A DNA stretch of 64,000 bases. Source: Protaetiibacter sp. SSC-01 (GTDB lineage Bacteria; Actinomycetota; Actinomycetes; Actinomycetales; Microbacteriaceae). The DNA is taken from NCBI RefSeq assembly GCF_014483895.1, contig NZ_CP059987.1, positions 1,302,001-1,366,000 on the forward strand. The letters run 5' to 3'. Of this stretch, positions 1 to 64,000 are shown piece after piece. The position numbers were made by a program, and so were the translations under genes. The first letter of the stretch is position 1; each line of letters opens with the position of its first letter. The notes beneath the pieces were generated by a model, which made no database searches, was not told where the DNA came from, and saw nothing but the letters and a program-made list of their open reading frames with translations.

Positions 1-1
1 C

Positions 2-553
2 GTGGGCGAGCGCATGCCGCCGGACGCCGCGCTCGCCCGCCGCGCACGCGCCCTCGCGGCCGGCGCGACGCATCCGCGCGAGCTCGAGGCGTCGATCGCG
101 CTCGCACGCGACATCGAGTCGCCCTTCGAGCGCGCGCGCGCAGAGGCCGCTCTCGGCGCCGCGTGGGCCTCATTCGGCGAGCACCTCGTCGCGCGCCGCC
201 ACCTCGTCGCGGCCGAGACGCTCTTCGAGGAGGCGGGTGCGGATGCGTGGCGCGCCCTGGCACGTGAGCGCATGGCGCGCCTGCCGCACGAGCGCGACGC
301 CGCATCCGTCTCCACGCACGACACCGCGAGCAGCCGCACGGACGTGCTCGCATGGAGCGACGTGCTCACCGAGCGCGAGCTGGAGGTGGCGCGGCTCGTC
401 GTCGAAGGCGCGGGGAACCGCGAGATCGCGGCGCGGCTGTTCGTCTCCGTGCGCACGGTCGAGGTGCACGTGGGCAGGATCCTCGCGAAGCTCGGAGCCC
501 GCTCACGCGTCGAGCTCATCGTGCTCGCACATCGCGCAGGCGTCACGACCTGA
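2..553 (+). CDS. LuxR-family transcriptional regulator, C-terminal part
   Basis: This is the 3' end of a gene that probably begins before the window. The frame is open from the first bases, and the GTG at 2 is only the first possible start visible. Residues about 117-180 form a LuxR/GerE helix-turn-helix, seen as LTERELEVARLVVEG, NREIAARLFVSVRTVEVH and ILAKLGARSRVEL. The Ala/Arg/Glu-rich helical part before it resembles the helical region before the HTH in large MalT/LuxR-type regulators, but the effector domain lies outside the window. The family binds DNA as a dimer and usually activates transcription. The neighbouring chitinase is a possible target; that is inference from position only. 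Confidence 0.8.
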   Translation: MGERMPPDAALARRARALAAGATHPRELEASIALARDIESPFERARAEAALGAAWASFGEHLVARRHLVAAETLFEEAGADAWRALARERMARLPHERDAASVSTHDTASSRTDVLAWSDVLTERELEVARLVVEGAGNREIAARLFVSVRTVEVHVGRILAKLGARSRVELIVLAHRAGVTT

Positions 554-558
554 CGCGA

Positions 559-578
559 CGTACGTGGGAACACGTACG
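559..578. promoter_or_regulatory. Perfect 8-bp inverted repeat (operator or short terminator)
   Basis: CGTACGTG and CACGTACG are separated by GGAA, 5 bases after the LuxR stop and about 130 bases before the chitinase start. It could be an operator for the chitinase promoter or a small hairpin ending the LuxR transcript. No T-run follows, which argues mildly for a protein-binding site. Confidence 0.4.
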
Positions 579-706
579 CGCGAGCTCCTCCCGCCCCGCT
601 TCATGTGGAAGCCCCGGACGCGCGCCTCCCGCGCGCGCTCGTAGCGTGGGCGGCACCAGGCGCGTCGACGCCCTGTCGCCGCGCCGACCTGAAGACAAGG
701 ATCGAC

Positions 707-2533
707 ATGACGAGAACGAGATACCGCACGCGCGGCATCATCGCCGCGCTCGCGACGGGTGCGATGGTGGCGACGCTCGCGGGGGTGACGGCGGGTTCCG
801 CGGTCGCGGCTCCCGGGGCGGCGACCGCCGCTCAGGAGACCGCGGTCAACGGCTACCGCAACGTCGGCTACTTCGCCCAGTGGGGCGTCTACGGGCGCGG
901 CTACAAGCTGAGCCAGCTCGACCGCTCGGGCGGCGCCGACGACCTGACGCACATCAACTACGCCTTCGGCAACATCCACTATCAGAGCCTCGAGTGCTTC
1001 ATCGCCAACAAGGCGCAGGGAACGGGGCCGAACGGCTCCGACGGCGCGGGCGACGCGTGGGCCGACTTCGGCATGGGGTACTCCGCGGCCGACTCGGTGT
1101 CGGGGGCCGCGGATGCGTGGGATCAGCCGCTCGCGGGCTCGTTCAACCAGCTCAAGCAGCTCAAGGCGAAGCACCCCGGCCTCAAGGCGCTCATCTCGCT
1201 CGGCGGATGGACGTGGTCGAAGAACTTCTCGGCGGCCGCGGCCACGGATGCGTCGCGCAAGAAGCTCGTGAAGAGCTGCATCGACCTCTACATCCGCGGC
1301 AACCTGCCCGTCATCGACGGGCGCGGGGGCGCGGGGGCCGCCGCGGGCGTGTTCGACGGCATCGACATCGACTGGGAGTGGCCCGGTTCGCCGAACGGGA
1401 ACGAGGGCAACATCGTCGACCCCGTGAACGACCGGAACAACTTCCGCCTCCTGCTCAAGGAGTTCCGCACGCAGCTCGACGCCCTCGGCGCCCAGACCGG
1501 CAAGCACTACCTGCTGTCGGCCTTCCTGCCCGCGAACCCCGCCGACATCGCTGCGGGAGGGTGGAACGACCCCGAGATCTTCGACTACCTCGACTACGGC
1601 AACATCCAGGGCTACGACCTGCACGGAGCGTGGGACCCCTCGCGCACCGGGCACCAGGCGAACCTGTACGACGACCCCGCCAACCCGCTCCCTGCGGACA
1701 AGCGGTTCAGCGTCGACAAGGCCGTACGTGCCTACACGGGCGCCGGCATCGACCCCTCGCAGCTCGGCATCGGACTCGCGGCGTACGGACGCGGCTGGAC
1801 CGGTGTCGCCTCGTCGACGCCGTGGTCGGCCGCCGGGGGAGCGGCTCCCGGAACCTACGAGGCGGGCATCGAGGACTTCTACAAGCTCGCGAGTGTCGGC
1901 ACGGGCTACTACAGCTCGACGGTCGGCGCGGCCTGGCGCTACGACGGCTCGCGGTGGTGGAGCTACGACAACACGCAGACGACGCAGCAGAAGGCGCAGT
2001 ACGTGATCGACAAGCGCCTCGGCGGCACGATGTGGTGGTCGCTCGACGGCGACCGCGACAGCGTGCTCGTCTCGGCCGCCGCCGACAAGCTGCGCTCGGG
2101 CGTGCCGGGAGAGGGGACGGATCCGACGGACCCGACCGACCCGACCGACCCGACCGACCCCACCGATCCGACCGATCCCACCGATCCGACCGACCCGACC
2201 GACCCGGGCGAGTGCAGCGCTGCCGCGTGGAGCGCCGGTGCGGTCTACACGGGCGGCGCGACGGTGTCGTACAACGGCACCGAGTACCGCGCGAAGTGGT
2301 GGACGCAGGGTGAGACGCCGGGAACGGCCCAGGTCTGGGAGCTGCTCGCGGCGTGCGACGACGACGGCTCGGACCCCGGCGATCCGGGCACGGGTGCCGC
2401 CGCCTGGAGCTCGACGAAGGTCTACGTCGCGGGTGACCTCGTGACGTACCAGGGCTCCACCTGGCGCGCCAAGTGGTGGACGCAGGGCGACACCCCGGGC
2501 GCCGGGGAGTGGGGACCGTGGGCGAAGCAGTAG
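707..2533 (+). CDS. Secreted GH18 chitinase with two C-terminal carbohydrate-binding modules
   Basis: This is a predicted extracellular chitinase of 608 residues that hydrolyses beta-1,4 GlcNAc chains. ATG 707 was chosen over an upstream in-frame start because it is followed by a clear signal peptide (Arg-rich n-region, hydrophobic core, Ala-rich cleavage area near residue 34) and preceded by AAGG. The GH18 catalytic motif DGIDIDWEW is at about residues 217-225, with the terminal Glu as proton donor. A linker of about ten Asp-Pro-Thr repeats (about residues 470-500) leads to two related small modules at about 505-545 and 565-608. Both carry the aromatic signature RAKWWTQG, typical of CBM5/12 chitin-binding domains. 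It is monocistronic and ends at a strong hairpin. The LuxR-type gene upstream may control it. Confidence 0.95.
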   Translation: MTRTRYRTRGIIAALATGAMVATLAGVTAGSAVAAPGAATAAQETAVNGYRNVGYFAQWGVYGRGYKLSQLDRSGGADDLTHINYAFGNIHYQSLECFIANKAQGTGPNGSDGAGDAWADFGMGYSAADSVSGAADAWDQPLAGSFNQLKQLKAKHPGLKALISLGGWTWSKNFSAAAATDASRKKLVKSCIDLYIRGNLPVIDGRGGAGAAAGVFDGIDIDWEWPGSPNGNEGNIVDPVNDRNNFRLLLKEFRTQLDALGAQTGKHYLLSAFLPANPADIAAGGWNDPEIFDYLDYGNIQGYDLHGAWDPSRTGHQANLYDDPANPLPADKRFSVDKAVRAYTGAGIDPSQLGIGLAAYGRGWTGVASSTPWSAAGGAAPGTYEAGIEDFYKLASVGTGYYSSTVGAAWRYDGSRWWSYDNTQTTQQKAQYVIDKRLGGTMWWSLDGDRDSVLVSAAADKLRSGVPGEGTDPTDPTDPTDPTDPTDPTDPTDPTDPTDPGECSAAAWSAGAVYTGGATVSYNGTEYRAKWWTQGETPGTAQVWELLAACDDDGSDPGDPGTGAAAWSSTKVYVAGDLVTYQGSTWRAKWWTQGDTPGAGEWGPWAKQ

Positions 2534-2551
2534 TCGCACGGTGAGCTGACG

Positions 2552-2583
2552 GTGCGGGCGTCCGGGTGGCCGGACGCCCGCAC
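2552..2583. terminator. Bidirectional hairpin terminator between chitinase and MFS genes
   Basis: There is a perfect 14-bp stem (2552-2565 with 2570-2583) closed by a 4-base GTGG loop, followed by TTCCTGT. It lies between two convergent genes and can serve both. Confidence 0.8.
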
Positions 2584-2592
2584 TTCCTGTCG

Positions 2593-4050
2593 TCAGGGCT
2601 GCGCGACGAGCTCCCGCTCGGGAGCCGCCGCGGCGGTCGGTCGGCGAGGAAGCCGCCCCGCGGGGAGCAGCACGGCGGCGAGGGCGGTCGCGGCGACGAC
2701 AGCGGCTCCCGTGAGCACCGCCGGCACGGCCGCGTCGACGTAGCCCGTCGGGGTGAGCTGTCCGCCCGCGCCCGTGAACACCGCGGTCAGCACGGCGATG
2801 CCGAGCGCCACGCCCACCTCGCGCACGGTCGAGTTGGTGCCGGATGCCTTGGCCGAGTCGCTCTCGGCCATGTTCGCGAGCACGGCGGTCGACGAGGGCG
2901 CGAAGACGAGCCCCATGCCGACTCCCGCGAGCACGAACGGCACGACGAGCTCGGTGTAGGCCACGTCGGCGCTCATCACGAGGCCGATCCACGCGAGCGC
3001 GGAGGCCTGCAGCGTGAGGCCCGTGACGATGAGGGCGCGCGTTCCGACGCGGCCGGATGCGAGGCCCGCGAGCGGCGCCACGACCATGGGCGCCATGGTC
3101 CACGGCATCGTGAGCACGCCCGCCTCGAGCGGTGAGTAGCCCTGCACGATCTGCAGGAACTGGATGAGGATGAAGACCGAGCCGAACATCCCGAAGCTGA
3201 AGCCGAGGCCGACGACGTTGGCGATCGCGAAGGAGCGGTCGCGGAAGAGCCGCAGGGGGAGCAGCGGCGCGGGGGCGCGCAACTGCCACAGGATGAAGAG
3301 CGCGATGAGCACGCCGCCGCCGATGAGGCCCGTGAGCACCTCCGCGCTGTCCCAGCCCGCCTCGTTGCCGCGCACGATGCCCCACACGAGGCCGAGCACG
3401 CCGAGGCCGGCGAGCACGACGCCGAGCACGTCCGCGCGCACGTGCTGACCGAAGGGATTGGGCAGCAGCGCGAGCACGACGGGGATGGCGAGGATGCCGA
3501 TGGGCACGTTGAGCCAGAAGATCGCGTTCCAGTTCCAGCCCTCGACGACCGCGCCGCCCACGAGCGGTCCGAGTGCGACGGCGAGGCCCGCCGTGCCGCC
3601 CCAGATGCCGATCGCGAGGCCGCGTCGGCGCTCGCTCACGGCGCCCGCGAGGAGCGAGAGCGAGAGCGGCATGATGGCCGCTCCGCCGAGGCCCTGCACG
3701 GCGCGCGCGACGATGAGCTGCGTGGGGTCGGTCGCGAGCGCCGCGGCGGCGGAGGCGAGCGTGAAGAGCGCGATGCCCGCGGCGAAGACGCTGCGGCGCC
3801 CGAGGCGGTCGCCGAGCGCCGCGGCCATGAGGATGAAGCTCGCGAACGCGAGAGTGTACGCGTTCATGAACCACTGGAGCTCCTCGATGCTCGCGCCGAG
3901 GTCGAGGCGGATCGCCGGGAGGGCGTTCGTCATGACGAGGTTGTCGAGGGTCGCCATGAACATGGGGAGCCCGGTCGCGAGGAGCACGAGGCCGAACGGC
4001 ACGCGGCGCTGCGGGCGGGTCGCGGTGGCGGGGGCGGGGGTGGCGGACAT
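2593..4050 (-). CDS. MFS drug:H+ antiporter, DHA2 (14-TM) type
   Basis: This is an inner-membrane multidrug exporter of 485 residues, consistent with the 14-helix DHA2 subfamily (EmrB/QacA-like). The sequence shows repeated hydrophobic segments, the early GLVLLATGLPMFMATLD helix and the loop motif GDRLGRRSVF around residues 75-85 (motif A). LSLSLLAGAVSERRRGLAIG resembles motif C/D regions. The start is the ATG at 4050, preceded by CGGAG. Upstream in-frame codons would overlap the operator. The gene is divergent from a TetR gene and separated from it by a 77-bp spacer holding a strong inverted repeat, so it is probably the repressor's target. The substrate cannot be read from sequence. Confidence 0.92.
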   Translation of the reverse strand: MSATPAPATATRPQRRVPFGLVLLATGLPMFMATLDNLVMTNALPAIRLDLGASIEELQWFMNAYTLAFASFILMAAALGDRLGRRSVFAAGIALFTLASAAAALATDPTQLIVARAVQGLGGAAIMPLSLSLLAGAVSERRRGLAIGIWGGTAGLAVALGPLVGGAVVEGWNWNAIFWLNVPIGILAIPVVLALLPNPFGQHVRADVLGVVLAGLGVLGLVWGIVRGNEAGWDSAEVLTGLIGGGVLIALFILWQLRAPAPLLPLRLFRDRSFAIANVVGLGFSFGMFGSVFILIQFLQIVQGYSPLEAGVLTMPWTMAPMVVAPLAGLASGRVGTRALIVTGLTLQASALAWIGLVMSADVAYTELVVPFVLAGVGMGLVFAPSSTAVLANMAESDSAKASGTNSTVREVGVALGIAVLTAVFTGAGGQLTPTGYVDAAVPAVLTGAAVVAATALAAVLLPAGRLPRRPTAAAAPERELVAQP

Positions 4051-4080
4051 GATGGCTCCGTGGGATGGATGCGCGGTAGT

Positions 4081-4126
4081 TGTAATCGGATGATTACAAG
4101 ACCGGACATTAGTAATCGGTTGATAC
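4081..4126. promoter_or_regulatory. TetR-type operator pair in the MFS/tetR divergent promoter
   Basis: TGTAATC-GGAT-GATTACA (4081-4098) is a perfect 18-bp inverted repeat. A second, partly degenerate copy, GTAATCGGTTGATAC, lies at 4112-4126 directly before the tetR start. Two sites of the same motif between a divergent exporter and a TetR gene fit autoregulation plus repression of the exporter. Confidence 0.8.
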
Positions 4127-4127
4127 C

Positions 4128-4766
4128 ATGTCAACCATGAGTTCGCCGATGACGGAGCAGGGCGCCACGCGCATGCGCTCCGACGAGCGCCGCGCCCTCG
4201 TGCTCGAAGCCGCCACGCGCGTCTTCGGCGAGCGCGGGTACCACGGCGCCACCACCGACGCCGTCGCGCGCGAGGCGGGCGTGAGCCAGCCCTACGTCGT
4301 GCGGATGTTCGGGGGCAAGGAGGCGATGTTCCTCGCCGTGCTCGACCGCGCGATCGACCGCATCCTCGGCGCCTTCGAGGCCGACATCGTCGCGCTCGAG
4401 GCCGAGGGCCGCGCGTCCGACGAGGACGCCGTGAGCGCGTGCCTCGGCCGCAGCTACGTCGATCTGCTCGGCGACCGCGGCCTGCTGCTGAGCCTCATGC
4501 AGGCCTTCATGCTCGGCTCCGAGCCCGTCGTCGGCCGCCACGCCCGTGAGGGTTTCCGTCGCGTCTACGCCTACCTGCGCGAGCGCGTCGGTCTCGACCC
4601 CGACGCCGCACAGGACTTCCTCTCCCGCGGCATGCTGCTCAACACCGTCGTGGGCCTCCGGATGGTCGACGACTACGAGAGCGACGCGAACGTGCACGAA
4701 CTGCTCGACGAGCTGCTCCCCACGAAGATCGACGTGCTGCTCGCGCTCAGGGGCGACGCGACGTGA
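4128..4766 (+). CDS. TetR/AcrR-family transcriptional repressor
   Basis: This is a DNA-binding regulator of 212 residues. The N-terminal TetR helix-turn-helix spans about residues 20-65 (VLEAATRVFGERGYHGATTDAV, AREAGVSQPYVVRMFGGKEA in two adjoining parts) and is followed by an all-helical ligand-binding domain. ATG 4128 and ATG 4137 are both possible starts; 4137 (MSSPM) would leave more room for a ribosome site. It is transcribed away from the MFS exporter gene, and the inverted repeats between them are its likely operator. The stop overlaps the truB start by 4 bases (GTGA), so truB may be partly co-transcribed. Confidence 0.9.
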   Translation: MSTMSSPMTEQGATRMRSDERRALVLEAATRVFGERGYHGATTDAVAREAGVSQPYVVRMFGGKEAMFLAVLDRAIDRILGAFEADIVALEAEGRASDEDAVSACLGRSYVDLLGDRGLLLSLMQAFMLGSEPVVGRHAREGFRRVYAYLRERVGLDPDAAQDFLSRGMLLNTVVGLRMVDDYESDANVHELLDELLPTKIDVLLALRGDAT

Positions 4767-5662
4767 CGAGCGGCATCCTGCTCGTCGACAAGCCCCAGGG
4801 CGTCACGAGCCACGACGTGGTCGCGCGCGCGCGACGCCTGCTCGGCACGCGCAAGGTCGGGCACGCCGGCACCCTCGACCCCATGGCGACGGGCCTGCTG
4901 CTTCTCGGCGTCGACAGCTCCACGCGCCTGCTGACCTACCTCGTGGGCCTCGACAAGGAGTACACCGCGACCATCCGGCTCGGCGTCGCGACCGACACCG
5001 ACGACGCCGAGGGCGAGATCGTCCGGTCGACGGATGCGTCGGAAGTCGCCGACGACGCGATCGAGCGGGGCATCGCCGCGCTCACGGGCGCCATCGAGCA
5101 GCGCCCCTCGAGCTACAGCGCCATCAAGGTCGACGGACGCCGCGCCTACGACCGTGCGCGCGCGGGGGAGCAGGTCGATCTCGCCGCCCGACCCGTCACG
5201 ATCCACGCCTTCGAGCTGCTCGCGACCCGCCGCGACGGCGCCGACGTCGACCTCGACGTGCGCGTCGAGTGCAGCTCGGGCACCTACATCCGCGCTCTCG
5301 CGCGCGACCTCGGGGCGGACCTCGGCGTCGGCGGCCACCTCACGGCGCTCCGCCGCACGCGCATCGGGCCGTTCGCGGTCGCCGACGCGATCGAGCTGCC
5401 CGACCCGCGCGCGCATCCGGATGCCGTGGCCCCCGAGCTGCGGGACCCCGCCGAGGTCGCGGCGCGGCTCTTCCCCGTCGTGCGGCTCGACGCCGACGCG
5501 ACGCGCGATGTCGCCCACGGCAAGCGCGTCGAGCTGGACGCGCCCGACGCCGAGCTCGCGGCGGCCCTCACCCCCGACGGGCGGCTCGCCGCCCTCGTCG
5601 AGCTGCGCCGCGGACGGCTCCGCGTGCTGCTCGGCCTGCCGACCCAGGAGGTCCTCCCGTGA
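4763..5662 (+). CDS. truB: tRNA pseudouridine(55) synthase
   Basis: TruB isomerises U55 in the T-loop of tRNAs. The 299-residue protein opens with the family signature GILLVDKPQGVTSHDVV and the catalytic block KVGHAGTLDP, in which Asp39 is the catalytic aspartate. Further family blocks are seen at PSSYSAIKVDGRRAYDRAR and in the region around SSGTYIRALARDLG. The length matches actinobacterial TruB. GTG 4763 overlaps the tetR stop and the TGA overlaps the next gene's GTG (5659), so it sits in a tightly packed run. In many actinobacteria truB lies next to ribF, and here ribF follows two genes later. Confidence 0.96.
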   Translation: MTSGILLVDKPQGVTSHDVVARARRLLGTRKVGHAGTLDPMATGLLLLGVDSSTRLLTYLVGLDKEYTATIRLGVATDTDDAEGEIVRSTDASEVADDAIERGIAALTGAIEQRPSSYSAIKVDGRRAYDRARAGEQVDLAARPVTIHAFELLATRRDGADVDLDVRVECSSGTYIRALARDLGADLGVGGHLTALRRTRIGPFAVADAIELPDPRAHPDAVAPELRDPAEVAARLFPVVRLDADATRDVAHGKRVELDAPDAELAAALTPDGRLAALVELRRGRLRVLLGLPTQEVLP

Positions 5663-6027
5663 TCCTGCCCTTCACGATCGTGCTGCTCGCGGTCGCGTGC
5701 CTCGTCGGCCTCGTGTGCGTCGCGCTCGGGCTCGCGGGGCGCAAGCCCGACGACCTCACGGTGCTCTCCGTCGCGCTCGTCGGCGTGCTCGTCATCGCGC
5801 AGGTCGTCATCGCGATCGTCGCGCCGCTCGTCGGCAACCAGCCGACGGGCAACCTGCTCGAGTTCTGGATGTACCTCGGCACGGCCGCGATCATCCCGCC
5901 GCTCGCGATCGTGTGGTCGCTCATCGAGCGCAACCGCTGGTCGAACGTCGTGCTCGGAGCCGCCGCGTTCGCGATCGCCGTCATGACGTGGCGCATGGAG
6001 CAGATCTGGAGCGTGCAGCTGGCCTGA
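5659..6027 (+). CDS. Small integral membrane protein, unknown function
   Basis: A 122-residue hydrophobic protein with three or four predicted membrane helices: 1-25, about 32-57 (VLSVALVGVLVIAQVVIAIVA), about 70-87 and 97-113. The start is GTG 5659, overlapping the truB stop by 4 bases, which implies translational coupling. I do not recognise the family. It lies between truB and ribF with another small membrane protein downstream. Confidence 0.8.
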   Translation: MILPFTIVLLAVACLVGLVCVALGLAGRKPDDLTVLSVALVGVLVIAQVVIAIVAPLVGNQPTGNLLEFWMYLGTAAIIPPLAIVWSLIERNRWSNVVLGAAAFAIAVMTWRMEQIWSVQLA

Positions 6028-6060
6028 GGCCGCAGGCGCGGCGCACTACGCTGGAGGGCG

Positions 6061-6492
6061 ATGTCCGCCCAGTCCCGCACCCGCGTATCCGGTATCGGCC
6101 GCGTTCTCGTCGCCGTCTACGCCGTGCTCGCGATGGCCGCCCTCGGGCGATCGATCTTCCAGATCATCGACCGCTTCGACGACGCCCCCATCGCCTTCTC
6201 GCTCTCGGCCGTCGCGGCCCTCGTCTACGTGCTCGCGACCATCGCCCTCGCCGCCGGCTGGGACCGCCTCGCGTGGGTCACGGTGAGCTTCGAGCTCGCG
6301 GGCGTGCTCATCGTGGGCGCGATCTCGGTCGTCGCGCCGCAGCTGCTCGGCCTCGAGGAGGTCGACCCGTTCGGCCGTGAGGCCACGGTGTGGAGCGTGT
6401 TCGGCGCCGGCTACCTCTTCATCCCGCTCGTGCTGCCCGTGCTCGGCATCCTGTGGCTGCGCAAGCGCGCCCGGGTGGCGGTCGAGGACTGA
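6061..6492 (+). CDS. Four-TM membrane protein, unknown function
   Basis: A 143-residue protein with four hydrophobic helices at about 14-34 (VLVAVYAVLAMAALG), 44-66, 70-92 and 112-134, ending in a basic and acidic tail (RKRARVAVED). ATG 6061 follows GGAGGGCG, a good ribosome site. Its TGA shares one base with the ribF ATG (TGATG), so it is probably cotranscribed with ribF. No enzymatic motif is visible and the family is not recognised with certainty. Confidence 0.85.
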   Translation: MSAQSRTRVSGIGRVLVAVYAVLAMAALGRSIFQIIDRFDDAPIAFSLSAVAALVYVLATIALAAGWDRLAWVTVSFELAGVLIVGAISVVAPQLLGLEEVDPFGREATVWSVFGAGYLFIPLVLPVLGILWLRKRARVAVED

Positions 6493-7445
6493 TGGAGTTC
6501 TTCGACGGGCTCGCCGCGGTGCCCGCGGGCTACGGCCCCAGCGCGGTGACCATCGGCAAGTTCGACGGCGTGCACTCGGGGCACCGCGCGATCCTCGCGC
6601 GCCTGCGCGCCCTCGCCGAGGAGCGCGGCGACCTCGCCTCGGTCGTCGTGACGTTCGACCGGCATCCGCTCTCCCTCCTCGCACCCGCGTTCTGCCCGAA
6701 CCCGCTCGTGAGCAACCCGCAGAAGGTCCACCTGCTCGCCGACTCGGGTATCGACGCGACCCTCATGCTGACCTTCGACCAGGCGCTCGCCGACCTCGAG
6801 CCGGAGGAGTTCGTGCGCCGCGTGCTCGTCGAGGCCCTCGACGCGCGCCTCGTGCTCGCGGGAAGCGACTTCCGCTTCGGCCGCGAGGGCGCGGGCGACG
6901 TGACGGTGCTCAAGGAGCTCGGCCGGGTCCACGGCTTCGAGGTCGCGCTCATCGACGACGTGCGCGAGGGCTCGGAGCGCGGCGAGCGGCGCGCATCGTC
7001 GACGTGGATCCGCGAGGCCCTCGAGGCCGGTGCCGTCGACGAGGCTGCGCGCGTGCTCGGACGTCCGCCCGTCGTACGCTCCGTCGTCATCGAGGGGGAG
7101 CGACGCGGGCGCGAGCTCGGCTTCCCGACCGCCAACCTCGACCCCGCACGGCTCGAGGGCTTCCTGCCCGCCGACGGCGTCTACGCCGCATGGGCCACCG
7201 TCGACGGGGTGCGGTACCCGTCCGCCGTGTCGATCGGCAACAACCCGACCTTCGAGGGTGTGCCGCAGCACCAGGCCGAGGCCCACCTGCTCGACGTCGA
7301 CCTCGATCTCTACGGCCGAACGATCGAGCTCGCCTTCGTCGCGCGCCTGCGCGGCATGGCGCGCTTCGACTCGCTCGACGAACTCATCGCCGCGATCCGC
7401 GCCGACGCCGACGCCGCGCGCCGCGCTCTCGCGGTGAACGGGTGA
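6492..7445 (+). CDS. ribF: Bifunctional riboflavin kinase / FAD synthetase
   Basis: RibF converts riboflavin to FMN and FMN to FAD. It is 317 residues long, the usual length. The N-terminal adenylyltransferase domain carries the nucleotidyltransferase signature VTIGKFDGVHSGH (about residues 19-31), and later SDFRFGREGAGD and STWIREALEAG. The C-terminal riboflavin kinase domain starts near residue 185 and contains GRELGFPTANLDP and YPSAVSIGNNPTF. ATG 6492 shares its A with the previous stop. The stop overlaps the next gene's GTG by 4 bases. Confidence 0.96.
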   Translation: MEFFDGLAAVPAGYGPSAVTIGKFDGVHSGHRAILARLRALAEERGDLASVVVTFDRHPLSLLAPAFCPNPLVSNPQKVHLLADSGIDATLMLTFDQALADLEPEEFVRRVLVEALDARLVLAGSDFRFGREGAGDVTVLKELGRVHGFEVALIDDVREGSERGERRASSTWIREALEAGAVDEAARVLGRPPVVRSVVIEGERRGRELGFPTANLDPARLEGFLPADGVYAAWATVDGVRYPSAVSIGNNPTFEGVPQHQAEAHLLDVDLDLYGRTIELAFVARLRGMARFDSLDELIAAIRADADAARRALAVNG

Positions 7446-8689
7446 CGGCTCCGCGGCTCTGGCAGGGCCGCACACTCGCTCTCGTGGGTGTCGTGCTCGT
7501 GTCGCTGAGCCTCCGCACGCCCGTCGCCGCGTTGTCGCCCATCCTCGATCGCGTGGCCGCCGACATCCCGCTCGACGCGTTCGCCCTCGGCCTCATCGGC
7601 GCGGCGCCGCCCCTCGCGTTCGCCGCGAGCGGCCTCGTGGCGCCGGCGCTCGCGCGACGCATGGGCCTCGAGCAGGCGCTCGTCGCATCCCTCATCGCGA
7701 TGGTGCTCGGTCACCTCGCGCGCGCGGTCGCTCCCGAGGTCGTGTCGCTCGCACTCGGCACGGTGCTGGCCCTCGTGGGAGTGGGTCTCGGCAACGTGCT
7801 GCTGCCGCCCGTCGTGCGGCGCTGGTTCCCCGACCGGGTCGGGTTCGTCACCTCGCTCTATGCGACCCTGCTCTCGATCTCGACGGCGGTGCCGGCCCTC
7901 GTGGCCGTTCCCGTCGCCGACGCCGTGGGATGGCGCGCCTCGCTCGGCACCTGGACGCTCGTGGCGCTCATCGCGGCCGTGCCGTGGGTGACGGTGCTCG
8001 TGCAGCGCCGCGAGCCCGTGCAGCCGACCCTCGACACGGGCGCCGTCGACCTCGCGCCCGCGCCGGGCCGGCTCGGGCTCCGGATGCTGCGCTCGCCCAC
8101 CGCGTGGGCCATCGGCGTCGCGTTCGGCTCGTCGAGCCTCGGCGCCTACGCCGCGTTCGCGTGGCTGCCGCAGCTCCTCGTCGACCGCGCGGGCGTCGAC
8201 GACGCGGCCGCGGGCGCGCTCCTCGCCGTCTTCTCGATCATGGGCTTCCCGGGCGGCCTGCTCGTGCCGGTGCTCGTCGCCCGCTTCCCGCGCAGCACCG
8301 CGCCCCTCGTGCTGCTCGGCGGCGTGCTGTTCGCGATCGGCTACCTCGGCCTTCTCGTGGCGCCCGAGACGGCGCCCGTCGTGTGGGTCGTGAGCGCGGG
8401 TCTCGGACCGCTGCTGTTCCCGCTCGCGCTCGTGCTCATCAACCTCCGGTCGGCCTCGCAGCGCACGACCGTCGCGCTGTCGGGCTTCGTGCAGACGGTG
8501 GGCTACCTGCTCGGCGCCGTCGGGCCCTTCGTCGTCGGCATCCTGCACGACGCGACGGGCGACTGGACGGCGGCGCTTGTCTTCCTCCTGGCCGCCCTCG
8601 TGCTCGTGCCGTTCTCGGCGATCGTGCTCGCGCGCGGCCGCCTGGTCGACGCCGAGGTGCGCCCGGCGGGAGTCGGCGGCGCGGCGTAG
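7442..8689 (+). CDS. MFS transporter, CynX/NimT-like
   Basis: A 12-helix major facilitator of 415 residues. The N-terminal stretch VSLSLRTPVAALSPIL and the loop LVAPALARRMGLEQAL match the CynX/NimT group (cyanate/2-nitroimidazole type permeases). The substrate cannot be inferred and this group is functionally diverse. GTG 7442 overlaps the ribF stop (GTGA), so it is translationally coupled to ribF. A flavin-precursor role is conceivable only from context. Confidence 0.88.
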   Translation: MTAPRLWQGRTLALVGVVLVSLSLRTPVAALSPILDRVAADIPLDAFALGLIGAAPPLAFAASGLVAPALARRMGLEQALVASLIAMVLGHLARAVAPEVVSLALGTVLALVGVGLGNVLLPPVVRRWFPDRVGFVTSLYATLLSISTAVPALVAVPVADAVGWRASLGTWTLVALIAAVPWVTVLVQRREPVQPTLDTGAVDLAPAPGRLGLRMLRSPTAWAIGVAFGSSSLGAYAAFAWLPQLLVDRAGVDDAAAGALLAVFSIMGFPGGLLVPVLVARFPRSTAPLVLLGGVLFAIGYLGLLVAPETAPVVWVVSAGLGPLLFPLALVLINLRSASQRTTVALSGFVQTVGYLLGAVGPFVVGILHDATGDWTAALVFLLAALVLVPFSAIVLARGRLVDAEVRPAGVGGAA

Positions 8690-8698
8690 CGTGGTGCC

Positions 8699-9139
8699 GT
8701 GGAGGCGATCCGGCTCGAGCGCGACATCGACCTCCCGCGCGCCATCGTGTGGGAGGCGCTCGTCGATCCGGTCCTCGTCGAGGGCTGGCTGCATCCGAGC
8801 GAGCGGCTCGTGGCGGGCACGACGCCCGTCGAGTTCCGCGAGCCCGACGCCGCATCCGAGCCCGCCGTGCTCGAGGTCATCTCGCCCGCCTTCGGCGACG
8901 TGCGCATCGTGCTCGACCGCGTCGACGGGGGAACGCGGGGTGAGGGCACGCGCGTCGAGCTCACGGTGAGCGACGAGTGGGGGAGGCGTTCGGAGCGCGA
9001 GGCGCTGTGGGCCCTCCGGCTCGAGCAGCTCGCCGAGCTCGTGCGCGGGCATCCGGTCGACTGGGCCGACTGGCCGACGCGTCACCGTCTCGAGGATCGG
9101 GCCGCGCGCAGTGAGGCCGCCCACCGCGCGGCACGCTGA
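8699..9139 (+). CDS. SRPBCC / AHSA1-like domain protein
   Basis: A 146-residue cytosolic protein with the START/SRPBCC pattern: an N-terminal beta strand IRLERDIDLPRAIVWEAL followed by VDPVLVEGWLHPSE, and strands such as VLEVISPAFGDVRIVLD. A long C-terminal helix (REALWALRLEQLAELV) is typical of the Aha1-homology-like group. These proteins bind small hydrophobic ligands, but no specific ligand or partner is evident. GTG 8699 is 9 bases after the MFS stop. It is the last gene of the truB-ribF run. Confidence 0.8.
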   Translation: MEAIRLERDIDLPRAIVWEALVDPVLVEGWLHPSERLVAGTTPVEFREPDAASEPAVLEVISPAFGDVRIVLDRVDGGTRGEGTRVELTVSDEWGRRSEREALWALRLEQLAELVRGHPVDWADWPTRHRLEDRAARSEAAHRAAR

Positions 9140-9143
9140 CGCG

Positions 9144-9199
9144 CATCCGCGTGCGTGCCTCCGGCGCTCTGCGCATATGAGCAGCGCCGTACGCGGATG
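9144..9199. promoter_or_regulatory. Nested inverted repeats upstream of the SorC-type regulator
   Basis: CATCCGCGT (9144-9152) pairs perfectly with ACGCGGATG (9191-9199). Inside, GGCGCT (9163-9168) pairs with AGCGCC (9183-9188), and TGC-g-CATATG-a-GCA (9170-9183) is a near-perfect palindrome. The outer hairpin may end the upstream transcript. The CATATG core, about 55 bases before the regulator start, is a good operator candidate for autoregulation. Confidence 0.5.
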
Positions 9200-9237
9200 T
9201 TGGCGCACGGCCCCCGGCGGGATACCGTCGAAGGGAA

Positions 9238-10176
9238 ATGATGGACGACGAACTCCTCGCTGTCCGCGTCGCGGAGCTCTACTACGACGAGAACAAGACG
9301 CAGGACGAGATCGGCGCGCTGCTCGGCATCTCGCGCTGGAAGGCCGGGCGCCTGCTCGCGCAGGCGCGCGAGCAGGGCATCGTGCGCATCGAGATCGTGC
9401 ACCCGCGCGCCCGCCGCCTCGCGATCGAGCGCGCCCTGCGGGAGCGCTTCGGTCTCGCCGACGCCGTCGTCGTGCCCACCCCCGAGAACGAGGTCGGCGT
9501 GCAGGGGCGTGTCGCCCAGGCCGCCGCCGACTTCCTCACGGGCCTGCGGCCCGTTCCGCGCGTGCTCGGCGTCAGCTGGGGTCGCACCCTCACCGACGTG
9601 GCCGACCGCATGCCGGACGGCTGGGCGACGGGCGTCACGGTCGTGCAGATCAACGGCGGCGTGAGCCTCAACCGTCGCCCCGGCACCGCGGCGACGCTCG
9701 CCTCGACGATCGCCCAGCGCGGTCGGGGCCACGCCGTGCTCCTGCCGAGCCCCGCCATCCTCGAGCGTCTCTCCACGAAGAAGGCGATCGAGGGCGACCG
9801 CACCGTCGCCGCCGTGCTCGACCGCGCGGCGAACGCCAACGCGTTCCTCTACAGCGCGGGGGTCGTGGGCGCCGACTCGGCTCACGTCGAGAGCGGCTAC
9901 CTGCGCCCCGAGGACATGGAGGAGCTCGCTCTGCGCGGCGCGATCGGAGACGTCGTCGGCCGCTACATCGACGCCAACGGCAACATCGTCGACCCCTCGC
10001 TCGACGAGCGCACCCTCGGCATCTCGCTCGAGACGCTGCGCGCCGCCGCCACCGCGATCCTCGTGGTCGCGGGAACCCCTAAACACGACATCGCGCGAGC
10101 CGTCGTCACGGCCGGCCTGTGCACCGTGCTCATCACCGACGAGGCCACCGCCCGTGCCCTCCTGGAGGACTCATGA
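9238..10176 (+). CDS. SorC/DeoR-type sugar-binding transcriptional regulator
   Basis: A 312-residue regulator with an N-terminal helix-turn-helix (about residues 8-48: ELYYDENKTQDEIGALL and ISRWKAGRLLAQAREQGIV) and a SorC-type effector domain that binds phosphorylated sugars. ATG 9238 or ATG 9241 follows AAGGGA. The last codons overlap deoC (ATGA), so regulator and deoC are coupled. The deoC and dehydrogenase genes downstream suggest that deoxyribose-5-phosphate or a related sugar phosphate is the inducer. This arrangement resembles B. subtilis deoR-deoC, whose DeoR is also a SorC-family protein. Confidence 0.9.
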   Translation: MMDDELLAVRVAELYYDENKTQDEIGALLGISRWKAGRLLAQAREQGIVRIEIVHPRARRLAIERALRERFGLADAVVVPTPENEVGVQGRVAQAAADFLTGLRPVPRVLGVSWGRTLTDVADRMPDGWATGVTVVQINGGVSLNRRPGTAATLASTIAQRGRGHAVLLPSPAILERLSTKKAIEGDRTVAAVLDRAANANAFLYSAGVVGADSAHVESGYLRPEDMEELALRGAIGDVVGRYIDANGNIVDPSLDERTLGISLETLRAAATAILVVAGTPKHDIARAVVTAGLCTVLITDEATARALLEDS

Positions 10177-11183
10177 CCATGCAGACCACCTCGCTCGCCC
10201 CCGCGGAGCGCGCCGTGCGCGTGCTGGGCGGCGACCTCACGGAGCGCAGCCTCCGTCAGTACCTCGAGGGGCTGAGCGGTGTCGACGCCGTCGGCCTCGA
10301 GCAGCGCGCCGCGGGGCTCGCGACGCGCTCGATCAAGACGAGCTCGAAGGCGTGGGCGCTCGACCGCATCATCGAGCTCATCGACCTCACGACCCTCGAG
10401 GGCGCCGACACCCCCGGCAAGGTGCGCTCGCTCGTCGCGAAGGCGCTCACTCCCGACGCCACGGACCCGTCGACGCCGCGCGTCGCCGCCGTGTGCGTCT
10501 ACGGCGACATGGTGCCCGCCGCCGTCGAGGCGCTGGGCTCGGCCCACGGCGACCCGGATGACGGCCTCATCTCCGTCGCGGCCGTCGCGACCGCCTTCCC
10601 GTCGGGTCGCGCCTCGCTCGCCGTCAAGCTCGGCGACACGCGCGACGCCGTCGCCGCGGGAGCCGACGAGATCGACATGGTCATCGACCGCGGCGCCTTC
10701 CTCGCCGGTCGCTACGGCAAGGTCTTCGAGGAGATCGTCGCCGTCAAGGAGGCGTGCCGCCGCGACGACGGCAGCTACGCGAGCCTCAAGGTCATCCTCG
10801 AGACGGGCGAGCTCACCACCTACGACAACGTGCGCCGCGCCTCGTGGCTCTCGATCCTCGCGGGAGGCGACTTCATCAAGACCTCGACGGGCAAGGTGAC
10901 CCCCGCCGCGACCCTCCCGGTGACGCTCCTCATGCTCGAGGTCGTGCGCGACTGGCACCGCCTCACCGGCGAGTACGTGGGAGTCAAGCCGGCGGGCGGC
11001 ATCCGCGCCTCCAAGGACGCCGTGCGCTACCTCGTGACGGTCGCCGAGACCGTCGGTGAGCAGTGGCTGCAGCCCCACCTCTTCCGCTTCGGCGCGTCGA
11101 GCCTGCTCAACGACGTGCTCCTGCAGCGCCAGAAGCTCCGCACCGGCCACTACGCCGGCCCCGACTACGTGACGATCGACTAG
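10173..11183 (+). CDS. deoC: Deoxyribose-phosphate aldolase, long actinobacterial form
   Basis: DeoC cleaves 2-deoxyribose-5-phosphate to glyceraldehyde-3-phosphate and acetaldehyde. The 336-residue protein contains the Schiff-base motif FIKTSTGK at about residues 234-241 (the first Lys forms the imine in the E. coli enzyme) and the second active-site Lys in GVKPAGGIR at about 271. It is about 100 residues longer than the E. coli enzyme, with an N-terminal extension seen in other actinobacterial DeoC proteins. ATG 10173 overlaps the regulator stop; ATG 10179 is an alternative. The aldehyde dehydrogenases downstream would oxidise the acetaldehyde. Confidence 0.95.
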   Translation: MTMQTTSLAPAERAVRVLGGDLTERSLRQYLEGLSGVDAVGLEQRAAGLATRSIKTSSKAWALDRIIELIDLTTLEGADTPGKVRSLVAKALTPDATDPSTPRVAAVCVYGDMVPAAVEALGSAHGDPDDGLISVAAVATAFPSGRASLAVKLGDTRDAVAAGADEIDMVIDRGAFLAGRYGKVFEEIVAVKEACRRDDGSYASLKVILETGELTTYDNVRRASWLSILAGGDFIKTSTGKVTPAATLPVTLLMLEVVRDWHRLTGEYVGVKPAGGIRASKDAVRYLVTVAETVGEQWLQPHLFRFGASSLLNDVLLQRQKLRTGHYAGPDYVTID

Positions 11184-11204
11184 GACGGCATCCGCTCTGC
11201 CGCC

Positions 11205-11268
11205 GGTCGAGTAGCCGCGCAGCCACCCCACCGCTGGTTGAGTAGCCGCGAAGCGGCGTATCGAAACC
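11205..11268. repeat. REP-like palindromic repeat (one half copy, one full copy)
   Basis: A half copy, GGTCGAGTAGCCGCGCAG (11205-11222), is followed by a full 33-base copy at 11236-11268. The full copy starts GGTTGAGTAGCCGCG and ends GTATCGAAACC, with a GCCGC-gaa-GCGGC core hairpin. I recall this sequence type as an interspersed intergenic repeat of Microbacteriaceae. It lies between deoC and the aldehyde dehydrogenase and may stabilise or partly terminate the transcript. Confidence 0.75.
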
Positions 11269-11289
11269 CCCACGAAGGACATGAACATC

Positions 11290-12779
<1,490 letters not shown>

Positions 12780-12783
<4 letters not shown>

Positions 12784-13637
12784 GCCGTCTCACGATCCCC
12801 AAGACCTACAAGCTCTACATCGGCGGCAAGTTCCCGCGCAGCGAATCGGGCCGCAGCTACGAGATCCGCGGCGCCGACGGTGCGTTCCTCGCGAACGCGT
12901 CGCTCGCCTCCCGCAAGGACGCCCGCGACGCCGTCGTGGCCGCGCGCGCCGCGGTCTCCGGATGGGGCGGTGCGACCGCCTACAACCGCGGCCAGGTGCT
13001 CTACCGCGTCGCCGAGGTGCTCGAGGGTCGTCGTGCCCAGTTCGTCGAGGAGCTCCGCGCGTCGGAGGGCCTCTCGGCCGCCGAGGCCGCGCGTCAGGTC
13101 GACGAGACGATCGACACGTGGGTCTGGTACGCCGGATGGGCCGACAAGTTCGTGCAGGTCGCGGGCTCCGGCAACCCCGTCGCGGGCCCCTTCTTCAACC
13201 TCTCGGTGCCGGAGCCGACGGGCGTCGTCGCGATCGTGGCGCCGCAGGGCGAGGGGAGCCTCCTCGGTCTCGTGCGCGTCGTCGCCCCTGCGCTCGTCGC
13301 GGGCAACGCGGTCGTCGTCGTGGCCGACGAGGCGCATCCGCTCTCCGCGATCAGCCTCGCCGAGGTGCTCGCGACGAGCGACGTGCCGGGCGGGGTCGTC
13401 AACGTGCTCACGGGCTCGCCCGCCGAGATCGTGCCGTGGCTCGCGTCGCATGCCGACGTCAACGCGCTCGACCTCGCGGGTGCGGGGGAGCTCGACTGGG
13501 TCGACCTCGAGATCGCGGCCGCGGACACGCTCACGCGCGTGCTGCGTCCCGAGCCGGGCGTGCCCGCTGCGACGCTCGACCGCATCCTCGCGTTCACCGA
13601 GACGAAGACGGTCTGGCACACGAAGTCGCTCATCTGA
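12780..13637 (+). CDS. Aldehyde dehydrogenase-like protein lacking the catalytic domain
   Basis: A 285-residue relative of the preceding dehydrogenase. Its first about 215 residues align with the cofactor-binding half (IGGKFPRSESGRSYEI, ALVAGNAVVVVADEAHP, NVLTGSPAEIVPWLASH). It then runs directly to a typical C-terminal oligomerisation tail (LDRILAFTETKTVWH), skipping the segment with the catalytic Cys and Glu. The PWNF cofactor motif is replaced by APQGEGS. It cannot be a normal dehydrogenase; a structural or regulatory subunit of the upstream enzyme is the simplest inference. GTG 12780 has AAGGGAG upstream and overlaps the preceding stop. I recall similar pairs next to deoC in other actinobacteria. 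Confidence 0.85.
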
Positions 13638-13645
13638 GGTGTCGA

Positions 13646-13690
13646 GGTGGTCGAGGAGCGCCGCCGCAGGCGACGCGTCTCGAGACCACC
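13646..13690. repeat. REP-like palindrome, copy 1 of the GGTGGTCGAG family
   Basis: This 45-base imperfect palindrome starts GGTGGTCGAGGAGCGCC, has a CGCC-gccgca-GGCG centre and ends CGTCTCGAGACCACC. It matches a copy at 47986-48030 with two differences and a coding copy in nadB (54779-54825). It starts 9 bases after the deo-operon stop and may also act as its terminator. Confidence 0.85.
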
Positions 13691-13725
13691 GACCCCCACT
13701 GGCACGCCGTAACGATTGAATAACA

Positions 13726-13749
13726 GAACGGTAACGTTCGTGCTACAGT
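13726..13749. promoter_or_regulatory. Promoter area with GAACG-N4-CGTTC inverted repeat
   Basis: An unusually AT-rich stretch upstream of the phosphodiesterase gene contains GAACG-gtaa-CGTTC (13726-13739), followed by TACAGT (13744-13749) as a possible -10. No -35 hexamer at standard spacing is obvious. CCTCGCGAGG, a perfect palindrome, lies just downstream at 13758-13767. Confidence 0.4.
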
Positions 13750-13800
13750 CGGCACACCTCGCGAGGTTGCGGGGAACCCGACTCGAAAGCGGATGTGCCG

Positions 13801-14679
13801 ATGGTGACGCACCCTGCACGACGGATGGTCGCATCCGCCGTCGTCATCCTCGCCCTCGTGGCGGTGCTGCTGCTCGTGCCGGATGCCGTGCGCGTCTACG
13901 CGACGAACATGATGGGGTCGCTGCGCGCGCCGGGTGAGCCCGCCTTCATCGCGGGGCACCGCGGGGATCGCGCGCACGGGCCGGAGAACACGATGCCCGC
14001 CCTCCAGAAGGCGCTCCAGTCGCGCCTCGAGTTCGTCGAGACCGACGTGCGGCTCACGGCCGACGGCGTGCCCGTGCTCATCCACGACGACACGGTCGAC
14101 CGCACGACCGACGGCACGGGCGCGGTCGCCGACCTCAGGCTCGAGCAGGTGCGGGCACTCGACGCGGGCGCGTGGTACGGGCCCGAGTTCGCGGGCACGC
14201 GCGTGCCGCTCTTCGACGAGTTCCTCGACTCGCTCGCCGTGCACCGCTCCAAGAAGGCGCTCGTCGAACTCAAGGGCCACTGGGGGCCCGAGGGGCTGCG
14301 CACGGTGCTCGACGCGATCTACCTGCGCGGCGTGCAGAACCGCGTCGTGTTCGCGAGCTTCAACCTCACGACCGTGGCCCGCCTCGCCGACACGGCGCCC
14401 GCCATCCCGCGCGTCATCATCAAGCGCGATCTGCCCGAGGACCCGGTGGGCCTCGCGCAGTACTACGGCGCGATCGCGATCATCACGACGCCGAACTCGC
14501 TCGAGAGCGACCCGGAGGCGGTCGCGCGCATGCACGAGGCGGGCCTCGGCGTGCTCGTCTACACGCTCAACAGCGAGAAGCGCTGGTCGGAGGCGCTCGC
14601 CTACGGCGTCGACGGCATCATCACCGACCGCCCCTCGAAGCTCGACGGCTGGATCGCCGCGACCGCGCCCGGCACCTAG
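13801..14679 (+). CDS. Membrane-anchored glycerophosphodiester phosphodiesterase
   Basis: It hydrolyses deacylated phospholipid head groups (glycerophosphodiesters) to sn-glycerol-3-phosphate and an alcohol. The protein has 292 residues from ATG 13801; GTG 13795 is an alternative. One N-terminal helix (about residues 10-33, SAVVILALVAVLLLVPDAV) anchors it, with the enzyme outside. GDPD motifs are IAGHRGDRAHGPENTMPAL, then FVETDVRLTADGVPVLIHDD and TVDRTTDGTG, followed by late blocks VLVYTLNSEKRW and GVDGIITDRP. It is monocistronic. An extracellular GDPD fits phosphate or glycerol scavenging. Confidence 0.92.
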   Translation: MVTHPARRMVASAVVILALVAVLLLVPDAVRVYATNMMGSLRAPGEPAFIAGHRGDRAHGPENTMPALQKALQSRLEFVETDVRLTADGVPVLIHDDTVDRTTDGTGAVADLRLEQVRALDAGAWYGPEFAGTRVPLFDEFLDSLAVHRSKKALVELKGHWGPEGLRTVLDAIYLRGVQNRVVFASFNLTTVARLADTAPAIPRVIIKRDLPEDPVGLAQYYGAIAIITTPNSLESDPEAVARMHEAGLGVLVYTLNSEKRWSEALAYGVDGIITDRPSKLDGWIAATAPGT

Positions 14680-14693
14680 GTCCTCCGTTCCTC

Positions 14694-14897
14694 GCCAAAC
14701 GCTGTAGCTTCTGGCCAGGGGACGCAGAGATGACGCGCGCACAACGCGCAAAGGTGGCGCGCACAGTGTCGGGACCGGCACATCCGTGTCTCGTGAGGCT
14801 CGCCTGGCGCTCCCGGCGCCCCGGACACGCGCTACATGTCTTGGCTTCGGGCGGCAGAGATGACGCGTGCGGGAGCCCGAACGCTGCAGCGTTTGGC
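14694..14897. repeat. About 204-bp spacer element with 10-bp inverted ends and internal direct repeats
   Basis: GCCAAACGCT (14694-14703) and AGCGTTTGGC (14888-14897) are perfect inverted ends. GCAGAGATGACGCG is repeated directly at 14724-14737 and 14854-14867. AACGCTGCAGCGTT (14880-14893) is itself palindromic. A related unit occurs at 51416-51466. The element fills the spacer between two convergent genes and has no protein-coding capacity, so it is either a MITE-like sequence or two merged palindromic repeat units. The hairpins could terminate both flanking transcripts. Confidence 0.6.
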
Positions 14898-14906
14898 CGG
14901 GAACGA

Positions 14907-16232
14907 CTAGAGGCGTCCGACGAGGGTGTCGAAGAACGCGATCGCGCGGCGGTAGGTCGCGACGCGGATGCGCTCGTCGATGCCGTGGATCGACTCGAGC
15001 TCCTCCTGGCGCAGATCGAACGGCAGGAAGCGGTAGACCCGGTCGGAGATCGCCGCGAAGTGGCGGGAGTCGCTCGCCTGCAGCATGACGTACGGCGCGA
15101 CCGCGGCATCCGGGAACACCTCGCGGATGCTCGCCGCGATCGCGTGCCACGCGGGGCCGTCGGCGGGGGAGACGGGCGCGGGGTCGGTGCCCTCGAGCAC
15201 GCGCACCTGCACGGCCGGGTCGTCGATCGTCCGCACGATCGCGGCGACGGCCGACTCGACCGTCTCGCCCGGCAGGATGCGCGAGTTGATCGTCGCGGTC
15301 GCCCGTTCGGGCACGACGTTGCGGCTCGACGAGCCGCGCAGCTGCGTCACGGCCCGAGTCGTGCGGGTCATCGCGGCGAGCTGCGGGCTCGTCTTCGCGA
15401 GGGTCTTCGCGAGCGGGCCGCGGAAGGTGCGCGCGTGCCGCAGCATCCAGCCGCGTGCACCGCCCAGCCGCGCGCCCATCGACTCCAGGAGCCCGACGAC
15501 GGGCTCGATGAGGTGCGGAGGCTCGGGCTGGTTCTCGAGCCGCAGGATGGCGCGTGCGAGCACCGCGGTCGAGCCCCCGGGCAGCGGGATGGCCGCGTGG
15601 CCGCCCGACTGCTCCACGGAGAGCTCGACGTTCATCATGCCCTTCTCGGTGACGCCCACGACGGCGGTCGGTCCGAGACCCGGCAGCAGCTGGTCCATGA
15701 CGGCGCCGCCCTCGTCGATCACGAGCCAGGGGCGGATGCCGCGCTCGTCGAGCAGCGCGACGAGCTGCGCGACGCCGGAGCCGCCGGCCTCCTCGTCGTG
15801 TCCGAAGACGAGGTAGACGTCGGATGCGGGCCGGAAGCCCGCCTCGAGCCGCGCCTCGACGGCCTCGAGGATCGCGACGAGCGTCGCCTTGTCGTCGAGC
15901 GCCCCGCGCGCCCAGATCGTCGCCTCGTCGCCCTCGCCCGTGAGCTCGGCGGAGAAGGGCGGATGCGTCCACCGGCTGTCGTCGTCGACAGCCACGACGT
16001 CCTGGTGCGCCATGAGCACGGCGGGAGCCCCGTCGCCCGAGCCGCGCCAGCGGTAGAGCAGGGTGCGGCCCGCGACGACCTCGCGCTCGAGCTCCGCGTG
16101 CACGCGTGGGAACAGCCGCTCGAGCGCCGCATGGAAGCCCGCGAACGCCTCCTCGACGCCCCCGGCGCCCTCGTGCGAGTAGGTGGGGAATCGCAGCAGC
16201 TCGCGGAAGCGGTCGAGGGTCGGGTCGCTCAT
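14907..16232 (-). CDS. M20 family metallopeptidase (carboxypeptidase S / PM20D1-like)
   Basis: A zinc-dependent exopeptidase or amidohydrolase of 441 residues. ATG 16232 (MSDPTLDRFRELL) was preferred over upstream codons that lack family similarity. Metal and catalytic motifs are LMAHQDVVAV (His and catalytic Asp), ARGALDDKATL (bridging Asp) and VFGHDEEAGGSG (catalytic Glu pair). The dimerisation insert begins near VGVTEKGMMNVELSV. No signal peptide is seen. The opening LDRFRELLRFPTYS and the overall order match the CPS1/PM20D1 branch. The substrate is probably a peptide or N-acyl amino acid. Confidence 0.92.
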   Translation of the reverse strand: MSDPTLDRFRELLRFPTYSHEGAGGVEEAFAGFHAALERLFPRVHAELEREVVAGRTLLYRWRGSGDGAPAVLMAHQDVVAVDDDSRWTHPPFSAELTGEGDEATIWARGALDDKATLVAILEAVEARLEAGFRPASDVYLVFGHDEEAGGSGVAQLVALLDERGIRPWLVIDEGGAVMDQLLPGLGPTAVVGVTEKGMMNVELSVEQSGGHAAIPLPGGSTAVLARAILRLENQPEPPHLIEPVVGLLESMGARLGGARGWMLRHARTFRGPLAKTLAKTSPQLAAMTRTTRAVTQLRGSSSRNVVPERATATINSRILPGETVESAVAAIVRTIDDPAVQVRVLEGTDPAPVSPADGPAWHAIAASIREVFPDAAVAPYVMLQASDSRHFAAISDRVYRFLPFDLRQEELESIHGIDERIRVATYRRAIAFFDTLVGRL

Positions 16233-16285
16233 GCTCCGATCGTAGGCTGCGCCGAACCGGCGACTCGGCTGGTTACCCTGAGGGG

Positions 16286-16651
16286 GTGAGCTCATCCCGC
16301 CCCGCTTCCCGTTACGGCGACCCCGGTTGGCGCAGGATGGCGCTGGCCCCCGGTCTCATCGCGGCCGTCGTGCTGTTCGTGGGCATCGCCCTCATCGGCC
16401 AGGACGCCTTCGTCTTCGTGAGCTGGGGGGTCGCGGTGCTCGCCCTCATCGTGCTCGTGTTCTCCATCCAGGCGCGCCACTGGTGGTGGGCGCCCGTCTT
16501 CGCCGCGATCGCCGTGCTGTGGAACCCCGTCGCCCCGTTCGGCTTCGACGGGCCGCTGTGGCTCGGAGCGCAGTACGTCGCGATCGCGGCGTTCATCGCG
16601 GCGGGCGTTCTCATCAAGGTGCCGACGCCGGGGGAGGGCTCGCGCCGATGA
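16286..16651 (+). CDS. Small membrane protein, DUF6804-like
   Basis: A 121-residue protein with about four hydrophobic helices from residue 18 (MALAPGLIAAVVLFVGIALIG region) to 112. The helix-breaking motif AVLWNPVAPFGFDGPLW between helices 3 and 4 recalls the DUF6804 family as I remember it. GTG 16286 is taken as start, although an internal ATG near 16337 is possible. Its stop overlaps the next start (ATGA), making it the first gene of a four-gene operon of membrane and exported proteins. Confidence 0.7.
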   Translation: MSSSRPASRYGDPGWRRMALAPGLIAAVVLFVGIALIGQDAFVFVSWGVAVLALIVLVFSIQARHWWWAPVFAAIAVLWNPVAPFGFDGPLWLGAQYVAIAAFIAAGVLIKVPTPGEGSRR

Positions 16652-17328
16652 CGGATGCCGCCCCCGCGCCGGCCGCCTCCGCTCCGGTCGTGGAGCAGAC
16701 GGGCCCTGTCGCGCCGCGTCGTCGGCGTCCGGGCCCCGGCTGGTTCATCGCGGGCGGCGTCGTGCTGGCCCTCGCCGCTGGCGCGCTCGTCGCGATCCCG
16801 CTCGGCGGCTGGGACACGGTCGAGCTCGAGACCGCGGCGGTGCCTGAGCTTCCCGCGGGCGACATCTACGAGGGCAGGCACTACTCCGTGCGCCTCGACG
16901 AGGCGTGGGTGGGCGACGTCATGCCCGACGAGTACGACGTGCCCGAGGAGGGCATGACCTTCGTCGTCGTGCGCGCGATGCTGCGCAACGAGTGGCGGGA
17001 GCCCGATGCCGCGGGAACGCGACTGCTGAGCTTCGCCGCCCTCGAGGAGCTGCCGAACGTCGACCGCCGCGCCGACATCCGCGTCGCCTCCGACGGCGTG
17101 TACTCGGGCGTGCTCCCGCCCGGCGTCGACATGGAGGTCCTCATGTTCTGGGAGGTCCCCGTCGGCTCCGTGCGCGCGGGCGAGCCGATCGCGTTCGGGG
17201 TGACCGACGGCCGACCCGACGAGGCCGTGCTCTACAGCGGCACGGCGTGGCGCGACGAGCACACGGCGGTGCAGACGACGCTCGTGCCGCGACCCTCCGG
17301 CGAGCTGGAGTACCCGTGGGAGCGTTGA
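16648..17328 (+). CDS. Single-pass exported protein, unknown function
   Basis: A 226-residue protein with a Pro/Ala/Arg-rich cytoplasmic N-terminus, one helix at about 31-55 (GWFIAGGVVLALAAGALVAI) and an acidic extracytoplasmic domain. The domain resembles small beta-sandwich DUF4352-like modules: an early strand YEGRHYSVRLDEAWVG and the phrase EGMTFVVVRAMLRNEW. No catalytic motif is visible. It overlaps its neighbours on both sides, and the next two genes encode proteins of the same plan. Confidence 0.75.
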   Translation: MTDAAPAPAASAPVVEQTGPVAPRRRRPGPGWFIAGGVVLALAAGALVAIPLGGWDTVELETAAVPELPAGDIYEGRHYSVRLDEAWVGDVMPDEYDVPEEGMTFVVVRAMLRNEWREPDAAGTRLLSFAALEELPNVDRRADIRVASDGVYSGVLPPGVDMEVLMFWEVPVGSVRAGEPIAFGVTDGRPDEAVLYSGTAWRDEHTAVQTTLVPRPSGELEYPWER

Positions 17329-17885
17329 CCCGCCCCGTGCGCATCGTCGCGGCCCTCGGCCTCGTGGCGCTCGCCTTCGTCGTCGCGCGCACCGAGCCGC
17401 AGGAGGAGCTCTCCTTCGCGCCGTTCGCGGTGCGCGTCGATGAGGGGGAGCTCGGCGAGGGTCGCGACCTGCAGGCGGTCGTCGACGAGGTCCTCCTCGC
17501 CGACGAGGTGGCGCTGGGTTCGTGGACGGGCGAGACGGCGGGCGTGTGGCTCGTCGTCGCGACGCGCATGGCGACGACCGAGAACGGCTCGCTCGGCTAC
17601 GCGACGCTCACGGTGGGGGAGAGGCGCTGGACCGCGAGCACGCGCCCCGGCCTCCCGGCCATGTCGTCGGCGTCCCTCGACCCCGGCCTGCCGATGGCGG
17701 GCTCGTTCTTCTTCGAGCTGCCGGCGGACATCGCCGACGACCCCGGTGCGCGACACGCCGTCGTGCGGCTCGCCCAGGACTCCGACGCGCGCCTGCGCAC
17801 GGTCGTCGAGACCGAGGTCGACCTCACGGCCATCCCGCACGAGGCGTTCGCCGAGGTCGCCACGAAGGAGCGGATCACGTGGTGA
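17316..17885 (+). CDS. Exported or membrane-anchored protein, unknown function
   Basis: A 189-residue protein starting at GTG 17316, with CTGGAG upstream and a 13-base overlap with the previous gene; TTG 17325 and GTG 17337 are alternatives. The N-terminal helix VRIVAALGLVALAFVVA (about residues 8-24) is a signal anchor. The outer domain has the same order of strands as its neighbours (FAVRVDEGELG, VWLVVATRMATTENG, GSFFFELPADI), suggesting duplicated genes. The family is not recognised. Confidence 0.7.
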   Translation: MGALTRPVRIVAALGLVALAFVVARTEPQEELSFAPFAVRVDEGELGEGRDLQAVVDEVLLADEVALGSWTGETAGVWLVVATRMATTENGSLGYATLTVGERRWTASTRPGLPAMSSASLDPGLPMAGSFFFELPADIADDPGARHAVVRLAQDSDARLRTVVETEVDLTAIPHEAFAEVATKERITW

Positions 17886-18427
17886 GCGGGCTGGGCTGGT
17901 GGCGGCGTTCGAGATGGGCGCTCCTGAGCCTCGTCGTGCTCGTCCCCGCGGCGATCGCGGCCGCGCTGAGCGTCGACGCGTTCGACTACCTCCTCACACG
18001 TCCGAGCGCGGTGACCGTCGTCGAGCGCGGCGAGACCGGGCAGATCCGCGACGGGGCGACGATCCGCGTGATCGACAGCTGGGCGGTCGGCGCCGGATCG
18101 CCCGCCGGCGAGGAGTACGGGGTGCCGGAGGGCGCGGTGCTCGTGTCGGTGACGCTCGAGCTCGACGCGAGCGCGGCATCCGACGCCTTCCTCTGCCGCG
18201 TGCAGCTGCTCGAGGCCGACCGCAGTCGCCGCTGGACCTCGAGCTACAGCACCGACTACTTCCCGGGTCGCGGGCTGCCCGACGACGTGCCGAGCGGATG
18301 CGCGTGGCACGACACCGCGTACCCGTTCGAGGAGACGTTCCTCATCCCGCTCGACGCGCAGGACCGCGTCGTGCTCGAGGTCATCGAGCCGGCCGGTCTG
18401 CCTCGCGTGCTGCACCTGAAGCTGTGA
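17882..18427 (+). CDS. Exported or membrane-anchored protein, unknown function
   Basis: A 181-residue protein beginning at GTG 17882, overlapping the previous stop by 4 bases. One hydrophobic helix (about residues 12-30, ALLSLVVLVPAAIAAALS) precedes an extracytoplasmic domain with the strand ATIRVIDSWAVGAG and the phrase GAVLVSVTLELDAS. The plan is similar to the two genes before it. Two Cys residues (in FLCRVQLLEA and SGCAWHD) could form a disulfide. The last 47 bases overlap the 3' end of the convergent gene on the other strand. Confidence 0.7.
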   Translation: MSGLGWWRRSRWALLSLVVLVPAAIAAALSVDAFDYLLTRPSAVTVVERGETGQIRDGATIRVIDSWAVGAGSPAGEEYGVPEGAVLVSVTLELDASAASDAFLCRVQLLEADRSRRWTSSYSTDYFPGRGLPDDVPSGCAWHDTAYPFEETFLIPLDAQDRVVLEVIEPAGLPRVLHLKL

Positions 18428-19631
18428 CGGGCTCGCCCCCGTCGGTCCCGGGCCGGGAGCGGGCGAGGGCCGTGTCGTAGGTCGACGCGACGAGCGCGAG
18501 CTGCAGCGGCACGACGAGCGCCACGACGAGCAAGCCCACGGGGTCGTCGACGGCCGTCCAGAACGCGAACTCGTGCGGCCCGAGCAGCCGCAGGATGCCG
18601 ACGGCGAGCCACTCGCCCGCGGCGTGGACGACCGCGTAGGCGAGCAGGAAGCCGCCGAGTGCGAGGGGCCCCACCGACCACACGAGCCGGAGGGCGCCCG
18701 CGATCGGCAGCCAGCGTTCCTGGAATCCGCCCGTCACCGATGTGAGCACGGACCGCAGCCAGCGGGGGAGCCGCGCCCAGCGCGCGGTGACGGCGGCGCG
18801 GGCGCGTGCCACGCGCGCGTTCGGGGCGGGTGCCGCGGCGCGTGTGCGGGCTCCCGCGAAGACGACGGCCGCGAGCGCGACCCATGCGAGCGGCTGGAAG
18901 ACGACGTCGCCGAGCTGCGTCATGAGCCACGAGAAGGCGTCGCCGAGCACACGGAACCACTCCTGGTCGTCGCGCCAGCGCGCGATCGCGTCGGCGACCG
19001 GGGCGAACATCCGTCGCGTCGCGATCCAGCCGGGCACGCCCGCGAGCAGCTCGCGGATGATGAGGAGGGCGACGAGCACCCACACGGCCTCGAGGTAGGC
19101 CGAGAGGGCCGTCGTCCAGCGGGGGAGGCGATCGCGGAAGCGCTGCAGCAGGAAGCGGCCCGCGAAGGCGACCGCGACGATGCCGAGCGACCACACGTCG
19201 ACGACGACGTCGAGCGCGTTCGCGGAGTCGCCCGCCCAGAAGTCGGTCTGGTCGAGGGCGGCCGCCGCGTAGTCCTTCGAGTCCTCGGAGATCATGCCCC
19301 ACGCGGCGTAGATGACGAAGAACGGCAGGATCGCGGCCGACACGGCCCCCGCCCACCGCGCGAGGAAGCCGAGGCGCGTGCCGTCCGCGCGCGGCGGGTC
19401 GGCATCCTCGACGTTCGGGAGCGCGGAGCGCAGCACGAGGAACATGGCGACGTAGCTCGCGAGACGCGCGATGACGGCGAGCGGAAGGATGAGCTGGCCC
19501 ACGAGGGGCAGGTCGTTGCCGACGGCGGCCGCGAGCCGCAGGAGCAGCAGCCGCGCCGTCCAGCCCGCGAGGAACCACGCGAGGAGCGCCGGCCAGCAGC
19601 GCGCATAGGCTCGGGCGGCGGTCGTCAGCAC
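18381..19631 (-). CDS. Polytopic membrane protein, unknown function
   Basis: A 416-residue protein with about eight hydrophobic segments, including residues 12-32, 44-68, 92-110, 140-162, 176-198, 250-270, 310-335 and 362-385. It starts with MLTTAARAYARCWPALLAWFL-like sequence (ATG 19631). No transporter signature or enzyme motif was recognised. Its 3' end overlaps the convergent four-gene operon by 47 bases, so the two transcripts are mutually antisense there. Confidence 0.75.
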   Translation of the reverse strand: MLTTAARAYARCWPALLAWFLAGWTARLLLLRLAAAVGNDLPLVGQLILPLAVIARLASYVAMFLVLRSALPNVEDADPPRADGTRLGFLARWAGAVSAAILPFFVIYAAWGMISEDSKDYAAAALDQTDFWAGDSANALDVVVDVWSLGIVAVAFAGRFLLQRFRDRLPRWTTALSAYLEAVWVLVALLIIRELLAGVPGWIATRRMFAPVADAIARWRDDQEWFRVLGDAFSWLMTQLGDVVFQPLAWVALAAVVFAGARTRAAAPAPNARVARARAAVTARWARLPRWLRSVLTSVTGGFQERWLPIAGALRLVWSVGPLALGGFLLAYAVVHAAGEWLAVGILRLLGPHEFAFWTAVDDPVGLLVVALVVPLQLALVASTYDTALARSRPGTDGGEPVTASGAAREADRPAR

Positions 19632-19693
19632 ATCCTCACCCTAACCGGCGGTTCGGATGCCGCCGCGGGCGCCGTGCGCTAGACTCGAAGCGC

Positions 19694-19781
19694 CCACCGC
19701 CCCGCCGGCCAAGCCGGATCAGGGGATCAGCGGTGGCGATCTGCACCGAGAGCCCGGTCCGGCGGATTCTGCCGGATCGCC
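19694..19781 (+). promoter_or_regulatory. Structured 5' leader of the SNF2 helicase gene
   Basis: The 204-bp spacer before the helicase has TAGACT near 19680 as a possible -10, followed by nested stems. CCACCGC (19694-19700) pairs with GCGGTGG (19730-19736), with CCGGC-caa-GCCGG-type hairpin (19705-19717) inside. Overlapping it, GGCGAT (19735-19740) pairs with ATCGCC (19776-19781), enclosing CCGGCG and GCCGG. The two outer stems share bases 19735-19736, so they compete slightly. I match it to no known riboswitch. Confidence 0.45.
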
Positions 19782-19835
19782 ACGAGAGGCGACGTGATTC
19801 GTCGCGATGGGGCCGCACAGCCCCCGAGGAGAACG

Positions 19836-21965
19836 ATGGCCACATCCGGCCAGAAGACCCGCAGCGGGTCGAAGTCGTCCGCGTCCCGCAGCACGCAGCG
19901 GCGCCGCGCCCACCAGGACGAGACGGGCATCATCCCCGTGCTCGCGCGCGTCGTGCGCGGCATCGAGAACGCCGCCGAGCGTGGCAAGGTCAACGCCGCG
20001 AACCGCGTGCGCTACCGCGTCGTCGCGGTGCTCGCGCGCGAGGAGCGCGCCCGCATCAAGGCGGATGCGGGCCTCTCCGAGGCGGAGCGCACGAAGGAGC
20101 TCACGCGCCTCGACGGCATCGCGACGATCATGGCGAAGACGGCCGCACGCGACGCGAGCCTCATCCAGCTGCTCACCGACACGGCGCCGCTGAGCCCCGC
20201 GGCGCAGGAGGTGCGCCGCACGCTCCTCATGGAGGCCGGAACGCCGCTCGCGCCCGAGGACCTCGTCGTGGTCACGGAGCCCGAGGCGAAGCCCGTCGTC
20301 GAGGAGAAGCAGGTCGTGCCGGTCTCGGTGCGCCAGTACCAGATGTCGAACCCGTTCCTCGCGCCCGACTTCGCGGCCTACCAGCAGCCGAAGCCCAAGC
20401 CGCGCGGCGACCTCGACAGCTGGGAGCTCATCGAGCCGCTGTTCCGCTCCTTCGAGGTCGGTGCGGGCGGCGGCGCCGCGAGCATGGAGCTCCCCGAGGC
20501 CCGCTCGCTCGCGACGCCCGGCGGCATCGAGCTCATGCGCCACCAGGCACGCTTCGTCGAGTCCGCGCGCGAGGGCCACCGCACCTACCTGCTCGCCGAC
20601 GAGCCGGGCCTCGGCAAGACCGCCCAGGCGCTCCTCGCGGCCGACGTCGCGAACGCCTACCCGCTCCTCGTCGTCGTGCCGAACGTCGTCAAGGTCAACT
20701 GGGCGCGCGAGGTCGAGAAGTGGACCCCGCATCGCACGGCGACCGTCGTGCACGGCGACGGCGACGACGTCGACGCGTTCGCCGACATCGTGGTCGTGAA
20801 CTACGAGATCCTCGACCGTCACGTCGCGTGGCTCTCGCGTCGCGGTTTCCGCGGCATGATCGTCGACGAGGCGCACTTCATCAAGAACAAGGAGTCGCAG
20901 CGCTCCAAGAACGTGCAGGCGCTCTCGGCATCGATCCGCCGCCAGTTCCCGAACCCGCTGCTCGTCGCCCTCACCGGCACGCCCCTCATCAACCAGATCG
21001 AGGACTTCCGGATGATCTGGCAGTACCTCGGCTGGATCGACGAGAAGAAGCCGCTCCCGGCGCTCATGGAGCGCCTCGAGGAGACGGGCCTCACGCCCGT
21101 CGACCCGGGGTTCTTCGCCGCGGCGCGTCGCGTCGTCGTCGACATGGGCATCGTGCGCCGCAAGAAGGTGGATGTCGCGGCCGACATCCCCGCGCGCCGC
21201 ATCGCCGACATCCCCGTCGAGCTCGACGGCGAGGCCGGCCGCTCGATCCGCGAGGCCGAGCGTGCGCTCGTCGGCCGCCTGCTCGAGCGTCTGCGCCGCC
21301 TCCGTGCGTCGCGCCCGGACTCGGAGCTCGCCGACCTCATCCGCCTCGTCGCGGCGGCCGAGCTCGAGGAGTCGAAGCAGTCGGAGTCGTCGGGAGTCAA
21401 CGTCTTCGCGATGGTGCGCCGCATCGGCCAGGCGAAGGCCACACCGGCGGCGGACTACACCGTCAACCTCGCGCGCAACGTCGGCAAGGTCGTGTTCTTC
21501 GCGAAGCACATCGACGTCATGGACGCGGCCGAGGCGCACTTCGCGAAGGCGGGCCTCAAGACGATCTCGATCCGCGGCGACCAGAACTCGAAGGTGCGCC
21601 AGGCGGAGATCGACGCGTTCCAGAACGACCCCGAGGTCTCGGTCGCGGTGTGCTCGCTCACCGCGGCGGGCGTCGGCGTCAACCTGCAGGCGGCGTCGAA
21701 CGTCGTGCTCGCGGAGCTCAGCTGGACGAACGCGGAGCAGACGCAGGCGATCGACCGCGTGCACCGCATCGGCCAGGAGCTGCCGGTCACGGCGTGGCGC
21801 ATCATCGCCGCTCAGACGATCGACGGACGCATCGCGGAGCTCATCGACGCGAAGGCCGGTCTCGCGGCCCGCGCGCTCGACGGCGAGGCGGGCGAGGCGG
21901 CCGAGGGCTCGGTGCAGCTCGAGGCGCTCGTGGCGCTTCTGACGGATGCGGCGCGCTCCCTCTGA
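19836..21965 (+). CDS. SNF2-family DEAD/DEAH-box helicase
   Basis: A double-stranded DNA translocase/helicase of 709 residues. A Lys/Arg-rich N-terminal region of about 230 residues precedes the motor core. Motifs are: ADEPGLGKTAQALL (motif I, about residue 255), VVVPNVVKVNW (Ia), IVDEAHFIKN (II), LVALTGTPL (III), and in lobe 2 VCSLTAAGVGVNLQAAS (V) and QAIDRVHRIGQ (VI). ATG 19836 follows GAGGAGAA. It resembles actinobacterial SMARCAL1-like helicases. No nuclease or methyltransferase gene adjoins, so there is no sign of a defence island. A structured leader precedes it. Confidence 0.93.
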   Translation: MATSGQKTRSGSKSSASRSTQRRRAHQDETGIIPVLARVVRGIENAAERGKVNAANRVRYRVVAVLAREERARIKADAGLSEAERTKELTRLDGIATIMAKTAARDASLIQLLTDTAPLSPAAQEVRRTLLMEAGTPLAPEDLVVVTEPEAKPVVEEKQVVPVSVRQYQMSNPFLAPDFAAYQQPKPKPRGDLDSWELIEPLFRSFEVGAGGGAASMELPEARSLATPGGIELMRHQARFVESAREGHRTYLLADEPGLGKTAQALLAADVANAYPLLVVVPNVVKVNWAREVEKWTPHRTATVVHGDGDDVDAFADIVVVNYEILDRHVAWLSRRGFRGMIVDEAHFIKNKESQRSKNVQALSASIRRQFPNPLLVALTGTPLINQIEDFRMIWQYLGWIDEKKPLPALMERLEETGLTPVDPGFFAAARRVVVDMGIVRRKKVDVAADIPARRIADIPVELDGEAGRSIREAERALVGRLLERLRRLRASRPDSELADLIRLVAAAELEESKQSESSGVNVFAMVRRIGQAKATPAADYTVNLARNVGKVVFFAKHIDVMDAAEAHFAKAGLKTISIRGDQNSKVRQAEIDAFQNDPEVSVAVCSLTAAGVGVNLQAASNVVLAELSWTNAEQTQAIDRVHRIGQELPVTAWRIIAAQTIDGRIAELIDAKAGLAARALDGEAGEAAEGSVQLEALVALLTDAARSL

Positions 21966-22024
21966 CCCTCAACCATCTAGCGAGACTTCACGTCTTGTGC
22001 CGCATCGGCGGCTGAGTAATCTCT
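21965..22024 (+). promoter_or_regulatory. Promoter-like repeat, copy A (drives candidate ncRNA A)
   Basis: This 60-base element begins ACCCTCAACCATCTAG and ends CTGAGTAATCTCT. It matches copy B (22361-22420): 31 of the first 33 bases are identical, and the last 13 are identical. TTGTGC (21995-22000) and TAATCT (22017-22022) with a 16-base spacer make a plausible sigma-70-type promoter. The conserved upstream part may bind a regulator. It begins at the helicase stop codon. Confidence 0.6.
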
Positions 22025-22145
22025 TCATCACTGGAAGGCACGGATCCCCTCGGGGGTCGGCCAGAAGGTGACAGAAAGGCCCCCGGGCTCGACGAACCCC
22101 GGCGCTTCGGCGCAGGCGGAACGCGGCGACGGGGGCCTTTCGTCG
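22025..22145 (+). ncRNA. Candidate small RNA A (about 120 nt)
   Basis: A non-coding segment between promoter-like copy A and a strong terminator. It contains CCCC-tc-GGGG near 22047-22056, closed by CTGG/CCAG, and the terminator loop holds GCGC-TTCG-GCGC, a UUCG tetraloop hairpin. No plausible reading frame with a ribosome site is present. The known bacterial RNAs I considered (SRP RNA, tmRNA, RNase P RNA) do not match. Expression and boundaries are inferred only. Confidence 0.45.
22075..22140 (+). terminator. Terminator of candidate RNA A
   Basis: AAAGGCCCCCG (22075-22085) pairs perfectly over 11 bp with CGGGGGCCTTT (22130-22140), followed by CGTCGT. The 44-base loop contains its own UUCG-capped hairpin. 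The A-rich and T-rich stem ends are typical of intrinsic terminators. Confidence 0.75.
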
Positions 22146-22267
22146 TGCCGGCGTACGGGGCGAAGAGTGGCACGCCGCGCGCGGCCGCGTCAGTCCCCCG
22201 CTCTGGGGGGAGCGGTCGCGGGGAGCGTGCTCATATCGTGATGACTGCACTAGTTGGGGGACTAGCA

Positions 22268-22341
22268 GGCGGCGGTGATCCTGTCATCATCGCGATTCCG
22301 ATACGGGGGTATGAGGGATCGCGGACAGCATCACCGCCGCC
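22268..22341. other. Long 74-base imperfect hairpin
   Basis: An 18-bp stem with one mismatch (22268-22285 with 22324-22341, starting GGCGGCGGTGAT) continues into a 9-bp stem CGCGATTCC/GGGATCGCG (22291-22299/22315-22323) and an ATAC-gggg-GTAT tip. The left arm can also pair elsewhere: GATGAC (22240-22245) complements GTCATC (22283-22288), which overlaps the main stem, so two folds exclude each other. It lies between terminator A and promoter copy B. There is no T-run on either side, so it is not an ordinary terminator. Confidence 0.6.
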
Positions 22342-22360
22342 AGTATTTAACCCGTCGGGC

Positions 22361-22420
22361 ACCCTCAACCATCTAGTGAGACTTCACCTCTTGCGGCCCC
22401 TCCGGCGCTGAGTAATCTCT
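22361..22420 (+). promoter_or_regulatory. Promoter-like repeat, copy B (drives candidate ncRNA B)
   Basis: This is the second copy of the element at 21965-22024. TTGCGG (22391-22396) and TAATCT (22413-22418) are 16 bases apart, as in copy A. The upstream 33 bases differ from copy A at only two positions, whereas the spacer sequence differs. That pattern fits a promoter with a conserved upstream binding site. Confidence 0.6.
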
Positions 22421-22845
22421 ACTCAACCGATGAGGCGCGAACCCGAAGCCACCGGAGAGATCCGGAAGCCGAGGGGCTCGCAGCCGACGTCGGCGGTGAT
22501 CTCCACGAACCGAGCGGGTCAGCCCGCGCGGGGTGTGGAGCGGCCCCAAGGGTATGCGGAGCGAGAGTTCCGTCCGTGGGGCAGCACCGGTGGTACGGAT
22601 GACGTCCCGCAGCCGAACGACGGCGGGCCCCTGGGCCTGTCGACGACCGAGCGGGACCGATTCCGCGGGGCCGAGAGGCTCCGCGGGGGAGATCCCGCCG
22701 CCGGCGCCGCCTCGGGTGCACGCGGTCCGCCGCGCGCCTCCGAGCTGCCGCCGACCTGGCGAACGCCCGACCCGAGAGCTCGCGGGACGCGGCGGCCTCA
22801 CCGACACAGAAGGGCCCCGGACCAGCTACCCGGGGCCCTTCGTCG
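22421..22845 (+). ncRNA. Candidate structured non-coding RNA B (about 420 nt)
   Basis: A non-coding segment bounded by promoter copy B and a strong terminator. Local helices include CCGGA-GAGA-TCCGG (22452-22465) and a 10-bp stem 22663-22672/22677-22686 with one wobble, both capped by GAGA (GNRA) tetraloops in plus-strand sense. CTCCAC/GTGGAG (22501-22506/22535-22540) encloses GCGGG-tcag-CCCGC. Open frames crossing it run antisense into pabC and have no ribosome site. It lacks the RNase P GAGGAAAGTCC core and the tmRNA ends. A 6S/Ms1-like role is possible but unsupported. Confidence 0.5.
22809..22841. terminator. Strong terminator between ncRNA B and pabC
   Basis: GAAGGGCCCCGG (22809-22820) pairs perfectly over 12 bp with CCGGGGCCCTTC (22830-22841), with a 9-base loop. 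The symmetrical A/T ends make it usable on both strands, so it can end RNA B and the minus-strand pabC transcript. Confidence 0.85.
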
Positions 22846-22863
22846 TGTGCGCTGGATGCGAGG

Positions 22864-23736
22864 TCACTCCGTGCGCGCATCGAGCGCGGCGTTCATGCGC
22901 GCCGTGAGCTCCGCGTCGATGGCGCGAGCGGCGCCGTCGACGGCGCGCACGGGCGCGACGTGACGCACGCTCGAGACGAGCCACGCCGCATCCGCCGCTG
23001 CGAGGTCGTCGGGCGTCAGCAGCTCGTAGCCCGTCGCGAATCCGGCCGACTCGGCCCACGCGAAGAGGTCGGCCTGCGTCGTGCCGGCGAGGATGCCGAT
23101 GTCGACGCGCGGCGTCACGAGACGGCCGCCCATGCGCATGACGAGCGTCGACGTCGGGCCCTCGAGGAGGTAGCCGTCGCTCGAGACGAAGAGCACGTCG
23201 TCGGCACCGCGTCGCGCGGCCTCGCGCTGCACGGCGCGGTTGACGGCGTAGCTGAGGGTCTTGGCGCCCGCGAGGAGCCACGGCGAGGTCTGGGAGACGT
23301 CGTGGCGGTAGCCGCGGTCGAGGAGCACGATGCGGATGCCGTCCGTGCGATCCGCCGTGAAGTCGGGTGAGTCGGTGCCGAACACCCAGCCGGTCGGCAC
23401 CCCTGCGCCCTCGACGCCGCGCGTGAGAACGAACTTGATCGACCCCTCGGTCACCCCGCCCGCGGTGAGGGTCGCACCGACCTCGCGCACGGCATCCCGC
23501 CACACGTCGATGTCGGGTGCGGGGAGCTGGAGCATCGCGGCGGACTGCACGAGCCGCTGCAGATGCGCCTCGAGCGCCTGGACGCTGCCGTGGACGAGGC
23601 TCGCGGTCTCGAAGATGCCGTCGCCGCGCGTCGCGCCGAGGTCGGTCACGAGCAGCTGCGGCGCATCCGGGTCGACGAGGCGGTGGCCCGTCGCGGCGCC
23701 CGCGGCGTCGAAGTCGATGAGGGCGACGACGTTCAT
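22864..23736 (-). CDS. pabC: Aminodeoxychorismate lyase-like / class IV aminotransferase
   Basis: A PLP enzyme of the fold-type IV (BCAT/PabC/DAAT) family, 290 residues. Visible blocks are TDLGATRGDGIFET (substrate loop), LAGAKTLSYAVNRAVQREA with the PLP Lys (about residue 148) in LAGAKTLSY, and DDVLFVSSDGYLLEGPTSTL. The order and length fit 4-amino-4-deoxychorismate lyase (p-aminobenzoate for folate), but D-amino acid or branched-chain transaminase activity cannot be excluded. ATG 23736 overlaps the stop of the small upstream gene (ATGA), so the two are cotranscribed. Confidence 0.82.
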   Translation of the reverse strand: MNVVALIDFDAAGAATGHRLVDPDAPQLLVTDLGATRGDGIFETASLVHGSVQALEAHLQRLVQSAAMLQLPAPDIDVWRDAVREVGATLTAGGVTEGSIKFVLTRGVEGAGVPTGWVFGTDSPDFTADRTDGIRIVLLDRGYRHDVSQTSPWLLAGAKTLSYAVNRAVQREAARRGADDVLFVSSDGYLLEGPTSTLVMRMGGRLVTPRVDIGILAGTTQADLFAWAESAGFATGYELLTPDDLAAADAAWLVSSVRHVAPVRAVDGAARAIDAELTARMNAALDARTE

Positions 23737-24059
23737 GCGGTCCTCCGTCGGGTGCGGTCGGCGTCGAGCATGCTCCAGACGGTCGTCGACAGCGGCGGGT
23801 AGGCGAGCGCGATCTGGCGCAGCATCCGGTAGTCGACCTCGCGGCTCGGGCGGCGGTCGTTGTCGGCGTGGATGAGTTCCGCGCGCAGCGTCAGCACGAC
23901 GAGCTCGTCCACCGTGGGCAGCTCCTGCATGAACTCCCACGGGTCCTCGCCGGCGCGCAGGCGCTCGTGCACGACCGTGCCCAGCTCGTCGCCGGCCTCG
24001 GCGCGCAGTACCTCGAGGCTCGCGCGGCGGCGCACGCCGGTCTCGTCGCGGGAACTCAC
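23733..24059 (-). CDS. Small helical protein, unknown function
   Basis: A 108-residue soluble, charged protein from GTG 24059. It is predominantly helical (RRRASLEVLRAEAGDELG, TVDELVVLTLRAELIHADN, REVDYRMLRQIALAYPPLS). It has no Cys, signal or membrane segment. It overlaps the pabC start by 4 bases and is divergent from the J-domain gene. The family is not recognised. Confidence 0.75.
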   Translation of the reverse strand: MSSRDETGVRRRASLEVLRAEAGDELGTVVHERLRAGEDPWEFMQELPTVDELVVLTLRAELIHADNDRRPSREVDYRMLRQIALAYPPLSTTVWSMLDADRTRRRTA

Positions 24060-24117
24060 CCCTCGAGCCTATGTCGCCCTCGCGCGCGGCACGCGCACCG
24101 CGCCCTACGATCGATGC

Positions 24118-25023
24118 GTGCCCGACAGTCCGCTCGCCGCGTCGCCCTACGAGGTGCTCGGCGTCGCTCCGACCGCGAGCGAGGCCGAGCTGCGGCGCGC
24201 GTACCGCAAGAGGCTGCGGGAGACGCATCCGGATGCGGGCGGTCGCGCCGACGAGTTCCACGCCGTGCAGGACGCCTGGGAGCTCGTGGGAAGCCCGGAG
24301 GCGCGCGCGGCGTACGACGCGCGGGGTCTGCGCGTGTCGACCCCCGAGCGGCCCGCCTACGCGCCGCAGGCGCCTCGCGCGCGCACCGACTCCCGCCCCC
24401 AGGCTCGCTCGAGCGGGCATCCGGGCGGTTGGTACCGCGAGCGGTACCTCGCCGAGCTGCGCGAGTGGGCGGGTCGCGGCGTCGAGATCCCCGATCCCTA
24501 CGACGTCGCCCTCGTGCGCTCGGCCCCGCGGCAGGTGAAGCACCTCCTCGCCGCCGCGATCGCGGAGGAGCGCTCGGCGCGCGAGCTCACGATGCTCGGC
24601 ATCGGATACAGCGTGTGGCACGACGTCGCCACGCGCGCGGGCAAGATCGACCACATCGTGCTGGGCCCGAGCGGCCTCTGGGCGCTCCTGAGCGAGGACT
24701 GGGGCGGCGAGGTGCGCACGAAGGGCTCGGAGCTCGTGGGGCCGGCCGTGGGCGGCGAGAAGCCCGTGCACGAGCTCTCGGTGCGGGCGCGCGCGTTCGG
24801 CCGTGAGGCGCGCGTCAAGTTCTCGGCCATCGGCGTCGTCGTGCCGGATGCCGACGCACCCTCCGTCGTCGACCTCGGCTCGCTGCGCGGATCCCGCGCC
24901 CTGCTCATCCCGCAGCCGCAGCTCGCCCACGTCGTGCGCACGGGCATCCCGGGCGTGGGCACGGGCGGAACCGACCTCTTCGAGCTGCGCTCGCGCATCC
25001 AGGCGGCCGTGCGCTTCGCCTGA
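24118..25023 (+). CDS. DnaJ-domain protein with NERD-like C-terminal domain
   Basis: A 301-residue protein from GTG 24118. Residues about 8-65 are a J-domain: SPYEVLGVAPTASEAELRRA, then YRKRLRETHPDAGG with the essential HPD, which would stimulate a DnaK ATPase. After a Pro/Arg-rich linker, residues about 150-260 contain AGKIDHIVLGPSGLWALLS, which resembles the NERD (nuclease-related) domain pattern of a buried Asp followed by a conserved GPSG turn. The usual nuclease E-x-K positions are not clear. It lacks the zinc-finger and G/F regions of classical DnaJ. Confidence 0.8.
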   Translation: MPDSPLAASPYEVLGVAPTASEAELRRAYRKRLRETHPDAGGRADEFHAVQDAWELVGSPEARAAYDARGLRVSTPERPAYAPQAPRARTDSRPQARSSGHPGGWYRERYLAELREWAGRGVEIPDPYDVALVRSAPRQVKHLLAAAIAEERSARELTMLGIGYSVWHDVATRAGKIDHIVLGPSGLWALLSEDWGGEVRTKGSELVGPAVGGEKPVHELSVRARAFGREARVKFSAIGVVVPDADAPSVVDLGSLRGSRALLIPQPQLAHVVRTGIPGVGTGGTDLFELRSRIQAAVRFA

Positions 25024-25058
25024 CCCACGCCGTCTGCCCCGGGTGCCAGGATGACGGC

Positions 25059-25955
25059 ATGGATCCCGAGGTCGTCCGAGCTTCTCGTCACACCCCGTTC
25101 AGCGATCCCGGCGCGTTGCGCGCCCGCTGGGAGGCGCTCCCCGCGGATGCGGACGTCGCCGCGATCGGCGCCGTCGTGCGCAACCTGCTGTACCACTACC
25201 GAGCAGATGGGATCGAGGTGCCCGAGGAGCGGCGGTCCGACATCGACGCGCGCTGGGTGCGACGCATCCTCGCGCTCGACGCGCAGCGGCATCCGGAGCC
25301 CCTCGACGTGCCGCGCGAGCGCGCCGAACGGGTCGCGGGGTGCTGCCGCGACTACACGCTCCTCGCGGTGTCGGCCCTGCGGGAGCGCGGCGTGCCGGCC
25401 CGCAGCCGCGTGGGGTTCGCGGGCTACTTCGGCGAGGGGTTCCACCACGACCACGTCGTCGTCGAGTTCCATGACGGCGGGCGCTGGGTGCGGGCGGATG
25501 CGCAGCTCGAGCCCGCCTGGCATCCCTTCGACACATGCGACCTGCCCGCGGCGGGACTCGCCGGCTTCGCGACCGCCGCGGAGGTGTGGCGGGCGATCCG
25601 GGCGGGGGAGGCGGATGCGCGCTCGTTCGGCGTGTTCCCGGGCTCGCCGTTCGCGGGTGAGCCGTTCGTGTTCGACTACGTCCTCCGCGATCTCGCCCAC
25701 CGCATGGGCGACGAGCTGCTGCTGTGGGACATCTGGGGCGCCATGTCGGAGCAGCCGACGGATGCCGAGGCGGCCTGGATGGACGGGCTCGCCGCTCTCA
25801 CGATCGCGGCCGACGCGGGGGACGACGACGCGGCGAGCGAGCTCGCGCGCCGGTACGAGCGAGACGATCGCCTCAACCCGCGCGGGCGCGTGCTGCAGGC
25901 GAGCCCGTACGGTCAGCCCGACGTCGAGGTCGACCTCGTGGCCGACGCACCCTGA
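25059..25955 (+). CDS. Transglutaminase-like (cysteine protease fold) protein
   Basis: A 298-residue cytosolic protein with the transglutaminase-like triad in order: Cys in VAGCCRDYTLLAVSALRERG (about residue 105), His in GFHHDHVVVEFHDGG (about 131) and Asp in WVRADAQLEP (about 148). The phrase GVPARSRVGFAGYF between Cys and His is typical of the TGc core. In bacteria this fold is mostly a peptidase or amidase; the substrate is unknown. It is preceded by a 35-base gap and appears monocistronic. ATG 25059 follows an AGGATG-type site. Confidence 0.85.
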   Translation: MDPEVVRASRHTPFSDPGALRARWEALPADADVAAIGAVVRNLLYHYRADGIEVPEERRSDIDARWVRRILALDAQRHPEPLDVPRERAERVAGCCRDYTLLAVSALRERGVPARSRVGFAGYFGEGFHHDHVVVEFHDGGRWVRADAQLEPAWHPFDTCDLPAAGLAGFATAAEVWRAIRAGEADARSFGVFPGSPFAGEPFVFDYVLRDLAHRMGDELLLWDIWGAMSEQPTDAEAAWMDGLAALTIAADAGDDDAASELARRYERDDRLNPRGRVLQASPYGQPDVEVDLVADAP

Positions 25956-25961
25956 GGTGCG

Positions 25962-27614
25962 TCAGATGCGGTGCAGCGGGGCTCCGAAGTCACCGCGGTT
26001 GTCGGGCGCGAGGTCCATGCCCGGGTGACCGCCCGCCGACGGGAGCGAGCGCGCGGTCGACGGGGCGGTGCCGAGCGGCCCGCCGTCGTTCGGCAGCGGA
26101 ACCGGCTGCGGCCCCGTGCGTGGCGCGGCGCTGTCCGCGGATCCTGCCGAGGTGAACCCGAGCGACGCGAGGTGCGCCGAGTTGCCGTCGACGGCGCCGG
26201 ACGGGGAGTTCGGGGGGAGCTGCGACACCGACGGCACCGTCGCCGGAGGCGCCATCGTGGGGTGGGGCGCGTCGGGGGCCGACGCGGGGGTCGGCACAGA
26301 CGGTGCCGCAGCGCTCGTGGGCGATCCGCCGCCGAGGAGGGCGGGGAGCGCGAGGATCGTGGGTGCCGGGGTGAAGCCGGGGATGCTCGAGCCGCTCGAC
26401 GGCCCCGCCTCGAGCTCGAGGGCGGGCGACGACGCGGGCGCGGGCGCCGAGGCGTAGGCGGAGGGTGACGGCGCGGCCGAGTACGCGGAGGCGCCGATGC
26501 CGGGGGGCGCGACGCGCGGGAGCTCGGGTGCGGGCGGCGCAGCGGATGCGGCGGGCGCGACGGGCACACCCTGCGCGGGAGTCGCGGGGCCGAGCACGGT
26601 GGGCGTCACGGCGGGCGTGACGGACGGTGCGACGGACGGTGCGCTCGTCGGCGCCTGCCGGTTCAGGAACTCGGCGGGCACCTCGGGCACGCGGGGTGCG
26701 GCGGGCTGCGCCTGGGCCGCCGGCGCGACGGGCGCGACAGGAGGGGCGGTGGGTGCCGCGGCGGGCGGGACCTGTGCTGCGGCGGACGGCGCGGGCTGGC
26801 CGGCATAGGCCGGCTGAGCAGCGCTCGGCTGAGCCGCGGCCGGCGGCGCCGGGGGAGCGGAGTTCGCCCACGGAGCCGGGGCGGGAGCGGCCGCGGCGGG
26901 CGGTGCGACGCGCTGCGGCTCGGCTGCGGCGGGTGCAGGCGCCGCCACGGCGGGTGCTGCGGGCGGGGGCGCCGACGCGAGCGCCGCGGCGGGTGCCTGC
27001 GGTGCGACGGCCTCCGGGCGCGCGGGGGCGGGCTGCGCTGCCACGGGCTGCGACTGCATGGGCTGGGGCTGGGCCGGCTGCGCCTGCACGGGCTGAGCGG
27101 CGACCGGCGGGTATGCGGGCGCGGCGGGAGCCTGCTGCTGCTGCGCGACGGGCTGCTGCTGCACGACGGGCTGCTGCGGAGCGGCAGGCTGCTGCGGAGC
27201 GGCAGGCTGCTGGGGAGTCGCCTGCTGTACCGGCTGCGGGGCCTGGTGGACGGGCTGGGCCTGCGGGGTGGCGTGGACGGGCTGGGCCTGGGCAGGCTGG
27301 GCGACCGGAACAGGCTGCTGAGCCTGGACGGCCGGAACAGGCTGCTGTGCCGAGGGCTGCTGCGCGGGCTGAGCGGGATGCTGCTGAGCAGGCGGAGCAG
27401 GCGGAGCAGGCGGAGCAGGCTGGGCGGCAGGCTGCTGCGACAGCTGGTACGGGGCCGGCATGTCGCTCGACGGCGCCGTGGTCGGCGCGGGCATCGGGGG
27501 AGGCGGCGGTAGCGGCGACGTGTACGCGGTCCAGGCGCGTCCGTCCCACCAGCGCTGCATCCCTGCGTCGCTCGGGTCGGGATACCAGGCCGCTCGAGGC
27601 GACGTCCCCATCAT
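25962..27614 (-). CDS. DUF2510 protein with long Pro/Ala/Gln-rich tail
   Basis: About 550 residues. The N-terminus carries one DUF2510 module (AAWYPDPSDAGMQRWWDGRAW, with its Trp pattern). The remaining about 500 residues are low-complexity Ala/Pro/Gln/Val (for example runs such as AAPQQPAAPQQPVVQQQ), with no membrane helix or enzyme motif. Two adjacent ATGs (27614, 27611) and an upstream GTG (27638) are possible starts, and none has a strong ribosome site. It is the last gene of a minus-strand array of DUF2510 genes. Such proteins are probably envelope-associated or scaffold-like; the function is unknown. Confidence 0.75.
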   Translation of the reverse strand: MMGTSPRAAWYPDPSDAGMQRWWDGRAWTAYTSPLPPPPPMPAPTTAPSSDMPAPYQLSQQPAAQPAPPAPPAPPAQQHPAQPAQQPSAQQPVPAVQAQQPVPVAQPAQAQPVHATPQAQPVHQAPQPVQQATPQQPAAPQQPAAPQQPVVQQQPVAQQQQAPAAPAYPPVAAQPVQAQPAQPQPMQSQPVAAQPAPARPEAVAPQAPAAALASAPPPAAPAVAAPAPAAAEPQRVAPPAAAAPAPAPWANSAPPAPPAAAQPSAAQPAYAGQPAPSAAAQVPPAAAPTAPPVAPVAPAAQAQPAAPRVPEVPAEFLNRQAPTSAPSVAPSVTPAVTPTVLGPATPAQGVPVAPAASAAPPAPELPRVAPPGIGASAYSAAPSPSAYASAPAPASSPALELEAGPSSGSSIPGFTPAPTILALPALLGGGSPTSAAAPSVPTPASAPDAPHPTMAPPATVPSVSQLPPNSPSGAVDGNSAHLASLGFTSAGSADSAAPRTGPQPVPLPNDGGPLGTAPSTARSLPSAGGHPGMDLAPDNRGDFGAPLHRI

Positions 27615-27735
27615 GTTCGACACGTTCAAAGCCCCCACAGTGTCCGTGATGCCTTGAGCCTATGTGTCGGCGAGCGAACCGCTCAGTCCCCCATTCGGGT
27701 GATGATCGCGGTCCGCTCGCCGGGTAGCAGGTGGA

Positions 27736-28716
27736 TCAGGGCAGCTTCGGCAGATGCCACTTGCGCTCGGTCGTCGCCGTCTCCGTCTCGGGGACGCCGA
27801 GCTTCGCGGCCTCGGCCTTCGCCTTGGCGGCGGCGGCGCGCGCGGCAGCGACCGAGATCGGGCGGCCGTCGTCGTTCGGGGCGAGGCTCTGCAGCGCGGG
27901 CGCCTCGGGCTCGGGCTCCGGAGCGGATGCGGCGGCAGCGGGCTCCGAAGTGCCGGCGTTCTTGGACGCGCGCTTGGCGGCGAACGCCGCGCGGGCCTGC
28001 GCGACCGAGGTGAAGTGCTCCTCGCCGCCGCCGGCCGCCGGAGGTGCGGGTGAGGCGGACGGGGCGGCGGGAGTCGTGGCGCCGGCGGCCTCGACCGCGG
28101 CGAGTCCTGCGGCTGCCTGAGCGGCTACCTGGGCGGCGGCCGCGGCCGCGGCAGCGGCCTTCTCCGCCTGCGCGGCGGCGAAGGCGGCGCGGGCGGCGGC
28201 GACGGACTGGCTCTCGTCGACGGCGGGCGCTGCGGGCGCGACGGGAGCGGCGGGCACGACGGCCTCCACCGGGGCCACCTCGGCCACCGGTGCGGCGGCG
28301 GGCACCTCGACGGGCGCCGGCGCGACCGCAGCCGCCTCGACGGGCGCCGCGGTCCCGGGTGCGGGCGGAGGTGCCGCGGCGATGCCGGCGGTGCCCGCGG
28401 CGGGAGCCGGGGCGGCGGCGAGGGCCGCCGCGAGCTGAGTCGGGTCGGGCGCGGCCACCGCGGGCGCGGGCGGGGCGGCGGGCACGGGCGGAGCGGGCGC
28501 CGCGGCGACGGGGTCCGGCTGCACGGGAGCGGAGGTCGGCGGCGCCTCCGGGATGTAGGCCGTCGCCGGGTCGGGCGTCGGCAGGCTCTGCGGCACCTGG
28601 GCAGGGCGCGGGCGCGTGTGCGAGGTCCAGCCGAGACCGTCCCACCAGCGCAGCGAGTCGGCGTCAGTCGGGTCCGGGTACCAGGCGGCGACCGGAGCAG
28701 CGGCGCTGAGGCTCAC
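27736..28716 (-). CDS. DUF2510 protein with Ala/Pro-rich region
   Basis: A 326-residue protein from GTG 28716, preceded by GGAGGAA; the upstream frame extension lacks a ribosome site. The N-terminal DUF2510 module reads AAWYPDPTDADSLRWWDGLGW. It is followed by low-complexity Ala/Pro/Val sequence with repeated short SVAAARAAFAAAQAEK-like helices and a charged C-terminus (ERKWHLPKLP). No membrane segment is seen. It shares its plan with the gene 122 bases downstream and may be a paralogue. Confidence 0.78.
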   Translation of the reverse strand: MSLSAAAPVAAWYPDPTDADSLRWWDGLGWTSHTRPRPAQVPQSLPTPDPATAYIPEAPPTSAPVQPDPVAAAPAPPVPAAPPAPAVAAPDPTQLAAALAAAPAPAAGTAGIAAAPPPAPGTAAPVEAAAVAPAPVEVPAAAPVAEVAPVEAVVPAAPVAPAAPAVDESQSVAAARAAFAAAQAEKAAAAAAAAAQVAAQAAAGLAAVEAAGATTPAAPSASPAPPAAGGGEEHFTSVAQARAAFAAKRASKNAGTSEPAAAASAPEPEPEAPALQSLAPNDDGRPISVAAARAAAAKAKAEAAKLGVPETETATTERKWHLPKLP

Positions 28717-28835
28717 AAGTTCCTCCCCCTCGAGATGCAGCCTCCCCTTCGGCTGCTGTGAGGAGTCTAGGGACGCCCGAACGGGGCACGTGAGCCCCAT
28801 TTGGGGTGACCCCGGTCGTGGGGTAGACAGCCCCG

Positions 28836-29036
28836 TCAGGCGTCCGAGCCGTCGCCCTCCGCGTCGGACTGCAGCTCGCGGCCCTCGTCGAGGGGCACGA
28901 CGGGCTCGTACAGGTGCTCTGCTCGCCCCGCGCCGCCCTCGAGCAGCTCGCCGGGCGAGAACGACTCGCGCGCGAGCGACTCGCGGGCGCGCAGCGCGTC
29001 GTCGACCTGGTCTCGATCGGATCGGTTCTCGCTCAT
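28836..29036 (-). CDS. Small acidic protein, unknown function
   Basis: A 66-residue soluble acidic protein starting at ATG 29036 (MSENRSDRDQVDDALRARES). The middle contains SLARESFSPGELLEGGAG and the C-terminus is Asp/Glu-rich. Codon use is normal for the window. It lies inside the DUF2510 array in the same orientation. The family is not recognised and coding status is inferred from frame quality and position. Confidence 0.6.
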   Translation of the reverse strand: MSENRSDRDQVDDALRARESLARESFSPGELLEGGAGRAEHLYEPVVPLDEGRELQSDAEGDGSDA

Positions 29037-29103
29037 GGCCCGAGGGTACCCCGCGGCGCCGCCGGCGTCAGGGCCGACGGGTCGGAGTCGAGCGGTCAGC
29101 GGA

Positions 29104-29940
29104 TCAACGGATCGCGAAGGAGTAGCTGTAGTCGCCGTGGTCCGAGTCGATGCTGACCCACAGCTTGCCCTCGCCGCCATCGGGGCGCGTCACGGCGCAC
29201 GTGTAGATCGAGCCGACCGTCATGGTGTCGGCGATCGGCGGGCACGACACGGCCGAGGCCTGTCCGCTGCCGACGAGCTCCTGCCGGATCTCGTACTGGA
29301 TCTTCGTCGCGATCTCGACGCTCGTGAGCGCGCCGGCGCCCCACGCCGCGGCGGGGCCCCCGAGCAGCAGCACGGCCGAGATGGCCCAGCCGATGAGCTG
29401 TCCCCAGCTCTTGGGGAGCTTGAGGGCGCGGATGAGCAGGTAGACGGGCGCCGTCAGGAGCACGGCCGCGAACGGCGGCGGCGTGTGCCCCCATCGGGCG
29501 AGCTTGCGGCGGTCGAGGATCGCCACGACGACCGTGACGAGGTAGACGAACGCGAGCACGATGCCCGCCACGAGGAACGTCGGCTCGACATAGAGCCAGG
29601 CCCACACTCCGACGAAGAGCGCCGCGAACAGCAGCACGGGCGTGAACGCCACGATCCAGCTCTCCATCGTGGCGGTCGGGCGGATGCGCGTGCGGCTGCG
29701 CACGGCGGCGGGCCCCGCGAAGCTCTCCTCGAGGTCGTCCGCGGCGTCGAGGTCGGGCTTCGACTGCGTGTGGTCGGTCCAGGCGATGCCGTTCCACCAG
29801 CGCACCTGAGCGGGGTCGGACGGGTCCTCGTACCAACCGGCCGGAACCACGCGGATCGCCTGATCGGTCACGCGGGTCACCTCTTCTTCTCTCGGGTCGG
29901 ACTCGGAGCGGTCGTACTCGACCATGTCGGGGAGACTCAT
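29104..29940 (-). CDS. DUF2510 membrane protein with DUF4333-like C-terminal domain
   Basis: A 278-residue protein. An acidic start is followed by a DUF2510 module (AGWYEDPSDPAQVRWWNGIAW, about residues 31-51) and four hydrophobic helices between about 95 and 200. The extracytoplasmic C-terminal domain contains VSCPPIADTMTVGSIYTCAV; its two Cys and Gly/Thr spacing recall DUF4333. ATG 29940 overlaps the stop of the upstream gene (ATGA), so it is the second gene of a two-gene operon with a larger paralogue. Confidence 0.82.
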   Translation of the reverse strand: MSLPDMVEYDRSESDPREEEVTRVTDQAIRVVPAGWYEDPSDPAQVRWWNGIAWTDHTQSKPDLDAADDLEESFAGPAAVRSRTRIRPTATMESWIVAFTPVLLFAALFVGVWAWLYVEPTFLVAGIVLAFVYLVTVVVAILDRRKLARWGHTPPPFAAVLLTAPVYLLIRALKLPKSWGQLIGWAISAVLLLGGPAAAWGAGALTSVEIATKIQYEIRQELVGSGQASAVSCPPIADTMTVGSIYTCAVTRPDGGEGKLWVSIDSDHGDYSYSFAIR

Positions 29941-31193
29941 CGGTTCGTCGAGAAGACGCCCCAGTCGTCGACGCGCCAGTCGATCCAGCCGTTCTTGCGC
30001 TGGAGGCTCACGACGACGTTCGCCACCTTGGTGGGCGTGACGGCGCTGCAGACCATGGTGTCGCCGACGAGCAGCGGCGGCACGTCCGGGCACGTGGCGT
30101 TGACGTTCGCTCCGATGAGGGTCGCCTGCTCGGAGATCGACTGCTCGGCCTCGTCCGAGAACACGCCGGGCGCGAGCGCCATGACGATGCCCGGGATGGC
30201 GACGGCGGAGCCGATGAGCACGATCGTGAGGGCCGACCAGGTGAGGAACGGACGCAGGCCACGGCCGGTCTCGCGGACGACGTTCGACATCCGCGCGATG
30301 AGGTAGACGGGGGCTCCGAGGAACGCCCAGTCCCAGTTCGCCGTGCGCGTGTGGCCCATGCGCGTGAGCATGACGCGGTCGATGACCGCGAGCACGATCG
30401 TCGTGAGGTACGAGCCGCCGAGGATGATGCCCGCGAAGAGCGTCGAGTCGCGCCCTGCGTCGCCCGCGACGAGGAACATGAGCGCGAGGATGAGCATGAT
30501 GATCGGCATGAGCGCGATGATCCACACGGGTCCCGTGTTGATCGAGAGGCCGTTCTCGGCCATGACCGCGCGGCGCGTGAGCGGCTGCGCGGGGTCGTGG
30601 TCGGCGAGCACCGAGGGTGTGTAGGTGAAGTTGCTGAACGACGACGGGTCGAAGTTGGTCGTCGTGAAGGTGCCGACGCCGGCGGCCGCGTTCGGGTCGA
30701 CCTGGAAGGTCGGCATGGGCTCGAACGAGGGCGTGAAGGCCGGACGCGCCGCGGGCTGCTGCGCCTGCGTCGGGTCGATCGGTACGCCGAGCAGGTCGTC
30801 GTAGCTCGTGTCGAGGAGGAACGGCGCGCTCGTCGGCGCGTCCTCGATGACGTGCTCCTGGGCGTACTTGAGTCCGGGGGAGACGACCTCCTCCTCGAGC
30901 CGCAGCTGGGCAGCGGGAGCCTCGAGCGACTTGACGGGGTCGGCGGCCGCGAAGGCGGGCTCGGCGGTCGGCTGAGCCGAGCCGCTGTCGGTCGCGAGGT
31001 CCTCGCGCTGCGTCAGGGGCTCGTCGTCGTCGGCGTAGGCGAGCTTCGCCGTGACGGTCTCCTGGGCGACCATCGGCTGTCGCGCATCCGAGGTGTGCTC
31101 GGTCCAGGCGTGGTTGTCCCACCAGCGCAGCTGGGGAAGCCCGAGCGGATCGGGGTACCACCCCGCCGGCACATGGCCTTCCTCTTCCGCCAT
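29937..31193 (-). CDS. DUF2510 membrane protein with DUF4333-like C-terminal domain (large form)
   Basis: A 418-residue protein from ATG 31193. The DUF2510 module at residues 9-30 (AGWYPDPLGLPQLRWWDNHAW) is followed by an acidic disordered cytoplasmic region to about 210. Four membrane helices lie at about 222-245, 252-272, 282-300 and 318-340. The outer C-terminal domain contains TCPDVPPLLVGDTMVCSAVT, the paired-Cys DUF4333-like pattern. It is coupled to the smaller paralogue downstream. A tethered sensor or cell-envelope role is likely but unproven. Confidence 0.83.
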   Translation of the reverse strand: MAEEEGHVPAGWYPDPLGLPQLRWWDNHAWTEHTSDARQPMVAQETVTAKLAYADDDEPLTQREDLATDSGSAQPTAEPAFAAADPVKSLEAPAAQLRLEEEVVSPGLKYAQEHVIEDAPTSAPFLLDTSYDDLLGVPIDPTQAQQPAARPAFTPSFEPMPTFQVDPNAAAGVGTFTTTNFDPSSFSNFTYTPSVLADHDPAQPLTRRAVMAENGLSINTGPVWIIALMPIIMLILALMFLVAGDAGRDSTLFAGIILGGSYLTTIVLAVIDRVMLTRMGHTRTANWDWAFLGAPVYLIARMSNVVRETGRGLRPFLTWSALTIVLIGSAVAIPGIVMALAPGVFSDEAEQSISEQATLIGANVNATCPDVPPLLVGDTMVCSAVTPTKVANVVVSLQRKNGWIDWRVDDWGVFSTNR

Positions 31194-31369
31194 GAGATAC
31201 CTTCCTCACCGCGTCCCTCGGGGAGGGAGTTCGGATGCTTCCCCCCGGCGGAACGACTCGTTCGTCGTCCGTCATGATATGGGCGGCCTCCCGGGCCCCG
31301 ATAGGTATGAGGCTCCCCCCAAGCCTGGGGACACGGGCGTCCACCCCCGTCGTGGGGCAGACTCGTCGG

Positions 31370-33901
31370 ATGGCCTCTGACGACCTCGTGTCGCGTCTCC
31401 CGCATCCGTGGGATCCCGACGCGTTCCTCGAGGCGTTCGACGCCTGGGCCCGCTCGCGCGGTCTCGCGCTCTACCCGGCGCAGGAGGAGGCCGTGCTCGA
31501 GCTCGCGCTCGAGAGGCACCTCGTGCTCAGCACGCCGACGGGCACGGGCAAGTCGCTCGTAGCGGTCGCGGCGCACGCGATGGCGATCGCGCAGGGGCGC
31601 CGCTCCTTCTACACGGCGCCCCTCAAGGCGCTCGTGAGCGAGAAGTTCTTCGAGCTCGTGGCGCTCTTCGGAGCCGAGAACGTCGGGATGGTCACGGGCG
31701 ACTCGAGCGTCAACCCCGACGCGCCGATCGTGTGCTGCACGGCGGAGATCCTCGCGAACATCGCGTTGCGGCGCGGGGCGGATGCCGAGGTCGACTCGGT
31801 CGTCATGGACGAGTTCCACTTCTACGCCGACCCGGAACGCGGATGGGCGTGGCAGGTGCCGCTGCTCGTGCTGTCCCGCGCGCGCTTCGTGCTGCTCTCG
31901 GCGACCCTCGGCGACGTGTCGCCGATCGCCACGGACCTCGAGCGGCGCACGGGACGCGAGGTGGCGCGCGTGACAGGCGTCGAGCGCCCCGTGCCGCTGC
32001 ACTACCGCTACCTCGTGCAGCCCGTGCAGGAGGTCGTCGAGGAGCTCCTCGCGGACGGCCTCGCCCCCGTCTACATCGTGCACTTCTCGCAGGCCGCGGC
32101 GGTCGAACGGGCGCAGGCCCTCGCGAGCGTGCGCGTCGCGACGCGCGAGCAGCGCGACCGGATCGCCGAGGCGATCGGGGGCTTCCGCTTCTCCACGGGC
32201 TTCGGGCAGACGCTCGGCCGCCTCATCCGCTCCGGGATCGGCGTGCACCACGCGGGAATGCTGCCGCGCTACCGACGGCTCGTCGAGCAGCTCGCCCAGC
32301 AGGGACTTCTGCGGGTCGTGTGCGGCACCGACACCCTCGGCGTCGGCATCAACGTGCCCATCCGCACCGTGCTGCTCACAGGGCTCACGAAGTTCGACGG
32401 CACGCGCATGCGCCAGCTCACGGCACGCGAGTTCCACCAGGTGGCGGGCCGCGCGGGGCGCGCGGGCTTCGACACGGCGGGGGAGGTCGTCGCGCTCGCG
32501 CCCGAGCACGAGATCGAGAACGCGCGCGCGGCGGCCAAGGCCGGCGACGACGCGAAGGCCAAGCGCAAGATCGTCAAGAAGCGGGCGCCCGACGGGTTCG
32601 TGAGCTGGGGTCCCGCGAGCTTCGAGCGGCTCATCGCGGCAGAGCCCGAGCCCCTCGCGAGCTCGATGCGGATGACCGCCGCCATGCTCCTGCAGCTGCT
32701 GTCCCGTCCGGGCGCCGACGCGCCCGCATCCGAGCCCGGGAGCGCCTTCCGCACCGTGCGCGACCTCGTGCGCGACAACCACGAGCCGGCGGCGCGCCGC
32801 GCGGCCCTCGCCCGCCGCGCGATCGCCCTGTACCGCACTCTCCGCACGGCGGGCGTCGTCGAGCAGTCGGGCGGCGGATTCGACGGGACGGCTCGCGTGC
32901 GCCTCACGGTCGAGCTCCAGCCCGATTTCGCCCTCAACCAGCCGCTCTCGCCCTTCGCGCTCGCTGCTCTCGAGCTGCTCGACAGGGATGCGCCGGGCTA
33001 CGCCCTCGACGCCGTGAGCGTCATCGAGGCGACGCTCGACGACCCGCGGCCCGTGCTCGTGCAGCAGGAGTTCCGCGCGCGCGGCCAGGCCGTCGCCGCG
33101 ATGAAGGCGGAGGGGATCGAGTACGAGGAGCGCATGGAGCTCCTCGAGGAGATCACGTGGCCCAAGCCGCTCGCGGAGCTGCTCGAGCAGGCCTACGAGA
33201 CCTTCGCGTCGAGCCAGCCCTGGATCCGCGACTACGAGCTGCGCCCCAAGTCGGTCGTGCGCGACCTCTACGAGCGCGCGATGGGCTTCGGCGACTACGT
33301 CTCGTTCCTCCAGCTCGGCCGCAGCGAGGGGCTCGTGCTGCGCTACCTGAGCGACGCGTACCGTGCCGCGCGGCAGACCATCCCCGACGACGCGAAGACC
33401 GAGGAGCTGCGCGACGTCGTCGAGTGGCTCGGCGAGCTCGTGCGCCAGGTCGACTCGAGCCTGCTCGACGAGTGGTCGGCGCTCATCGACCCCGAGCGCG
33501 CGACCGAGGAGGCCGCTGGGCCCGCCCTGCCGCCCCCGCCTCCCGACGTCACGACGAACCGCCGCGCCTTCATGGTGCTCGTGCGCAACGAGCTGTGGCG
33601 ACGCGTGCAGGCCGCCGCGCTGCAGAACGACGACGAGCTCGTCGCGCTCGACCCCGACGCGGGGTGGCCCGAGGCGCTCGACGCCTACTACGACGAGCAC
33701 GACGTCATCGGCACCGGTCCGGATGCGCGTTCCTCGGCGCGCATCGTCGTGACCGAGCACGCCGACCGCTGGGAGGTGCGGCAGATCGTCGACGACCCGG
33801 CGGGTCATCACGACTGGGGCATCGACGCGGTCGTCGACCTCGAGGCGTCCCGCGCGGAGGGCACCGCGGTCGTGCGCGTCGCGGGGCTCAGGCGGCTCTG
33901 A
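31370..33901 (+). CDS. Ski2-like DEAD/DEAH-box helicase (DUF3516 type)
   Basis: A superfamily 2 helicase of 843 residues. Motifs are: LSTPTGTGKSLVAVA (Walker A, about residue 52), TAPLKALVSEKFF (Ia), VVMDEFHFYADPERGWAW (motif II as DEFH), LLSATLGD (III), VCGTDTLGVGINVP (V) and HQVAGRAGRAGFD (VI, as QVAGRAGR). The C-terminal about 400 residues match the DUF3516 region of actinobacterial Ski2-like helicases. ATG 31370 is chosen because upstream codons lie in the divergent spacer. A role in RNA processing or decay is likely by family. Confidence 0.92.
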   Translation: MASDDLVSRLPHPWDPDAFLEAFDAWARSRGLALYPAQEEAVLELALERHLVLSTPTGTGKSLVAVAAHAMAIAQGRRSFYTAPLKALVSEKFFELVALFGAENVGMVTGDSSVNPDAPIVCCTAEILANIALRRGADAEVDSVVMDEFHFYADPERGWAWQVPLLVLSRARFVLLSATLGDVSPIATDLERRTGREVARVTGVERPVPLHYRYLVQPVQEVVEELLADGLAPVYIVHFSQAAAVERAQALASVRVATREQRDRIAEAIGGFRFSTGFGQTLGRLIRSGIGVHHAGMLPRYRRLVEQLAQQGLLRVVCGTDTLGVGINVPIRTVLLTGLTKFDGTRMRQLTAREFHQVAGRAGRAGFDTAGEVVALAPEHEIENARAAAKAGDDAKAKRKIVKKRAPDGFVSWGPASFERLIAAEPEPLASSMRMTAAMLLQLLSRPGADAPASEPGSAFRTVRDLVRDNHEPAARRAALARRAIALYRTLRTAGVVEQSGGGFDGTARVRLTVELQPDFALNQPLSPFALAALELLDRDAPGYALDAVSVIEATLDDPRPVLVQQEFRARGQAVAAMKAEGIEYEERMELLEEITWPKPLAELLEQAYETFASSQPWIRDYELRPKSVVRDLYERAMGFGDYVSFLQLGRSEGLVLRYLSDAYRAARQTIPDDAKTEELRDVVEWLGELVRQVDSSLLDEWSALIDPERATEEAAGPALPPPPPDVTTNRRAFMVLVRNELWRRVQAAALQNDDELVALDPDAGWPEALDAYYDEHDVIGTGPDARSSARIVVTEHADRWEVRQIVDDPAGHHDWGIDAVVDLEASRAEGTAVVRVAGLRRL

Positions 33902-33907
33902 GGGGCG

Positions 33908-34237
33908 TCAGCGGGTCGTCGACTCCTCGTCGTCCTCGTCGTCGCGCACGCGAGCGGACGGGCCGCGGGAGTAGTCGACGTCGGTCTGCCGCGCCTCGCG
34001 GCGCGTGCTGAGGTTCTGCACGATCCAGAGGACGGCGGGCACGACGGCCCCCACGAGTGCGACCGCTCCCACGAGTGCGAACGCCGTGGCGACCCCCGGC
34101 GTGACGCGGTCGGTGCACGGGTCGGTGGTGTCGAGGCAGCCGCTCGCGGCCGAGGTCGAGATGTCGACCACGGCGAAACTGACTGCTGCGACGATGATCG
34201 CCGCGATGGCGATCACGCCGAGCGCTCGAGAGCGCAT
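33908..34237 (-). CDS. Small two-TM membrane protein
   Basis: A 109-residue protein from ATG 34237, preceded by AGGAGAAG. The helices are at about 5-27 (ALGVIAIAAIIVAAVSFAVV) and 50-73. Two Cys residues in the short outer loop (SGCLDTTDPCTDRV) could form a disulfide. The cytoplasmic tail is acidic (RDDEDDEESTTR). The family is not recognised. It is convergent with the upstream helicase. Confidence 0.75.
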   Translation of the reverse strand: MRSRALGVIAIAAIIVAAVSFAVVDISTSAASGCLDTTDPCTDRVTPGVATAFALVGAVALVGAVVPAVLWIVQNLSTRREARQTDVDYSRGPSARVRDDEDDEESTTR

Positions 34238-34373
34238 GCGAGCTTCTCCTGCCGGTTCGGGCCGACTCCTGGTCCGGATGCTAGGGCCGCGTCGCGCGGC
34301 GCGACATTCCCCCGTCCGGGGGTTTCGGTCACGAGTTGCCGGGCATTCCCACGGCATGTTTGGATAGCCCGCA

Positions 34374-35516
34374 GTGGACCCCCTGATTCTGGTAGCGCTC
34401 GTCATCGCGCTGGCCCTCTTCTTCGACTTCACCAACGGCTTTCATGACACCGCCAACGCGATGGCGACCCCCATCGCGACAGGCGCCATCAAGCCGAAGG
34501 CCGCCGTCGCCCTCGCGGCGGTGCTCAACCTCGTCGGTGCGTTCCTCAGCACCGAGGTGGCGAAGACGATCTCGGGCGGCCTGATCCGCGAGGGCGACGG
34601 CGGTGTGCAGATCGGGCCGGAGCTGATCCTCGCGGGACTCATCGGCGCGATCGTCTGGAACCTCGTCACGTGGCTCCTCGGGCTGCCGTCGTCGTCGAGC
34701 CACGCGCTCTTCGGCGGCCTCATCGGCGCGGCGATCGTCGGCGCCGGCATCGGCGCGATCGACGGCGGCGTGCTCACCTCCAAGATCCTCATCCCGGCGA
34801 TCCTCGCGCCCGTCACGGCGGGCCTCGTCTCCTACCTCGCCACGAAGATCGCGTACAAGATCACGCGCAAGCGCGAGCGCGACGGGTTCAAGAAGGGCCA
34901 GATCTTCACCGCGAGCCTCGTGTCGCTCGCGCACGGAACCAACGACGCGCAGAAGACCATGGGCGTCATCACGCTCGCGCTCATCGCGGCGGGCTTCCAG
35001 GAGGTCAACAGCGGTCCGGAGTTCTGGGTGATCGCGGCGTGTGCGGTGGCGATCGCGGCAGGCACCTACTCGGGCGGCTGGCGCATCATCCGCACGATGG
35101 GCCGCGGCATCACCGAGGTCGAGCCCGCGCAGGGCTTCGCGGCCGAGTCCGCGACGACCGCCACGATCCTCGCGTCGACGCACCTCGGCTTCGCCCTCTC
35201 GACGACCCAGGTCGCGTCGGGCTCCGTCATCGGAACGGGCCTCGGCCGCAAGGGCGCCTCGGTCAAGTGGCGCACGGCGGGTCGTATCGCCCTCGGCTGG
35301 CTCATCACGATCCCCGCGGCAGGTGCCGTGGGCGCCGCCGCGGCGCTCCTCGTGAGCCTCGGCGTGTGGGGCATCGTCGCGGCCGTCGTGCTCGCGCTCA
35401 TCGCGATCGGCGGCATCTTCCTCTGGTCGCGCCGCAGCCACGTCGACCACCGCAACCTGCACCAGCCCGAGCCCGGCGTGTTCGTGCGTCCCAAGAAGCG
35501 GAAGGCCCGCCGATGA
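34374..35516 (+). CDS. pit: PiT-family inorganic phosphate transporter
   Basis: A cation- or proton-coupled low-affinity phosphate carrier of 380 residues. The PiT repeat signatures are present in both halves: FDFTNGFHDTANAMATPIAT (residues 17-36, GFHDTAN) and SLAHGTNDAQKTMGVITLAL (HGTNDAQ, about residue 185). About ten membrane helices are predicted. GTG 34374 follows a weak site. Its stop overlaps a 74-residue membrane protein gene (ATGA). No phoU-like gene adjoins. Confidence 0.95.
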   Translation: MDPLILVALVIALALFFDFTNGFHDTANAMATPIATGAIKPKAAVALAAVLNLVGAFLSTEVAKTISGGLIREGDGGVQIGPELILAGLIGAIVWNLVTWLLGLPSSSSHALFGGLIGAAIVGAGIGAIDGGVLTSKILIPAILAPVTAGLVSYLATKIAYKITRKRERDGFKKGQIFTASLVSLAHGTNDAQKTMGVITLALIAAGFQEVNSGPEFWVIAACAVAIAAGTYSGGWRIIRTMGRGITEVEPAQGFAAESATTATILASTHLGFALSTTQVASGSVIGTGLGRKGASVKWRTAGRIALGWLITIPAAGAVGAAAALLVSLGVWGIVAAVVLALIAIGGIFLWSRRSHVDHRNLHQPEPGVFVRPKKRKARR

Positions 35517-35737
35517 CCATCGACTGGTTGGCGTTCTTCACGGTCGTCATCGCATCCCTCGTGTCGGCGTGCCTCGTCGTGACGCTCTTCTCCCTCGGTC
35601 TGCGTCTCGGCGACGGCAAGGCGGCCTGGCGTCGCCCCGTGTCGGTCACGATGTTCGTGCTGTGCGGCATCGCCGTCGTCTTCGGGCTCTACCTCATCGT
35701 GGGCGACCATCTCATGGTGCTCTTCGGCGCCGCCTGA
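35513..35737 (+). CDS. Small two-TM protein coupled to the phosphate transporter
   Basis: A 74-residue protein with two hydrophobic helices (about 5-27, LAFFTVVIASLVSACLVVTL; and 45-68, VTMFVLCGIAVVFGLYLIV). ATG 35513 overlaps the pit stop by 4 bases, implying coupled translation at similar levels. It may be an accessory subunit; no known family is recognised. It could easily be missed because of its size. Confidence 0.78.
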   Translation: MTIDWLAFFTVVIASLVSACLVVTLFSLGLRLGDGKAAWRRPVSVTMFVLCGIAVVFGLYLIVGDHLMVLFGAA

Positions 35738-35847
35738 TCGCTCATCCGAGCCGACCGACGGGGCCCGCGCGCTCGGACGCGCCCCGCGGGGCGCACATGC
35801 GCACGCCGACATAGACTCGCATCACACCCCATCGAAGGAGATGCGCG

Positions 35848-37389
35848 ATGTCCGACACGACCGGTCTGACCGCCTCCGAGCAGTTCATGGTCGTCGAGGG
35901 CGACCACATCACGACGGGCCCCGATCGGGCTCGCGAACTGCTCGCAGGCGACGGCCCCACCCGCACCGAATCCGACTCCCTCGGGAGCTTCGAGATCCCC
36001 GCCGACGTGTACTGGGGGATCCATACCGCGAGGGCGCTCGAGAACTTCCCGATCACGCGCCGCGCGATCTCGAACTACCCCGACCTCATCCGGGCCCTTG
36101 CGCGCGTCAAGCAGGCCGCGGCACGCGCCAACCGCGAGATCGGCGTGCTCGACGCGACGAAGGCCGAGGTCATCGACCGGGTGTGCGAGCGCATCGTCGC
36201 GGGGGAGCTGCACGACCAGTTCGTCGTCGGCGTCATCCAGGGCGGCGCCGGCACGAGCACCAACATGAACACCAACGAGGTCATCGCGAACGCGTGCCTC
36301 GAGGAGCTCGGCTACGAGAAGGGCGACTACGCCCACCTGCACCCGATCGACGACGTCAACCGCAGCCAGTCGACGAACGACGTCTACCCGACGGCCATCA
36401 AGCTCGCGATGGTGTTCAGCCTGCAGCGCCTGCTCGCCGAGCACGTGCTGCTCACGGCGAGCTTCCGCGCGAAGGGACGCGAGTTCGCCCACGTGCTCAA
36501 GGTCGGCCGCACGCAGCTGCAGGACGCCGTGCCGATGACGCTCGGTCAGGAGTTCGCGGGCTTCGCGACGACCCTCGCCGAGGACCACGACCGTCTCTCC
36601 GAGGTGGTCAAGTGGCTCAACGAGATCAACATGGGCGCGACGGCGATCGGCACGGGCATCACGGCCGACCCGCGCTACGCGGAGGCCGTGCGACGCCACC
36701 TCGAGGAGGTCACGGGCATCCCGCAGGAGACGGCGCCCGACCTCATCGAGGCCACCGCCGACGCGGGCATCTTCATGACCCTCTCGGGCACGCTCAAGCG
36801 CGCGGCGGTCAAGCTCTCGAAGATCTGCAACGACCTGCGCCTGCTCTCGTCGGGCCCCCAGGCCGGGCTCGGCGAGATCCACCTGCCCGCGCGCCAGGCG
36901 GGGTCGTCGATCATGCCCGGCAAGGTCAACCCCGTCATCCCCGAGGTCGTCAACCAGGTCGCCTTCAGCGTCATCGGCGCGGATGCGACGGTCACGGCGG
37001 CAGCGGAGGCCGGGCAGCTGCAGCTCAACGCGTTCGAGCCGGTCATCGCGCACTCGCTCCTGCAGTCGCTCTCGTGGATGACGAACGCGTGCCGCACGCT
37101 GCGCGTCAACTGCGTCGACGGCATCACGGCCAACGAGTCGCGGCTCGCGGGCCAGGTGGCGTCGAGCGTCGGCGTCGTCACGGCGCTCACGCCGTACATC
37201 GGCTACACGGAGGCGGCGGCGCTCGCCCACACCGCCCTCACGACGAACGAGTCGATCGCCGACCTCGTCGTGGGTCGCGGGCTCATGGCGCGTGACGACG
37301 TCGAGCGCGTGCTCTCGCCCGAGCGGCTCTCGGGCATCGTGCCGCCGACCGGGGCGATCCCCGTCGTCGTCGGCAAGATCGTCGAGTAG
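35848..37389 (+). CDS. aspA: Aspartate ammonia-lyase
   Basis: It catalyses L-aspartate to fumarate plus ammonia. The 513-residue protein belongs to the fumarase/aspartase superfamily with signature GSSIMPGKVNPVIPEVVNQV (about residues 352-371, mobile Ser loop). It also shows GGAGTSTNMNTNEVIAN (about residue 131) and QSTNDVYPTAIK (about 172). The block GRTQLQDAVPMTLGQEF and the overall pattern favour aspartase over fumarase. The N-terminus is about 40 residues longer than E. coli AspA. ATG 35848 follows GAAGGAG; TAGACT at 35812-35817 could be the -10. Confidence 0.9.
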   Translation: MSDTTGLTASEQFMVVEGDHITTGPDRARELLAGDGPTRTESDSLGSFEIPADVYWGIHTARALENFPITRRAISNYPDLIRALARVKQAAARANREIGVLDATKAEVIDRVCERIVAGELHDQFVVGVIQGGAGTSTNMNTNEVIANACLEELGYEKGDYAHLHPIDDVNRSQSTNDVYPTAIKLAMVFSLQRLLAEHVLLTASFRAKGREFAHVLKVGRTQLQDAVPMTLGQEFAGFATTLAEDHDRLSEVVKWLNEINMGATAIGTGITADPRYAEAVRRHLEEVTGIPQETAPDLIEATADAGIFMTLSGTLKRAAVKLSKICNDLRLLSSGPQAGLGEIHLPARQAGSSIMPGKVNPVIPEVVNQVAFSVIGADATVTAAAEAGQLQLNAFEPVIAHSLLQSLSWMTNACRTLRVNCVDGITANESRLAGQVASSVGVVTALTPYIGYTEAAALAHTALTTNESIADLVVGRGLMARDDVERVLSPERLSGIVPPTGAIPVVVGKIVE

Positions 37390-37410
37390 CGGATCGGGCG
37401 GGCGCGCGGC

Positions 37411-37572
37411 TCAGGCTGGACGCTCGTCGTCGAGGGGGACGTCCTCGTCGTCGTCCTCCTCGATCCGCTCCTCGGGATCGATCGTCGGCGGGGGAGAGGG
37501 CTCCTCCTCCTCGAGCGGGACGGGGCGCTCGTCGTCGAGGTTGGGCTCGTAGTCGATGCCTTCGCGGTCCAT
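37411..37572 (-). CDS. Small very acidic protein
   Basis: A 53-residue protein from ATG 37572, preceded by AAGGAGAG at good spacing. More than a third of the residues are Asp or Glu (for example ERIEEDDDEDVPLDDERP). There is no Cys, signal or membrane segment. It follows the LigD ligase gene in the same direction (18-base gap) and may be its last operon gene. The function is unknown. Confidence 0.65.
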   Translation of the reverse strand: MDREGIDYEPNLDDERPVPLEEEEPSPPPTIDPEERIEEDDDEDVPLDDERPA

Positions 37573-37589
37573 GCGTGCTCTCCTTCCCC

Positions 37590-39113
37590 TCATCCCATTG
37601 TGCTCTCCCACCGCACGTCGGCGGGGGACTTGTCGTGGCGCCAGCCGCGCCACACCGGATGCCGGAGACGCCCGTCGCCGGTCGCCTCGCTGTACTCGAC
37701 CTCGCCGACGAGCTCGGGGCGCACCCAGCGGGCGTCGCGGGCGTCGGCGGCGGGCACGCCCTCGATGCCCGGGGTCTTGCGAGCGAGGGCGTCGAGGCGC
37801 TTCCGCGCGGCCGTGAGGTCGCGGTCGCTGAATCCCGTGCCGACGCGGCCCGCGTAGCGCAGGCTCCCGTGCCCGTCGGGCACGGCGAGCAGGAGCGACC
37901 CGATCGTGTCGGCGCGCGCCCCGTTACCGGGACGCCAGCCCGCCACGACGACCTCCTGCGCGAGGGTGTGCCGGAACTTGAGCCAGTCGCGGCTGCGTCG
38001 GCCCTCGCGGTAGGGCGAGTCGACGCGCTTCGCCATGACGCCCTCGAGCCCCAGCTCACGACTCGTCGCGAGGGCGGCCTCGAGGTCGTCGCCCGCGTCC
38101 GGCGGGACCTTCACGAGGTCGTTCTCACGCACGAGCTTCGCGAGGCGCGCACGGCGGTCGGCGTAGGGGAGCGACGTGAGAGAGCGGCCCGCCTCCTCGA
38201 TGACGTCGAACGCGAAGAACTGCACCCCGACGGCCTTGCGGGCTCGCTCGACGTCGCGCGGGTTGGTGAGCCCCGCCCGCTGCTGGATGCGCGAGAAACG
38301 CGGCACGCCGTCGTCGTCGGGCGCCACGATCTCGCCGTCGAGCACGGCGTCGCCCCGCACGGCCTCGGCGAGCACGGAGAGCTCGGGGAACGTCGGCGTG
38401 AGGTCGAGGCCGTTGCGCGAGGTGAGCGTGACCTCGTCGCCCGAGACGCGCGCGACGGCGCGGAAGCCGTCCCACTTCATCTCGAAGCGCCATCCGTCGC
38501 TCCCCGCGAGCTCGGAGGGCTCGGCGGCCGTCGCGAGCATGGGGTGCACCATTCCCGCGCTCTGCTTGCGCGAGCCGACGACCGTCTTGCCGCGGCGGAG
38601 GCCCCGCCCCGCGGACGTCGACGGCGGCTTGCGGTAGGGCTTCGCGTCGTCGTGCTCGGGGTGGGGCGTCTGGTCCTTCATGAGGTGGATGAGCCACTGC
38701 GGTTTGGCGTCGTCGCCGCCCGTGCGGATGAGGGCGAGCCGGTGCGAGCCGTGGTTGCGACCGTGGATGGTCACGATGACCTCCTCGCCCTCGCGCCACT
38801 TCTCGAGCTCGTACGTGCCCGTGTCCCAGATCGTCACGGTGCCGGCGCCGTACTCGCCCTTCGGGATCGTGCCCTCGAACGAGCCGTACTCGATCGGGTG
38901 GTCCTCGGTCTGCACGGCGAGGCGGTTCTTCCCGGGGTCGGTGGGCAGGCCCTTCGGGATGGCCCACGAGACGAGCACGCCCTCGTGCTCGAGGCGGAAG
39001 TCGTGATGCAGGCGCGTCGCGTGGTGCTCCTGGATGACGAACATCGGCTCGTCGGCGTCGCCCGCCTCGCGCCCGCCGCCCATGGGCTCGGGCGTCTTCC
39101 CCGCGTCGCGCAT
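37590..39113 (-). CDS. ligD: LigD phosphoesterase and ATP-dependent ligase domains (frame-shifted from Pol)
   Basis: This is the C-terminal part of the NHEJ ligase LigD. The 507 residues hold the 3'-phosphoesterase domain (FVIQEHHATRLHHDFRLEHE, about 25-45) and the ligase domain. The adenylation motif is MKWDGFRAVARVSG (Lys about 215), with later motifs VLDGEIVAPDDD and EGVMAKRVDSPYREGRRSRDW. The ATG at 39113 has no ribosome site. The frame stays open upstream, where residues EVDERLGTYRS match the normal start of the PE domain, overlapping the Pol stop. That suggests a one-base frameshift splitting a fused gene. Confidence 0.85.
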   Translation of the reverse strand: MRDAGKTPEPMGGGREAGDADEPMFVIQEHHATRLHHDFRLEHEGVLVSWAIPKGLPTDPGKNRLAVQTEDHPIEYGSFEGTIPKGEYGAGTVTIWDTGTYELEKWREGEEVIVTIHGRNHGSHRLALIRTGGDDAKPQWLIHLMKDQTPHPEHDDAKPYRKPPSTSAGRGLRRGKTVVGSRKQSAGMVHPMLATAAEPSELAGSDGWRFEMKWDGFRAVARVSGDEVTLTSRNGLDLTPTFPELSVLAEAVRGDAVLDGEIVAPDDDGVPRFSRIQQRAGLTNPRDVERARKAVGVQFFAFDVIEEAGRSLTSLPYADRRARLAKLVRENDLVKVPPDAGDDLEAALATSRELGLEGVMAKRVDSPYREGRRSRDWLKFRHTLAQEVVVAGWRPGNGARADTIGSLLLAVPDGHGSLRYAGRVGTGFSDRDLTAARKRLDALARKTPGIEGVPAADARDARWVRPELVGEVEYSEATGDGRLRHPVWRGWRHDKSPADVRWESTMG

Positions 39114-39144
39114 CGAGCGGTAGGTGCCGAGGCGCTCGTCGACC

Positions 39145-40065
39145 TCAGTCCCGAGGTGGGTGGCTCGCCGAGAGTTCGGCGAGCGGATCCCCCTTCTTCG
39201 CGAGGCGCTCGAGCACCTCGCCGAACTCGAGCTGACGGAGGTTCGGCGAGAGCAGCTCCCGCCACGTGCGCGGCGCCGCGACCGTCGGGCGGAGCCGCCC
39301 GCGCAGCGAGTACGGCACGATCGTCGTCTTCGAGCCGTTGTTCTGGCTCCAGTCGAGCAGCACCTTCCCGCCGCGCAGCGACTTCTTCATGTCGCTCACG
39401 ACGAGGTCCGGGTGGTCGGCCTCGAGCGAGCGTGCGAGCTCGTGCGCGATCGCCGACACCTGGTCGCTCGACTGCTTCCCGTCGAGCGCGGCGTACAGGT
39501 GGATGCCCTTGCTGCCGCTCGTGACGGGCAGCGGGTCGAGGCCGATGTCCTTCAGGATGTCGCGTACGAGCTTCGCGACCTCGACGCACTCGGGCAGCCC
39601 CGCGCCCTCGCCCGGGTCGAGGTCGAGCACGAGCCGGTCGGGGTTGCGGCGCGTGCCGCCGCGCCCGAAACGCCACTGCGGCACGTGCAGCTCGAGCGCG
39701 TTCTGCTGGGCGAGCCACACGAGCGTCGGCAGGTCGTTGATGAGCGGGTACGTGTTGACGTGGTCGCTGTGCTGGATCTCGCGCCGTGCGATCCACGAGG
39801 GCGCCGAGTCGGGCAGGTTCTTCTCGAAGAACACCTGCCCGGGCTTCTCCGAGGTGCCGACGCCGGACACCCAGCGTTTGCGCGTCGCGGGTCGGTCCTT
39901 CGCGTGCGGGATGAGGAAGTCCGCGACGCGCGTGTAGTAGTCGATGACCTCGGCCTTGGTCGTCCCGGTCTCCGGGTACAGCACCTTGTCGAGGCTCGTG
40001 ATGCGCAGGCGGTGGCCGCCGACGCTCACGTACTGCTCCGCGTTCCGATCGCTCGGGGGTGTCAT
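39145..40065 (-). CDS. ligD: LigD polymerase (primase-polymerase) domain
   Basis: This is the N-terminal polymerase part of LigD, 306 residues. It adds ribo- or deoxynucleotides at double-strand break ends in non-homologous end joining. Visible blocks are LRITSLDKVLYPETGTTKAE, VLDLDPGEGAGLPE (catalytic Asp pair), TSGSKGIHLYAAL and DWSQNNGSKTTIVPYSLRG. The frame ends at TGA 39145-39147, in the middle of the linker to the phosphoesterase domain. The following domains continue in the +1 frame. It is divergent from ku with a 75-bp spacer. Confidence 0.9.
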   Translation of the reverse strand: MTPPSDRNAEQYVSVGGHRLRITSLDKVLYPETGTTKAEVIDYYTRVADFLIPHAKDRPATRKRWVSGVGTSEKPGQVFFEKNLPDSAPSWIARREIQHSDHVNTYPLINDLPTLVWLAQQNALELHVPQWRFGRGGTRRNPDRLVLDLDPGEGAGLPECVEVAKLVRDILKDIGLDPLPVTSGSKGIHLYAALDGKQSSDQVSAIAHELARSLEADHPDLVVSDMKKSLRGGKVLLDWSQNNGSKTTIVPYSLRGRLRPTVAAPRTWRELLSPNLRQLEFGEVLERLAKKGDPLAELSASHPPRD

Positions 40066-40140
40066 CCGGGCACCCTATCCCGCGCTCCACGGGCCGACAA
40101 TGGGGTTCCCAGCGGGGGCGCGGGGGACGACAATGACGGG

Positions 40141-41097
40141 ATGCGCTCGATCTGGAAGGGCTCGCTGAGCTTCGGCCTCGTGAACGTGCCGGTGAAGCTC
40201 TACTCGGCCACCGAGGACCACGACGTGCCGCTGCACCAGGTGCACGACAAGGACGGCGGGCGCATCCGCTACAAGCGCGTGTGCGAGATCGACGGGGAGA
40301 CCGTCGACTACGAGCACATCCAGAAGGCGTACGTGGACGGCGACCAGACGGTCGTGCTGACGGCCGACGACTTCGCGGCGCTGCCCGTGGAGCGCTCGCG
40401 CGACATCGACGTCGTCGAGTTCGTGCCGACCGAGCAGATCGATCCGATCATGTTCGAGAAGAGCTACTACCTCTCGCCCGACTCGAAGTCGACGAAGGCC
40501 TACGTGCTGCTCATGCGCACGCTCGAGGAGTCCGACCGTACGGCGATCGTCAAGTTCGCGCTGCGCCAGAAGACGCGCCTCGCCGCCCTGAGGGTGCGCG
40601 ACGGGGTGCTCATGTTGCAGACGCTCCTGTGGGACGACGAGGTGCGCGAGGCACGTTTCCCCGAGCTCGACGAGACGCCGCGCATCTCCGAGTCCGAGCT
40701 CAAGATGTCGAAGCAGCTCGTCGAGAGCTTCGCATCCGACTTCACGCCCGAGAAGTTCACCGACGACTACCAGGAGCAGCTGCGCACGCTCGTCGAGGCG
40801 AAGCTCGAGCAGGGCGACGCCCTCGACACGGAGGCGACCTTCGGCCGCGAGACGGAGGAGGGCGGCGAGGTGCTCGACCTCATGGAGGCGCTCAAGCGCT
40901 CCGTCGAGAAGCGCCGCGGCGGCGATGCGCCGGCGAAGAAGGCCCCGGCCAAGAAGGCCCCGGCGAAGAAGCCCGCGGCGAAGAAGGCGTCCTCGTCGTC
41001 GTCGAGCTCGACGAAGAAGGCCCCGGCCACGAAGTCGACGACGGCGTCGAAGACCTCGACGAAGTCGGCGACCAAGAAGACCCGCAAGTCGGCCTGA
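40141..41097 (+). CDS. ku: Ku DNA end-binding protein
   Basis: Ku binds DNA double-strand ends and recruits LigD. The 318-residue protein has the bacterial Ku core from the first residues (SIWKGSLSFGLVNVPVKLYS) through IRYKRVCEIDGETVDYEHI to about residue 255. A Lys/Ala/Pro/Ser-rich tail of about 60 residues follows (KKAPAKKAPAKKPAAKK). Such basic tails in actinobacterial Ku proteins help DNA binding and sliding. ATG 40141 follows a short GA-rich stretch. It is divergent from ligD, the usual NHEJ pair. Confidence 0.96.
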   Translation: MRSIWKGSLSFGLVNVPVKLYSATEDHDVPLHQVHDKDGGRIRYKRVCEIDGETVDYEHIQKAYVDGDQTVVLTADDFAALPVERSRDIDVVEFVPTEQIDPIMFEKSYYLSPDSKSTKAYVLLMRTLEESDRTAIVKFALRQKTRLAALRVRDGVLMLQTLLWDDEVREARFPELDETPRISESELKMSKQLVESFASDFTPEKFTDDYQEQLRTLVEAKLEQGDALDTEATFGRETEEGGEVLDLMEALKRSVEKRRGGDAPAKKAPAKKAPAKKPAAKKASSSSSSSTKKAPATKSTTASKTSTKSATKKTRKSA

Positions 41098-41138
41098 CGA
41101 CGTCCGGCGACGCCGCGGCGAACTGGCATGCTGGGGAC

Positions 41139-41945
41139 GTGGAGCCCGTCGCCGTCGCCCGAGACCCGCGTGCGCTCATCGCGGCGTCGGGCGTCGCGGC
41201 ATCCGCTCTGCTGCTCTTCGGCTTCCAGCTGCCCGGCTGGGGTCACCTCGTGCTCGTCGCCTCGATCGTCTTCGCGTCGTGGGTCGACCGCGAGCTCTCC
41301 GTCGACCTCACCCTCGTCGGCGTCGGCATCGCGATCGTCTCGTCGACCTCGGTCGAGGCGGATGTGTCGTGGCCGTCGTTCTTCCGCATCGGCATCGTGC
41401 TCGCGCTCGCCGTGGCCGCGCCGTTCGTGCTCGACAGGTTCCTGCTGAGGCGGCGCGAGATCCGCTTCCCGTGGCGCAGCCGCGAGAAGAAGACGCGCCT
41501 CGAGATCGCCTACCTGTTCCTCGTGCCGTTCCTCGGCTGGCTCATCCTGCCGTTCTACTTCATCCGCTCGGGCGCCTACGCGAACTGGCCGCACATCACC
41601 GACGCATCCCAGCTCGGGCGCTTCTTCGTCGGCGTCAACGCGGTCGGCACGTGGGACGAGCTGTTCTTCATCTGCACGGTGTTCGCCCTGCTGCGCCGGC
41701 ACTTCCCGGTGTGGCAGGCGAACCTCGTGCAGGCCGTGATCTTCGTGTCGTTCCTGTGGGAGCTCGGCTACCGGGCGTGGGGACCGCTCCTGACGTTCCC
41801 CTTCGCCCTCCTGCAGGGGTACCTGTTCGCCCGCACGCGGTCGCTCGGGTACGTGCTCGCGGTGCACCTGCTGTTCGACGCGATCGTGTTCCTCGCGATC
41901 GTGCACGCGCACAACCCCGAGTGGATCCCGATCTTCATCTATTGA
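41139..41945 (+). CDS. Polytopic membrane protein, divergent CPBP-like
   Basis: A 268-residue protein with about eight helices, starting at GTG 41139 (GGGGAC upstream). The second half is organised like CPBP/CAAX-type proteins: GTWDELFFICTVFALLRRHF occupies the place of the EExxxR motif, and LAVHLLFDAIVFLAIVH the later His-containing helix. The usual Glu-Glu pair is Asp-Glu and the Arg is shifted, so protease activity is doubtful. It is 42 bases after ku. Confidence 0.65.
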   Translation: MEPVAVARDPRALIAASGVAASALLLFGFQLPGWGHLVLVASIVFASWVDRELSVDLTLVGVGIAIVSSTSVEADVSWPSFFRIGIVLALAVAAPFVLDRFLLRRREIRFPWRSREKKTRLEIAYLFLVPFLGWLILPFYFIRSGAYANWPHITDASQLGRFFVGVNAVGTWDELFFICTVFALLRRHFPVWQANLVQAVIFVSFLWELGYRAWGPLLTFPFALLQGYLFARTRSLGYVLAVHLLFDAIVFLAIVHAHNPEWIPIFIY

Positions 41946-41968
41946 CGGGCGGAGCCCGGGCGGCGCGG

Positions 41969-42235
41969 TCAGTGGTTGCGGATCATGTCCACGAGCTCGG
42001 ACTTCCTCTTGCCCGAGTAGCCCGAGATCCCGAGCTCCTTCGCGCGCGAGCGCAGCTCGGTCACCGTGCGGTCCTCGAGGTTCTCGGCCTTGCCCCCCTT
42101 GCGGCTGACCGACTTCTGGCCGCGGGAGGCGACGGCGTTCGAGATGCGCGCGGCCTTCTCCTTGCTGTTCCCCTTGTCGCGAAGCTCCTCGTAGAGCTCC
42201 GGCTTCTTGAGGGAGTTGTTCCGCGATCCAGGCAT
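41969..42235 (-). CDS. Rho N-terminal (SAP-like) domain protein
   Basis: An 88-residue basic protein. Residues about 54-88 form a Rho-N/SAP-like helical unit (TVTELRSRAKELGISGYSGK, then RKSELVDMIRNH). The N-terminal half is Lys-rich (NSLKKPELYEELRDKGNSKE, AARISNAVASRGQKS) and matches small stress-type proteins I recall under DUF7218. It probably binds nucleic acid. Its ATG shares a base with the upstream SDR stop (TGATG), so it is cotranscribed with that gene. Confidence 0.8.
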   Translation of the reverse strand: MPGSRNNSLKKPELYEELRDKGNSKEKAARISNAVASRGQKSVSRKGGKAENLEDRTVTELRSRAKELGISGYSGKRKSELVDMIRNH

Positions 42236-43116
42236 CAGAGCCCCTTTCCGCCCGTCACGGGCACGATCGCCCCCGATACGTAGGAGTTCTCGGGGGAGGC
42301 GAGGAAGACGTAGGCGTGCGCGAGCTCCGCCGGCTGACCGGCGCGGCCGAGCGGTGTGTCCTGGCCGAACTCCGGCAGCGACTCGGGCCAGCTCGTCGCG
42401 GGGATGAGCGGCGTCCAGATCGGCCCCGGCGCGACCGCGTTGACGCGGATGCCGCGGCCTCCCAGCTGCTGCGCGAGCGCCTTCGTGAAGGCCACCTGGG
42501 CTGCCTTCGTCATGGCGTAGTCGATGAGCTTGGGCGAGGGGTTGAAGGCCTGGATCGACGACGTCGTGATGATCGAGGCGCCCGGCTTGAGGTGCGGGAT
42601 CGCCGCTCGCGCGATCCACATCGGCGCGAACAGGTTGGTGTCGAAGACGCGCTCGATCTCGCGCGTCGGGATGTTCTCGAGCCCGTCGCGGTTCTCCTGG
42701 TAGGCCGCGTTCAGCACGAGGATGTCGAGCCCGCCGAGTTCCGAGATCGTGCGGTCGACGAGCGCGTTGCACTCGTCCTCCGAGCGCACGTCGCCCGCGT
42801 AGCGGCACGCCTTGCGCCCGGCCTTCTCGATCCACGAGGCCGTCTCGACGGCGTCGTCCTCCTCCTCGGGGAGGTAGGAGATCGCGACGTCGGCGCCCTC
42901 GCGGGCGAACGCGATGGCGACGGCCCGACCGATGCCGGAGTCGCCGCCCGTGATGAGGGCGCGCATGCCCTCGAGCCGACCCGACCCGCGGTAGCTCTCC
43001 TCGCCGTGGTCGGGCGTGGGCTCCGTGCGCGAGGTGAGGCCGGGCTGCTCCTGCTCCTGCGGGCGGAACCCGTCGGACGGGAAGCGGGTCGCGGGGTTGA
43101 TCAGTTCGTCGCTCAT
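42235..43116 (-). CDS. SDR oxidoreductase, general-stress (YghA/GsiB39-like) type
   Basis: A 293-residue NAD(P)-dependent short-chain dehydrogenase. An about 45-residue N-terminal extension (rich in Gln, Pro and Glu) precedes the Rossmann fold. The cofactor motif is ALITGGDSGIGRAVAIAF (about residue 53), with YAGDV, LVLNAAYQE and the catalytic Tyr-x-x-x-Lys in DYAMTKAAQVAFTKALA. The extension plus GGDSGIGRA is typical of the stress-induced YghA/YdaD group. It is cotranscribed with a small Rho-N-like gene. The substrate is unknown. Confidence 0.88.
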   Translation of the reverse strand: MSDELINPATRFPSDGFRPQEQEQPGLTSRTEPTPDHGEESYRGSGRLEGMRALITGGDSGIGRAVAIAFAREGADVAISYLPEEEDDAVETASWIEKAGRKACRYAGDVRSEDECNALVDRTISELGGLDILVLNAAYQENRDGLENIPTREIERVFDTNLFAPMWIARAAIPHLKPGASIITTSSIQAFNPSPKLIDYAMTKAAQVAFTKALAQQLGGRGIRVNAVAPGPIWTPLIPATSWPESLPEFGQDTPLGRAGQPAELAHAYVFLASPENSYVSGAIVPVTGGKGL

Positions 43117-43178
43117 GACACCAGCCGACCCCCGGCGAGTCGATGCCTCAAGGGGGTTCCGCATCCCCCGGGTGCGTG

Positions 43179-44210
43179 CTAGCCGTGGACTCCCGGGCGT
43201 CCCGCGCCGTCGTCGCGGGCCTCCTCGAGGATGCGGCGGGCGGCGGCGACGTCCTCGTCGCGCTGACGGGCGATCCAGTGGTCGCGCGTCACGTCGCGCG
43301 CCGGGAGGCGGATGCTCTCGGTCGCGTCGATGCCGCGCGCGAGCTGGCGCAGGCGCACGAACTCCGCGTCGAGCTCGGCGCCCGCGACGAGCGCGAGGTT
43401 CGTGATGTAGCCCCACAGCAGCGCGACCAGCAGCGTTCCGATCGACCCGTAGAGGGCGCCGTACGCGCCGACGATCGTCACGTAGAGCGCGTACCCGCCC
43501 GTCGCGACCGCCCACGTGCCGATCGCGAAGAGCGTGCCGACGCTGACCCACACGATCCGTTCGTGCCGCACGTTGGGGGTGAGCGCGTAGAGCGTCGCGA
43601 CGAACAGGAGTGCGAGCAGCACGAGCAACGGCCACCGCGCCCAGTTCCACACCGTCGCGGCGATCGGCGCGAGGCCGCGTCGGCCCAGGATGTCCTCTGT
43701 CGCCGAGGGCGTCGCGAGCAGAGCGAGCACGATCGTGGTCGCGAGCACCAGGAGCAGCACCGCGACGAGCAGCATGCGCCCCCGGAACGCCCAGAACGGC
43801 CGGCCCTCCTGCACCTCGTAGACCGCGTTGACCGCGCGCCCGAAGGCCGTGGCGTAGCCGGACGCCGTCCACAGCAGCAGGATGAGCGCGACAGCGAGCG
43901 CGATCCCCGCGTTCTCGAGCCCCAGGAGCTCCTCGAGGGGCGCCGCGAGCGTGTCGGCGATGTCGGCGGGCAGGAGCGTGCCCGCGAAGGCCACGAGGTC
44001 CTGCACGGCCCGCTTGCGGTCCGCGGCGAGCGCGAACCCGGATGCGAGGGCGAGCGCCGCGGGGAACGCCGCGAGCGTCGTGAAGAACGTGAGCGCTGCG
44101 GCGGCGTCGATGCCGCGGTGACGCACGAAGCCGTGCCACGCCCGCACGACCGCGACGCGCCAGCTGCCGCGGGGGAGCGTGGCCTTGCGGGGACGGGCCG
44201 ACGCCTCCAT
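43179..44210 (-). CDS. YihY/BrkB-family membrane protein
   Basis: A 343-residue protein of the YihY/virulence factor BrkB family. Signatures are HRGIDAAAALTFFTTLAAFP (residues 33-52), ILLLWTASGYATAFGRAVNAV with VYEVQEGRPFW, and a late GSIGTLLVALLWGYITNLAL. Six membrane helices are predicted. The family is often called ribonuclease BN-like, but that assignment is historical and not supported here. ATG 44210 shares its first base with the previous stop (TGATG). Confidence 0.92.
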   Translation of the reverse strand: MEASARPRKATLPRGSWRVAVVRAWHGFVRHRGIDAAAALTFFTTLAAFPAALALASGFALAADRKRAVQDLVAFAGTLLPADIADTLAAPLEELLGLENAGIALAVALILLLWTASGYATAFGRAVNAVYEVQEGRPFWAFRGRMLLVAVLLLVLATTIVLALLATPSATEDILGRRGLAPIAATVWNWARWPLLVLLALLFVATLYALTPNVRHERIVWVSVGTLFAIGTWAVATGGYALYVTIVGAYGALYGSIGTLLVALLWGYITNLALVAGAELDAEFVRLRQLARGIDATESIRLPARDVTRDHWIARQRDEDVAAARRILEEARDDGAGRPGVHG

Positions 44211-44704
44211 CAGGTGCGCCGCATCCGGATGCGCGCGAGGCCGGGCGCCACGAACCACGCGCAGATGCCGAGCACGAGCACGGCCGCGCCCGCGATGAAG
44301 CCGATGCCGTGCCCGACGACCATGTCGAAGATGAGCACCGCGGTGCCCGAGAGCGTCACGAGCACGGCCGCGAGGGTCGCGATGAGCAGCACGTTCGCCG
44401 TCGCGACGATGTGCTTCTTGGCGCGCTGACGGAAGAGGGTGCGGTGCAGGCTCACGGGTGCGATGGCGAGGATCGTCGCGAGCGCAGCGAAGCTCACGAG
44501 CACGAGGTACACCGTGAGCTGGTAGCCGTCGAGGTCCTCGAAGCGCTGCTGGAAGGCGATCGCGAGCAGGAAACCCGTGAGGATCTGCGTGCCGGTCTGC
44601 ACGACGCGGGTCTCCTGCAGGATGTCGTTCCAGTTGCGGTCGAGGCGCTCCGTCTCGGTCTCCTCGCGCCCGTCTCCCGGCATGGCGTCGTCGTCTAGGG
44701 CCAT
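44210..44704 (-). CDS. Four-TM membrane protein, DUF6328-like
   Basis: A 164-residue protein from ATG 44704; ATG near 44683 (MPGDGREE) is possible. A cytoplasmic N-terminus (DRNWNDILQETRVVQTGTQI) precedes four helices: about 38-55, 64-86, 99-120 and 128-152. The motif NDILQETRVVQTGTQILTGF is characteristic of the DUF6328 family as I recall it. It is directly coupled to the BrkB-like gene. Confidence 0.8.
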   Translation of the reverse strand: MALDDDAMPGDGREETETERLDRNWNDILQETRVVQTGTQILTGFLLAIAFQQRFEDLDGYQLTVYLVLVSFAALATILAIAPVSLHRTLFRQRAKKHIVATANVLLIATLAAVLVTLSGTAVLIFDMVVGHGIGFIAGAAVLVLGICAWFVAPGLARIRMRRT

Positions 44705-44732
44705 GGCGGCATGCTACGGCTATCGTGTTCGC

Positions 44733-45650
44733 GTGACCGCCCCGTTGCCCGACCCTGCGGCGGATGCTAGCGCCGCCGCAGCAGCCGATCCCGTCGCGCT
44801 CGACGCCGCCATCGGCCCGACCGACTGGGCCGCTCCCGTGCCCGGTTCCGTGCGGTCGGTGTTCGAGGCCCCGAGCGGTCCGCTCGCCGTCGTGTCGCTC
44901 GGCGACCCGTCGCATCCGCGCGTGCTCCTCGCCCCCGGGGCGACCGGGTCGAAGGAGGACTTCGCGCTCATGCTGCCCCTGCTCGCGGAGGCGGGCTACT
45001 ACGTGCAGGCCTACGACCTCGCGGGCAACTACGAGTCGGCCTCGGCCGGTCCGCCCCGCGGCGGCCACTACGACTACCCGCTCTTCACGGCCGACCTCGA
45101 GGCGCTGCTCGAGTCGGGCGGCCCCGCGCACCTGCTCGGGTACTCGTTCGCGGGCATCGTCGCGCAGCTCGTGACCGCCCGCCGCCCCGAGCTCGTGCGC
45201 TCGCTCACCCTCCTCACGACGCCGCCCGACGCGGGCAACTCCTATCGCCACGTCAAGCGGATCGGCTGGATCTCGCACCTCGTGACGCCGCGGCAGGGCG
45301 CCGGCCTCATGATCTGGGGCATCGGGTCGAACCTCAACAAGGTCGACGCGTCGCGCCTCGCCTTCGTCATAGGCCGCTTCGACCTCACGCGCCGCGAGTG
45401 CATCGACGACATCGTGGGGCTCATGAAGGCCGCGCCGGATGTCGCCGAGCGCGTTCGCGCATCCGGCGTGCCCGTGCTCGTGGCGACGAGCGAGCACGAC
45501 CTGTGGCCCGTCGAACGCTACGCGCTGCACGCCGAGCGGCTCGGGGCGCGGATGGCCGTCTACCGCACCGGCCACAGCCCGTGCGAGACGACGCCGCACC
45601 AGCTCGTGCGCGACATGCTGCGCCTCTACCGCGACGCCGAGGGGCGCTGA
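44733..45650 (+). CDS. Alpha/beta hydrolase
   Basis: A soluble hydrolase of 305 residues from GTG 44733. The nucleophile elbow is LLGYSFAGIVAQLV (Ser about residue 138). The oxyanion region is LLAPGATGSKEDF, the acid is probably Asp in VATSEHDLWPVERY (about 256), and the catalytic His is in TGHSPCETTP (about 279). The Ala-rich first 40 residues look unstructured. It resembles general serine esterases, lipases or haloperoxidase-type enzymes. The substrate is unknown. Confidence 0.88.
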   Translation: MTAPLPDPAADASAAAAADPVALDAAIGPTDWAAPVPGSVRSVFEAPSGPLAVVSLGDPSHPRVLLAPGATGSKEDFALMLPLLAEAGYYVQAYDLAGNYESASAGPPRGGHYDYPLFTADLEALLESGGPAHLLGYSFAGIVAQLVTARRPELVRSLTLLTTPPDAGNSYRHVKRIGWISHLVTPRQGAGLMIWGIGSNLNKVDASRLAFVIGRFDLTRRECIDDIVGLMKAAPDVAERVRASGVPVLVATSEHDLWPVERYALHAERLGARMAVYRTGHSPCETTPHQLVRDMLRLYRDAEGR

Positions 45651-45671
45651 GCCTCTGCCTCAGCCTCTGCC

Positions 45672-46427
45672 TCAGCCGCGGCGGATGCGCGCCGGCGGGC
45701 GCTGGGACGCGTTCCAGCGGCGACGCGAGCGCCGACGCGCCCACGGCGTCTCGTGGTCGCGCAGCGTCGGCACGACCCAGCTGACGCGGCGCTTGAGGCC
45801 CGCAAACGTCGCGAACGGCCGCGCCGACACCTGCACGCGGAACTGCGCGTCGTAGACGACGCGCATCCACGGCTTGATGTGGAGGCTCAGGTCGAGGTCG
45901 TCGTGGATCTCGCGCGTGTTGCGGTGCACCTCGGTCGCGAGCTCCTCCCACACCTCGCGACGCATGACGAAGTTCGAGCCGAAGATCGGCGGGTGGCCGA
46001 GGTAGGGCGTGAGGGCGACGAGCATGCCGCCGAGGTAGATGACGCGGCCGAGCGTGTGCACGAGCGGCGTCGCGCCGTAGAAGTCGCCGATGCCGGTGAG
46101 CACCCCGAGCTCGGCCTCGCGCTCGAAGCGCTCGACGGCGTGCTGGATCCAGTCGGCGGGCGGCACGCTGTCGGCGTCGAGCCGCGCGATGAGCTCGCCC
46201 ACGGCGGCGTCGTAGCCCGCCGAGGCGGCCTGCGGGATGCCGGGCTCCGCCTCGAAGACGACCCGCGCCCCCGCGGCACGCGCCACGAGCGCGGTCGTGT
46301 CCCAGCTGCCGTTGTCGACGACGACGACCTCGTCGGCGGGGCGCGTCTGCGCCGCGAGCGCCTCGAGACAGGCGGCGAGCATCTCAGCGTCGTTGCGGGC
46401 CGGGATGACCACGGAGATCGTCGTCAC
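45672..46427 (-). CDS. Family 2 glycosyltransferase
   Basis: A 251-residue GT2 enzyme transferring a sugar from a nucleotide sugar. Motifs are ISVVIPARNDAEML (start), VVVVDNGSWDTTALV, and ARLDADSVPPADWI (DxD-like, about residue 100), then FGSNFVMRREVWEEL and EIHDDLDLSLHI (acceptor-side acidic motif). No membrane helix is evident apart from one weak hydrophobic segment around 135-155. GTG 46427 is taken as start. It is 10 bases after the AlkA-like gene in the same direction. Confidence 0.88.
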   Translation of the reverse strand: MTTISVVIPARNDAEMLAACLEALAAQTRPADEVVVVDNGSWDTTALVARAAGARVVFEAEPGIPQAASAGYDAAVGELIARLDADSVPPADWIQHAVERFEREAELGVLTGIGDFYGATPLVHTLGRVIYLGGMLVALTPYLGHPPIFGSNFVMRREVWEELATEVHRNTREIHDDLDLSLHIKPWMRVVYDAQFRVQVSARPFATFAGLKRRVSWVVPTLRDHETPWARRRSRRRWNASQRPPARIRRG

Positions 46428-46437
46428 GGCTGACAGA

Positions 46438-47910
46438 TTACGCCCGGCGGGCGCTCGCGCGCGCGGGCCGCGCCCGCCACAGGTGCAGTGCCGCGTAGCT
46501 GCGCCACGGTGACCACCGCACGGCGTGCCGCGCGAGGCCCGTCCGGTCGTCGGGGAGCCCGAGCGCGGCGGCGCTCTGGCGGATGACGAGGTCGTCGACG
46601 GGCAGCACGTCGGGGGCGCCGAGCGAGCGCATCGCGAGGTAGTCGGCGGTCCAGGGCCCGATGCCGCGCTGGGCGAGCAGGGCGGCGCGGAAGTCGGCAA
46701 GCGGCATGCCGATGTCGAGCACGAGGCGGCCCTCGGCGAGCGCCTCCGCGACGCCCACGATCGCGTCGATACGGCTCGCGGGGCCGCGCAGCACCTCGCG
46801 TCCGCGCGCTGCGATCGTCTCGGCGCTCGGGAACGCGCCGCCGCCGAGGTCGGCGACGAGCCGGCCGAGCGTCGTGCGGGCCGAGGCGACCGAGATCTGC
46901 TGGCCCACGAGGGCGCGGAAGAGCGCCTCCGCCGGGTCGAAGGAGCCCGCGATGCGGATGCCGGGGATCGCCGCCGCGAGCGGCGCGAGCACGGGGTCGG
47001 CGCCGAGTGCGTCGTCGATCGCGACGGCGTCGGCGTCGAGGTCGAAGGCGCGACGGATGCGCGAGACCGCGACCCCGACATCCGCGAGCCGCGCGAGCCG
47101 CACGGTCGCGCGCAGCCCCGAGCGCTCGCGGTCGGCGCGCACCTCGATCGTCGCGGGCCCGCCGGGCAGGGCGAGCGGACGCGTGAACGAGGTGTCGTCG
47201 CCGTGCTCGAGCCCGGGCACGGCGTGGTCGGCGAAGAAACGGAAGAGGCCCGCCGTGTCGAGCGGTGCGCGCGCCGCGAGGTGGAGCGTGAGCGCGCCGC
47301 CCGCCGCATCCGGGTCGACGGCCGCCCCCGCGCGCCCGCGACGGCTCAGCGCGCGCAGCTCGCTCGGCGTCGCACGGTACACGGCGGCGATCGTGTCGTT
47401 GAACTGGCGGAGGCTGCCGAAGCCCGCCGCGAACGCGATGTCGGCGATGGGCAGCTCGGTCGAGGCGAGCAGCGTGCGGGCAGTCTGGGCGCGGTGCGCG
47501 CGGGCGAGGGCGAGGGGACCTGCGCCGAGCTCCGTCGTGAGCACGCGCGTGAGGTGGCGGCTCGAGTAGCCGAGGCGGCGGGCAAGCCCCTCGACCCCCT
47601 CGCGCTCGACGACCCCGTCCTCGACGAGGCGCATCGCGCGGGCAGCGAGGTCGTCGCGCAGGTTCCAGTCGGGGGAGCCGGGGATCGCGTCGGGCTGGCA
47701 GCGCTTGCACGCGCGGAGCCCGGCCTCGTGGGCGGCCGCGGCCGTGCGGTAGAAGGTCACGTTGCCGGGCTTGGGCGTGACGGCGGGGCAGCTCGGGCGG
47801 CAGTAGATGCCCGTCGAATGCACCCCCGCGATGAACTGGCCGTCGAAGCGCGAGTCGCGCGAAGCGAGCGCGCGGTAGCGCGTGTCGAACAGCGTCTGCT
47901 CCTCACCCAT
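46438..47910 (-). CDS. Ada/AlkA fusion: AraC-type regulator with DNA-3-methyladenine glycosylase
   Basis: A 490-residue alkylation-response protein. Residues about 5-75 are the Ada zinc/phosphotriester domain (STGIYCRPSCPAV and ACKRCQPD; four Cys). Residues about 85-180 are an AraC-type DNA-binding domain (GLARRLGYSSRHLTRVL, AAGFGSLRQFNDTI). Residues about 195-480 are AlkA-type HhH-GPD glycosylase (ALVGQQISVASARTTLGRL; GIGPWTADYLAMRSLGAPDV with the catalytic Asp downstream in LPVDDLVI or its equivalent). There is no Ada C-terminal methyltransferase. The arrangement is common in actinobacteria and combines sensing and base excision. Confidence 0.93.
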   Translation of the reverse strand: MGEEQTLFDTRYRALASRDSRFDGQFIAGVHSTGIYCRPSCPAVTPKPGNVTFYRTAAAAHEAGLRACKRCQPDAIPGSPDWNLRDDLAARAMRLVEDGVVEREGVEGLARRLGYSSRHLTRVLTTELGAGPLALARAHRAQTARTLLASTELPIADIAFAAGFGSLRQFNDTIAAVYRATPSELRALSRRGRAGAAVDPDAAGGALTLHLAARAPLDTAGLFRFFADHAVPGLEHGDDTSFTRPLALPGGPATIEVRADRERSGLRATVRLARLADVGVAVSRIRRAFDLDADAVAIDDALGADPVLAPLAAAIPGIRIAGSFDPAEALFRALVGQQISVASARTTLGRLVADLGGGAFPSAETIAARGREVLRGPASRIDAIVGVAEALAEGRLVLDIGMPLADFRAALLAQRGIGPWTADYLAMRSLGAPDVLPVDDLVIRQSAAALGLPDDRTGLARHAVRWSPWRSYAALHLWRARPARASARRA

Positions 47911-47985
47911 GCCTTCACCCTCGCACGCGCCGGCGACATCGACTCGCGGTTTTCGGACACAAGCTCCCGGGGCGGCCACCACCCG

Positions 47986-48030
47986 GGTGGTCGAGGAGCG
48001 CCACCGCAGGCGACGCGTCTCGAGACCATC
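47986..48030. repeat. REP-like palindrome, copy 2 of the GGTGGTCGAG family
   Basis: This 45-base copy differs from 13646-13690 at two positions (CCACC for CCGCC in the centre and CATC for CACC at the end). It lies in the 140-bp divergent spacer between the Ada-AlkA gene and the FAD-linked oxidase gene, ending 20 bases before the oxidase start. It could influence the 5' region of that mRNA. Confidence 0.85.
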
Positions 48031-48050
48031 GACCCGGCTAGCCTCGAACC

Positions 48051-49406
48051 GTGCTGGACGAACTGCGAGCCGAGCTCGGCGAGGCCCTCGTGACCGCCCC
48101 CGCGGCGCTCGACGCCCTGCGCGCCGACAAGTCGGGACGCGTGTCGGCATCCGCGCCCCTCGCGCTCGTCGAGGCGCGCGAGCTCGCCCACGTGCAGGCC
48201 GCGCTGCGCTGGGCGAGCCGCCACGGCGTACCGGTCGTGCCGCGCGGCGCCGGCACGGGTCTCGCGGGCGGCGCGATCGCGGAGCAGGGCGAGCTCGTCG
48301 TGTCGACGGCGCGCATGAACCGCATCCTCGAGATCTCGCCCGACGACGAGCTCGCCGTCGTCGAGGCGGGGGTCGTCAACGCCGACCTCAACACGGCGCT
48401 CGCCGCTCACGGCCTCTGGTATGCACCCGACCCTGCGAGCCGCGCCATCTCGACGATCGGCGGCAACATCGCGACGAACGCCGGCGGGCTCATGTGCGTC
48501 AAGTACGGTGTCACGCGCGAGGCCGTGCTCGGGCTCAAGCTCGTGCTCGCCGACGGCCGCCTCCTCGAGCTCGGGCACCGCACGGTCAAGGGCGTCACGG
48601 GCTACGACCTCACGGCCCTCGTGATCGGCTCCGAGGGCACCCTCGGCATCGTCGTCGAGGCGACCCTGCGGCTGCGTCCGCTCGCGCGCGGCGAGGTCGT
48701 CACGGTGAGCGCCGCGTTCCCCGACGTCGAGAGCGCCGCGCGCGCCTCCGCTGCCATCACGGCATCCGGTGTGCGCCCCGCCGCGCTCGAGCTGCTCGAC
48801 GCCTCCGCGACCGCCGCGATCGGCGAGTACCTGGGCATCGAGCTCGCGGGCACTCAGCTCCTCGTGCAGACAGACGGCGCGTCCGCGGGGGAGGAGGCGG
48901 ATGCCGTGGCCGCGCTCATCGCGGAGCACGGCGGCGTCGCGCGTCGCGCCGCCGACGCGGCCGAGGGCGAGCGCCTCTTCGCGGTGCGTCGCGCCTTCCA
49001 CCCCGCGATGGAGCGTCTGGGCGCCGTGCTCATCGAGGACGTCGCCGTGCCGCGCACCGCCCTGCCGGCCATGTTCGCGGCGATCGGGGACATCGAGCGG
49101 CGGTACGGCATCCGGATCCCGACGGTCGCCCATGCGGGCGACGGCAACCTGCACCCCAACTTCGTCGTCCCGGACGCGGGCGCGGGCGGGCACCTCGAGG
49201 TGCCCGACCACGTGTGGGCGGCCGCCGACGAAATGTTCCGCGCGTGCCTGCGCCTCGGCGGCACCCTCACGGGCGAGCACGGCGTCGGCACCCTCAAGCG
49301 ACGCTGGCTGCGGGAGGAGCTCGGCGACGACGGGTTCGAGCTGCAGCGCCGCATCAAGGCCGTCTTCGACCCCGCGGGCATCATGAACCCCGGCAAGGTG
49401 TTCTGA
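48051..49406 (+). CDS. FAD-linked oxidase, GlcD/D-lactate dehydrogenase-like
   Basis: A 451-residue vanillyl-alcohol-oxidase-fold flavoenzyme. The FAD-binding domain shows PVVPRGAGTGLAGGAI (about residue 63) and AISTIGGNIATNAGGLMCVK (about 133), then GYDLTALVIGSEGTLGI. The C-terminal substrate domain contains IPTVAHAGDGNLHPNFV and GGTLTGEHGVGTLKRRWL. This pattern fits glycolate oxidase GlcD or FAD-dependent D-lactate dehydrogenase; D-2-hydroxyacids are the likely substrates. No GlcE/GlcF partners adjoin. GTG 48051 is the start. Confidence 0.9.
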   Translation: MLDELRAELGEALVTAPAALDALRADKSGRVSASAPLALVEARELAHVQAALRWASRHGVPVVPRGAGTGLAGGAIAEQGELVVSTARMNRILEISPDDELAVVEAGVVNADLNTALAAHGLWYAPDPASRAISTIGGNIATNAGGLMCVKYGVTREAVLGLKLVLADGRLLELGHRTVKGVTGYDLTALVIGSEGTLGIVVEATLRLRPLARGEVVTVSAAFPDVESAARASAAITASGVRPAALELLDASATAAIGEYLGIELAGTQLLVQTDGASAGEEADAVAALIAEHGGVARRAADAAEGERLFAVRRAFHPAMERLGAVLIEDVAVPRTALPAMFAAIGDIERRYGIRIPTVAHAGDGNLHPNFVVPDAGAGGHLEVPDHVWAAADEMFRACLRLGGTLTGEHGVGTLKRRWLREELGDDGFELQRRIKAVFDPAGIMNPGKVF

Positions 49407-49475
49407 GCACTCGCAGGGTGCTCACAGCCTGCGCTCGGGAATGATCCGGCCCCGGGGGATGTTGTAGCAGTCGAT

Positions 49476-50030
49476 ATGACTACGCGCCTCGCCGTCCCGC
49501 GCCCGACCACGGGCGTCCTCCGCCTGCGCCCGACCCTCCGGGGCCGGGGCTTCGTCGTCGGCACCGTGGATGCCGCCGGACCCGACACCAACGGCTTCGC
49601 ACCCCGCGATCGCGTCGCCTGGCGCGACTCGGGCGAGGAGCTGGGTGAGCTCGTGCTGCGCCCGCAGCGCGACGTGCTCGGCGTGCCGCGCTGGATCACC
49701 GACGAGCAGGTCGTCTCGTACCTCGGCCCGGGACTCGTCGCACGAGCCCTCGTCCGCACGCGCCCGTTCAGCCGCGGCGACGGCGTGCGCGTCGTCTCGC
49801 AGGAGCCCATCGTGGCCGAGATGACCGCCGCGTGGGCTCGCTCGCTCGGCGCCCGCATCGTCGACGGCGAGGGCGACCTCGCCATCCATGACGACCTCCG
49901 CGCCCGTCGCGCGGTGCTCGCGGGCCACGGCAAGCTCGCCGAGGCCGCCGTCGAGGTCTTCCAGGCGATCCGACGCGGCGTGTTCGACGAGGTGCCTCCC
50001 GTCGACACGTCGTCCGCCGTCGCAGCCTGA
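49476..50030 (+). CDS. Short medium-chain dehydrogenase-like protein
   Basis: A 184-residue protein. Parts resemble the N-terminal and cofactor-adjacent regions of quinone-oxidoreductase/zinc-alcohol-dehydrogenase proteins: FAPRDRVAWRDSGEELGELV, GVPRWITDEQVVSYLGPGLV and MTAAWARSLGARIVDGEG. No Rossmann GxGxxG and no zinc ligands are visible, and the length is about half that of the family. The likeness is weak. It could be a degenerate relative or an unrelated small enzyme. Confidence 0.6.
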   Translation: MTTRLAVPRPTTGVLRLRPTLRGRGFVVGTVDAAGPDTNGFAPRDRVAWRDSGEELGELVLRPQRDVLGVPRWITDEQVVSYLGPGLVARALVRTRPFSRGDGVRVVSQEPIVAEMTAAWARSLGARIVDGEGDLAIHDDLRARRAVLAGHGKLAEAAVEVFQAIRRGVFDEVPPVDTSSAVAA

Positions 50031-50064
50031 CGTCGCGGGCCGAGGTGCGTCCTAGGCTGGGCGC

Positions 50065-50610
50065 ATGACCTTCCTGCCCATGTCCGAGGACGCGGAGCTC
50101 TCCGCGGAGGCCCTCGCCGCGGCCGAGCGCCAGGTCGAACTGCACGGCGGCCGCATCACCAACATGAAGCGCACGCTGCTCGGCCACGTGCCGAGCTTCG
50201 ACGCCTACATGGAGTGGTACACGCTCAAGGACGAGCTCGAGCCGTACATCGGCGAGCGCGCCGTGTCGCTCTTCTCCTACGCGATCTCGGATGCCAACGA
50301 CTGCCTCGTGTGCTCGGTGTTCTTCCGCCGCATCCTCATCGAGTCGGGCGACGACCCCGACAACCCCCAGGTCACCGAGACCGAGCAGCTGCTGCTCGAG
50401 TGGGGGCGCATGATCGCGACCGAACCCAACAACATCCCCGCGGAGTTCCGCGCGCGGCTCGAGCAGGCCTTCTCGCCCAAGCTGCGCCTCATCCTCGTGG
50501 CCTTCGCGGGGCTCATGGTCGCGACGAACCTCTTCAACACGGTAGGCCGCGTGCCGCTCGACGAGGTGCTCTACGACTTCCGCAAGCCCGGGGACACGCG
50601 TGTCGACTGA
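50065..50610 (+). CDS. AhpD/carboxymuconolactone decarboxylase-like protein
   Basis: A 181-residue helical protein. The segment FSYAISDANDCLVCSVFFRR (about residues 75-94) has the Cys-x-x-Cys and preceding acidic residue of the AhpD-like fold, whose members reduce peroxiredoxins or decarboxylate muconolactones. The second half is helical (EQLLLEWGRMIATEPNNIP). The exact role is unknown. The stop overlaps the start of the next SDR gene by 11 bases, so the two are cotranslated and may act on the same substrate. Confidence 0.7.
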   Translation: MTFLPMSEDAELSAEALAAAERQVELHGGRITNMKRTLLGHVPSFDAYMEWYTLKDELEPYIGERAVSLFSYAISDANDCLVCSVFFRRILIESGDDPDNPQVTETEQLLLEWGRMIATEPNNIPAEFRARLEQAFSPKLRLILVAFAGLMVATNLFNTVGRVPLDEVLYDFRKPGDTRVD

Positions 50611-51415
50611 GCGTCCGCTCGCGGGACGCACGGCCCTCGTGACGGGCGCCGCGCACGGGCAGGGTCGCGCGATCGCGCTCGCCCTCGCCGAGGACGGCGC
50701 GAACGTCGTGGCGCTCGACGTGGGCGCGCAGCTCGAGTACCCCGCGTACGCGCAGGGCACGACGGCCGAGCTCGAGGAGCTCGTCGTCGCGATCGGCGAG
50801 GCGGGCGGCCGCGCCATCCCCGCCCTCGCCGACGTGCGCGACGCGGATGCCGTGCAGCGGGCCGTGGACGCGGCCGTCGCGGAGTTCGGCGGCATCGACA
50901 TCCTCGTCAACAACGCGGGCATCGTCGCCTACGCCGAACTCGAGTCGATGACCGACGCCGAGTGGGACGCGATGATCGGCATCAACCTCACGGGTCCGTT
51001 CGTCGTCGCGCGCGCGGCCGTGCCCCACCTCAAGCGCTCGGAGCACGGCGTCATCGTCAACAACTCGAGCGTCATGGGGCTGCGCGGCGGCAACCGCCTC
51101 TCGCACTACGTCGCCTCGAAGCACGGCCTCACGGGCCTCACGAAGGCGTGGGCGATCGAGCTCGCGCCGTTCGGCGTGCGCGTCGTGTCGATCCACCCGA
51201 CGGGCGTCGACACACCCATGAACGACGGGCTCGCGGCGATGGAGGGCGCGACGCCGCAGGAGATCGCGGAGCGCAGCGCCGGCAACCTGCTGCCCGGCGT
51301 GCCGTGGATCGAGACCTCGGACGTCGCAGAGCTCGTGCGCTACCTCGTGAGCGACCGCGCCCGCTACGTCACGGGCGCGCAGTACACGCTCGATGCGGGT
51401 CTTCTCACGCGTTAG
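50600..51415 (+). CDS. SDR oxidoreductase, probably mycofactocin-coupled
   Basis: A 271-residue short-chain dehydrogenase. The cofactor motif is ALVTGAAHGQGRAIALAL (about residue 12; the HGQGRA form is typical of the mycofactocin-associated subgroup), followed by VVALDVGAQLEYPAY with its usual insertion. Later come ILVNNAGIV, SSVMGLRGGNRLSHYVASKH (Tyr-x-x-x-Lys) and PTGVDTPMNDG. The mycofactocin subgroup holds its NAD tightly and passes electrons to mycofactocin. No mycofactocin synthesis genes are in the window. GTG 50600 overlaps the AhpD-like gene. Confidence 0.85.
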   Translation: MSTERPLAGRTALVTGAAHGQGRAIALALAEDGANVVALDVGAQLEYPAYAQGTTAELEELVVAIGEAGGRAIPALADVRDADAVQRAVDAAVAEFGGIDILVNNAGIVAYAELESMTDAEWDAMIGINLTGPFVVARAAVPHLKRSEHGVIVNNSSVMGLRGGNRLSHYVASKHGLTGLTKAWAIELAPFGVRVVSIHPTGVDTPMNDGLAAMEGATPQEIAERSAGNLLPGVPWIETSDVAELVRYLVSDRARYVTGAQYTLDAGLLTR

Positions 51416-51466
51416 GCCAAACGCTGGCGCGTTTGCCGTGCCGCGCCAGCTATCTCTGCCGCCCGA
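51416..51466. repeat. Repeat unit related to the 14694-14897 element, with terminator-like hairpin
   Basis: It starts at GGCCAAACGCTGGCGCG and ends in ATCTCTGCCGCCCGA, matching the reverse complement of 14845-14899 in order. GCTGGCGCG (51423-51431) pairs perfectly with CGCGCCAGC (51442-51450). Directly after the SDR stop, it probably ends that transcript. Confidence 0.65.
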
Positions 51467-51504
51467 CGCGAAGGGCTGCTGCGTGTGACCGCTCGGTGAG
51501 TTGG

Positions 51505-51555
51505 GGTCAGGGTGACCTGAAGTGATAGGATGCTCCTGTTCGGGTCATTCTGACC
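51505..51555 (+). promoter_or_regulatory. NAD operon promoter with two GGTCA-N3-TGACC operators
   Basis: GGTCA-ggg-TGACC (51505-51517) and GGTCA-ttc-TGACC (51543-51555) are perfect 13-base inverted repeats 38 bases apart. Between them TAGGAT (51526-51531) is a plausible -10, so the first site covers the -35/spacer and the second the start of the transcript. They are ideal for binding by the NrtR-like product of the first gene. Confidence 0.8.
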
Positions 51556-51570
51556 TTTACCGGAGTCCCC

Positions 51571-52254
51571 ATGAGCACAGGCATCGACCTCGCGGTCTCG
51601 ACCGTGATCTTCGCCCTGCGCCCGGACTCCGCCGGCACGCTCGTTCTCTCGATCCCGCTCGTGCGCCGCACCCGCGACCCGTTCGAAGGCCTGTGGGCGC
51701 TGCCGGGCGGCGCCGCGGATGCGGGGGAGAGCCTCGCCGACACCGCCGCCCGCAAGCTCGCCGAGACGACGGGCGTGACCCCTGCCTACCTCGAGCAGCT
51801 CTACTGCTTCGGCGAGCCCGACCGCTCACCGTCGGGCCGCGTCGTCTCGGTCGTCTACTGGGCCCTCGTGCGCGGCGACGAGGTCGAGCTCGTGACCGAC
51901 GACAACGTCGCGTGGTTCCCCGCCGACGAGCTCCCGCAGCTCGCCTTCGACCACAACCTCATCGTCGAGTACGCGCTGTGGCGCCTGCGCACGAAGCTCG
52001 AGTACTCGCGCATCGCACACGCCTTTCTGGGCCCCACCTTCACGCTGACCCAGTTGCGCCAGGTGCACGAGATCGTGCTGCAGAAGCCCCTCGACCCCGC
52101 CAACTTCCGACGCCAGATCGAGGCGAGCCGCGTGCTCGTGCCGACCGGCGAGCACGTCACGGGCGGGCGGCACCGACCGCCGCGCCTCTACCGCTACGAC
52201 GCATCCGTCGAGCTGGTCGACAACGGCCCGCTCACCTCGGCCGGCGTCCGCTGA
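51571..52254 (+). CDS. nrtR: NrtR-like Nudix transcriptional regulator of NAD synthesis
   Basis: A 227-residue protein with an N-terminal Nudix domain (residues about 8-135) and a C-terminal winged-helix region (about 145-220; FTLTQLRQVHEIVLQKPLD). The Nudix box GGAADAGESLADTAARKLAE ends KLAETTG instead of RELxEExG. Loss of the metal-binding Glu pair indicates a sensor rather than a hydrolase, as in NrtR, which binds ADP-ribose. It is the first gene before nadABC, with operator repeats upstream, so autoregulation and repression of NAD synthesis are likely. Confidence 0.88.
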   Translation: MSTGIDLAVSTVIFALRPDSAGTLVLSIPLVRRTRDPFEGLWALPGGAADAGESLADTAARKLAETTGVTPAYLEQLYCFGEPDRSPSGRVVSVVYWALVRGDEVELVTDDNVAWFPADELPQLAFDHNLIVEYALWRLRTKLEYSRIAHAFLGPTFTLTQLRQVHEIVLQKPLDPANFRRQIEASRVLVPTGEHVTGGRHRPPRLYRYDASVELVDNGPLTSAGVR

Positions 52255-52282
52255 ACCCCACCACCCGACAGAAAGTACGACC

Positions 52283-53572
52283 GTGGCCTCCGTCGACACG
52301 ACCATCCAGCTGATCCGCACGACCGGGCGGGATGCCGCAGGCAAGCCCGCCGAGGCGTGCAGCCCCGCGCTCGCCAAGGCTCCGTGGGAGTTCGACGGCG
52401 TGCTCCAGTACGGGCCGGGCTCGTCGATGGGCGACGTCATCCCCGTCGGCTCGCCGCGCCAGGGCGCGCTGCCCGTCGAGTACCAGCGCGCGTCGACCGA
52501 GGAGCTGCACGCGCGCATCCGGGCCGCGAAGCAGACGCTCGGCGACCGCGTCGTGATCCTCGGGCACTTCTACCAGCGCGACGAGATCGTGCAGCACGCC
52601 GACTTCCTCGGCGACTCGTTCCAGCTCGCGAACGCCGCCCAGACGGTGCCGAACGCCGAGGCGATCGTGTTCTGCGGCGTGCACTTCATGGCCGAGACGG
52701 CCGACATCCTCGCTCAGCCGCACCAGCAGGTGATCCTGCCGAACCTCGCCGCCGGCTGCTCGATGGCCGACATGGCCGACATCGACTCGGTCGAGGAGTG
52801 CTGGGCCCAGCTCGAGGCGCTCTACGGCACCGAGCCGGATGCGGATGGGCGCGTGCCCGTCATCCCCGTGACCTACATGAACTCCTCGGCGGCGCTCAAG
52901 GGCTTCTGCGGTCGCCACGGTGGCATCGTGTGCACGAGCTCGAACGCCGAGACGGTGCTCGAGTGGGCGTTCGAGCGCGGGCAGCGGGTGCTGTTCTTCC
53001 CCGACCAGCACCTCGGCCGCAACACCGCGAAGAAGATGGGTGTGCCGCTCGAGGCGATGCCCATGTGGAACCCGCGGAAGCCCCTCGGCGGCAACGCGGG
53101 CGACGACCTGCTCTCGGCGCAGGTCATCCTGTGGCACGGCTTCTGCTCGGTGCACAAGCGCTTCACCGTCGATCAGATCGACCAGGCCCGCGCCGAGCAC
53201 CCGGGCGTGCGCGTCATCGTGCACCCCGAGTGCCCCATGCCCGTCGTCGACGCGGCAGACGAGGCGGGCTCGACCGACTACATCCGCAAGGCCGTCGCCG
53301 CGGCGACCGAGCCGACGACCTTCGCGATCGGCACCGAGATCAACATGGTCAACCGCCTCGCGGCCGAGTACCCGCAGCACGAGATCTTCTGCCTCGACCC
53401 CGTCGTGTGCCCCTGCTCGACGATGTACCGCATCCACCCCGGCTACCTCGCGTGGGTGCTCGAGGCGCTCGTCGCGGGCGAGACGCTCAACCGCATCGAG
53501 GTGCCCGCGACCGTGGCCGCGGATGCGCGGGTCGCCCTGCAGCGCATGCTCGACGCGAAGCCGAAGGCCTGA
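52283..53572 (+). CDS. nadA: Quinolinate synthase
   Basis: NadA condenses iminoaspartate with dihydroxyacetone phosphate to quinolinate using a [4Fe-4S] cluster. The 429-residue actinobacterial form contains VVILGHFYQRDEIVQHADFL, then the Cys-bearing segments AAGCSMADMADIDSVEECW, HPECPMPVVDAADEAGSTDY and DPVVCPCSTMYRIHPGYL. GTG 52283 follows an AGAAAGT-like site 28 bases after the nrtR stop. It is the second gene of the NAD operon; nifS downstream probably supplies sulfur for its cluster. Confidence 0.96.
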   Translation: MASVDTTIQLIRTTGRDAAGKPAEACSPALAKAPWEFDGVLQYGPGSSMGDVIPVGSPRQGALPVEYQRASTEELHARIRAAKQTLGDRVVILGHFYQRDEIVQHADFLGDSFQLANAAQTVPNAEAIVFCGVHFMAETADILAQPHQQVILPNLAAGCSMADMADIDSVEECWAQLEALYGTEPDADGRVPVIPVTYMNSSAALKGFCGRHGGIVCTSSNAETVLEWAFERGQRVLFFPDQHLGRNTAKKMGVPLEAMPMWNPRKPLGGNAGDDLLSAQVILWHGFCSVHKRFTVDQIDQARAEHPGVRVIVHPECPMPVVDAADEAGSTDYIRKAVAAATEPTTFAIGTEINMVNRLAAEYPQHEIFCLDPVVCPCSTMYRIHPGYLAWVLEALVAGETLNRIEVPATVAADARVALQRMLDAKPKA

Positions 53573-53573
53573 C

Positions 53574-55193
53574 ATGCGCGTCGTCGTCGTCGGCACGGGC
53601 ATCGCCGGTCTCATCGCCGCCTACCGGGCGAGCGCCCGTCACGACGTCGTGCTCGTGACGAAGGCGGAGCTCGCGGAGTCGAACACGAAGTACGCGCAGG
53701 GCGGCATCGCGGCGGCGCTCTTCCCCGACGACTCGGCCGCGTCGCACATCGAGGACACGCTCCGCGCGGGCGCGGGCCTGTGCGACGTGCCGGCCGTCGA
53801 GGTGCTGTGTACTGAGGGACCGCAGCGCGTGCGCGACCTCATCGCGCTCGGGGTCGAGTTCGACCGGGCCGCCGACGGCGAGCTCGCGCGCGGACACGAG
53901 GCGGCGCACTCGGCGCGGCGCGTCATCCATGCGGGCGGGGATGCGACGGGGCTCGCGATCGAGGTCGCGCTCCTGCGCGCCGTGCGCTCGATCGCCGTGG
54001 AGGTGCACGAGCACACCTTCATGCGCGACCTCGTCGTCGCGCGCGACGCGGACGGTGTCGAGCGAGTGGTCGGGATCGATGCCGTCGGCCCCGACGGCAC
54101 GGGGTTCCGCCTCGACGCGGATGCCGTCGTGCTCGCCTCGGGGGGCGCGGGGCAGCTCTACCGTCACACGACCAACCCGGCCGTCACGACGGGCGACGGC
54201 ATCGCCGCCGCATGGCGTGCGGGCGCGGAGCTCGCCGATGTGGAGTTCTACCAGTTCCACCCCACGGCCCTCGCGGTGCCGGGCAGCCCGCTCGTCTCCG
54301 AGGCCGTTCGCGGCGAGGGTGCCGTGCTGCTCGACGAGCACGGGCATCGCTTCATGTTCGACGTGCACCCTGATGGCGAGCTCGCGCCCCGCGACGTCGT
54401 GGCCCGCGGCATCGCGGCGGCCATGGCGCGCCAGGAGGGGCGCCCCGTGCTGCTCGACGCGACGGGCGTGGAGGCAGCGCACGAGCCCGGCTTCCTCGCC
54501 GAGCGGTTCCCGAGCATCACGCGCGTCACGCGCGAGCACGGTTTCGACTGGACACGCGAGCCCGTACCCGTCACCCCCGCGGCGCACTACTGGATGGGCG
54601 GTGTGCGCACCGACCTCGACGGACGCACGAGCGTGCCGGGCTTGTACGCCGTCGGCGAGGCGGCGTGCACGGGCGTGCACGGCGCGAACCGCCTCGCGTC
54701 GAACTCGCTGCTCGAGTCGCTCGTGTTCGCGTGGCGCGCGGCGGACGCGCTGGATGCGGATGCCGCTGCCGCACCGCAGGCGGTCGAGGAGCGCGCGGCG
54801 CAGCCGCACGCGTCTCGAGACCACCGCCTCCAGGTCCTCCATTCCGCTGATCTCGAGGCGCGGCCGCCCGCGGCGGACGCCCCTCGATCACCTGGTCGGG
54901 CCGACATCCAGAACCTCATCTGGGCCGCCGTCGGCCTCGAGCGCGACGCCACCACGCTGCGCGCCGCGGCCGAGACGCTCGCCGAGTGGTCGGTCGACGC
55001 GACGACGGTCGCCGAGCTCGAGGACCGCAACCTCCTCGACCTCGCGCGCCTCGTGACCCACGCGGCGCTCGTGCGCGAGGAGTCGCGCGGCGCCCACGAC
55101 CGCACGGATGCGCCCGAGACGCGCGAGGAGTGGCGGCACTCGCTCGCGTGGCGGCTCGAGACCGCCGCCCTGACCGAGGAGGTCCCCGCGTGA
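53574..55193 (+). CDS. nadB: L-aspartate oxidase, carrying a palindromic repeat in frame
   Basis: NadB oxidises L-aspartate to iminoaspartate with FAD. It has 539 residues. Motifs are VVVVGTGIAGLIAAYRAS (FAD), ESNTKYAQGGIAAALF, AVVLASGGAGQLYRHTTNP, VEFYQFHPTALAVPG and GLYAVGEAACTGVHGANRLA, then SNSLLESLVFAWRAADAL. Between the FAD domain and the helical C-terminal domain lies an about 45-residue linker. Part of it (AVEERAAQPHASRDHR) is encoded by a copy of the GGTCGAGGAGCGC palindrome. ATG 53574 is one base after the nadA stop; the stop overlaps nadC. Confidence 0.95.
   Translation: MRVVVVGTGIAGLIAAYRASARHDVVLVTKAELAESNTKYAQGGIAAALFPDDSAASHIEDTLRAGAGLCDVPAVEVLCTEGPQRVRDLIALGVEFDRAADGELARGHEAAHSARRVIHAGGDATGLAIEVALLRAVRSIAVEVHEHTFMRDLVVARDADGVERVVGIDAVGPDGTGFRLDADAVVLASGGAGQLYRHTTNPAVTTGDGIAAAWRAGAELADVEFYQFHPTALAVPGSPLVSEAVRGEGAVLLDEHGHRFMFDVHPDGELAPRDVVARGIAAAMARQEGRPVLLDATGVEAAHEPGFLAERFPSITRVTREHGFDWTREPVPVTPAAHYWMGGVRTDLDGRTSVPGLYAVGEAACTGVHGANRLASNSLLESLVFAWRAADALDADAAAAPQAVEERAAQPHASRDHRLQVLHSADLEARPPAADAPRSPGRADIQNLIWAAVGLERDATTLRAAAETLAEWSVDATTVAELEDRNLLDLARLVTHAALVREESRGAHDRTDAPETREEWRHSLAWRLETAALTEEVPA
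54779..54825 (+). repeat. REP-like palindrome copy 3, inside nadB
   Basis: GGTCGAGGAGCGC at the left and ACGCGTCTCGAGACCACC at the right are identical to the intergenic copies at 13646 and 47986. The centre differs (GCGGCGCAGCCGC). The copy keeps the nadB frame and encodes a hydrophilic linker segment. Confidence 0.85.
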
Positions 55194-56035
55194 GCGAGCA
55201 GGTCGACGACATCATCCGCCGCGCCCTCGCCGAGGACGCCCCGTGGGGCGACCTCACGAGCGAGGCGTTCGTGCCGGAGGCGGCCACGGCATCCGCTCTC
55301 CTCGTCGCGCGGGAGCCGGGCGTGTTCTCGGGTGCGGAGGTCTTCGCGCGCGTCTTCGAGCTCGTCGACGCAGGCACGACGGTCGAGCTGGGCCTCGCGG
55401 ACGGCGAGCCGTTCGCGGCGGGCGCCGTGCTCGCGAGCGTCGACGGCCCGGCGCGGGCGGTGCTGCGTGCCGAGCGCATCGCGCTCAACCTCGTGCAGCG
55501 CATGAGCGGCATCGCGACCCTCACCGCGCGCTACGTCGCGGCGATCGACGGCACGAGCGCTCGCATCGTCGACACGCGCAAGACTACGCCGGGCCTCCGC
55601 ATCCTCGAACGCCAGGCGGTGCGCGACGGCGGCGGGCGCAACCACCGGTTCTCGCTCTCGGATGCCGTCATGGCGAAGGACAACCACCTCGCCGTGCTCG
55701 CCGCCCAGGGCATGGGCGTCGGCGACGCCATCCGCCGCGCACGCGCGCACCTCGGGCACACCGTGCACCTCGAGGTCGAGGTCGACCGCATCGACCAGGT
55801 CGAGGAGGTCGTGGCGGCGGGGGTCGACACGATCATGCTCGACAACTTCACGCCCGACGAGCTGCGCGAGGGCGTGGCCCTCGTCGCGGGCCGGGCGATC
55901 GTCGAGGCGTCGGGCGGTGTCAACCTCGACTCCGTGCGGGCGATCGCCGAGAGCGGGGTCGACGTCATCTCGGTCGGCGCCCTCACCCACAGCGTGCGCT
56001 CGCTCGACCTGGGGCTCGACGTCACGGTCGCCTGA
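55190..56035 (+). CDS. nadC: Nicotinate-nucleotide diphosphorylase (carboxylating)
   Basis: NadC converts quinolinate and PRPP to nicotinate mononucleotide plus CO2. It has 281 residues, the usual length. Signatures are ALAEDAPWGDLTSEAF (N-terminus), RIALNLVQRMSGIATLT, ARIVDTRKTTPGLRILERQA (quinolinate-binding Arg/Lys), GGRNHRFSLSDAVMAKDNHL and VEASGGVNLDSVRAIAESGV. GTG 55190 follows GAGGAGG and overlaps the nadB stop. Confidence 0.96.
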   Translation: MSEQVDDIIRRALAEDAPWGDLTSEAFVPEAATASALLVAREPGVFSGAEVFARVFELVDAGTTVELGLADGEPFAAGAVLASVDGPARAVLRAERIALNLVQRMSGIATLTARYVAAIDGTSARIVDTRKTTPGLRILERQAVRDGGGRNHRFSLSDAVMAKDNHLAVLAAQGMGVGDAIRRARAHLGHTVHLEVEVDRIDQVEEVVAAGVDTIMLDNFTPDELREGVALVAGRAIVEASGGVNLDSVRAIAESGVDVISVGALTHSVRSLDLGLDVTVA

Positions 56036-56036
56036 C

Positions 56037-57191
56037 ATGGACGAGCTGCTCTACCTCGACACCGCCGCGACGACGCCCGTGCGCCGCGAGGTGCTCGAGT
56101 CGATGTGGCCGTACCTCACGGGCGACTTCGGCAACCCCTCGAGCCACCACCAGCTGGGGGAGCGCGCGGCGCACGCCGTGCAGGCGGCGCGCGCGACGAT
56201 CGCCGAGCAGCTCGGATGCCGCCCCTCCGAGATCGTGTTCACCTCGGGCGGCACGGAGGCCGACAACCTCGCGATCAAAGGCATCGCGCTCGGCGCCCCG
56301 CGAGGTCGCCACGTCGTCACGAGCGTCGTCGAGCACGAGGCGGTCGCGGAGTCGGTGGACTACCTGAGGCGCCTGCACGGCTTCGAGGTCACCGTGCTGC
56401 CCGTCGACGGCGAGGGGCTGGTGTCGCCCGACGAGCTGTCGGCGGCGCTCCGCCCCGACACGACCCTCGTGAGCATCCAGCACGCGAGCAACGAGATCGG
56501 CACCGTGCAGCCGATCCGCGAGCTCGCGGCCGTCGCACACGAGCTCGCCGTGCCGTTCCACACGGATGCCGTGCAGTCGGCCGACGCGCTCGACGTCGGT
56601 CTCGAGGCGCTGGGCGTCGACGCCGTGTCGATCGCGGGCCACAAGCTCGGCGCACCCAAAGGCATCGGCGCCCTCGGCGTGCGCGGGTCGCTGCCGCTCG
56701 AGCCGCTCCTGCACGGGGGCGGCCAGGAGCGCGGCAGGAGGTCGGGCACCGAGAACGTCGCGGGTGTCGTGGCACTCGCGACGGCGCTCGCCCTCGCGGC
56801 GCTCGAGCGCCCGCACAAGCAGAACGTGATGGCGGCGCGCGACACGATCATCGACGGCGTGCTGTCGCGCGTGCCGGGCGCCTTCCTCACGGGCTCGCGC
56901 ACCGAGCGCCTCCCGGGCCACGCCTCCTTCTGCTTCCCGGGCACGAGCGGCGAGGCCGTGCTGCTCGAGCTCGAGGCCCGCGGCATCGTCTCGTCGTCGG
57001 GGTCCGCGTGCGCCGCGGGCAGCGACGAACCCTCGCCCGTGCTCCTCGCCCTCGGCATCGCGCCCGAGGTCGCCCAGACCGCCGTGCGCTTCACGCTCCC
57101 GTCCGACGTGACGCCGGCGCAGGCATCCGAGGTCGTCGATCGTGTCGTCGCCGCCGTCACCACTCTCGGCAGCCTCGACACTCGCCGTTAG
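56037..57191 (+). CDS. nifS: NifS/IscS-type cysteine desulfurase
   Basis: A PLP enzyme of 384 residues that releases sulfane sulfur from cysteine. Motifs are LYLDTAATTPVRREVLE, VFTSGGTEADNLAIKGIA, SIQHASNEIGTVQPI, the PLP Lys in SIAGHKLGAPKGIGALGVRG, and the catalytic Cys in SSSGSACAAGSDEPSPVL (about residue 322). ATG 56037 is 1 base after the nadC stop, so it belongs to the NAD operon. Its likely job there is to build the NadA [4Fe-4S] cluster. An intrinsic hairpin starts at its stop codon. Confidence 0.94.
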   Translation: MDELLYLDTAATTPVRREVLESMWPYLTGDFGNPSSHHQLGERAAHAVQAARATIAEQLGCRPSEIVFTSGGTEADNLAIKGIALGAPRGRHVVTSVVEHEAVAESVDYLRRLHGFEVTVLPVDGEGLVSPDELSAALRPDTTLVSIQHASNEIGTVQPIRELAAVAHELAVPFHTDAVQSADALDVGLEALGVDAVSIAGHKLGAPKGIGALGVRGSLPLEPLLHGGGQERGRRSGTENVAGVVALATALALAALERPHKQNVMAARDTIIDGVLSRVPGAFLTGSRTERLPGHASFCFPGTSGEAVLLELEARGIVSSSGSACAAGSDEPSPVLLALGIAPEVAQTAVRFTLPSDVTPAQASEVVDRVVAAVTTLGSLDTRR

Positions 57192-57250
57192 TTCCCGTTC
57201 CGCGCGATAGTCGCCGAAGGAACGGGTGCAAAGACGCGGAACGGGAACTA
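57189..57250. terminator. 16-bp perfect inverted repeat between nifS and lysR
   Basis: TAGTTCCCGTTCCGCG (57189-57204) is exactly complementary to 57235-57250, with a 30-base loop. The left arm includes the nifS stop codon. GGAACGGG also occurs a third time inside the loop (57219-57226). It lies between convergent genes and is probably a bidirectional terminator. Confidence 0.7.
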
Positions 57251-57256
57251 TGGAGG

Positions 57257-58207
57257 TCAGGGGTGCGGGGTGGCGGTGAGGCCCCAGTCGCGACCGTCGA
57301 GCGCCGCGACGACGTCGAGCACGGCGGCGATCGAGGGCACCCGGCGGGAGCCGTGCTGCGCGACGACCTGGATCGAGCGGTCGCTCGACGGCGAGGTCGC
57401 CCGCACGGCGGCGCCCTCGGGCGGCACGGCCGTCGCGAGTGCGAGGCGGGGGAGCAGCGCGACCCCGAGACCTGACGCCACGAGGTTGAGCACCGCGATC
57501 GCGTTGTCGGTCTCGAGCTCGATCTCGGGCTCGACGCCCACCGCCTCGCACGCCGCGAGCAGGTGGCCGCGGCACAGCGGGCATCCGGCGATCCAGCGCT
57601 CGCCCCCGAGGCGTGCGAGCTCGACGGGGCCGCCGTCGAGGGCGAGCGGATGCGACTCGGGCAGCGCGATGACGACCGGCTCCGTGTAGAGCAGCTCGGT
57701 CTCGACGGGACCCTCCGACTCGCGGTGCGGGTCGGCGCGGTCGCCGGGATAGGCGAAGGTGATCGCGAGGTCGACGAGCCCGTCGCGCAGCATCCCGAGC
57801 GCCTCGGGCGGCTCGGCCTCGACGTAGCTCACCGTGAGCCCCGGATGCCGCTCCCGCAGCCCGCGCAGGAGCCGCGGCACGATCGTCGACGACGCCGTGG
57901 GGAACGCCGCGAGGCGCACGGTGCCGGTGCGGAGCCCCACGATCTCGGCGAGCTCGCCGCGGGCGGCGTCGAGCGCCTGCCCGATGGACTGCGCGTGGCG
58001 CGCGAGCACCATGCCGGGCTCGGTGAGGCGCACGCCGCGGCCCGCGCGCACGACGAGCGGTACGCCGAGGCGCTGCTCCGCGCGGCGCAGGTGCTGGCTC
58101 ACGGCCGGCTGGCTGTAGCCGAGGGCGCGTGCGGCGCGGCTGATCGAGCCGTGCTCGGCGATCGCCCGCACGATGCGCACCGACTGCAGGTCGAGGTCGA
58201 CGTCCAT
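57257..58207 (-). CDS. LysR-family transcriptional regulator
   Basis: A 316-residue regulator. The N-terminal winged helix-turn-helix (residues about 5-62) reads LQSVRIVRAIAEHGSISRAA, then RALGYSQPAVSQHLRRAEQR. It is followed by the two-lobe effector domain. Two nearby Cys (GCPLCRGHLLAACE, about residues 215-228) could be redox- or metal-sensitive. It is divergent from a class V aminotransferase with a 75-bp spacer containing a short palindrome, so that gene is the probable target. Confidence 0.92.
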   Translation of the reverse strand: MDVDLDLQSVRIVRAIAEHGSISRAARALGYSQPAVSQHLRRAEQRLGVPLVVRAGRGVRLTEPGMVLARHAQSIGQALDAARGELAEIVGLRTGTVRLAAFPTASSTIVPRLLRGLRERHPGLTVSYVEAEPPEALGMLRDGLVDLAITFAYPGDRADPHRESEGPVETELLYTEPVVIALPESHPLALDGGPVELARLGGERWIAGCPLCRGHLLAACEAVGVEPEIELETDNAIAVLNLVASGLGVALLPRLALATAVPPEGAAVRATSPSSDRSIQVVAQHGSRRVPSIAAVLDVVAALDGRDWGLTATPHP

Positions 58208-58225
58208 TCCATAACGCTACCGAAT

Positions 58226-58236
58226 GGATGCCATCC
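58226..58236. promoter_or_regulatory. LysR operator candidate GGATG-C-CATCC
   Basis: A perfect 11-base palindrome in the lysR/aminotransferase spacer, about 20 bases upstream of the lysR start and about 25 bases upstream of a GATACAT -10-like element (58254-58260) for the aminotransferase. Its position fits an activator or dual regulator site. Confidence 0.5.
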
Positions 58237-58282
58237 GAGACATGACCTTGTGCGATACATCATGGGCACCCACGCTGGAGGG

Positions 58283-59347
58283 GTGAGCATCCTGACCGCG
58301 CCCTCCCGCGAGCTGGCCGCAGCGATCGCCGAGTTCGGCGAGCCCCGCGGCTACGTCGCGACCGCGTCCATCGGCATCCCGCCGCGCCGCGCCGTCGAGG
58401 CGCTGCGCGCCGATCTCGACGCCTGGGCCCGCGCCGACCGCGACCCCCAGGGCTACGACCCCGTCATCGAGCGCACGCGGGCGTCCTACGCGCGGCTCGT
58501 CGGCGTCGATGCCTCGCGCGTCGCGATCGGCTCGCAGACCTCCGTGCAGGCGGCGGTCGTGGCGGCATCCGTTCCCGCGGGCGCCGAGGTGCTCATCGCC
58601 GAACGCGACTTCTCGTCGCTCGTCACGCCCTTTGCGCAGCGTCCGGGCGCGAGCGTGCGCGCCGTGCCCCTCGAGGCCCTCGCCGAGAGCATCACCGACG
58701 ACACCTTCCTCGTCGTCTACTCGCTCGTGCAGTCGGCGACGGGGGTCGTCGCGGATGCCGCGGCCATCGGCGAGGCCGCCGCGCGTCACGGCGCCCTCAC
58801 CTTCTGCGACACGACCCAGGCGACGGGCGTGCTGCCGGTGCGCGCCGACGACTTCGACATCACCGTGTGCCACGCCTACAAGTGGCTCTGCTCGCCGCGC
58901 GGAGTGAGCTTCCTCACGGTCGGCTCGGCCGCGGAGACCCTCCTGCGCCCCACGCAGGGCGGCTGGTACGCGGGCCAGGAGGTCTGGCAGAGCTGCTACG
59001 GCCACGACATCACGCTTGCCTCCGACGCGCGCCGCTTCGACGTCTCGCCCGCGTGGCAGGCGTGGATCGGCGCGGAGCAGTCGATCGGCCTCTTCTCCGA
59101 GCTCGACATCGCGGAGATCTGGGACCGCGCCGCGGGGCTCGGCGAGCTGCTGTGCGCGGAGCTCGGACTGCCGCCGCAGCGCCAGGCGATCGTCTCGTGG
59201 CCCGACCCCGACGGCGCGCAGCTCGCTGCGATGGCGGCCGCCGGCATCCGCATCTCGGGCCGCGCAGGCCGGGCGCGTGCGTCGTTCCACCTGTGGAACA
59301 CGGAGGAGGACGTCGCCGCGATCGTGCAGGCCGTGCGCCGAAGCTGA
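58283..59347 (+). CDS. Class V aminotransferase
   Basis: A PLP enzyme of 354 residues from GTG 58283 (GGAGGG directly upstream); ATG 58262 would add seven residues but lies at the expected transcript start. Blocks are GYVATASIGIPPRRAVEAL, VAIGSQTSVQAAVVAASVPA, DTTQATGVLPVRADDFDI and VCHAYKWLCSPRGVSFL with the PLP Lys. The closest general types are isopenicillin-N-epimerase or cysteine-desulfurase-like proteins, but no catalytic Cys is at the NifS position. The substrate is unknown; the divergent LysR probably controls it. Confidence 0.85.
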   Translation: MSILTAPSRELAAAIAEFGEPRGYVATASIGIPPRRAVEALRADLDAWARADRDPQGYDPVIERTRASYARLVGVDASRVAIGSQTSVQAAVVAASVPAGAEVLIAERDFSSLVTPFAQRPGASVRAVPLEALAESITDDTFLVVYSLVQSATGVVADAAAIGEAAARHGALTFCDTTQATGVLPVRADDFDITVCHAYKWLCSPRGVSFLTVGSAAETLLRPTQGGWYAGQEVWQSCYGHDITLASDARRFDVSPAWQAWIGAEQSIGLFSELDIAEIWDRAAGLGELLCAELGLPPQRQAIVSWPDPDGAQLAAMAAAGIRISGRAGRARASFHLWNTEEDVAAIVQAVRRS

Positions 59348-59449
59348 GCGCGCCGCGGCGGTGCGATGCGGCCTGGCCCGGATCGGTAGGCTGGGAGTTC
59401 TCATCTCGCACCGCGCAAGCCGGCGCGGCCCGATCATCAGGAGCTCCCC

Positions 59450-60835
59450 GTGGCGACGCCCAACCCCCTCGACCAGGTCATCTCCCTCGCGAAGCGCCGA
59501 GGTTTCGTCTACCAGGCGGGTGAGATCTACGGCGGCTCGCGCTCGGCGTGGGACTACGGCCCGCTCGGCACCGCGCTCAAGGAGAACATCAAGCGCGAGT
59601 GGTGGAAGTTCATGGTGCAGCGCCGTGACGACATCGTCGGCATCGACTCGTCGGTCATCCTGCCCCGCCAGGTGTGGGAGGCATCCGGCCACGTCGAGGT
59701 GTTCTCCGACCCGCTCATCGAGTGCCTGCACTGCCACAAGCGCTACCGCGAGGACCACCTGCTCGAGGCCTACGAGGAGAAGAAGGGCCGCGCGCCTGAG
59801 AACGGCCTCGCCGACATCTTGTGCGAGAACTGCGGCACGCGCGGTCAGTGGACCGAGCCGCGCGCGTTCTCCGGACTGCTCAAGACCTTCCTCGGCCCCG
59901 TCGACGACGAGGAGGGCATGCACTACCTCCGCCCCGAGACGGCCCAGGGCATCTTCGTCAACTTCGCCAACGTGCTCTCGAGCGCGCGCATGAAGCCCCC
60001 GTTCGGCATCGCCCAGATCGGCAAGAGCTTCCGCAACGAGATCACGCCCGGCAACTTCATCTTCCGCACGCGCGAGTTCGAGCAGATGGAGATGGAGTTC
60101 TTCGTCCAGCCCGGAACGGACGAGGAGTGGCACCAGTACTGGATCGACGCGTCGTACGACTGGTATCGCGGCCTCGGCATCCGCGAGGACAACCTGCGCT
60201 TCTACGAGCACCCCAAGGAGAAGCTCAGTCACTACTCGAAGCGCACCGTCGACGTCGAGTACCGCTTCAACTTCGCCTCGGGAGAGTGGGGCGAGCTCAT
60301 GGGCATCGCGAACCGCACCGACTTCGACCTCAAGACGCACTCGGAGCACTCCGGCAAGGACCTGTCGTACTTCGATCAGACGACCGGTGAGCGCTGGGTG
60401 CCGTACGTCATCGAGCCGGCGTTCGGTCTCACGCGCGCCCTCATGGCCTTCCTCATCGACGCGTACCACGAGGACGAGGCCCCCAACGCGAAGGGCGGTG
60501 TCGACACCCGTACCGTGCTGCGCCTCGACCGTCGCCTCGCGCCCGTCAAGGCCGCCGTGCTCCCGCTCTCGCGCAACGAGCAGCTGTCTCCCGTCGCGCG
60601 CGAGCTCGCTGCCGACCTCCGCGAGGACTGGATGATCGAGTTCGACGACGCGGGCGCCATCGGCCGCCGCTACCGCCGCCAGGACGAGATCGGCACGCCG
60701 TTCGCCGTGACGGTCGACTTCGACACCCTCGACGACAAGGCCGTGACCGTGCGCGAGCGCGACACGATGGCGCAGGAGCGCGTGTCGCTCGACCGCCTGC
60801 ACGGCTACCTCGCCGAGCGCCTGCGCGGCGCCTGA
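59450..60835 (+). CDS. glyS: Glycyl-tRNA synthetase (eukaryote/archaea-like alpha2 type)
   Basis: It charges tRNA-Gly. The 461-residue class II synthetase has motif 1 around [20 protein letters not shown], a zinc-type Cys set (CLHCHKRY and CENCGTRG), motif 2 in [20 protein letters not shown] with [10 protein letters not shown], and motif 3 in [13 protein letters not shown]. The C-terminal anticodon-binding domain begins about residue 365. GTG 59450 follows CAGGAG at good spacing. The stop overlaps the next ATG by one base (TGATG). Confidence 0.97.
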
Positions 60836-61890
60836 TGAGCTGGGGGGAGCCCGCGGACGCTGCGCAGCCGTCGGACGCAGCGGGCGCCGTGCCGCCGCCC
60901 TACCCGGCGGGCGGACCCGTCCCGTACGAGCTCGCGCGATCGGCGCTCCCGGCCCCGGTTGAGGATCCGGCGCCCTACCACCGCCTGTTCCGCACCGGCC
61001 CGCGCTACGCGTGGTGGCGTCCGCTGGTGGCGGTCGCGCTGTTCGGCGTCTTCTTCCTCGTCGCGTCGGTCATCGTCGCGGTCATCTGGTTCATCATCGC
61101 GTTCGCGACGGACGACGTCGACTTCACGACGGTCTCCGACCAGAACGCGCTGCTCGCGCACCTGAGCGACACGTCGAACCCGTTGAGCCTCGGCTACCTG
61201 CTCGTCTCGGTCGCGATCATGCTGCCGTGCGTTCCGCTCGCGATGCTGTGCGCGGGACTGCGCCCCGTCGGGCTGCGGCACTCGGTGACGTTCCGGCTGC
61301 GCTGGGGATGGATGCTGTGGTGCGCGATCCCGGCGCTGGCCATCACGGTCGCGAACGTGGGGCTGTCGTTCGTGCCGCTCGCCTTCGGCGAGACCCTCGA
61401 GCCCGTGCCCGTCGACGCGGGCGTCTTCGTGGCATCCGTCGTCATCATCCTGCTGCTCGTGCCGCTGCAGTCGGCGGCCGAGGAGTACGTGTTCCGCGGG
61501 CTCATCATGCAGACGCTCGGCGCGTGGGTGCGGCCCGTGTGGATCGGCATCGTGCTCTCGACGATCATCTTCACGGTCGGCCACACCCAGTACGAGCTCT
61601 GGGGGATGCTGTCGGTCGCCGTCATGGGCGCCGGCTTCGCGATCGTCACGTGGCGCACGGGCGGCCTCGAGGCCGCCATCGCGCTCCACGTCGTCAACAA
61701 CGTCATCTCGTTCCTGCTGCTCGCGAGCGGCGTCCTCGGCACCACCGTCATGAGCTCGGAGGGCAGCACCGTGCTCGCACCGCTCATCCAGCTCGTCTTC
61801 ACGGTCGGGTACCTCGCGTGGGTCGAGTGGGGCGCGCGGCGGCGGGGCATCGCGCGCGTGCGAGAGCTCGCATCGGGCGCTCCTGCCTGA
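60835..61890 (+). CDS. CPBP-family intramembrane glutamic protease
   Basis: A 351-residue protein with a Pro/Ala-rich cytoplasmic N-terminus of about 60 residues and about eight helices. All CPBP (Rce1-like) motifs are present: AAEEYVFRGLIMQTLG (EExxxR, about residue 219), TIIFTVGHTQYELWGML (FxxxH) and AIALHVVNNVISFLL (HxxxN). The catalytic residues are intact, so it is a probable active membrane protease. Substrates are unknown. ATG 60835 is coupled to glyS. Confidence 0.92.
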   Translation: MSWGEPADAAQPSDAAGAVPPPYPAGGPVPYELARSALPAPVEDPAPYHRLFRTGPRYAWWRPLVAVALFGVFFLVASVIVAVIWFIIAFATDDVDFTTVSDQNALLAHLSDTSNPLSLGYLLVSVAIMLPCVPLAMLCAGLRPVGLRHSVTFRLRWGWMLWCAIPALAITVANVGLSFVPLAFGETLEPVPVDAGVFVASVVIILLLVPLQSAAEEYVFRGLIMQTLGAWVRPVWIGIVLSTIIFTVGHTQYELWGMLSVAVMGAGFAIVTWRTGGLEAAIALHVVNNVISFLLLASGVLGTTVMSSEGSTVLAPLIQLVFTVGYLAWVEWGARRRGIARVRELASGAPA

Positions 61891-61956
61891 CCCCGACGGA
61901 TCCTCACCCGAGGTCTCTCGCCAGGAAGATGTCACGGGGATTACACCGAAGCCCCT

Positions 61957-62032
61957 CGTGTGAACTCCGTGTGAACATCGCGCCGTTGGGCACCCGGATG
62001 CGTTGACATCCCGCTCGGGCCGGTGAGACAGT
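61957..62032 (+). promoter_or_regulatory. PHO-box-like direct repeats and promoter before the GT2 gene
   Basis: CGTGTGAAC occurs at 61957-61965 and 61968-61976, an 11-base period. Read on the other strand this gives two GTTCACACG units, the pattern of actinobacterial PhoP/RegX3 boxes. TTGACA (62003-62008) with GACAGT (62027-62032) at 18-base spacing is a convincing promoter. The rest of the 306-bp gap (61891-62196) contains a leader of about 160 bases with no gene visible. Confidence 0.65.
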
Positions 62033-62196
62033 CTGCCATCAGCCGATGGCGTACCGGATACGCGCCCCCGATCTCGCGTTCCCGATGCTCTCTCGCCAGC
62101 GGTCGACGGCGACCCCACCGCGGATGCGCGTGACCTGCGCGCCGCCGCGGTGTCGGTAGACAGCAGTTCGACGTCCTTTCCCCCCGAGGAGTCCCG

Positions 62197-63498
62197 ATGC
62201 GTCATTCCGTCGTTCCCGCTTCCCCCGCACCGACCGCGCCGTCCGACTGGATGGACGACGTCCAGTTCAGCTGGGCGTACCTCGGCGACCTCGTCGCCGG
62301 CATCGCGCCGTACTTCCCGCTCGCGGTCGCCGGCCTCATCGTCTGGTCGCTGTGGCTCTATCGCGTCATCCTCTCGGCGCGCAGCAAGGCGATCGTGACC
62401 GACTTCCGCACGACGACCTCGGTCATCGTGCCGTCGTTCCACGAGGATCCCGACATCCTCATGCGCTGTCTCGAGACCTGGCGCGCGCAGAACCCGACCG
62501 AGATCATCATCGTGCTCGACGTCGCCGACCTCGATGCGTACGACCGGATCGTCGCCCTCGGCGACGATCGCATCCGCCCCATCCTCTTCCACCACGCGGG
62601 CAAGCGCTCGGCGCTCGGTGTCGGCATCCGCCTCGCGACGAGCGAGATCCTCGTGCTCGTCGACTCCGACACCTCGTGGACACCCGGACTGCTCGAGAAC
62701 GTCCAGATGCCCTTCGCGGACCCGCTCGTCGGCGGCGTCAGCACCCAGCAGAACGTGTATCAGCGGCACACGAGCCTCTGGCGCATGGTCGCCGATTGGC
62801 TCGTCGACCTCCGCTACTACAACTACGTTCCCGCGATGGGCAGCAAGGGCGCCGTCGCGTGCATCTCCGGCCGCACGGCGGTCTATCGGCGGGCGGCCGT
62901 GCTGCCCGTGCTCGACAATCTCGAGAACGAGTTCTTCCTCGGGCGTCGCTGCATCGCGGGCGACGACGGGCGCCTGACCTGGCTCGTGCTCGCCTCCGGG
63001 TACAAGACGGTGCACCAGCGCTCCGCCAAGGCGCTCTCCATGTTCCCCTCGAGCTTCCGGGCGTTCGTCAAGCAGCGGGTCAGGTGGAGCCGCAACTCGT
63101 ACCGCACCTACCTCACGGCGATCTTCAAGGGATGGCTGTGGCGCGTGCCGTTCGTCACCAAGATCACGGTGCTCCAGATCCTCCTCACTCCCGTCACGAT
63201 GGGCCTCACCGTCGGCTACATCCTGCTCAGCCGCCTCGAGCTCACGACCGTGGGCATCTGGGCGGTCGTCGCGTGGCTCCTCATCGGGCGCGGCATCCGC
63301 GGGATGTCGCACCTGCGGCGCAGGCCGCTCGACCTCCTGATCCTGCCGATCGTGACGCTCACGGTCATCCTCATCGCGCTGCCGCTCAAGGCGTACGCGT
63401 TCGTGACCTTGAACAAGCAGGGCTGGCTCACCCGGCACGCCGACACGGTCGGGGGCGACGGTCAGACCGCGCGCACGCTCGTCCCCGAGGTGGCGTGA
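62197..63498 (+). CDS. Membrane processive family 2 glycosyltransferase (polysaccharide synthase-like)
   Basis: A 433-residue enzyme of the hyaluronan/cellulose synthase type. One N-terminal helix (about 36-56) precedes the GT2 domain (SVIVPSFHEDPDILMRCLE; LVDSDTSWTPGLLENV as DxD; RCIAGDDGRLTWLVL as the GDD/ED site; KQRVRWSRNSYRTYL as the Q/RxxRW motif). Three or four C-terminal helices (about 320-410) complete the channel. ATG 62197 follows GAGGAG. The product polymer is not predictable. It is coupled to a secreted protein gene and preceded by phosphate-type regulatory repeats. Confidence 0.92.
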   Translation: MRHSVVPASPAPTAPSDWMDDVQFSWAYLGDLVAGIAPYFPLAVAGLIVWSLWLYRVILSARSKAIVTDFRTTTSVIVPSFHEDPDILMRCLETWRAQNPTEIIIVLDVADLDAYDRIVALGDDRIRPILFHHAGKRSALGVGIRLATSEILVLVDSDTSWTPGLLENVQMPFADPLVGGVSTQQNVYQRHTSLWRMVADWLVDLRYYNYVPAMGSKGAVACISGRTAVYRRAAVLPVLDNLENEFFLGRRCIAGDDGRLTWLVLASGYKTVHQRSAKALSMFPSSFRAFVKQRVRWSRNSYRTYLTAIFKGWLWRVPFVTKITVLQILLTPVTMGLTVGYILLSRLELTTVGIWAVVAWLLIGRGIRGMSHLRRRPLDLLILPIVTLTVILIALPLKAYAFVTLNKQGWLTRHADTVGGDGQTARTLVPEVA

Positions 63499-64000
63499 TG
63501 TCGCGCCGCGCGCCGCTCATCGGAGCCCTCGCCGTCGGACTGGCGCTGACCCTCGTCCCGCTCCCGGCTCACGCGGCGGGTCCCGCCGACCCCGAGGTCA
63601 TCACGGGCGACCCCTATCCCGGCGACCCGGCGCTCGAGGCGCTGCTCGTGGGGAACGAGGAGCGACGGCTCATCGAGGTGCGGTCCATCTCGAATGCCGT
63701 CGGCTGGACGAACGTCAACCAGGGGCGCCCGTACCGCCTCGTGACGGGCAACACCTACACGCTCGTGCTCATCCGCCGGGAGTCCCCGTACACCCTCGAC
63801 GACCTGCTCGAGTACGCGCCGAGCACCTTCGTGCGGCAGCCGGACGGCAGCTACCTGCTGAGCGAGAACATCGTCGTCGAGCAGGGTGCGACCCTCCGGC
63901 TCGCGTCCAAGGACGGGCTCGTGCTGCACATGGAGAGCACTCCCGACGCCTTCGTGTCGATCGTGACGATCGGGGGGAGCGTCGAGATCGTCGGCACGGC
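63498..64000 (+). CDS. Secreted protein, N-terminal part (runs off the window)
   Basis: The frame starts at ATG 63498, sharing a base with the GT2 stop (TGATG), and is open to the last base, giving 167 codons without a stop. A clear Sec signal peptide is present (MSRRAPLIGALAVGLALTL, cleavage near AHAAG at about residue 27). The mature part has short strands such as RPYRLVTGNTYTLVLIRRE and ENIVVEQGATLRLAS, then SIVTIGGSVEIVG. This rhythm suggests a right-handed beta-helix protein, possibly a polysaccharide lyase, epimerase or hydrolase acting on the neighbour's polymer. Confidence 0.8.
   Translation, partial: MSRRAPLIGALAVGLALTLVPLPAHAAGPADPEVITGDPYPGDPALEALLVGNEERRLIEVRSISNAVGWTNVNQGRPYRLVTGNTYTLVLIRRESPYTLDDLLEYAPSTFVRQPDGSYLLSENIVVEQGATLRLASKDGLVLHMESTPDAFVSIVTIGGSVEIVGT

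What the first reader, a model, noticed from the sequence alone, without database searches (positions are those of the whole stretch)
21965..22845. Tandem, apparently undescribed ncRNA locus with duplicated promoter element
The only large gene-free stretch holds two copies of a 60-base element (21965-22024, 22361-22420). Thirty-one of the first 33 bases and the last 13 match, while the middle diverges. Each copy contains TTG-N19-TAATCT in the same geometry and is followed by a GC-rich non-coding segment (about 120 and about 420 nt) ending in a perfect 11-12 bp terminator. Segment B has two stems capped by GAGA tetraloops and segment A has a UUCG-capped stem, all in plus-strand sense. I match neither to a known RNA class. 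Two co-regulated structured RNAs in tandem would be a new system.
Basis: partly seen in the sequence, partly recalled or inferred. Interest (0 to 1): 0.8.

Follow-up and report, generated by a model that had tools for sequence, protein, structure and literature searches.

The report
Three-RNA locus with twin G-loops
In an actinobacterium of the family Microbacteriaceae and some of its relatives, a stretch without protein genes appears to encode three small structured RNAs that no RNA database recognises, one of which carries two G-rich loops that could catch the known C-rich-loop RNA called 6C.

Summary
A 60-bp promoter-like element is duplicated (21965, 22361) and each copy precedes a structured, hairpin-ended, non-coding segment: A (about 120 nt) and B (about 420 nt). 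Neither matches Rfam. Both are conserved in relatives. B keeps 139 predicted pairs in 7 species, 31 with changes on both sides (0 of 500 shuffles reach this), and two of its loops vary only as GNRA. The element occurs at most twice per genome, in 12 of 85 sampled Microbacteriaceae genera, each time before an A/B-type RNA where I looked, so it resembles a dedicated promoter.

Its -10 box stands at a fixed distance in 37 of 38 homologues. Its hairpin stems covary, while the two loop G-runs stay.

All 39 M genomes also have a 6C RNA; the C-run loops of a mycobacterial 6C are known to act on a G6 tract.

Best reading: three undescribed sRNA genes, with M a decoy for 6C (inferred, about 0.4). Intermolecular covariation was tested and not established. 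Transcription is unproven. What A and B do remains open.

The parts
19794..21965 (+). SNF2-type helicase gene, the usual upstream neighbour
   Evidence: Pfam SNF2-rel_dom and Helicase_C; upstream on the same strand of M in 32 of 39 genomes
21965..22024 (+). Promoter element copy 1: conserved block, TTG at 21995-21997, TAATCT at 22017-22022, start expected near 22028
   Evidence: only two copies in this genome even at 3 mismatches
22028..22145 (+). RNA A: 5' hairpin 22028-22071 with purine-rich internal loop, short linker, terminator 22074-22141
   Evidence: + strand more stable than - in 24 of 24 homologues
22195..22214 (+). C-run/G-run box upstream of M; similar TGGGGGCAGCG-like boxes in many relatives
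   Evidence: read by eye from the 38 upstream regions printed
22234..22239 (+). -10 box of M (TATCGT)
   Evidence: TANNNT 21-23 nt before the first G-run in 37 of 38 upstream regions; one further match at 10-59 nt
22240..22352 (+). RNA M: hairpin 1 22250-22265 (GGGG loop), hairpin 2 22268-22341 (apical AUAC-GGGG-GUAU at 22301-22312), tail AGTATTTAAC
22361..22420 (+). Promoter element copy 2: TTG at 22391-22393, TAATCT at 22413-22418
22424..22843 (+). RNA B: multibranched, about 420 nt, GNRA tetraloops, terminator 22809-22841
   Evidence: + strand more stable in 7 of 7
22864..23736 (-). Aminodeoxychorismate-lyase-like gene (pabC), convergent neighbour
   Evidence: Pfam Aminotran_4; best NCBIfam models aminodeoxychorismate lyase, scores at or below their cut-offs; downstream and opposite in 25 of 39 M genomes

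Best explanation
The stretch holds three small-RNA genes in a row, all on the + strand. A and B belong to one family: each is driven by a copy of a promoter element for which no other use was found in the genome, and each has a body closed by a helix, an ACWGAA-type linker and a GC-rich terminator. The body ranges from a 24-nt hairpin to a 400-500-nt multibranched fold. M is a third RNA with its own promoter; it displays two G-runs on hairpin loops. Shown by comparison: the structures of B and M, the strand, the conservation, and the restricted use of the promoter element. Inferred: that they are transcribed as separate RNAs; that one transcription factor drives A and B together; that A and B are one family; and that M works as a decoy whose two G-run loops pair with the two C-run loops of the 6C RNA encoded elsewhere in the same genome, keeping 6C off its mRNA targets. 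My estimates are about 0.9 for three real structured RNA genes and about 0.4 for the 6C-decoy step. A and B most likely act as protein-binding or base-pairing regulators; I cannot name the partner.
For: B: 139 pairs, 94.2% of cells paired, 31 pairs with double changes against 14.0 in shuffles, 0 of 500 reaching it; sliding the partner drops pairing to 40-46%. M: 22 pairs in 33 sequences, 91.2% paired, 16 pairs with double changes against 7.6, 0 of 500; slid 24-62%. In that alignment both G-runs (G18-21, and C66 with G67-71) are invariant while the stems change. M's -10 box sits 21-23 nt before the G-run in 37 of 38, with no comparable box on the other strand in 39. Promoter element: 42 copies from 11 genera aligned, block conserved and spacer free; a profile search finds 27 of 299 family genomes, 26 of them at E<=1e-10 and one doubtful at 0.0096, with at most two copies per genome; the twelfth genus, g23, also has an A-type RNA after it. 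6C is present in all 39 M genomes: 37 by the Rfam model at E<=0.5, none above its cut-off, and the two others by DNA similarity. The longest exact complement between M loop 1 and a 6C loop is >=6 nt in 37 of 39, and 9-10 nt in 5 of 9 genomes of this genus; for M loop 2 it is >=5 nt in 39 of 39. In Mycobacterium abscessus, either C-loop of B11 (the mycobacterial 6C; identity recalled) is enough to repress a 5' UTR with six Gs, and matching changes in loops and UTR restore repression (PMC10470900, passages seen).
Against: No transcript data were available. Own-genome M/6C complementarity (mean 6.72) is hardly better than between genera (6.51), and several genomes (G017, G040, G307, both of g38) have a C opposite A next to the G-run, so intermolecular covariation is not established; G-runs and C-runs pair by nature. 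In 12 of 39 genomes (g43, g104, g105, g109) the hairpin-1 stem is not kept, and in both g109 genomes the first G-run is only four long. 6C also occurs in genera without an M hit, so 6C does not need M. One of the five covariation measures for M, the number of further pair types, is not above shuffles (28 against 26.4; 142 of 500). Within the genus, covariation in A is weak (1 of 42 pairs with a double change); its support comes from comparing folds between genera, not from one alignment.
Confidence: 0.55

Rival explanations
1. M is a real small RNA, but its G-run loops are read by a protein or form an intermolecular G-quadruplex, or pair with C-rich mRNA stretches, not with 6C.
For: The loop G-runs are invariant in the 33-sequence alignment. 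Bases flanking the G-runs do not track the 6C loops. 6C is found also in genera where M was not.
Against: A known C-run-loop RNA is present in all 39 M genomes, and the loops of a mycobacterial 6C are known to act on a G-run.
Confidence: 0.4
2. A and B are RNA-polymerase-binding RNAs of the 6S/Ms1 type, filling the gap in a family for which neither was reported.
For: Microbacteriaceae are not in the table of families with predicted Ms1 (PMC9130861, section read). B is large and structured.
Against: No Rfam hit to 6S. Ms1 synteny is a HAD hydrolase with an oxidoreductase or other genes, not SNF2 helicase/pabC. B is multibranched, not a long bubble-bearing rod (the 6S shape is recalled). Found in only 12 of 85 genera.
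Confidence: 0.07
3. M is a 6C-like RNA transcribed from the minus strand, where its loops would read CCCCC.
For: The reverse complement has C-run loops; weak reverse-strand matches of the M model exist in 2 genomes.
Against: No Rfam 6C match even at E<=5. -10 box only on the + strand. + strand folds better in 34 of 39. A separate 6C gene is present in the same genome.
Confidence: 0.04
4. The segments are not independent RNAs but processed 3' ends of the helicase mRNA or mere terminators.
For: The first element begins at the helicase stop codon (21965).
Against: Conserved promoter elements and a separate -10 for M. M lies elsewhere in 6 of 39 genomes (in a seventh the contig ends), and L070-L074 and L076 show no helicase in the stretch fetched.
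Confidence: 0.06

Closest known systems
6C RNA (Rfam RF01066; B11 in mycobacteria)
   Same: Two hairpins, each with a homopolymer run in the loop, the second hairpin GC-rich and followed by a TTTAA-like tail; comparable size; actinobacterial.
   Different: M has G-runs instead of C-runs, different stems, a different promoter and location, and no Rfam match.
RNA sponges or decoys of sRNAs in bacteria (general class, recalled)
   Same: M offers loops complementary to the C-loops of a conserved sRNA.
   Different: Binding is not shown; M is a stand-alone gene whose two loops mirror both loops of 6C.
Ms1 RNA of Actinobacteria (PMC9130861)
   Same: Structured, weakly conserved RNA in an intergenic region with conserved synteny.
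   Different: Other synteny and architecture, family not listed for Ms1; RNAP binding untested.
Large ornate bacterial RNAs such as OLE, GOLLD, ROOL, raiA (recalled)
   Same: B is a roughly 420-nt multibranched RNA with GNRA loops.
   Different: No Rfam match; B has a small partner A under the same promoter, and its body differs greatly in size between genera.

Membership tests
6C RNA (RF01066) | Match to the Rfam covariance model | tested here: not met
   None in 21800-23000 at E<=5, both strands
6C RNA (RF01066) | C-runs in both hairpin loops of the transcribed strand | tested here: not met
   G-runs on the + strand; + strand supported by the -10 box and folds
sRNA decoy/sponge of 6C | Loop complement to the C-loops of 6C | tested here: met
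   >=6 nt in 37 of 39 for loop 1, >=5 nt in 39 of 39 for loop 2
sRNA decoy/sponge of 6C | Co-variation of the two partners | tested here: inconclusive
   Own-genome mean 6.72 against 6.51 between genera
sRNA decoy/sponge of 6C | Binding and titration of 6C in the cell | not testable with these tools
   Needs experiment
Ms1 RNA | Conserved flanking HAD-hydrolase/oxidoreductase genes | tested here: not met
   Neighbours are SNF2 helicase and pabC; Ms1 synteny from PMC9130861
Ms1 RNA / 6S RNA | Binding to RNA polymerase | not testable with these tools
   Needs co-immunoprecipitation
6S RNA | Match to an Rfam 6S model | tested here: not met
   No 6S match at gathering score in the window or 14 homologous loci
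Protein-coding gene | Frame kept across homologues | tested here: not met
   Gap runs not multiples of three: 50 of 50 in B, 8 of 8 in A, 182 of 202 in M; stops alone do not exclude A, where one frame number is stop-free in 7 of 7 (rows not in one register)

The most novel reading that the evidence does not exclude
M is a dedicated antagonist of the 6C RNA: a mirror-image RNA with two G-run loops that captures both C-run loops of 6C. It is encoded in a three-RNA module with two further RNAs (A, B) that share an otherwise unused promoter and whose bodies have been exchanged or expanded from about 24 to about 400-500 nt while the ends stayed fixed.
Probability: 0.35. Interest if true: 0.75.

Novelty: new variant of a known kind. 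Interest (0 to 1): 0.62.

Why it matters
6C is a widely kept actinobacterial sRNA (recalled), and searches of an open-licence paper library turned up no antagonist of it. A partner RNA with mirrored loops would give a direct handle on how 6C is controlled. A and B add two unclassified structured RNAs; B is large, elaborately folded and strongly supported by covariation. The restricted promoter element predicts a dedicated regulator that could be pulled down with it.

Tried and rejected
Rejected. 6C on the minus strand. Ms1/6S membership. Coding potential. Phage or plasmid origin: no plasmid match, and only a 44-base match to the B terminator region in one Streptomyces phage held under two accessions. 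Intermolecular covariation of M with 6C: tabulated by eye and tested, not established.

Errors corrected on the way. In one search the pattern picked wrong C-runs as 6C for some genomes; searches replaced it. Alignment A5 had nine reversed rows and was not used; A6 replaced it. Alignment A1, used for model R1, misaligns the variable inner stem. A2 aligns the A hairpins of different genera badly and served only as a set of sequences. My notebook gave 28 of 39 for the intact hairpin 1; the recount is 27 of 39.

Rows left out. A6 holds 33 of 39 M sequences (G164, G160, G215, G264, G188, G323 not included; five of these lack the hairpin-1 stem, so the 82.3% paired there is flattering; one search covers all 39). 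The B alignment holds 7 of 9 genus copies (two shorter ones, G001 and G007, left out). The promoter alignment holds 42 of 49 candidates: two in the window plus 40 of the 47 entries; the 7 dropped were not promoter-like, G292 and G299 among them. In the pattern search the reversed control also hit twice. G299 (E 0.0096) was not counted.

M searches in 347 genomes drawn from the order (own family included) found only the own genome. The likeness of the TGTCC-N10-GGACA box upstream of M to the 6C promoter (mean best 12.4 of 20 against 10.1 shuffled) was not pursued: it rests on mononucleotide shuffles of C-rich DNA and is absent in many genera.
Full report
WHAT IS THERE. The window comes from a Microbacteriaceae genome; a genome of the same genus, G004, has a contig of the same length (3,290,533) as Homoserinibacter gongjuensis NZ_BSVA01000001.1. 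Downstream of an SNF2-type helicase gene (19794-21965) and convergent with a pabC-like gene lie two 60-bp copies of a promoter-like element, 85% identical, 396 bp apart. Each is followed by a segment that folds better than shuffled sequence (A z -3.35, B z -5.24) and ends in a 12-bp hairpin. Rfam finds nothing above gathering score in the window, and in 14 homologous loci only a tRNA.

THE PROMOTER ELEMENT. Forty-two copies from 11 genera align without gaps over a block of about 30 bp that ends in the -35 TTG. Thirteen columns are invariant, the spacer is free, and a GAGTAATCTC-like -10 follows in many of them. A profile of it finds 27 of 299 family genomes, 26 of them (12 of 85 genera) at E<=1e-10 and one doubtful at 0.0096; no genome has more than two copies. 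In the nine genomes of the genus, three mismatches reveal no further copies. The copy in the twelfth genus, g23, also precedes an A-type RNA. A fixed upstream block with a free spacer fits an activator-dependent promoter used for these RNAs; the activator is inferred.

RNA A. In 24 of 24 homologues the + strand is the more stable. In 20 of the 24 the minimum-energy fold has exactly two domains, the 5' hairpin and the terminator hairpin; the others are L086 and L093 with three, and L089 and L091 with one. The 5' hairpin keeps its form while its letters change: for example ACU-GA-GGGGC-GCAA-GCCCC-GA-AGU against ACU-GA-GGAAC-GCAA-GUUCC-GA-AGU in two species of one genus, and CGCC-GGA-AGG-GAAA-CCU-GAA-GGCG in another. 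Within the own genus A is too similar to be informative (1 of 42 pairs with a double change).

RNA B. In seven species of the genus 139 pairs were predicted; 94.2% of cells are paired, and 31 pairs change on both sides against 14.0 in shuffles (0 of 500). Sliding the partners by one to three columns drops pairing to 40-46%. Two loops vary only as GNRA: GAGA or GUGA in one, GAGA, GUGA or GCGA in the other (read). In two species a roughly 100-nt insertion stands in place of a third loop. Copies range from 107 to 523 nt. A and B share the promoter, a closing helix, an ACWGAA-type linker and the terminator type (read), so I regard them as one family with very different bodies; this is an inference.

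Between A and B lies a third unit. A model from 20 homologues finds it in 36 of 299 family genomes and 15 of 85 genera; in 347 genomes drawn from the order, own family included, a second model matched only the own genome. Its -10 (TANNNT) is 21-23 nt before the first G-run in 37 of 38. Hairpin 1 is fully paired in 27 of 39, with changes such as U-A to C-G and A-U to G-C; the other 12 (g43, g104, g105, g109) do not keep this stem. On 33 of the 39 sequences 22 pairs give 91.2% paired, 16 with double changes, 0 of 500 shuffles reaching this; the number of further pair types alone does not exceed shuffles (142 of 500). The + strand folds better in 34 of 39. In the 33-sequence alignment the loop G-runs are invariant; among all 39, loop 1 has only four Gs in the two g109 genomes. 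M lies downstream of the helicase on the same strand in 32 of 39 genomes, elsewhere in 6, and in one the contig ends. A/B-type promoters and M occur together far more than by chance: 22 of 26 A/B genomes have M, against 36 of 299 in all; 11 of 12 genera, against 15 of 85. Shared descent accounts for part of this.

M AND 6C. The own genome has a 6C RNA elsewhere (42.1 bits, cut-off 47), with two C-run loops. All 39 M genomes have 6C: 37 by the model at relaxed E (none above cut-off) and 2 by similarity to the own 6C. M loop 1 is complementary to a 6C loop over at least 6 nt in 37 of 39, and over 9-10 nt in 5 of the 9 genomes of this genus (AGUUGGGGG with CCCCCAACU); loop 2 over at least 5 nt in 39 of 39. 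In M. abscessus the 6C homologue B11 (identity recalled) uses either C-loop to repress an mRNA with six Gs in its 5' UTR, with compensatory mutants (PMC10470900, passages seen). The title of Mai et al. 2019 on C-rich loops of 6C was seen only as a reference entry. Hence the proposal that M is a decoy for 6C. Against it, the letters next to the G-runs do not track 6C (6.72 own against 6.51 cross), and 6C occurs in genera without an M hit.

LITERATURE. Searches for 6C sRNA, for 6C with sponge RNA, for G-rich with C-rich loops, and for small RNAs in Microbacteriaceae, Clavibacter and Leifsonia xyli listed no report of these RNAs (listings and abstract beginnings only). The library holds open-licence papers only. 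Of PMC9130861 I saw the outline, one section and passages.

VERDICT. Three structured RNA genes are well supported by comparison; no transcript was seen. The 6C-decoy mechanism is the most testable reading, but it is not shown.

Noticed in passing
L080, L086, L087, L090 and other M loci, upstream of M: In several genera other than the own one, M is preceded by a 20-bp inverted repeat TGTCC-N10-GGACA and then a TGGGGGCAGCG-like box; a similar TGTCCTCC-N4-GGAGTACA dyad overlaps the 6C promoter in several genera.
   Followed up: partly
6C upstream regions (in L158-L194): The spacer of the 6C promoter often holds a short inverted repeat ending near the -10 box, with different letters in different genera: 13 of 37 against 3.9 expected from shuffles.
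   Followed up: partly
L074:4256-4733: In genus g43 (genome G305) two nearly identical A-type RNAs lie in tandem, close to a gene that I read by eye as the 3' end of nusA (no tool call made for that name).
   Followed up: no
L070, L071, L072: In genera g19 and g33 the element drives a B-like RNA with no helicase in the stretch fetched; in G040 (g33) M is at the helicase while the element lies about 100 kb away on the same contig.
   Followed up: partly
G164:C1:3205728-3205800: A second, partial M-model match (34.7 bits, positions 29-105) elsewhere in one genome.
   Followed up: no
G000:C1:2485325-2485400 and relatives: The 6C matches of 37 of the 39 M genomes all score below Rfam's gathering cut-off and the other two were not found by the model, although both C-run hairpins are plain; the cut-off of RF01066 probably misses many Microbacteriaceae.
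   Followed up: partly
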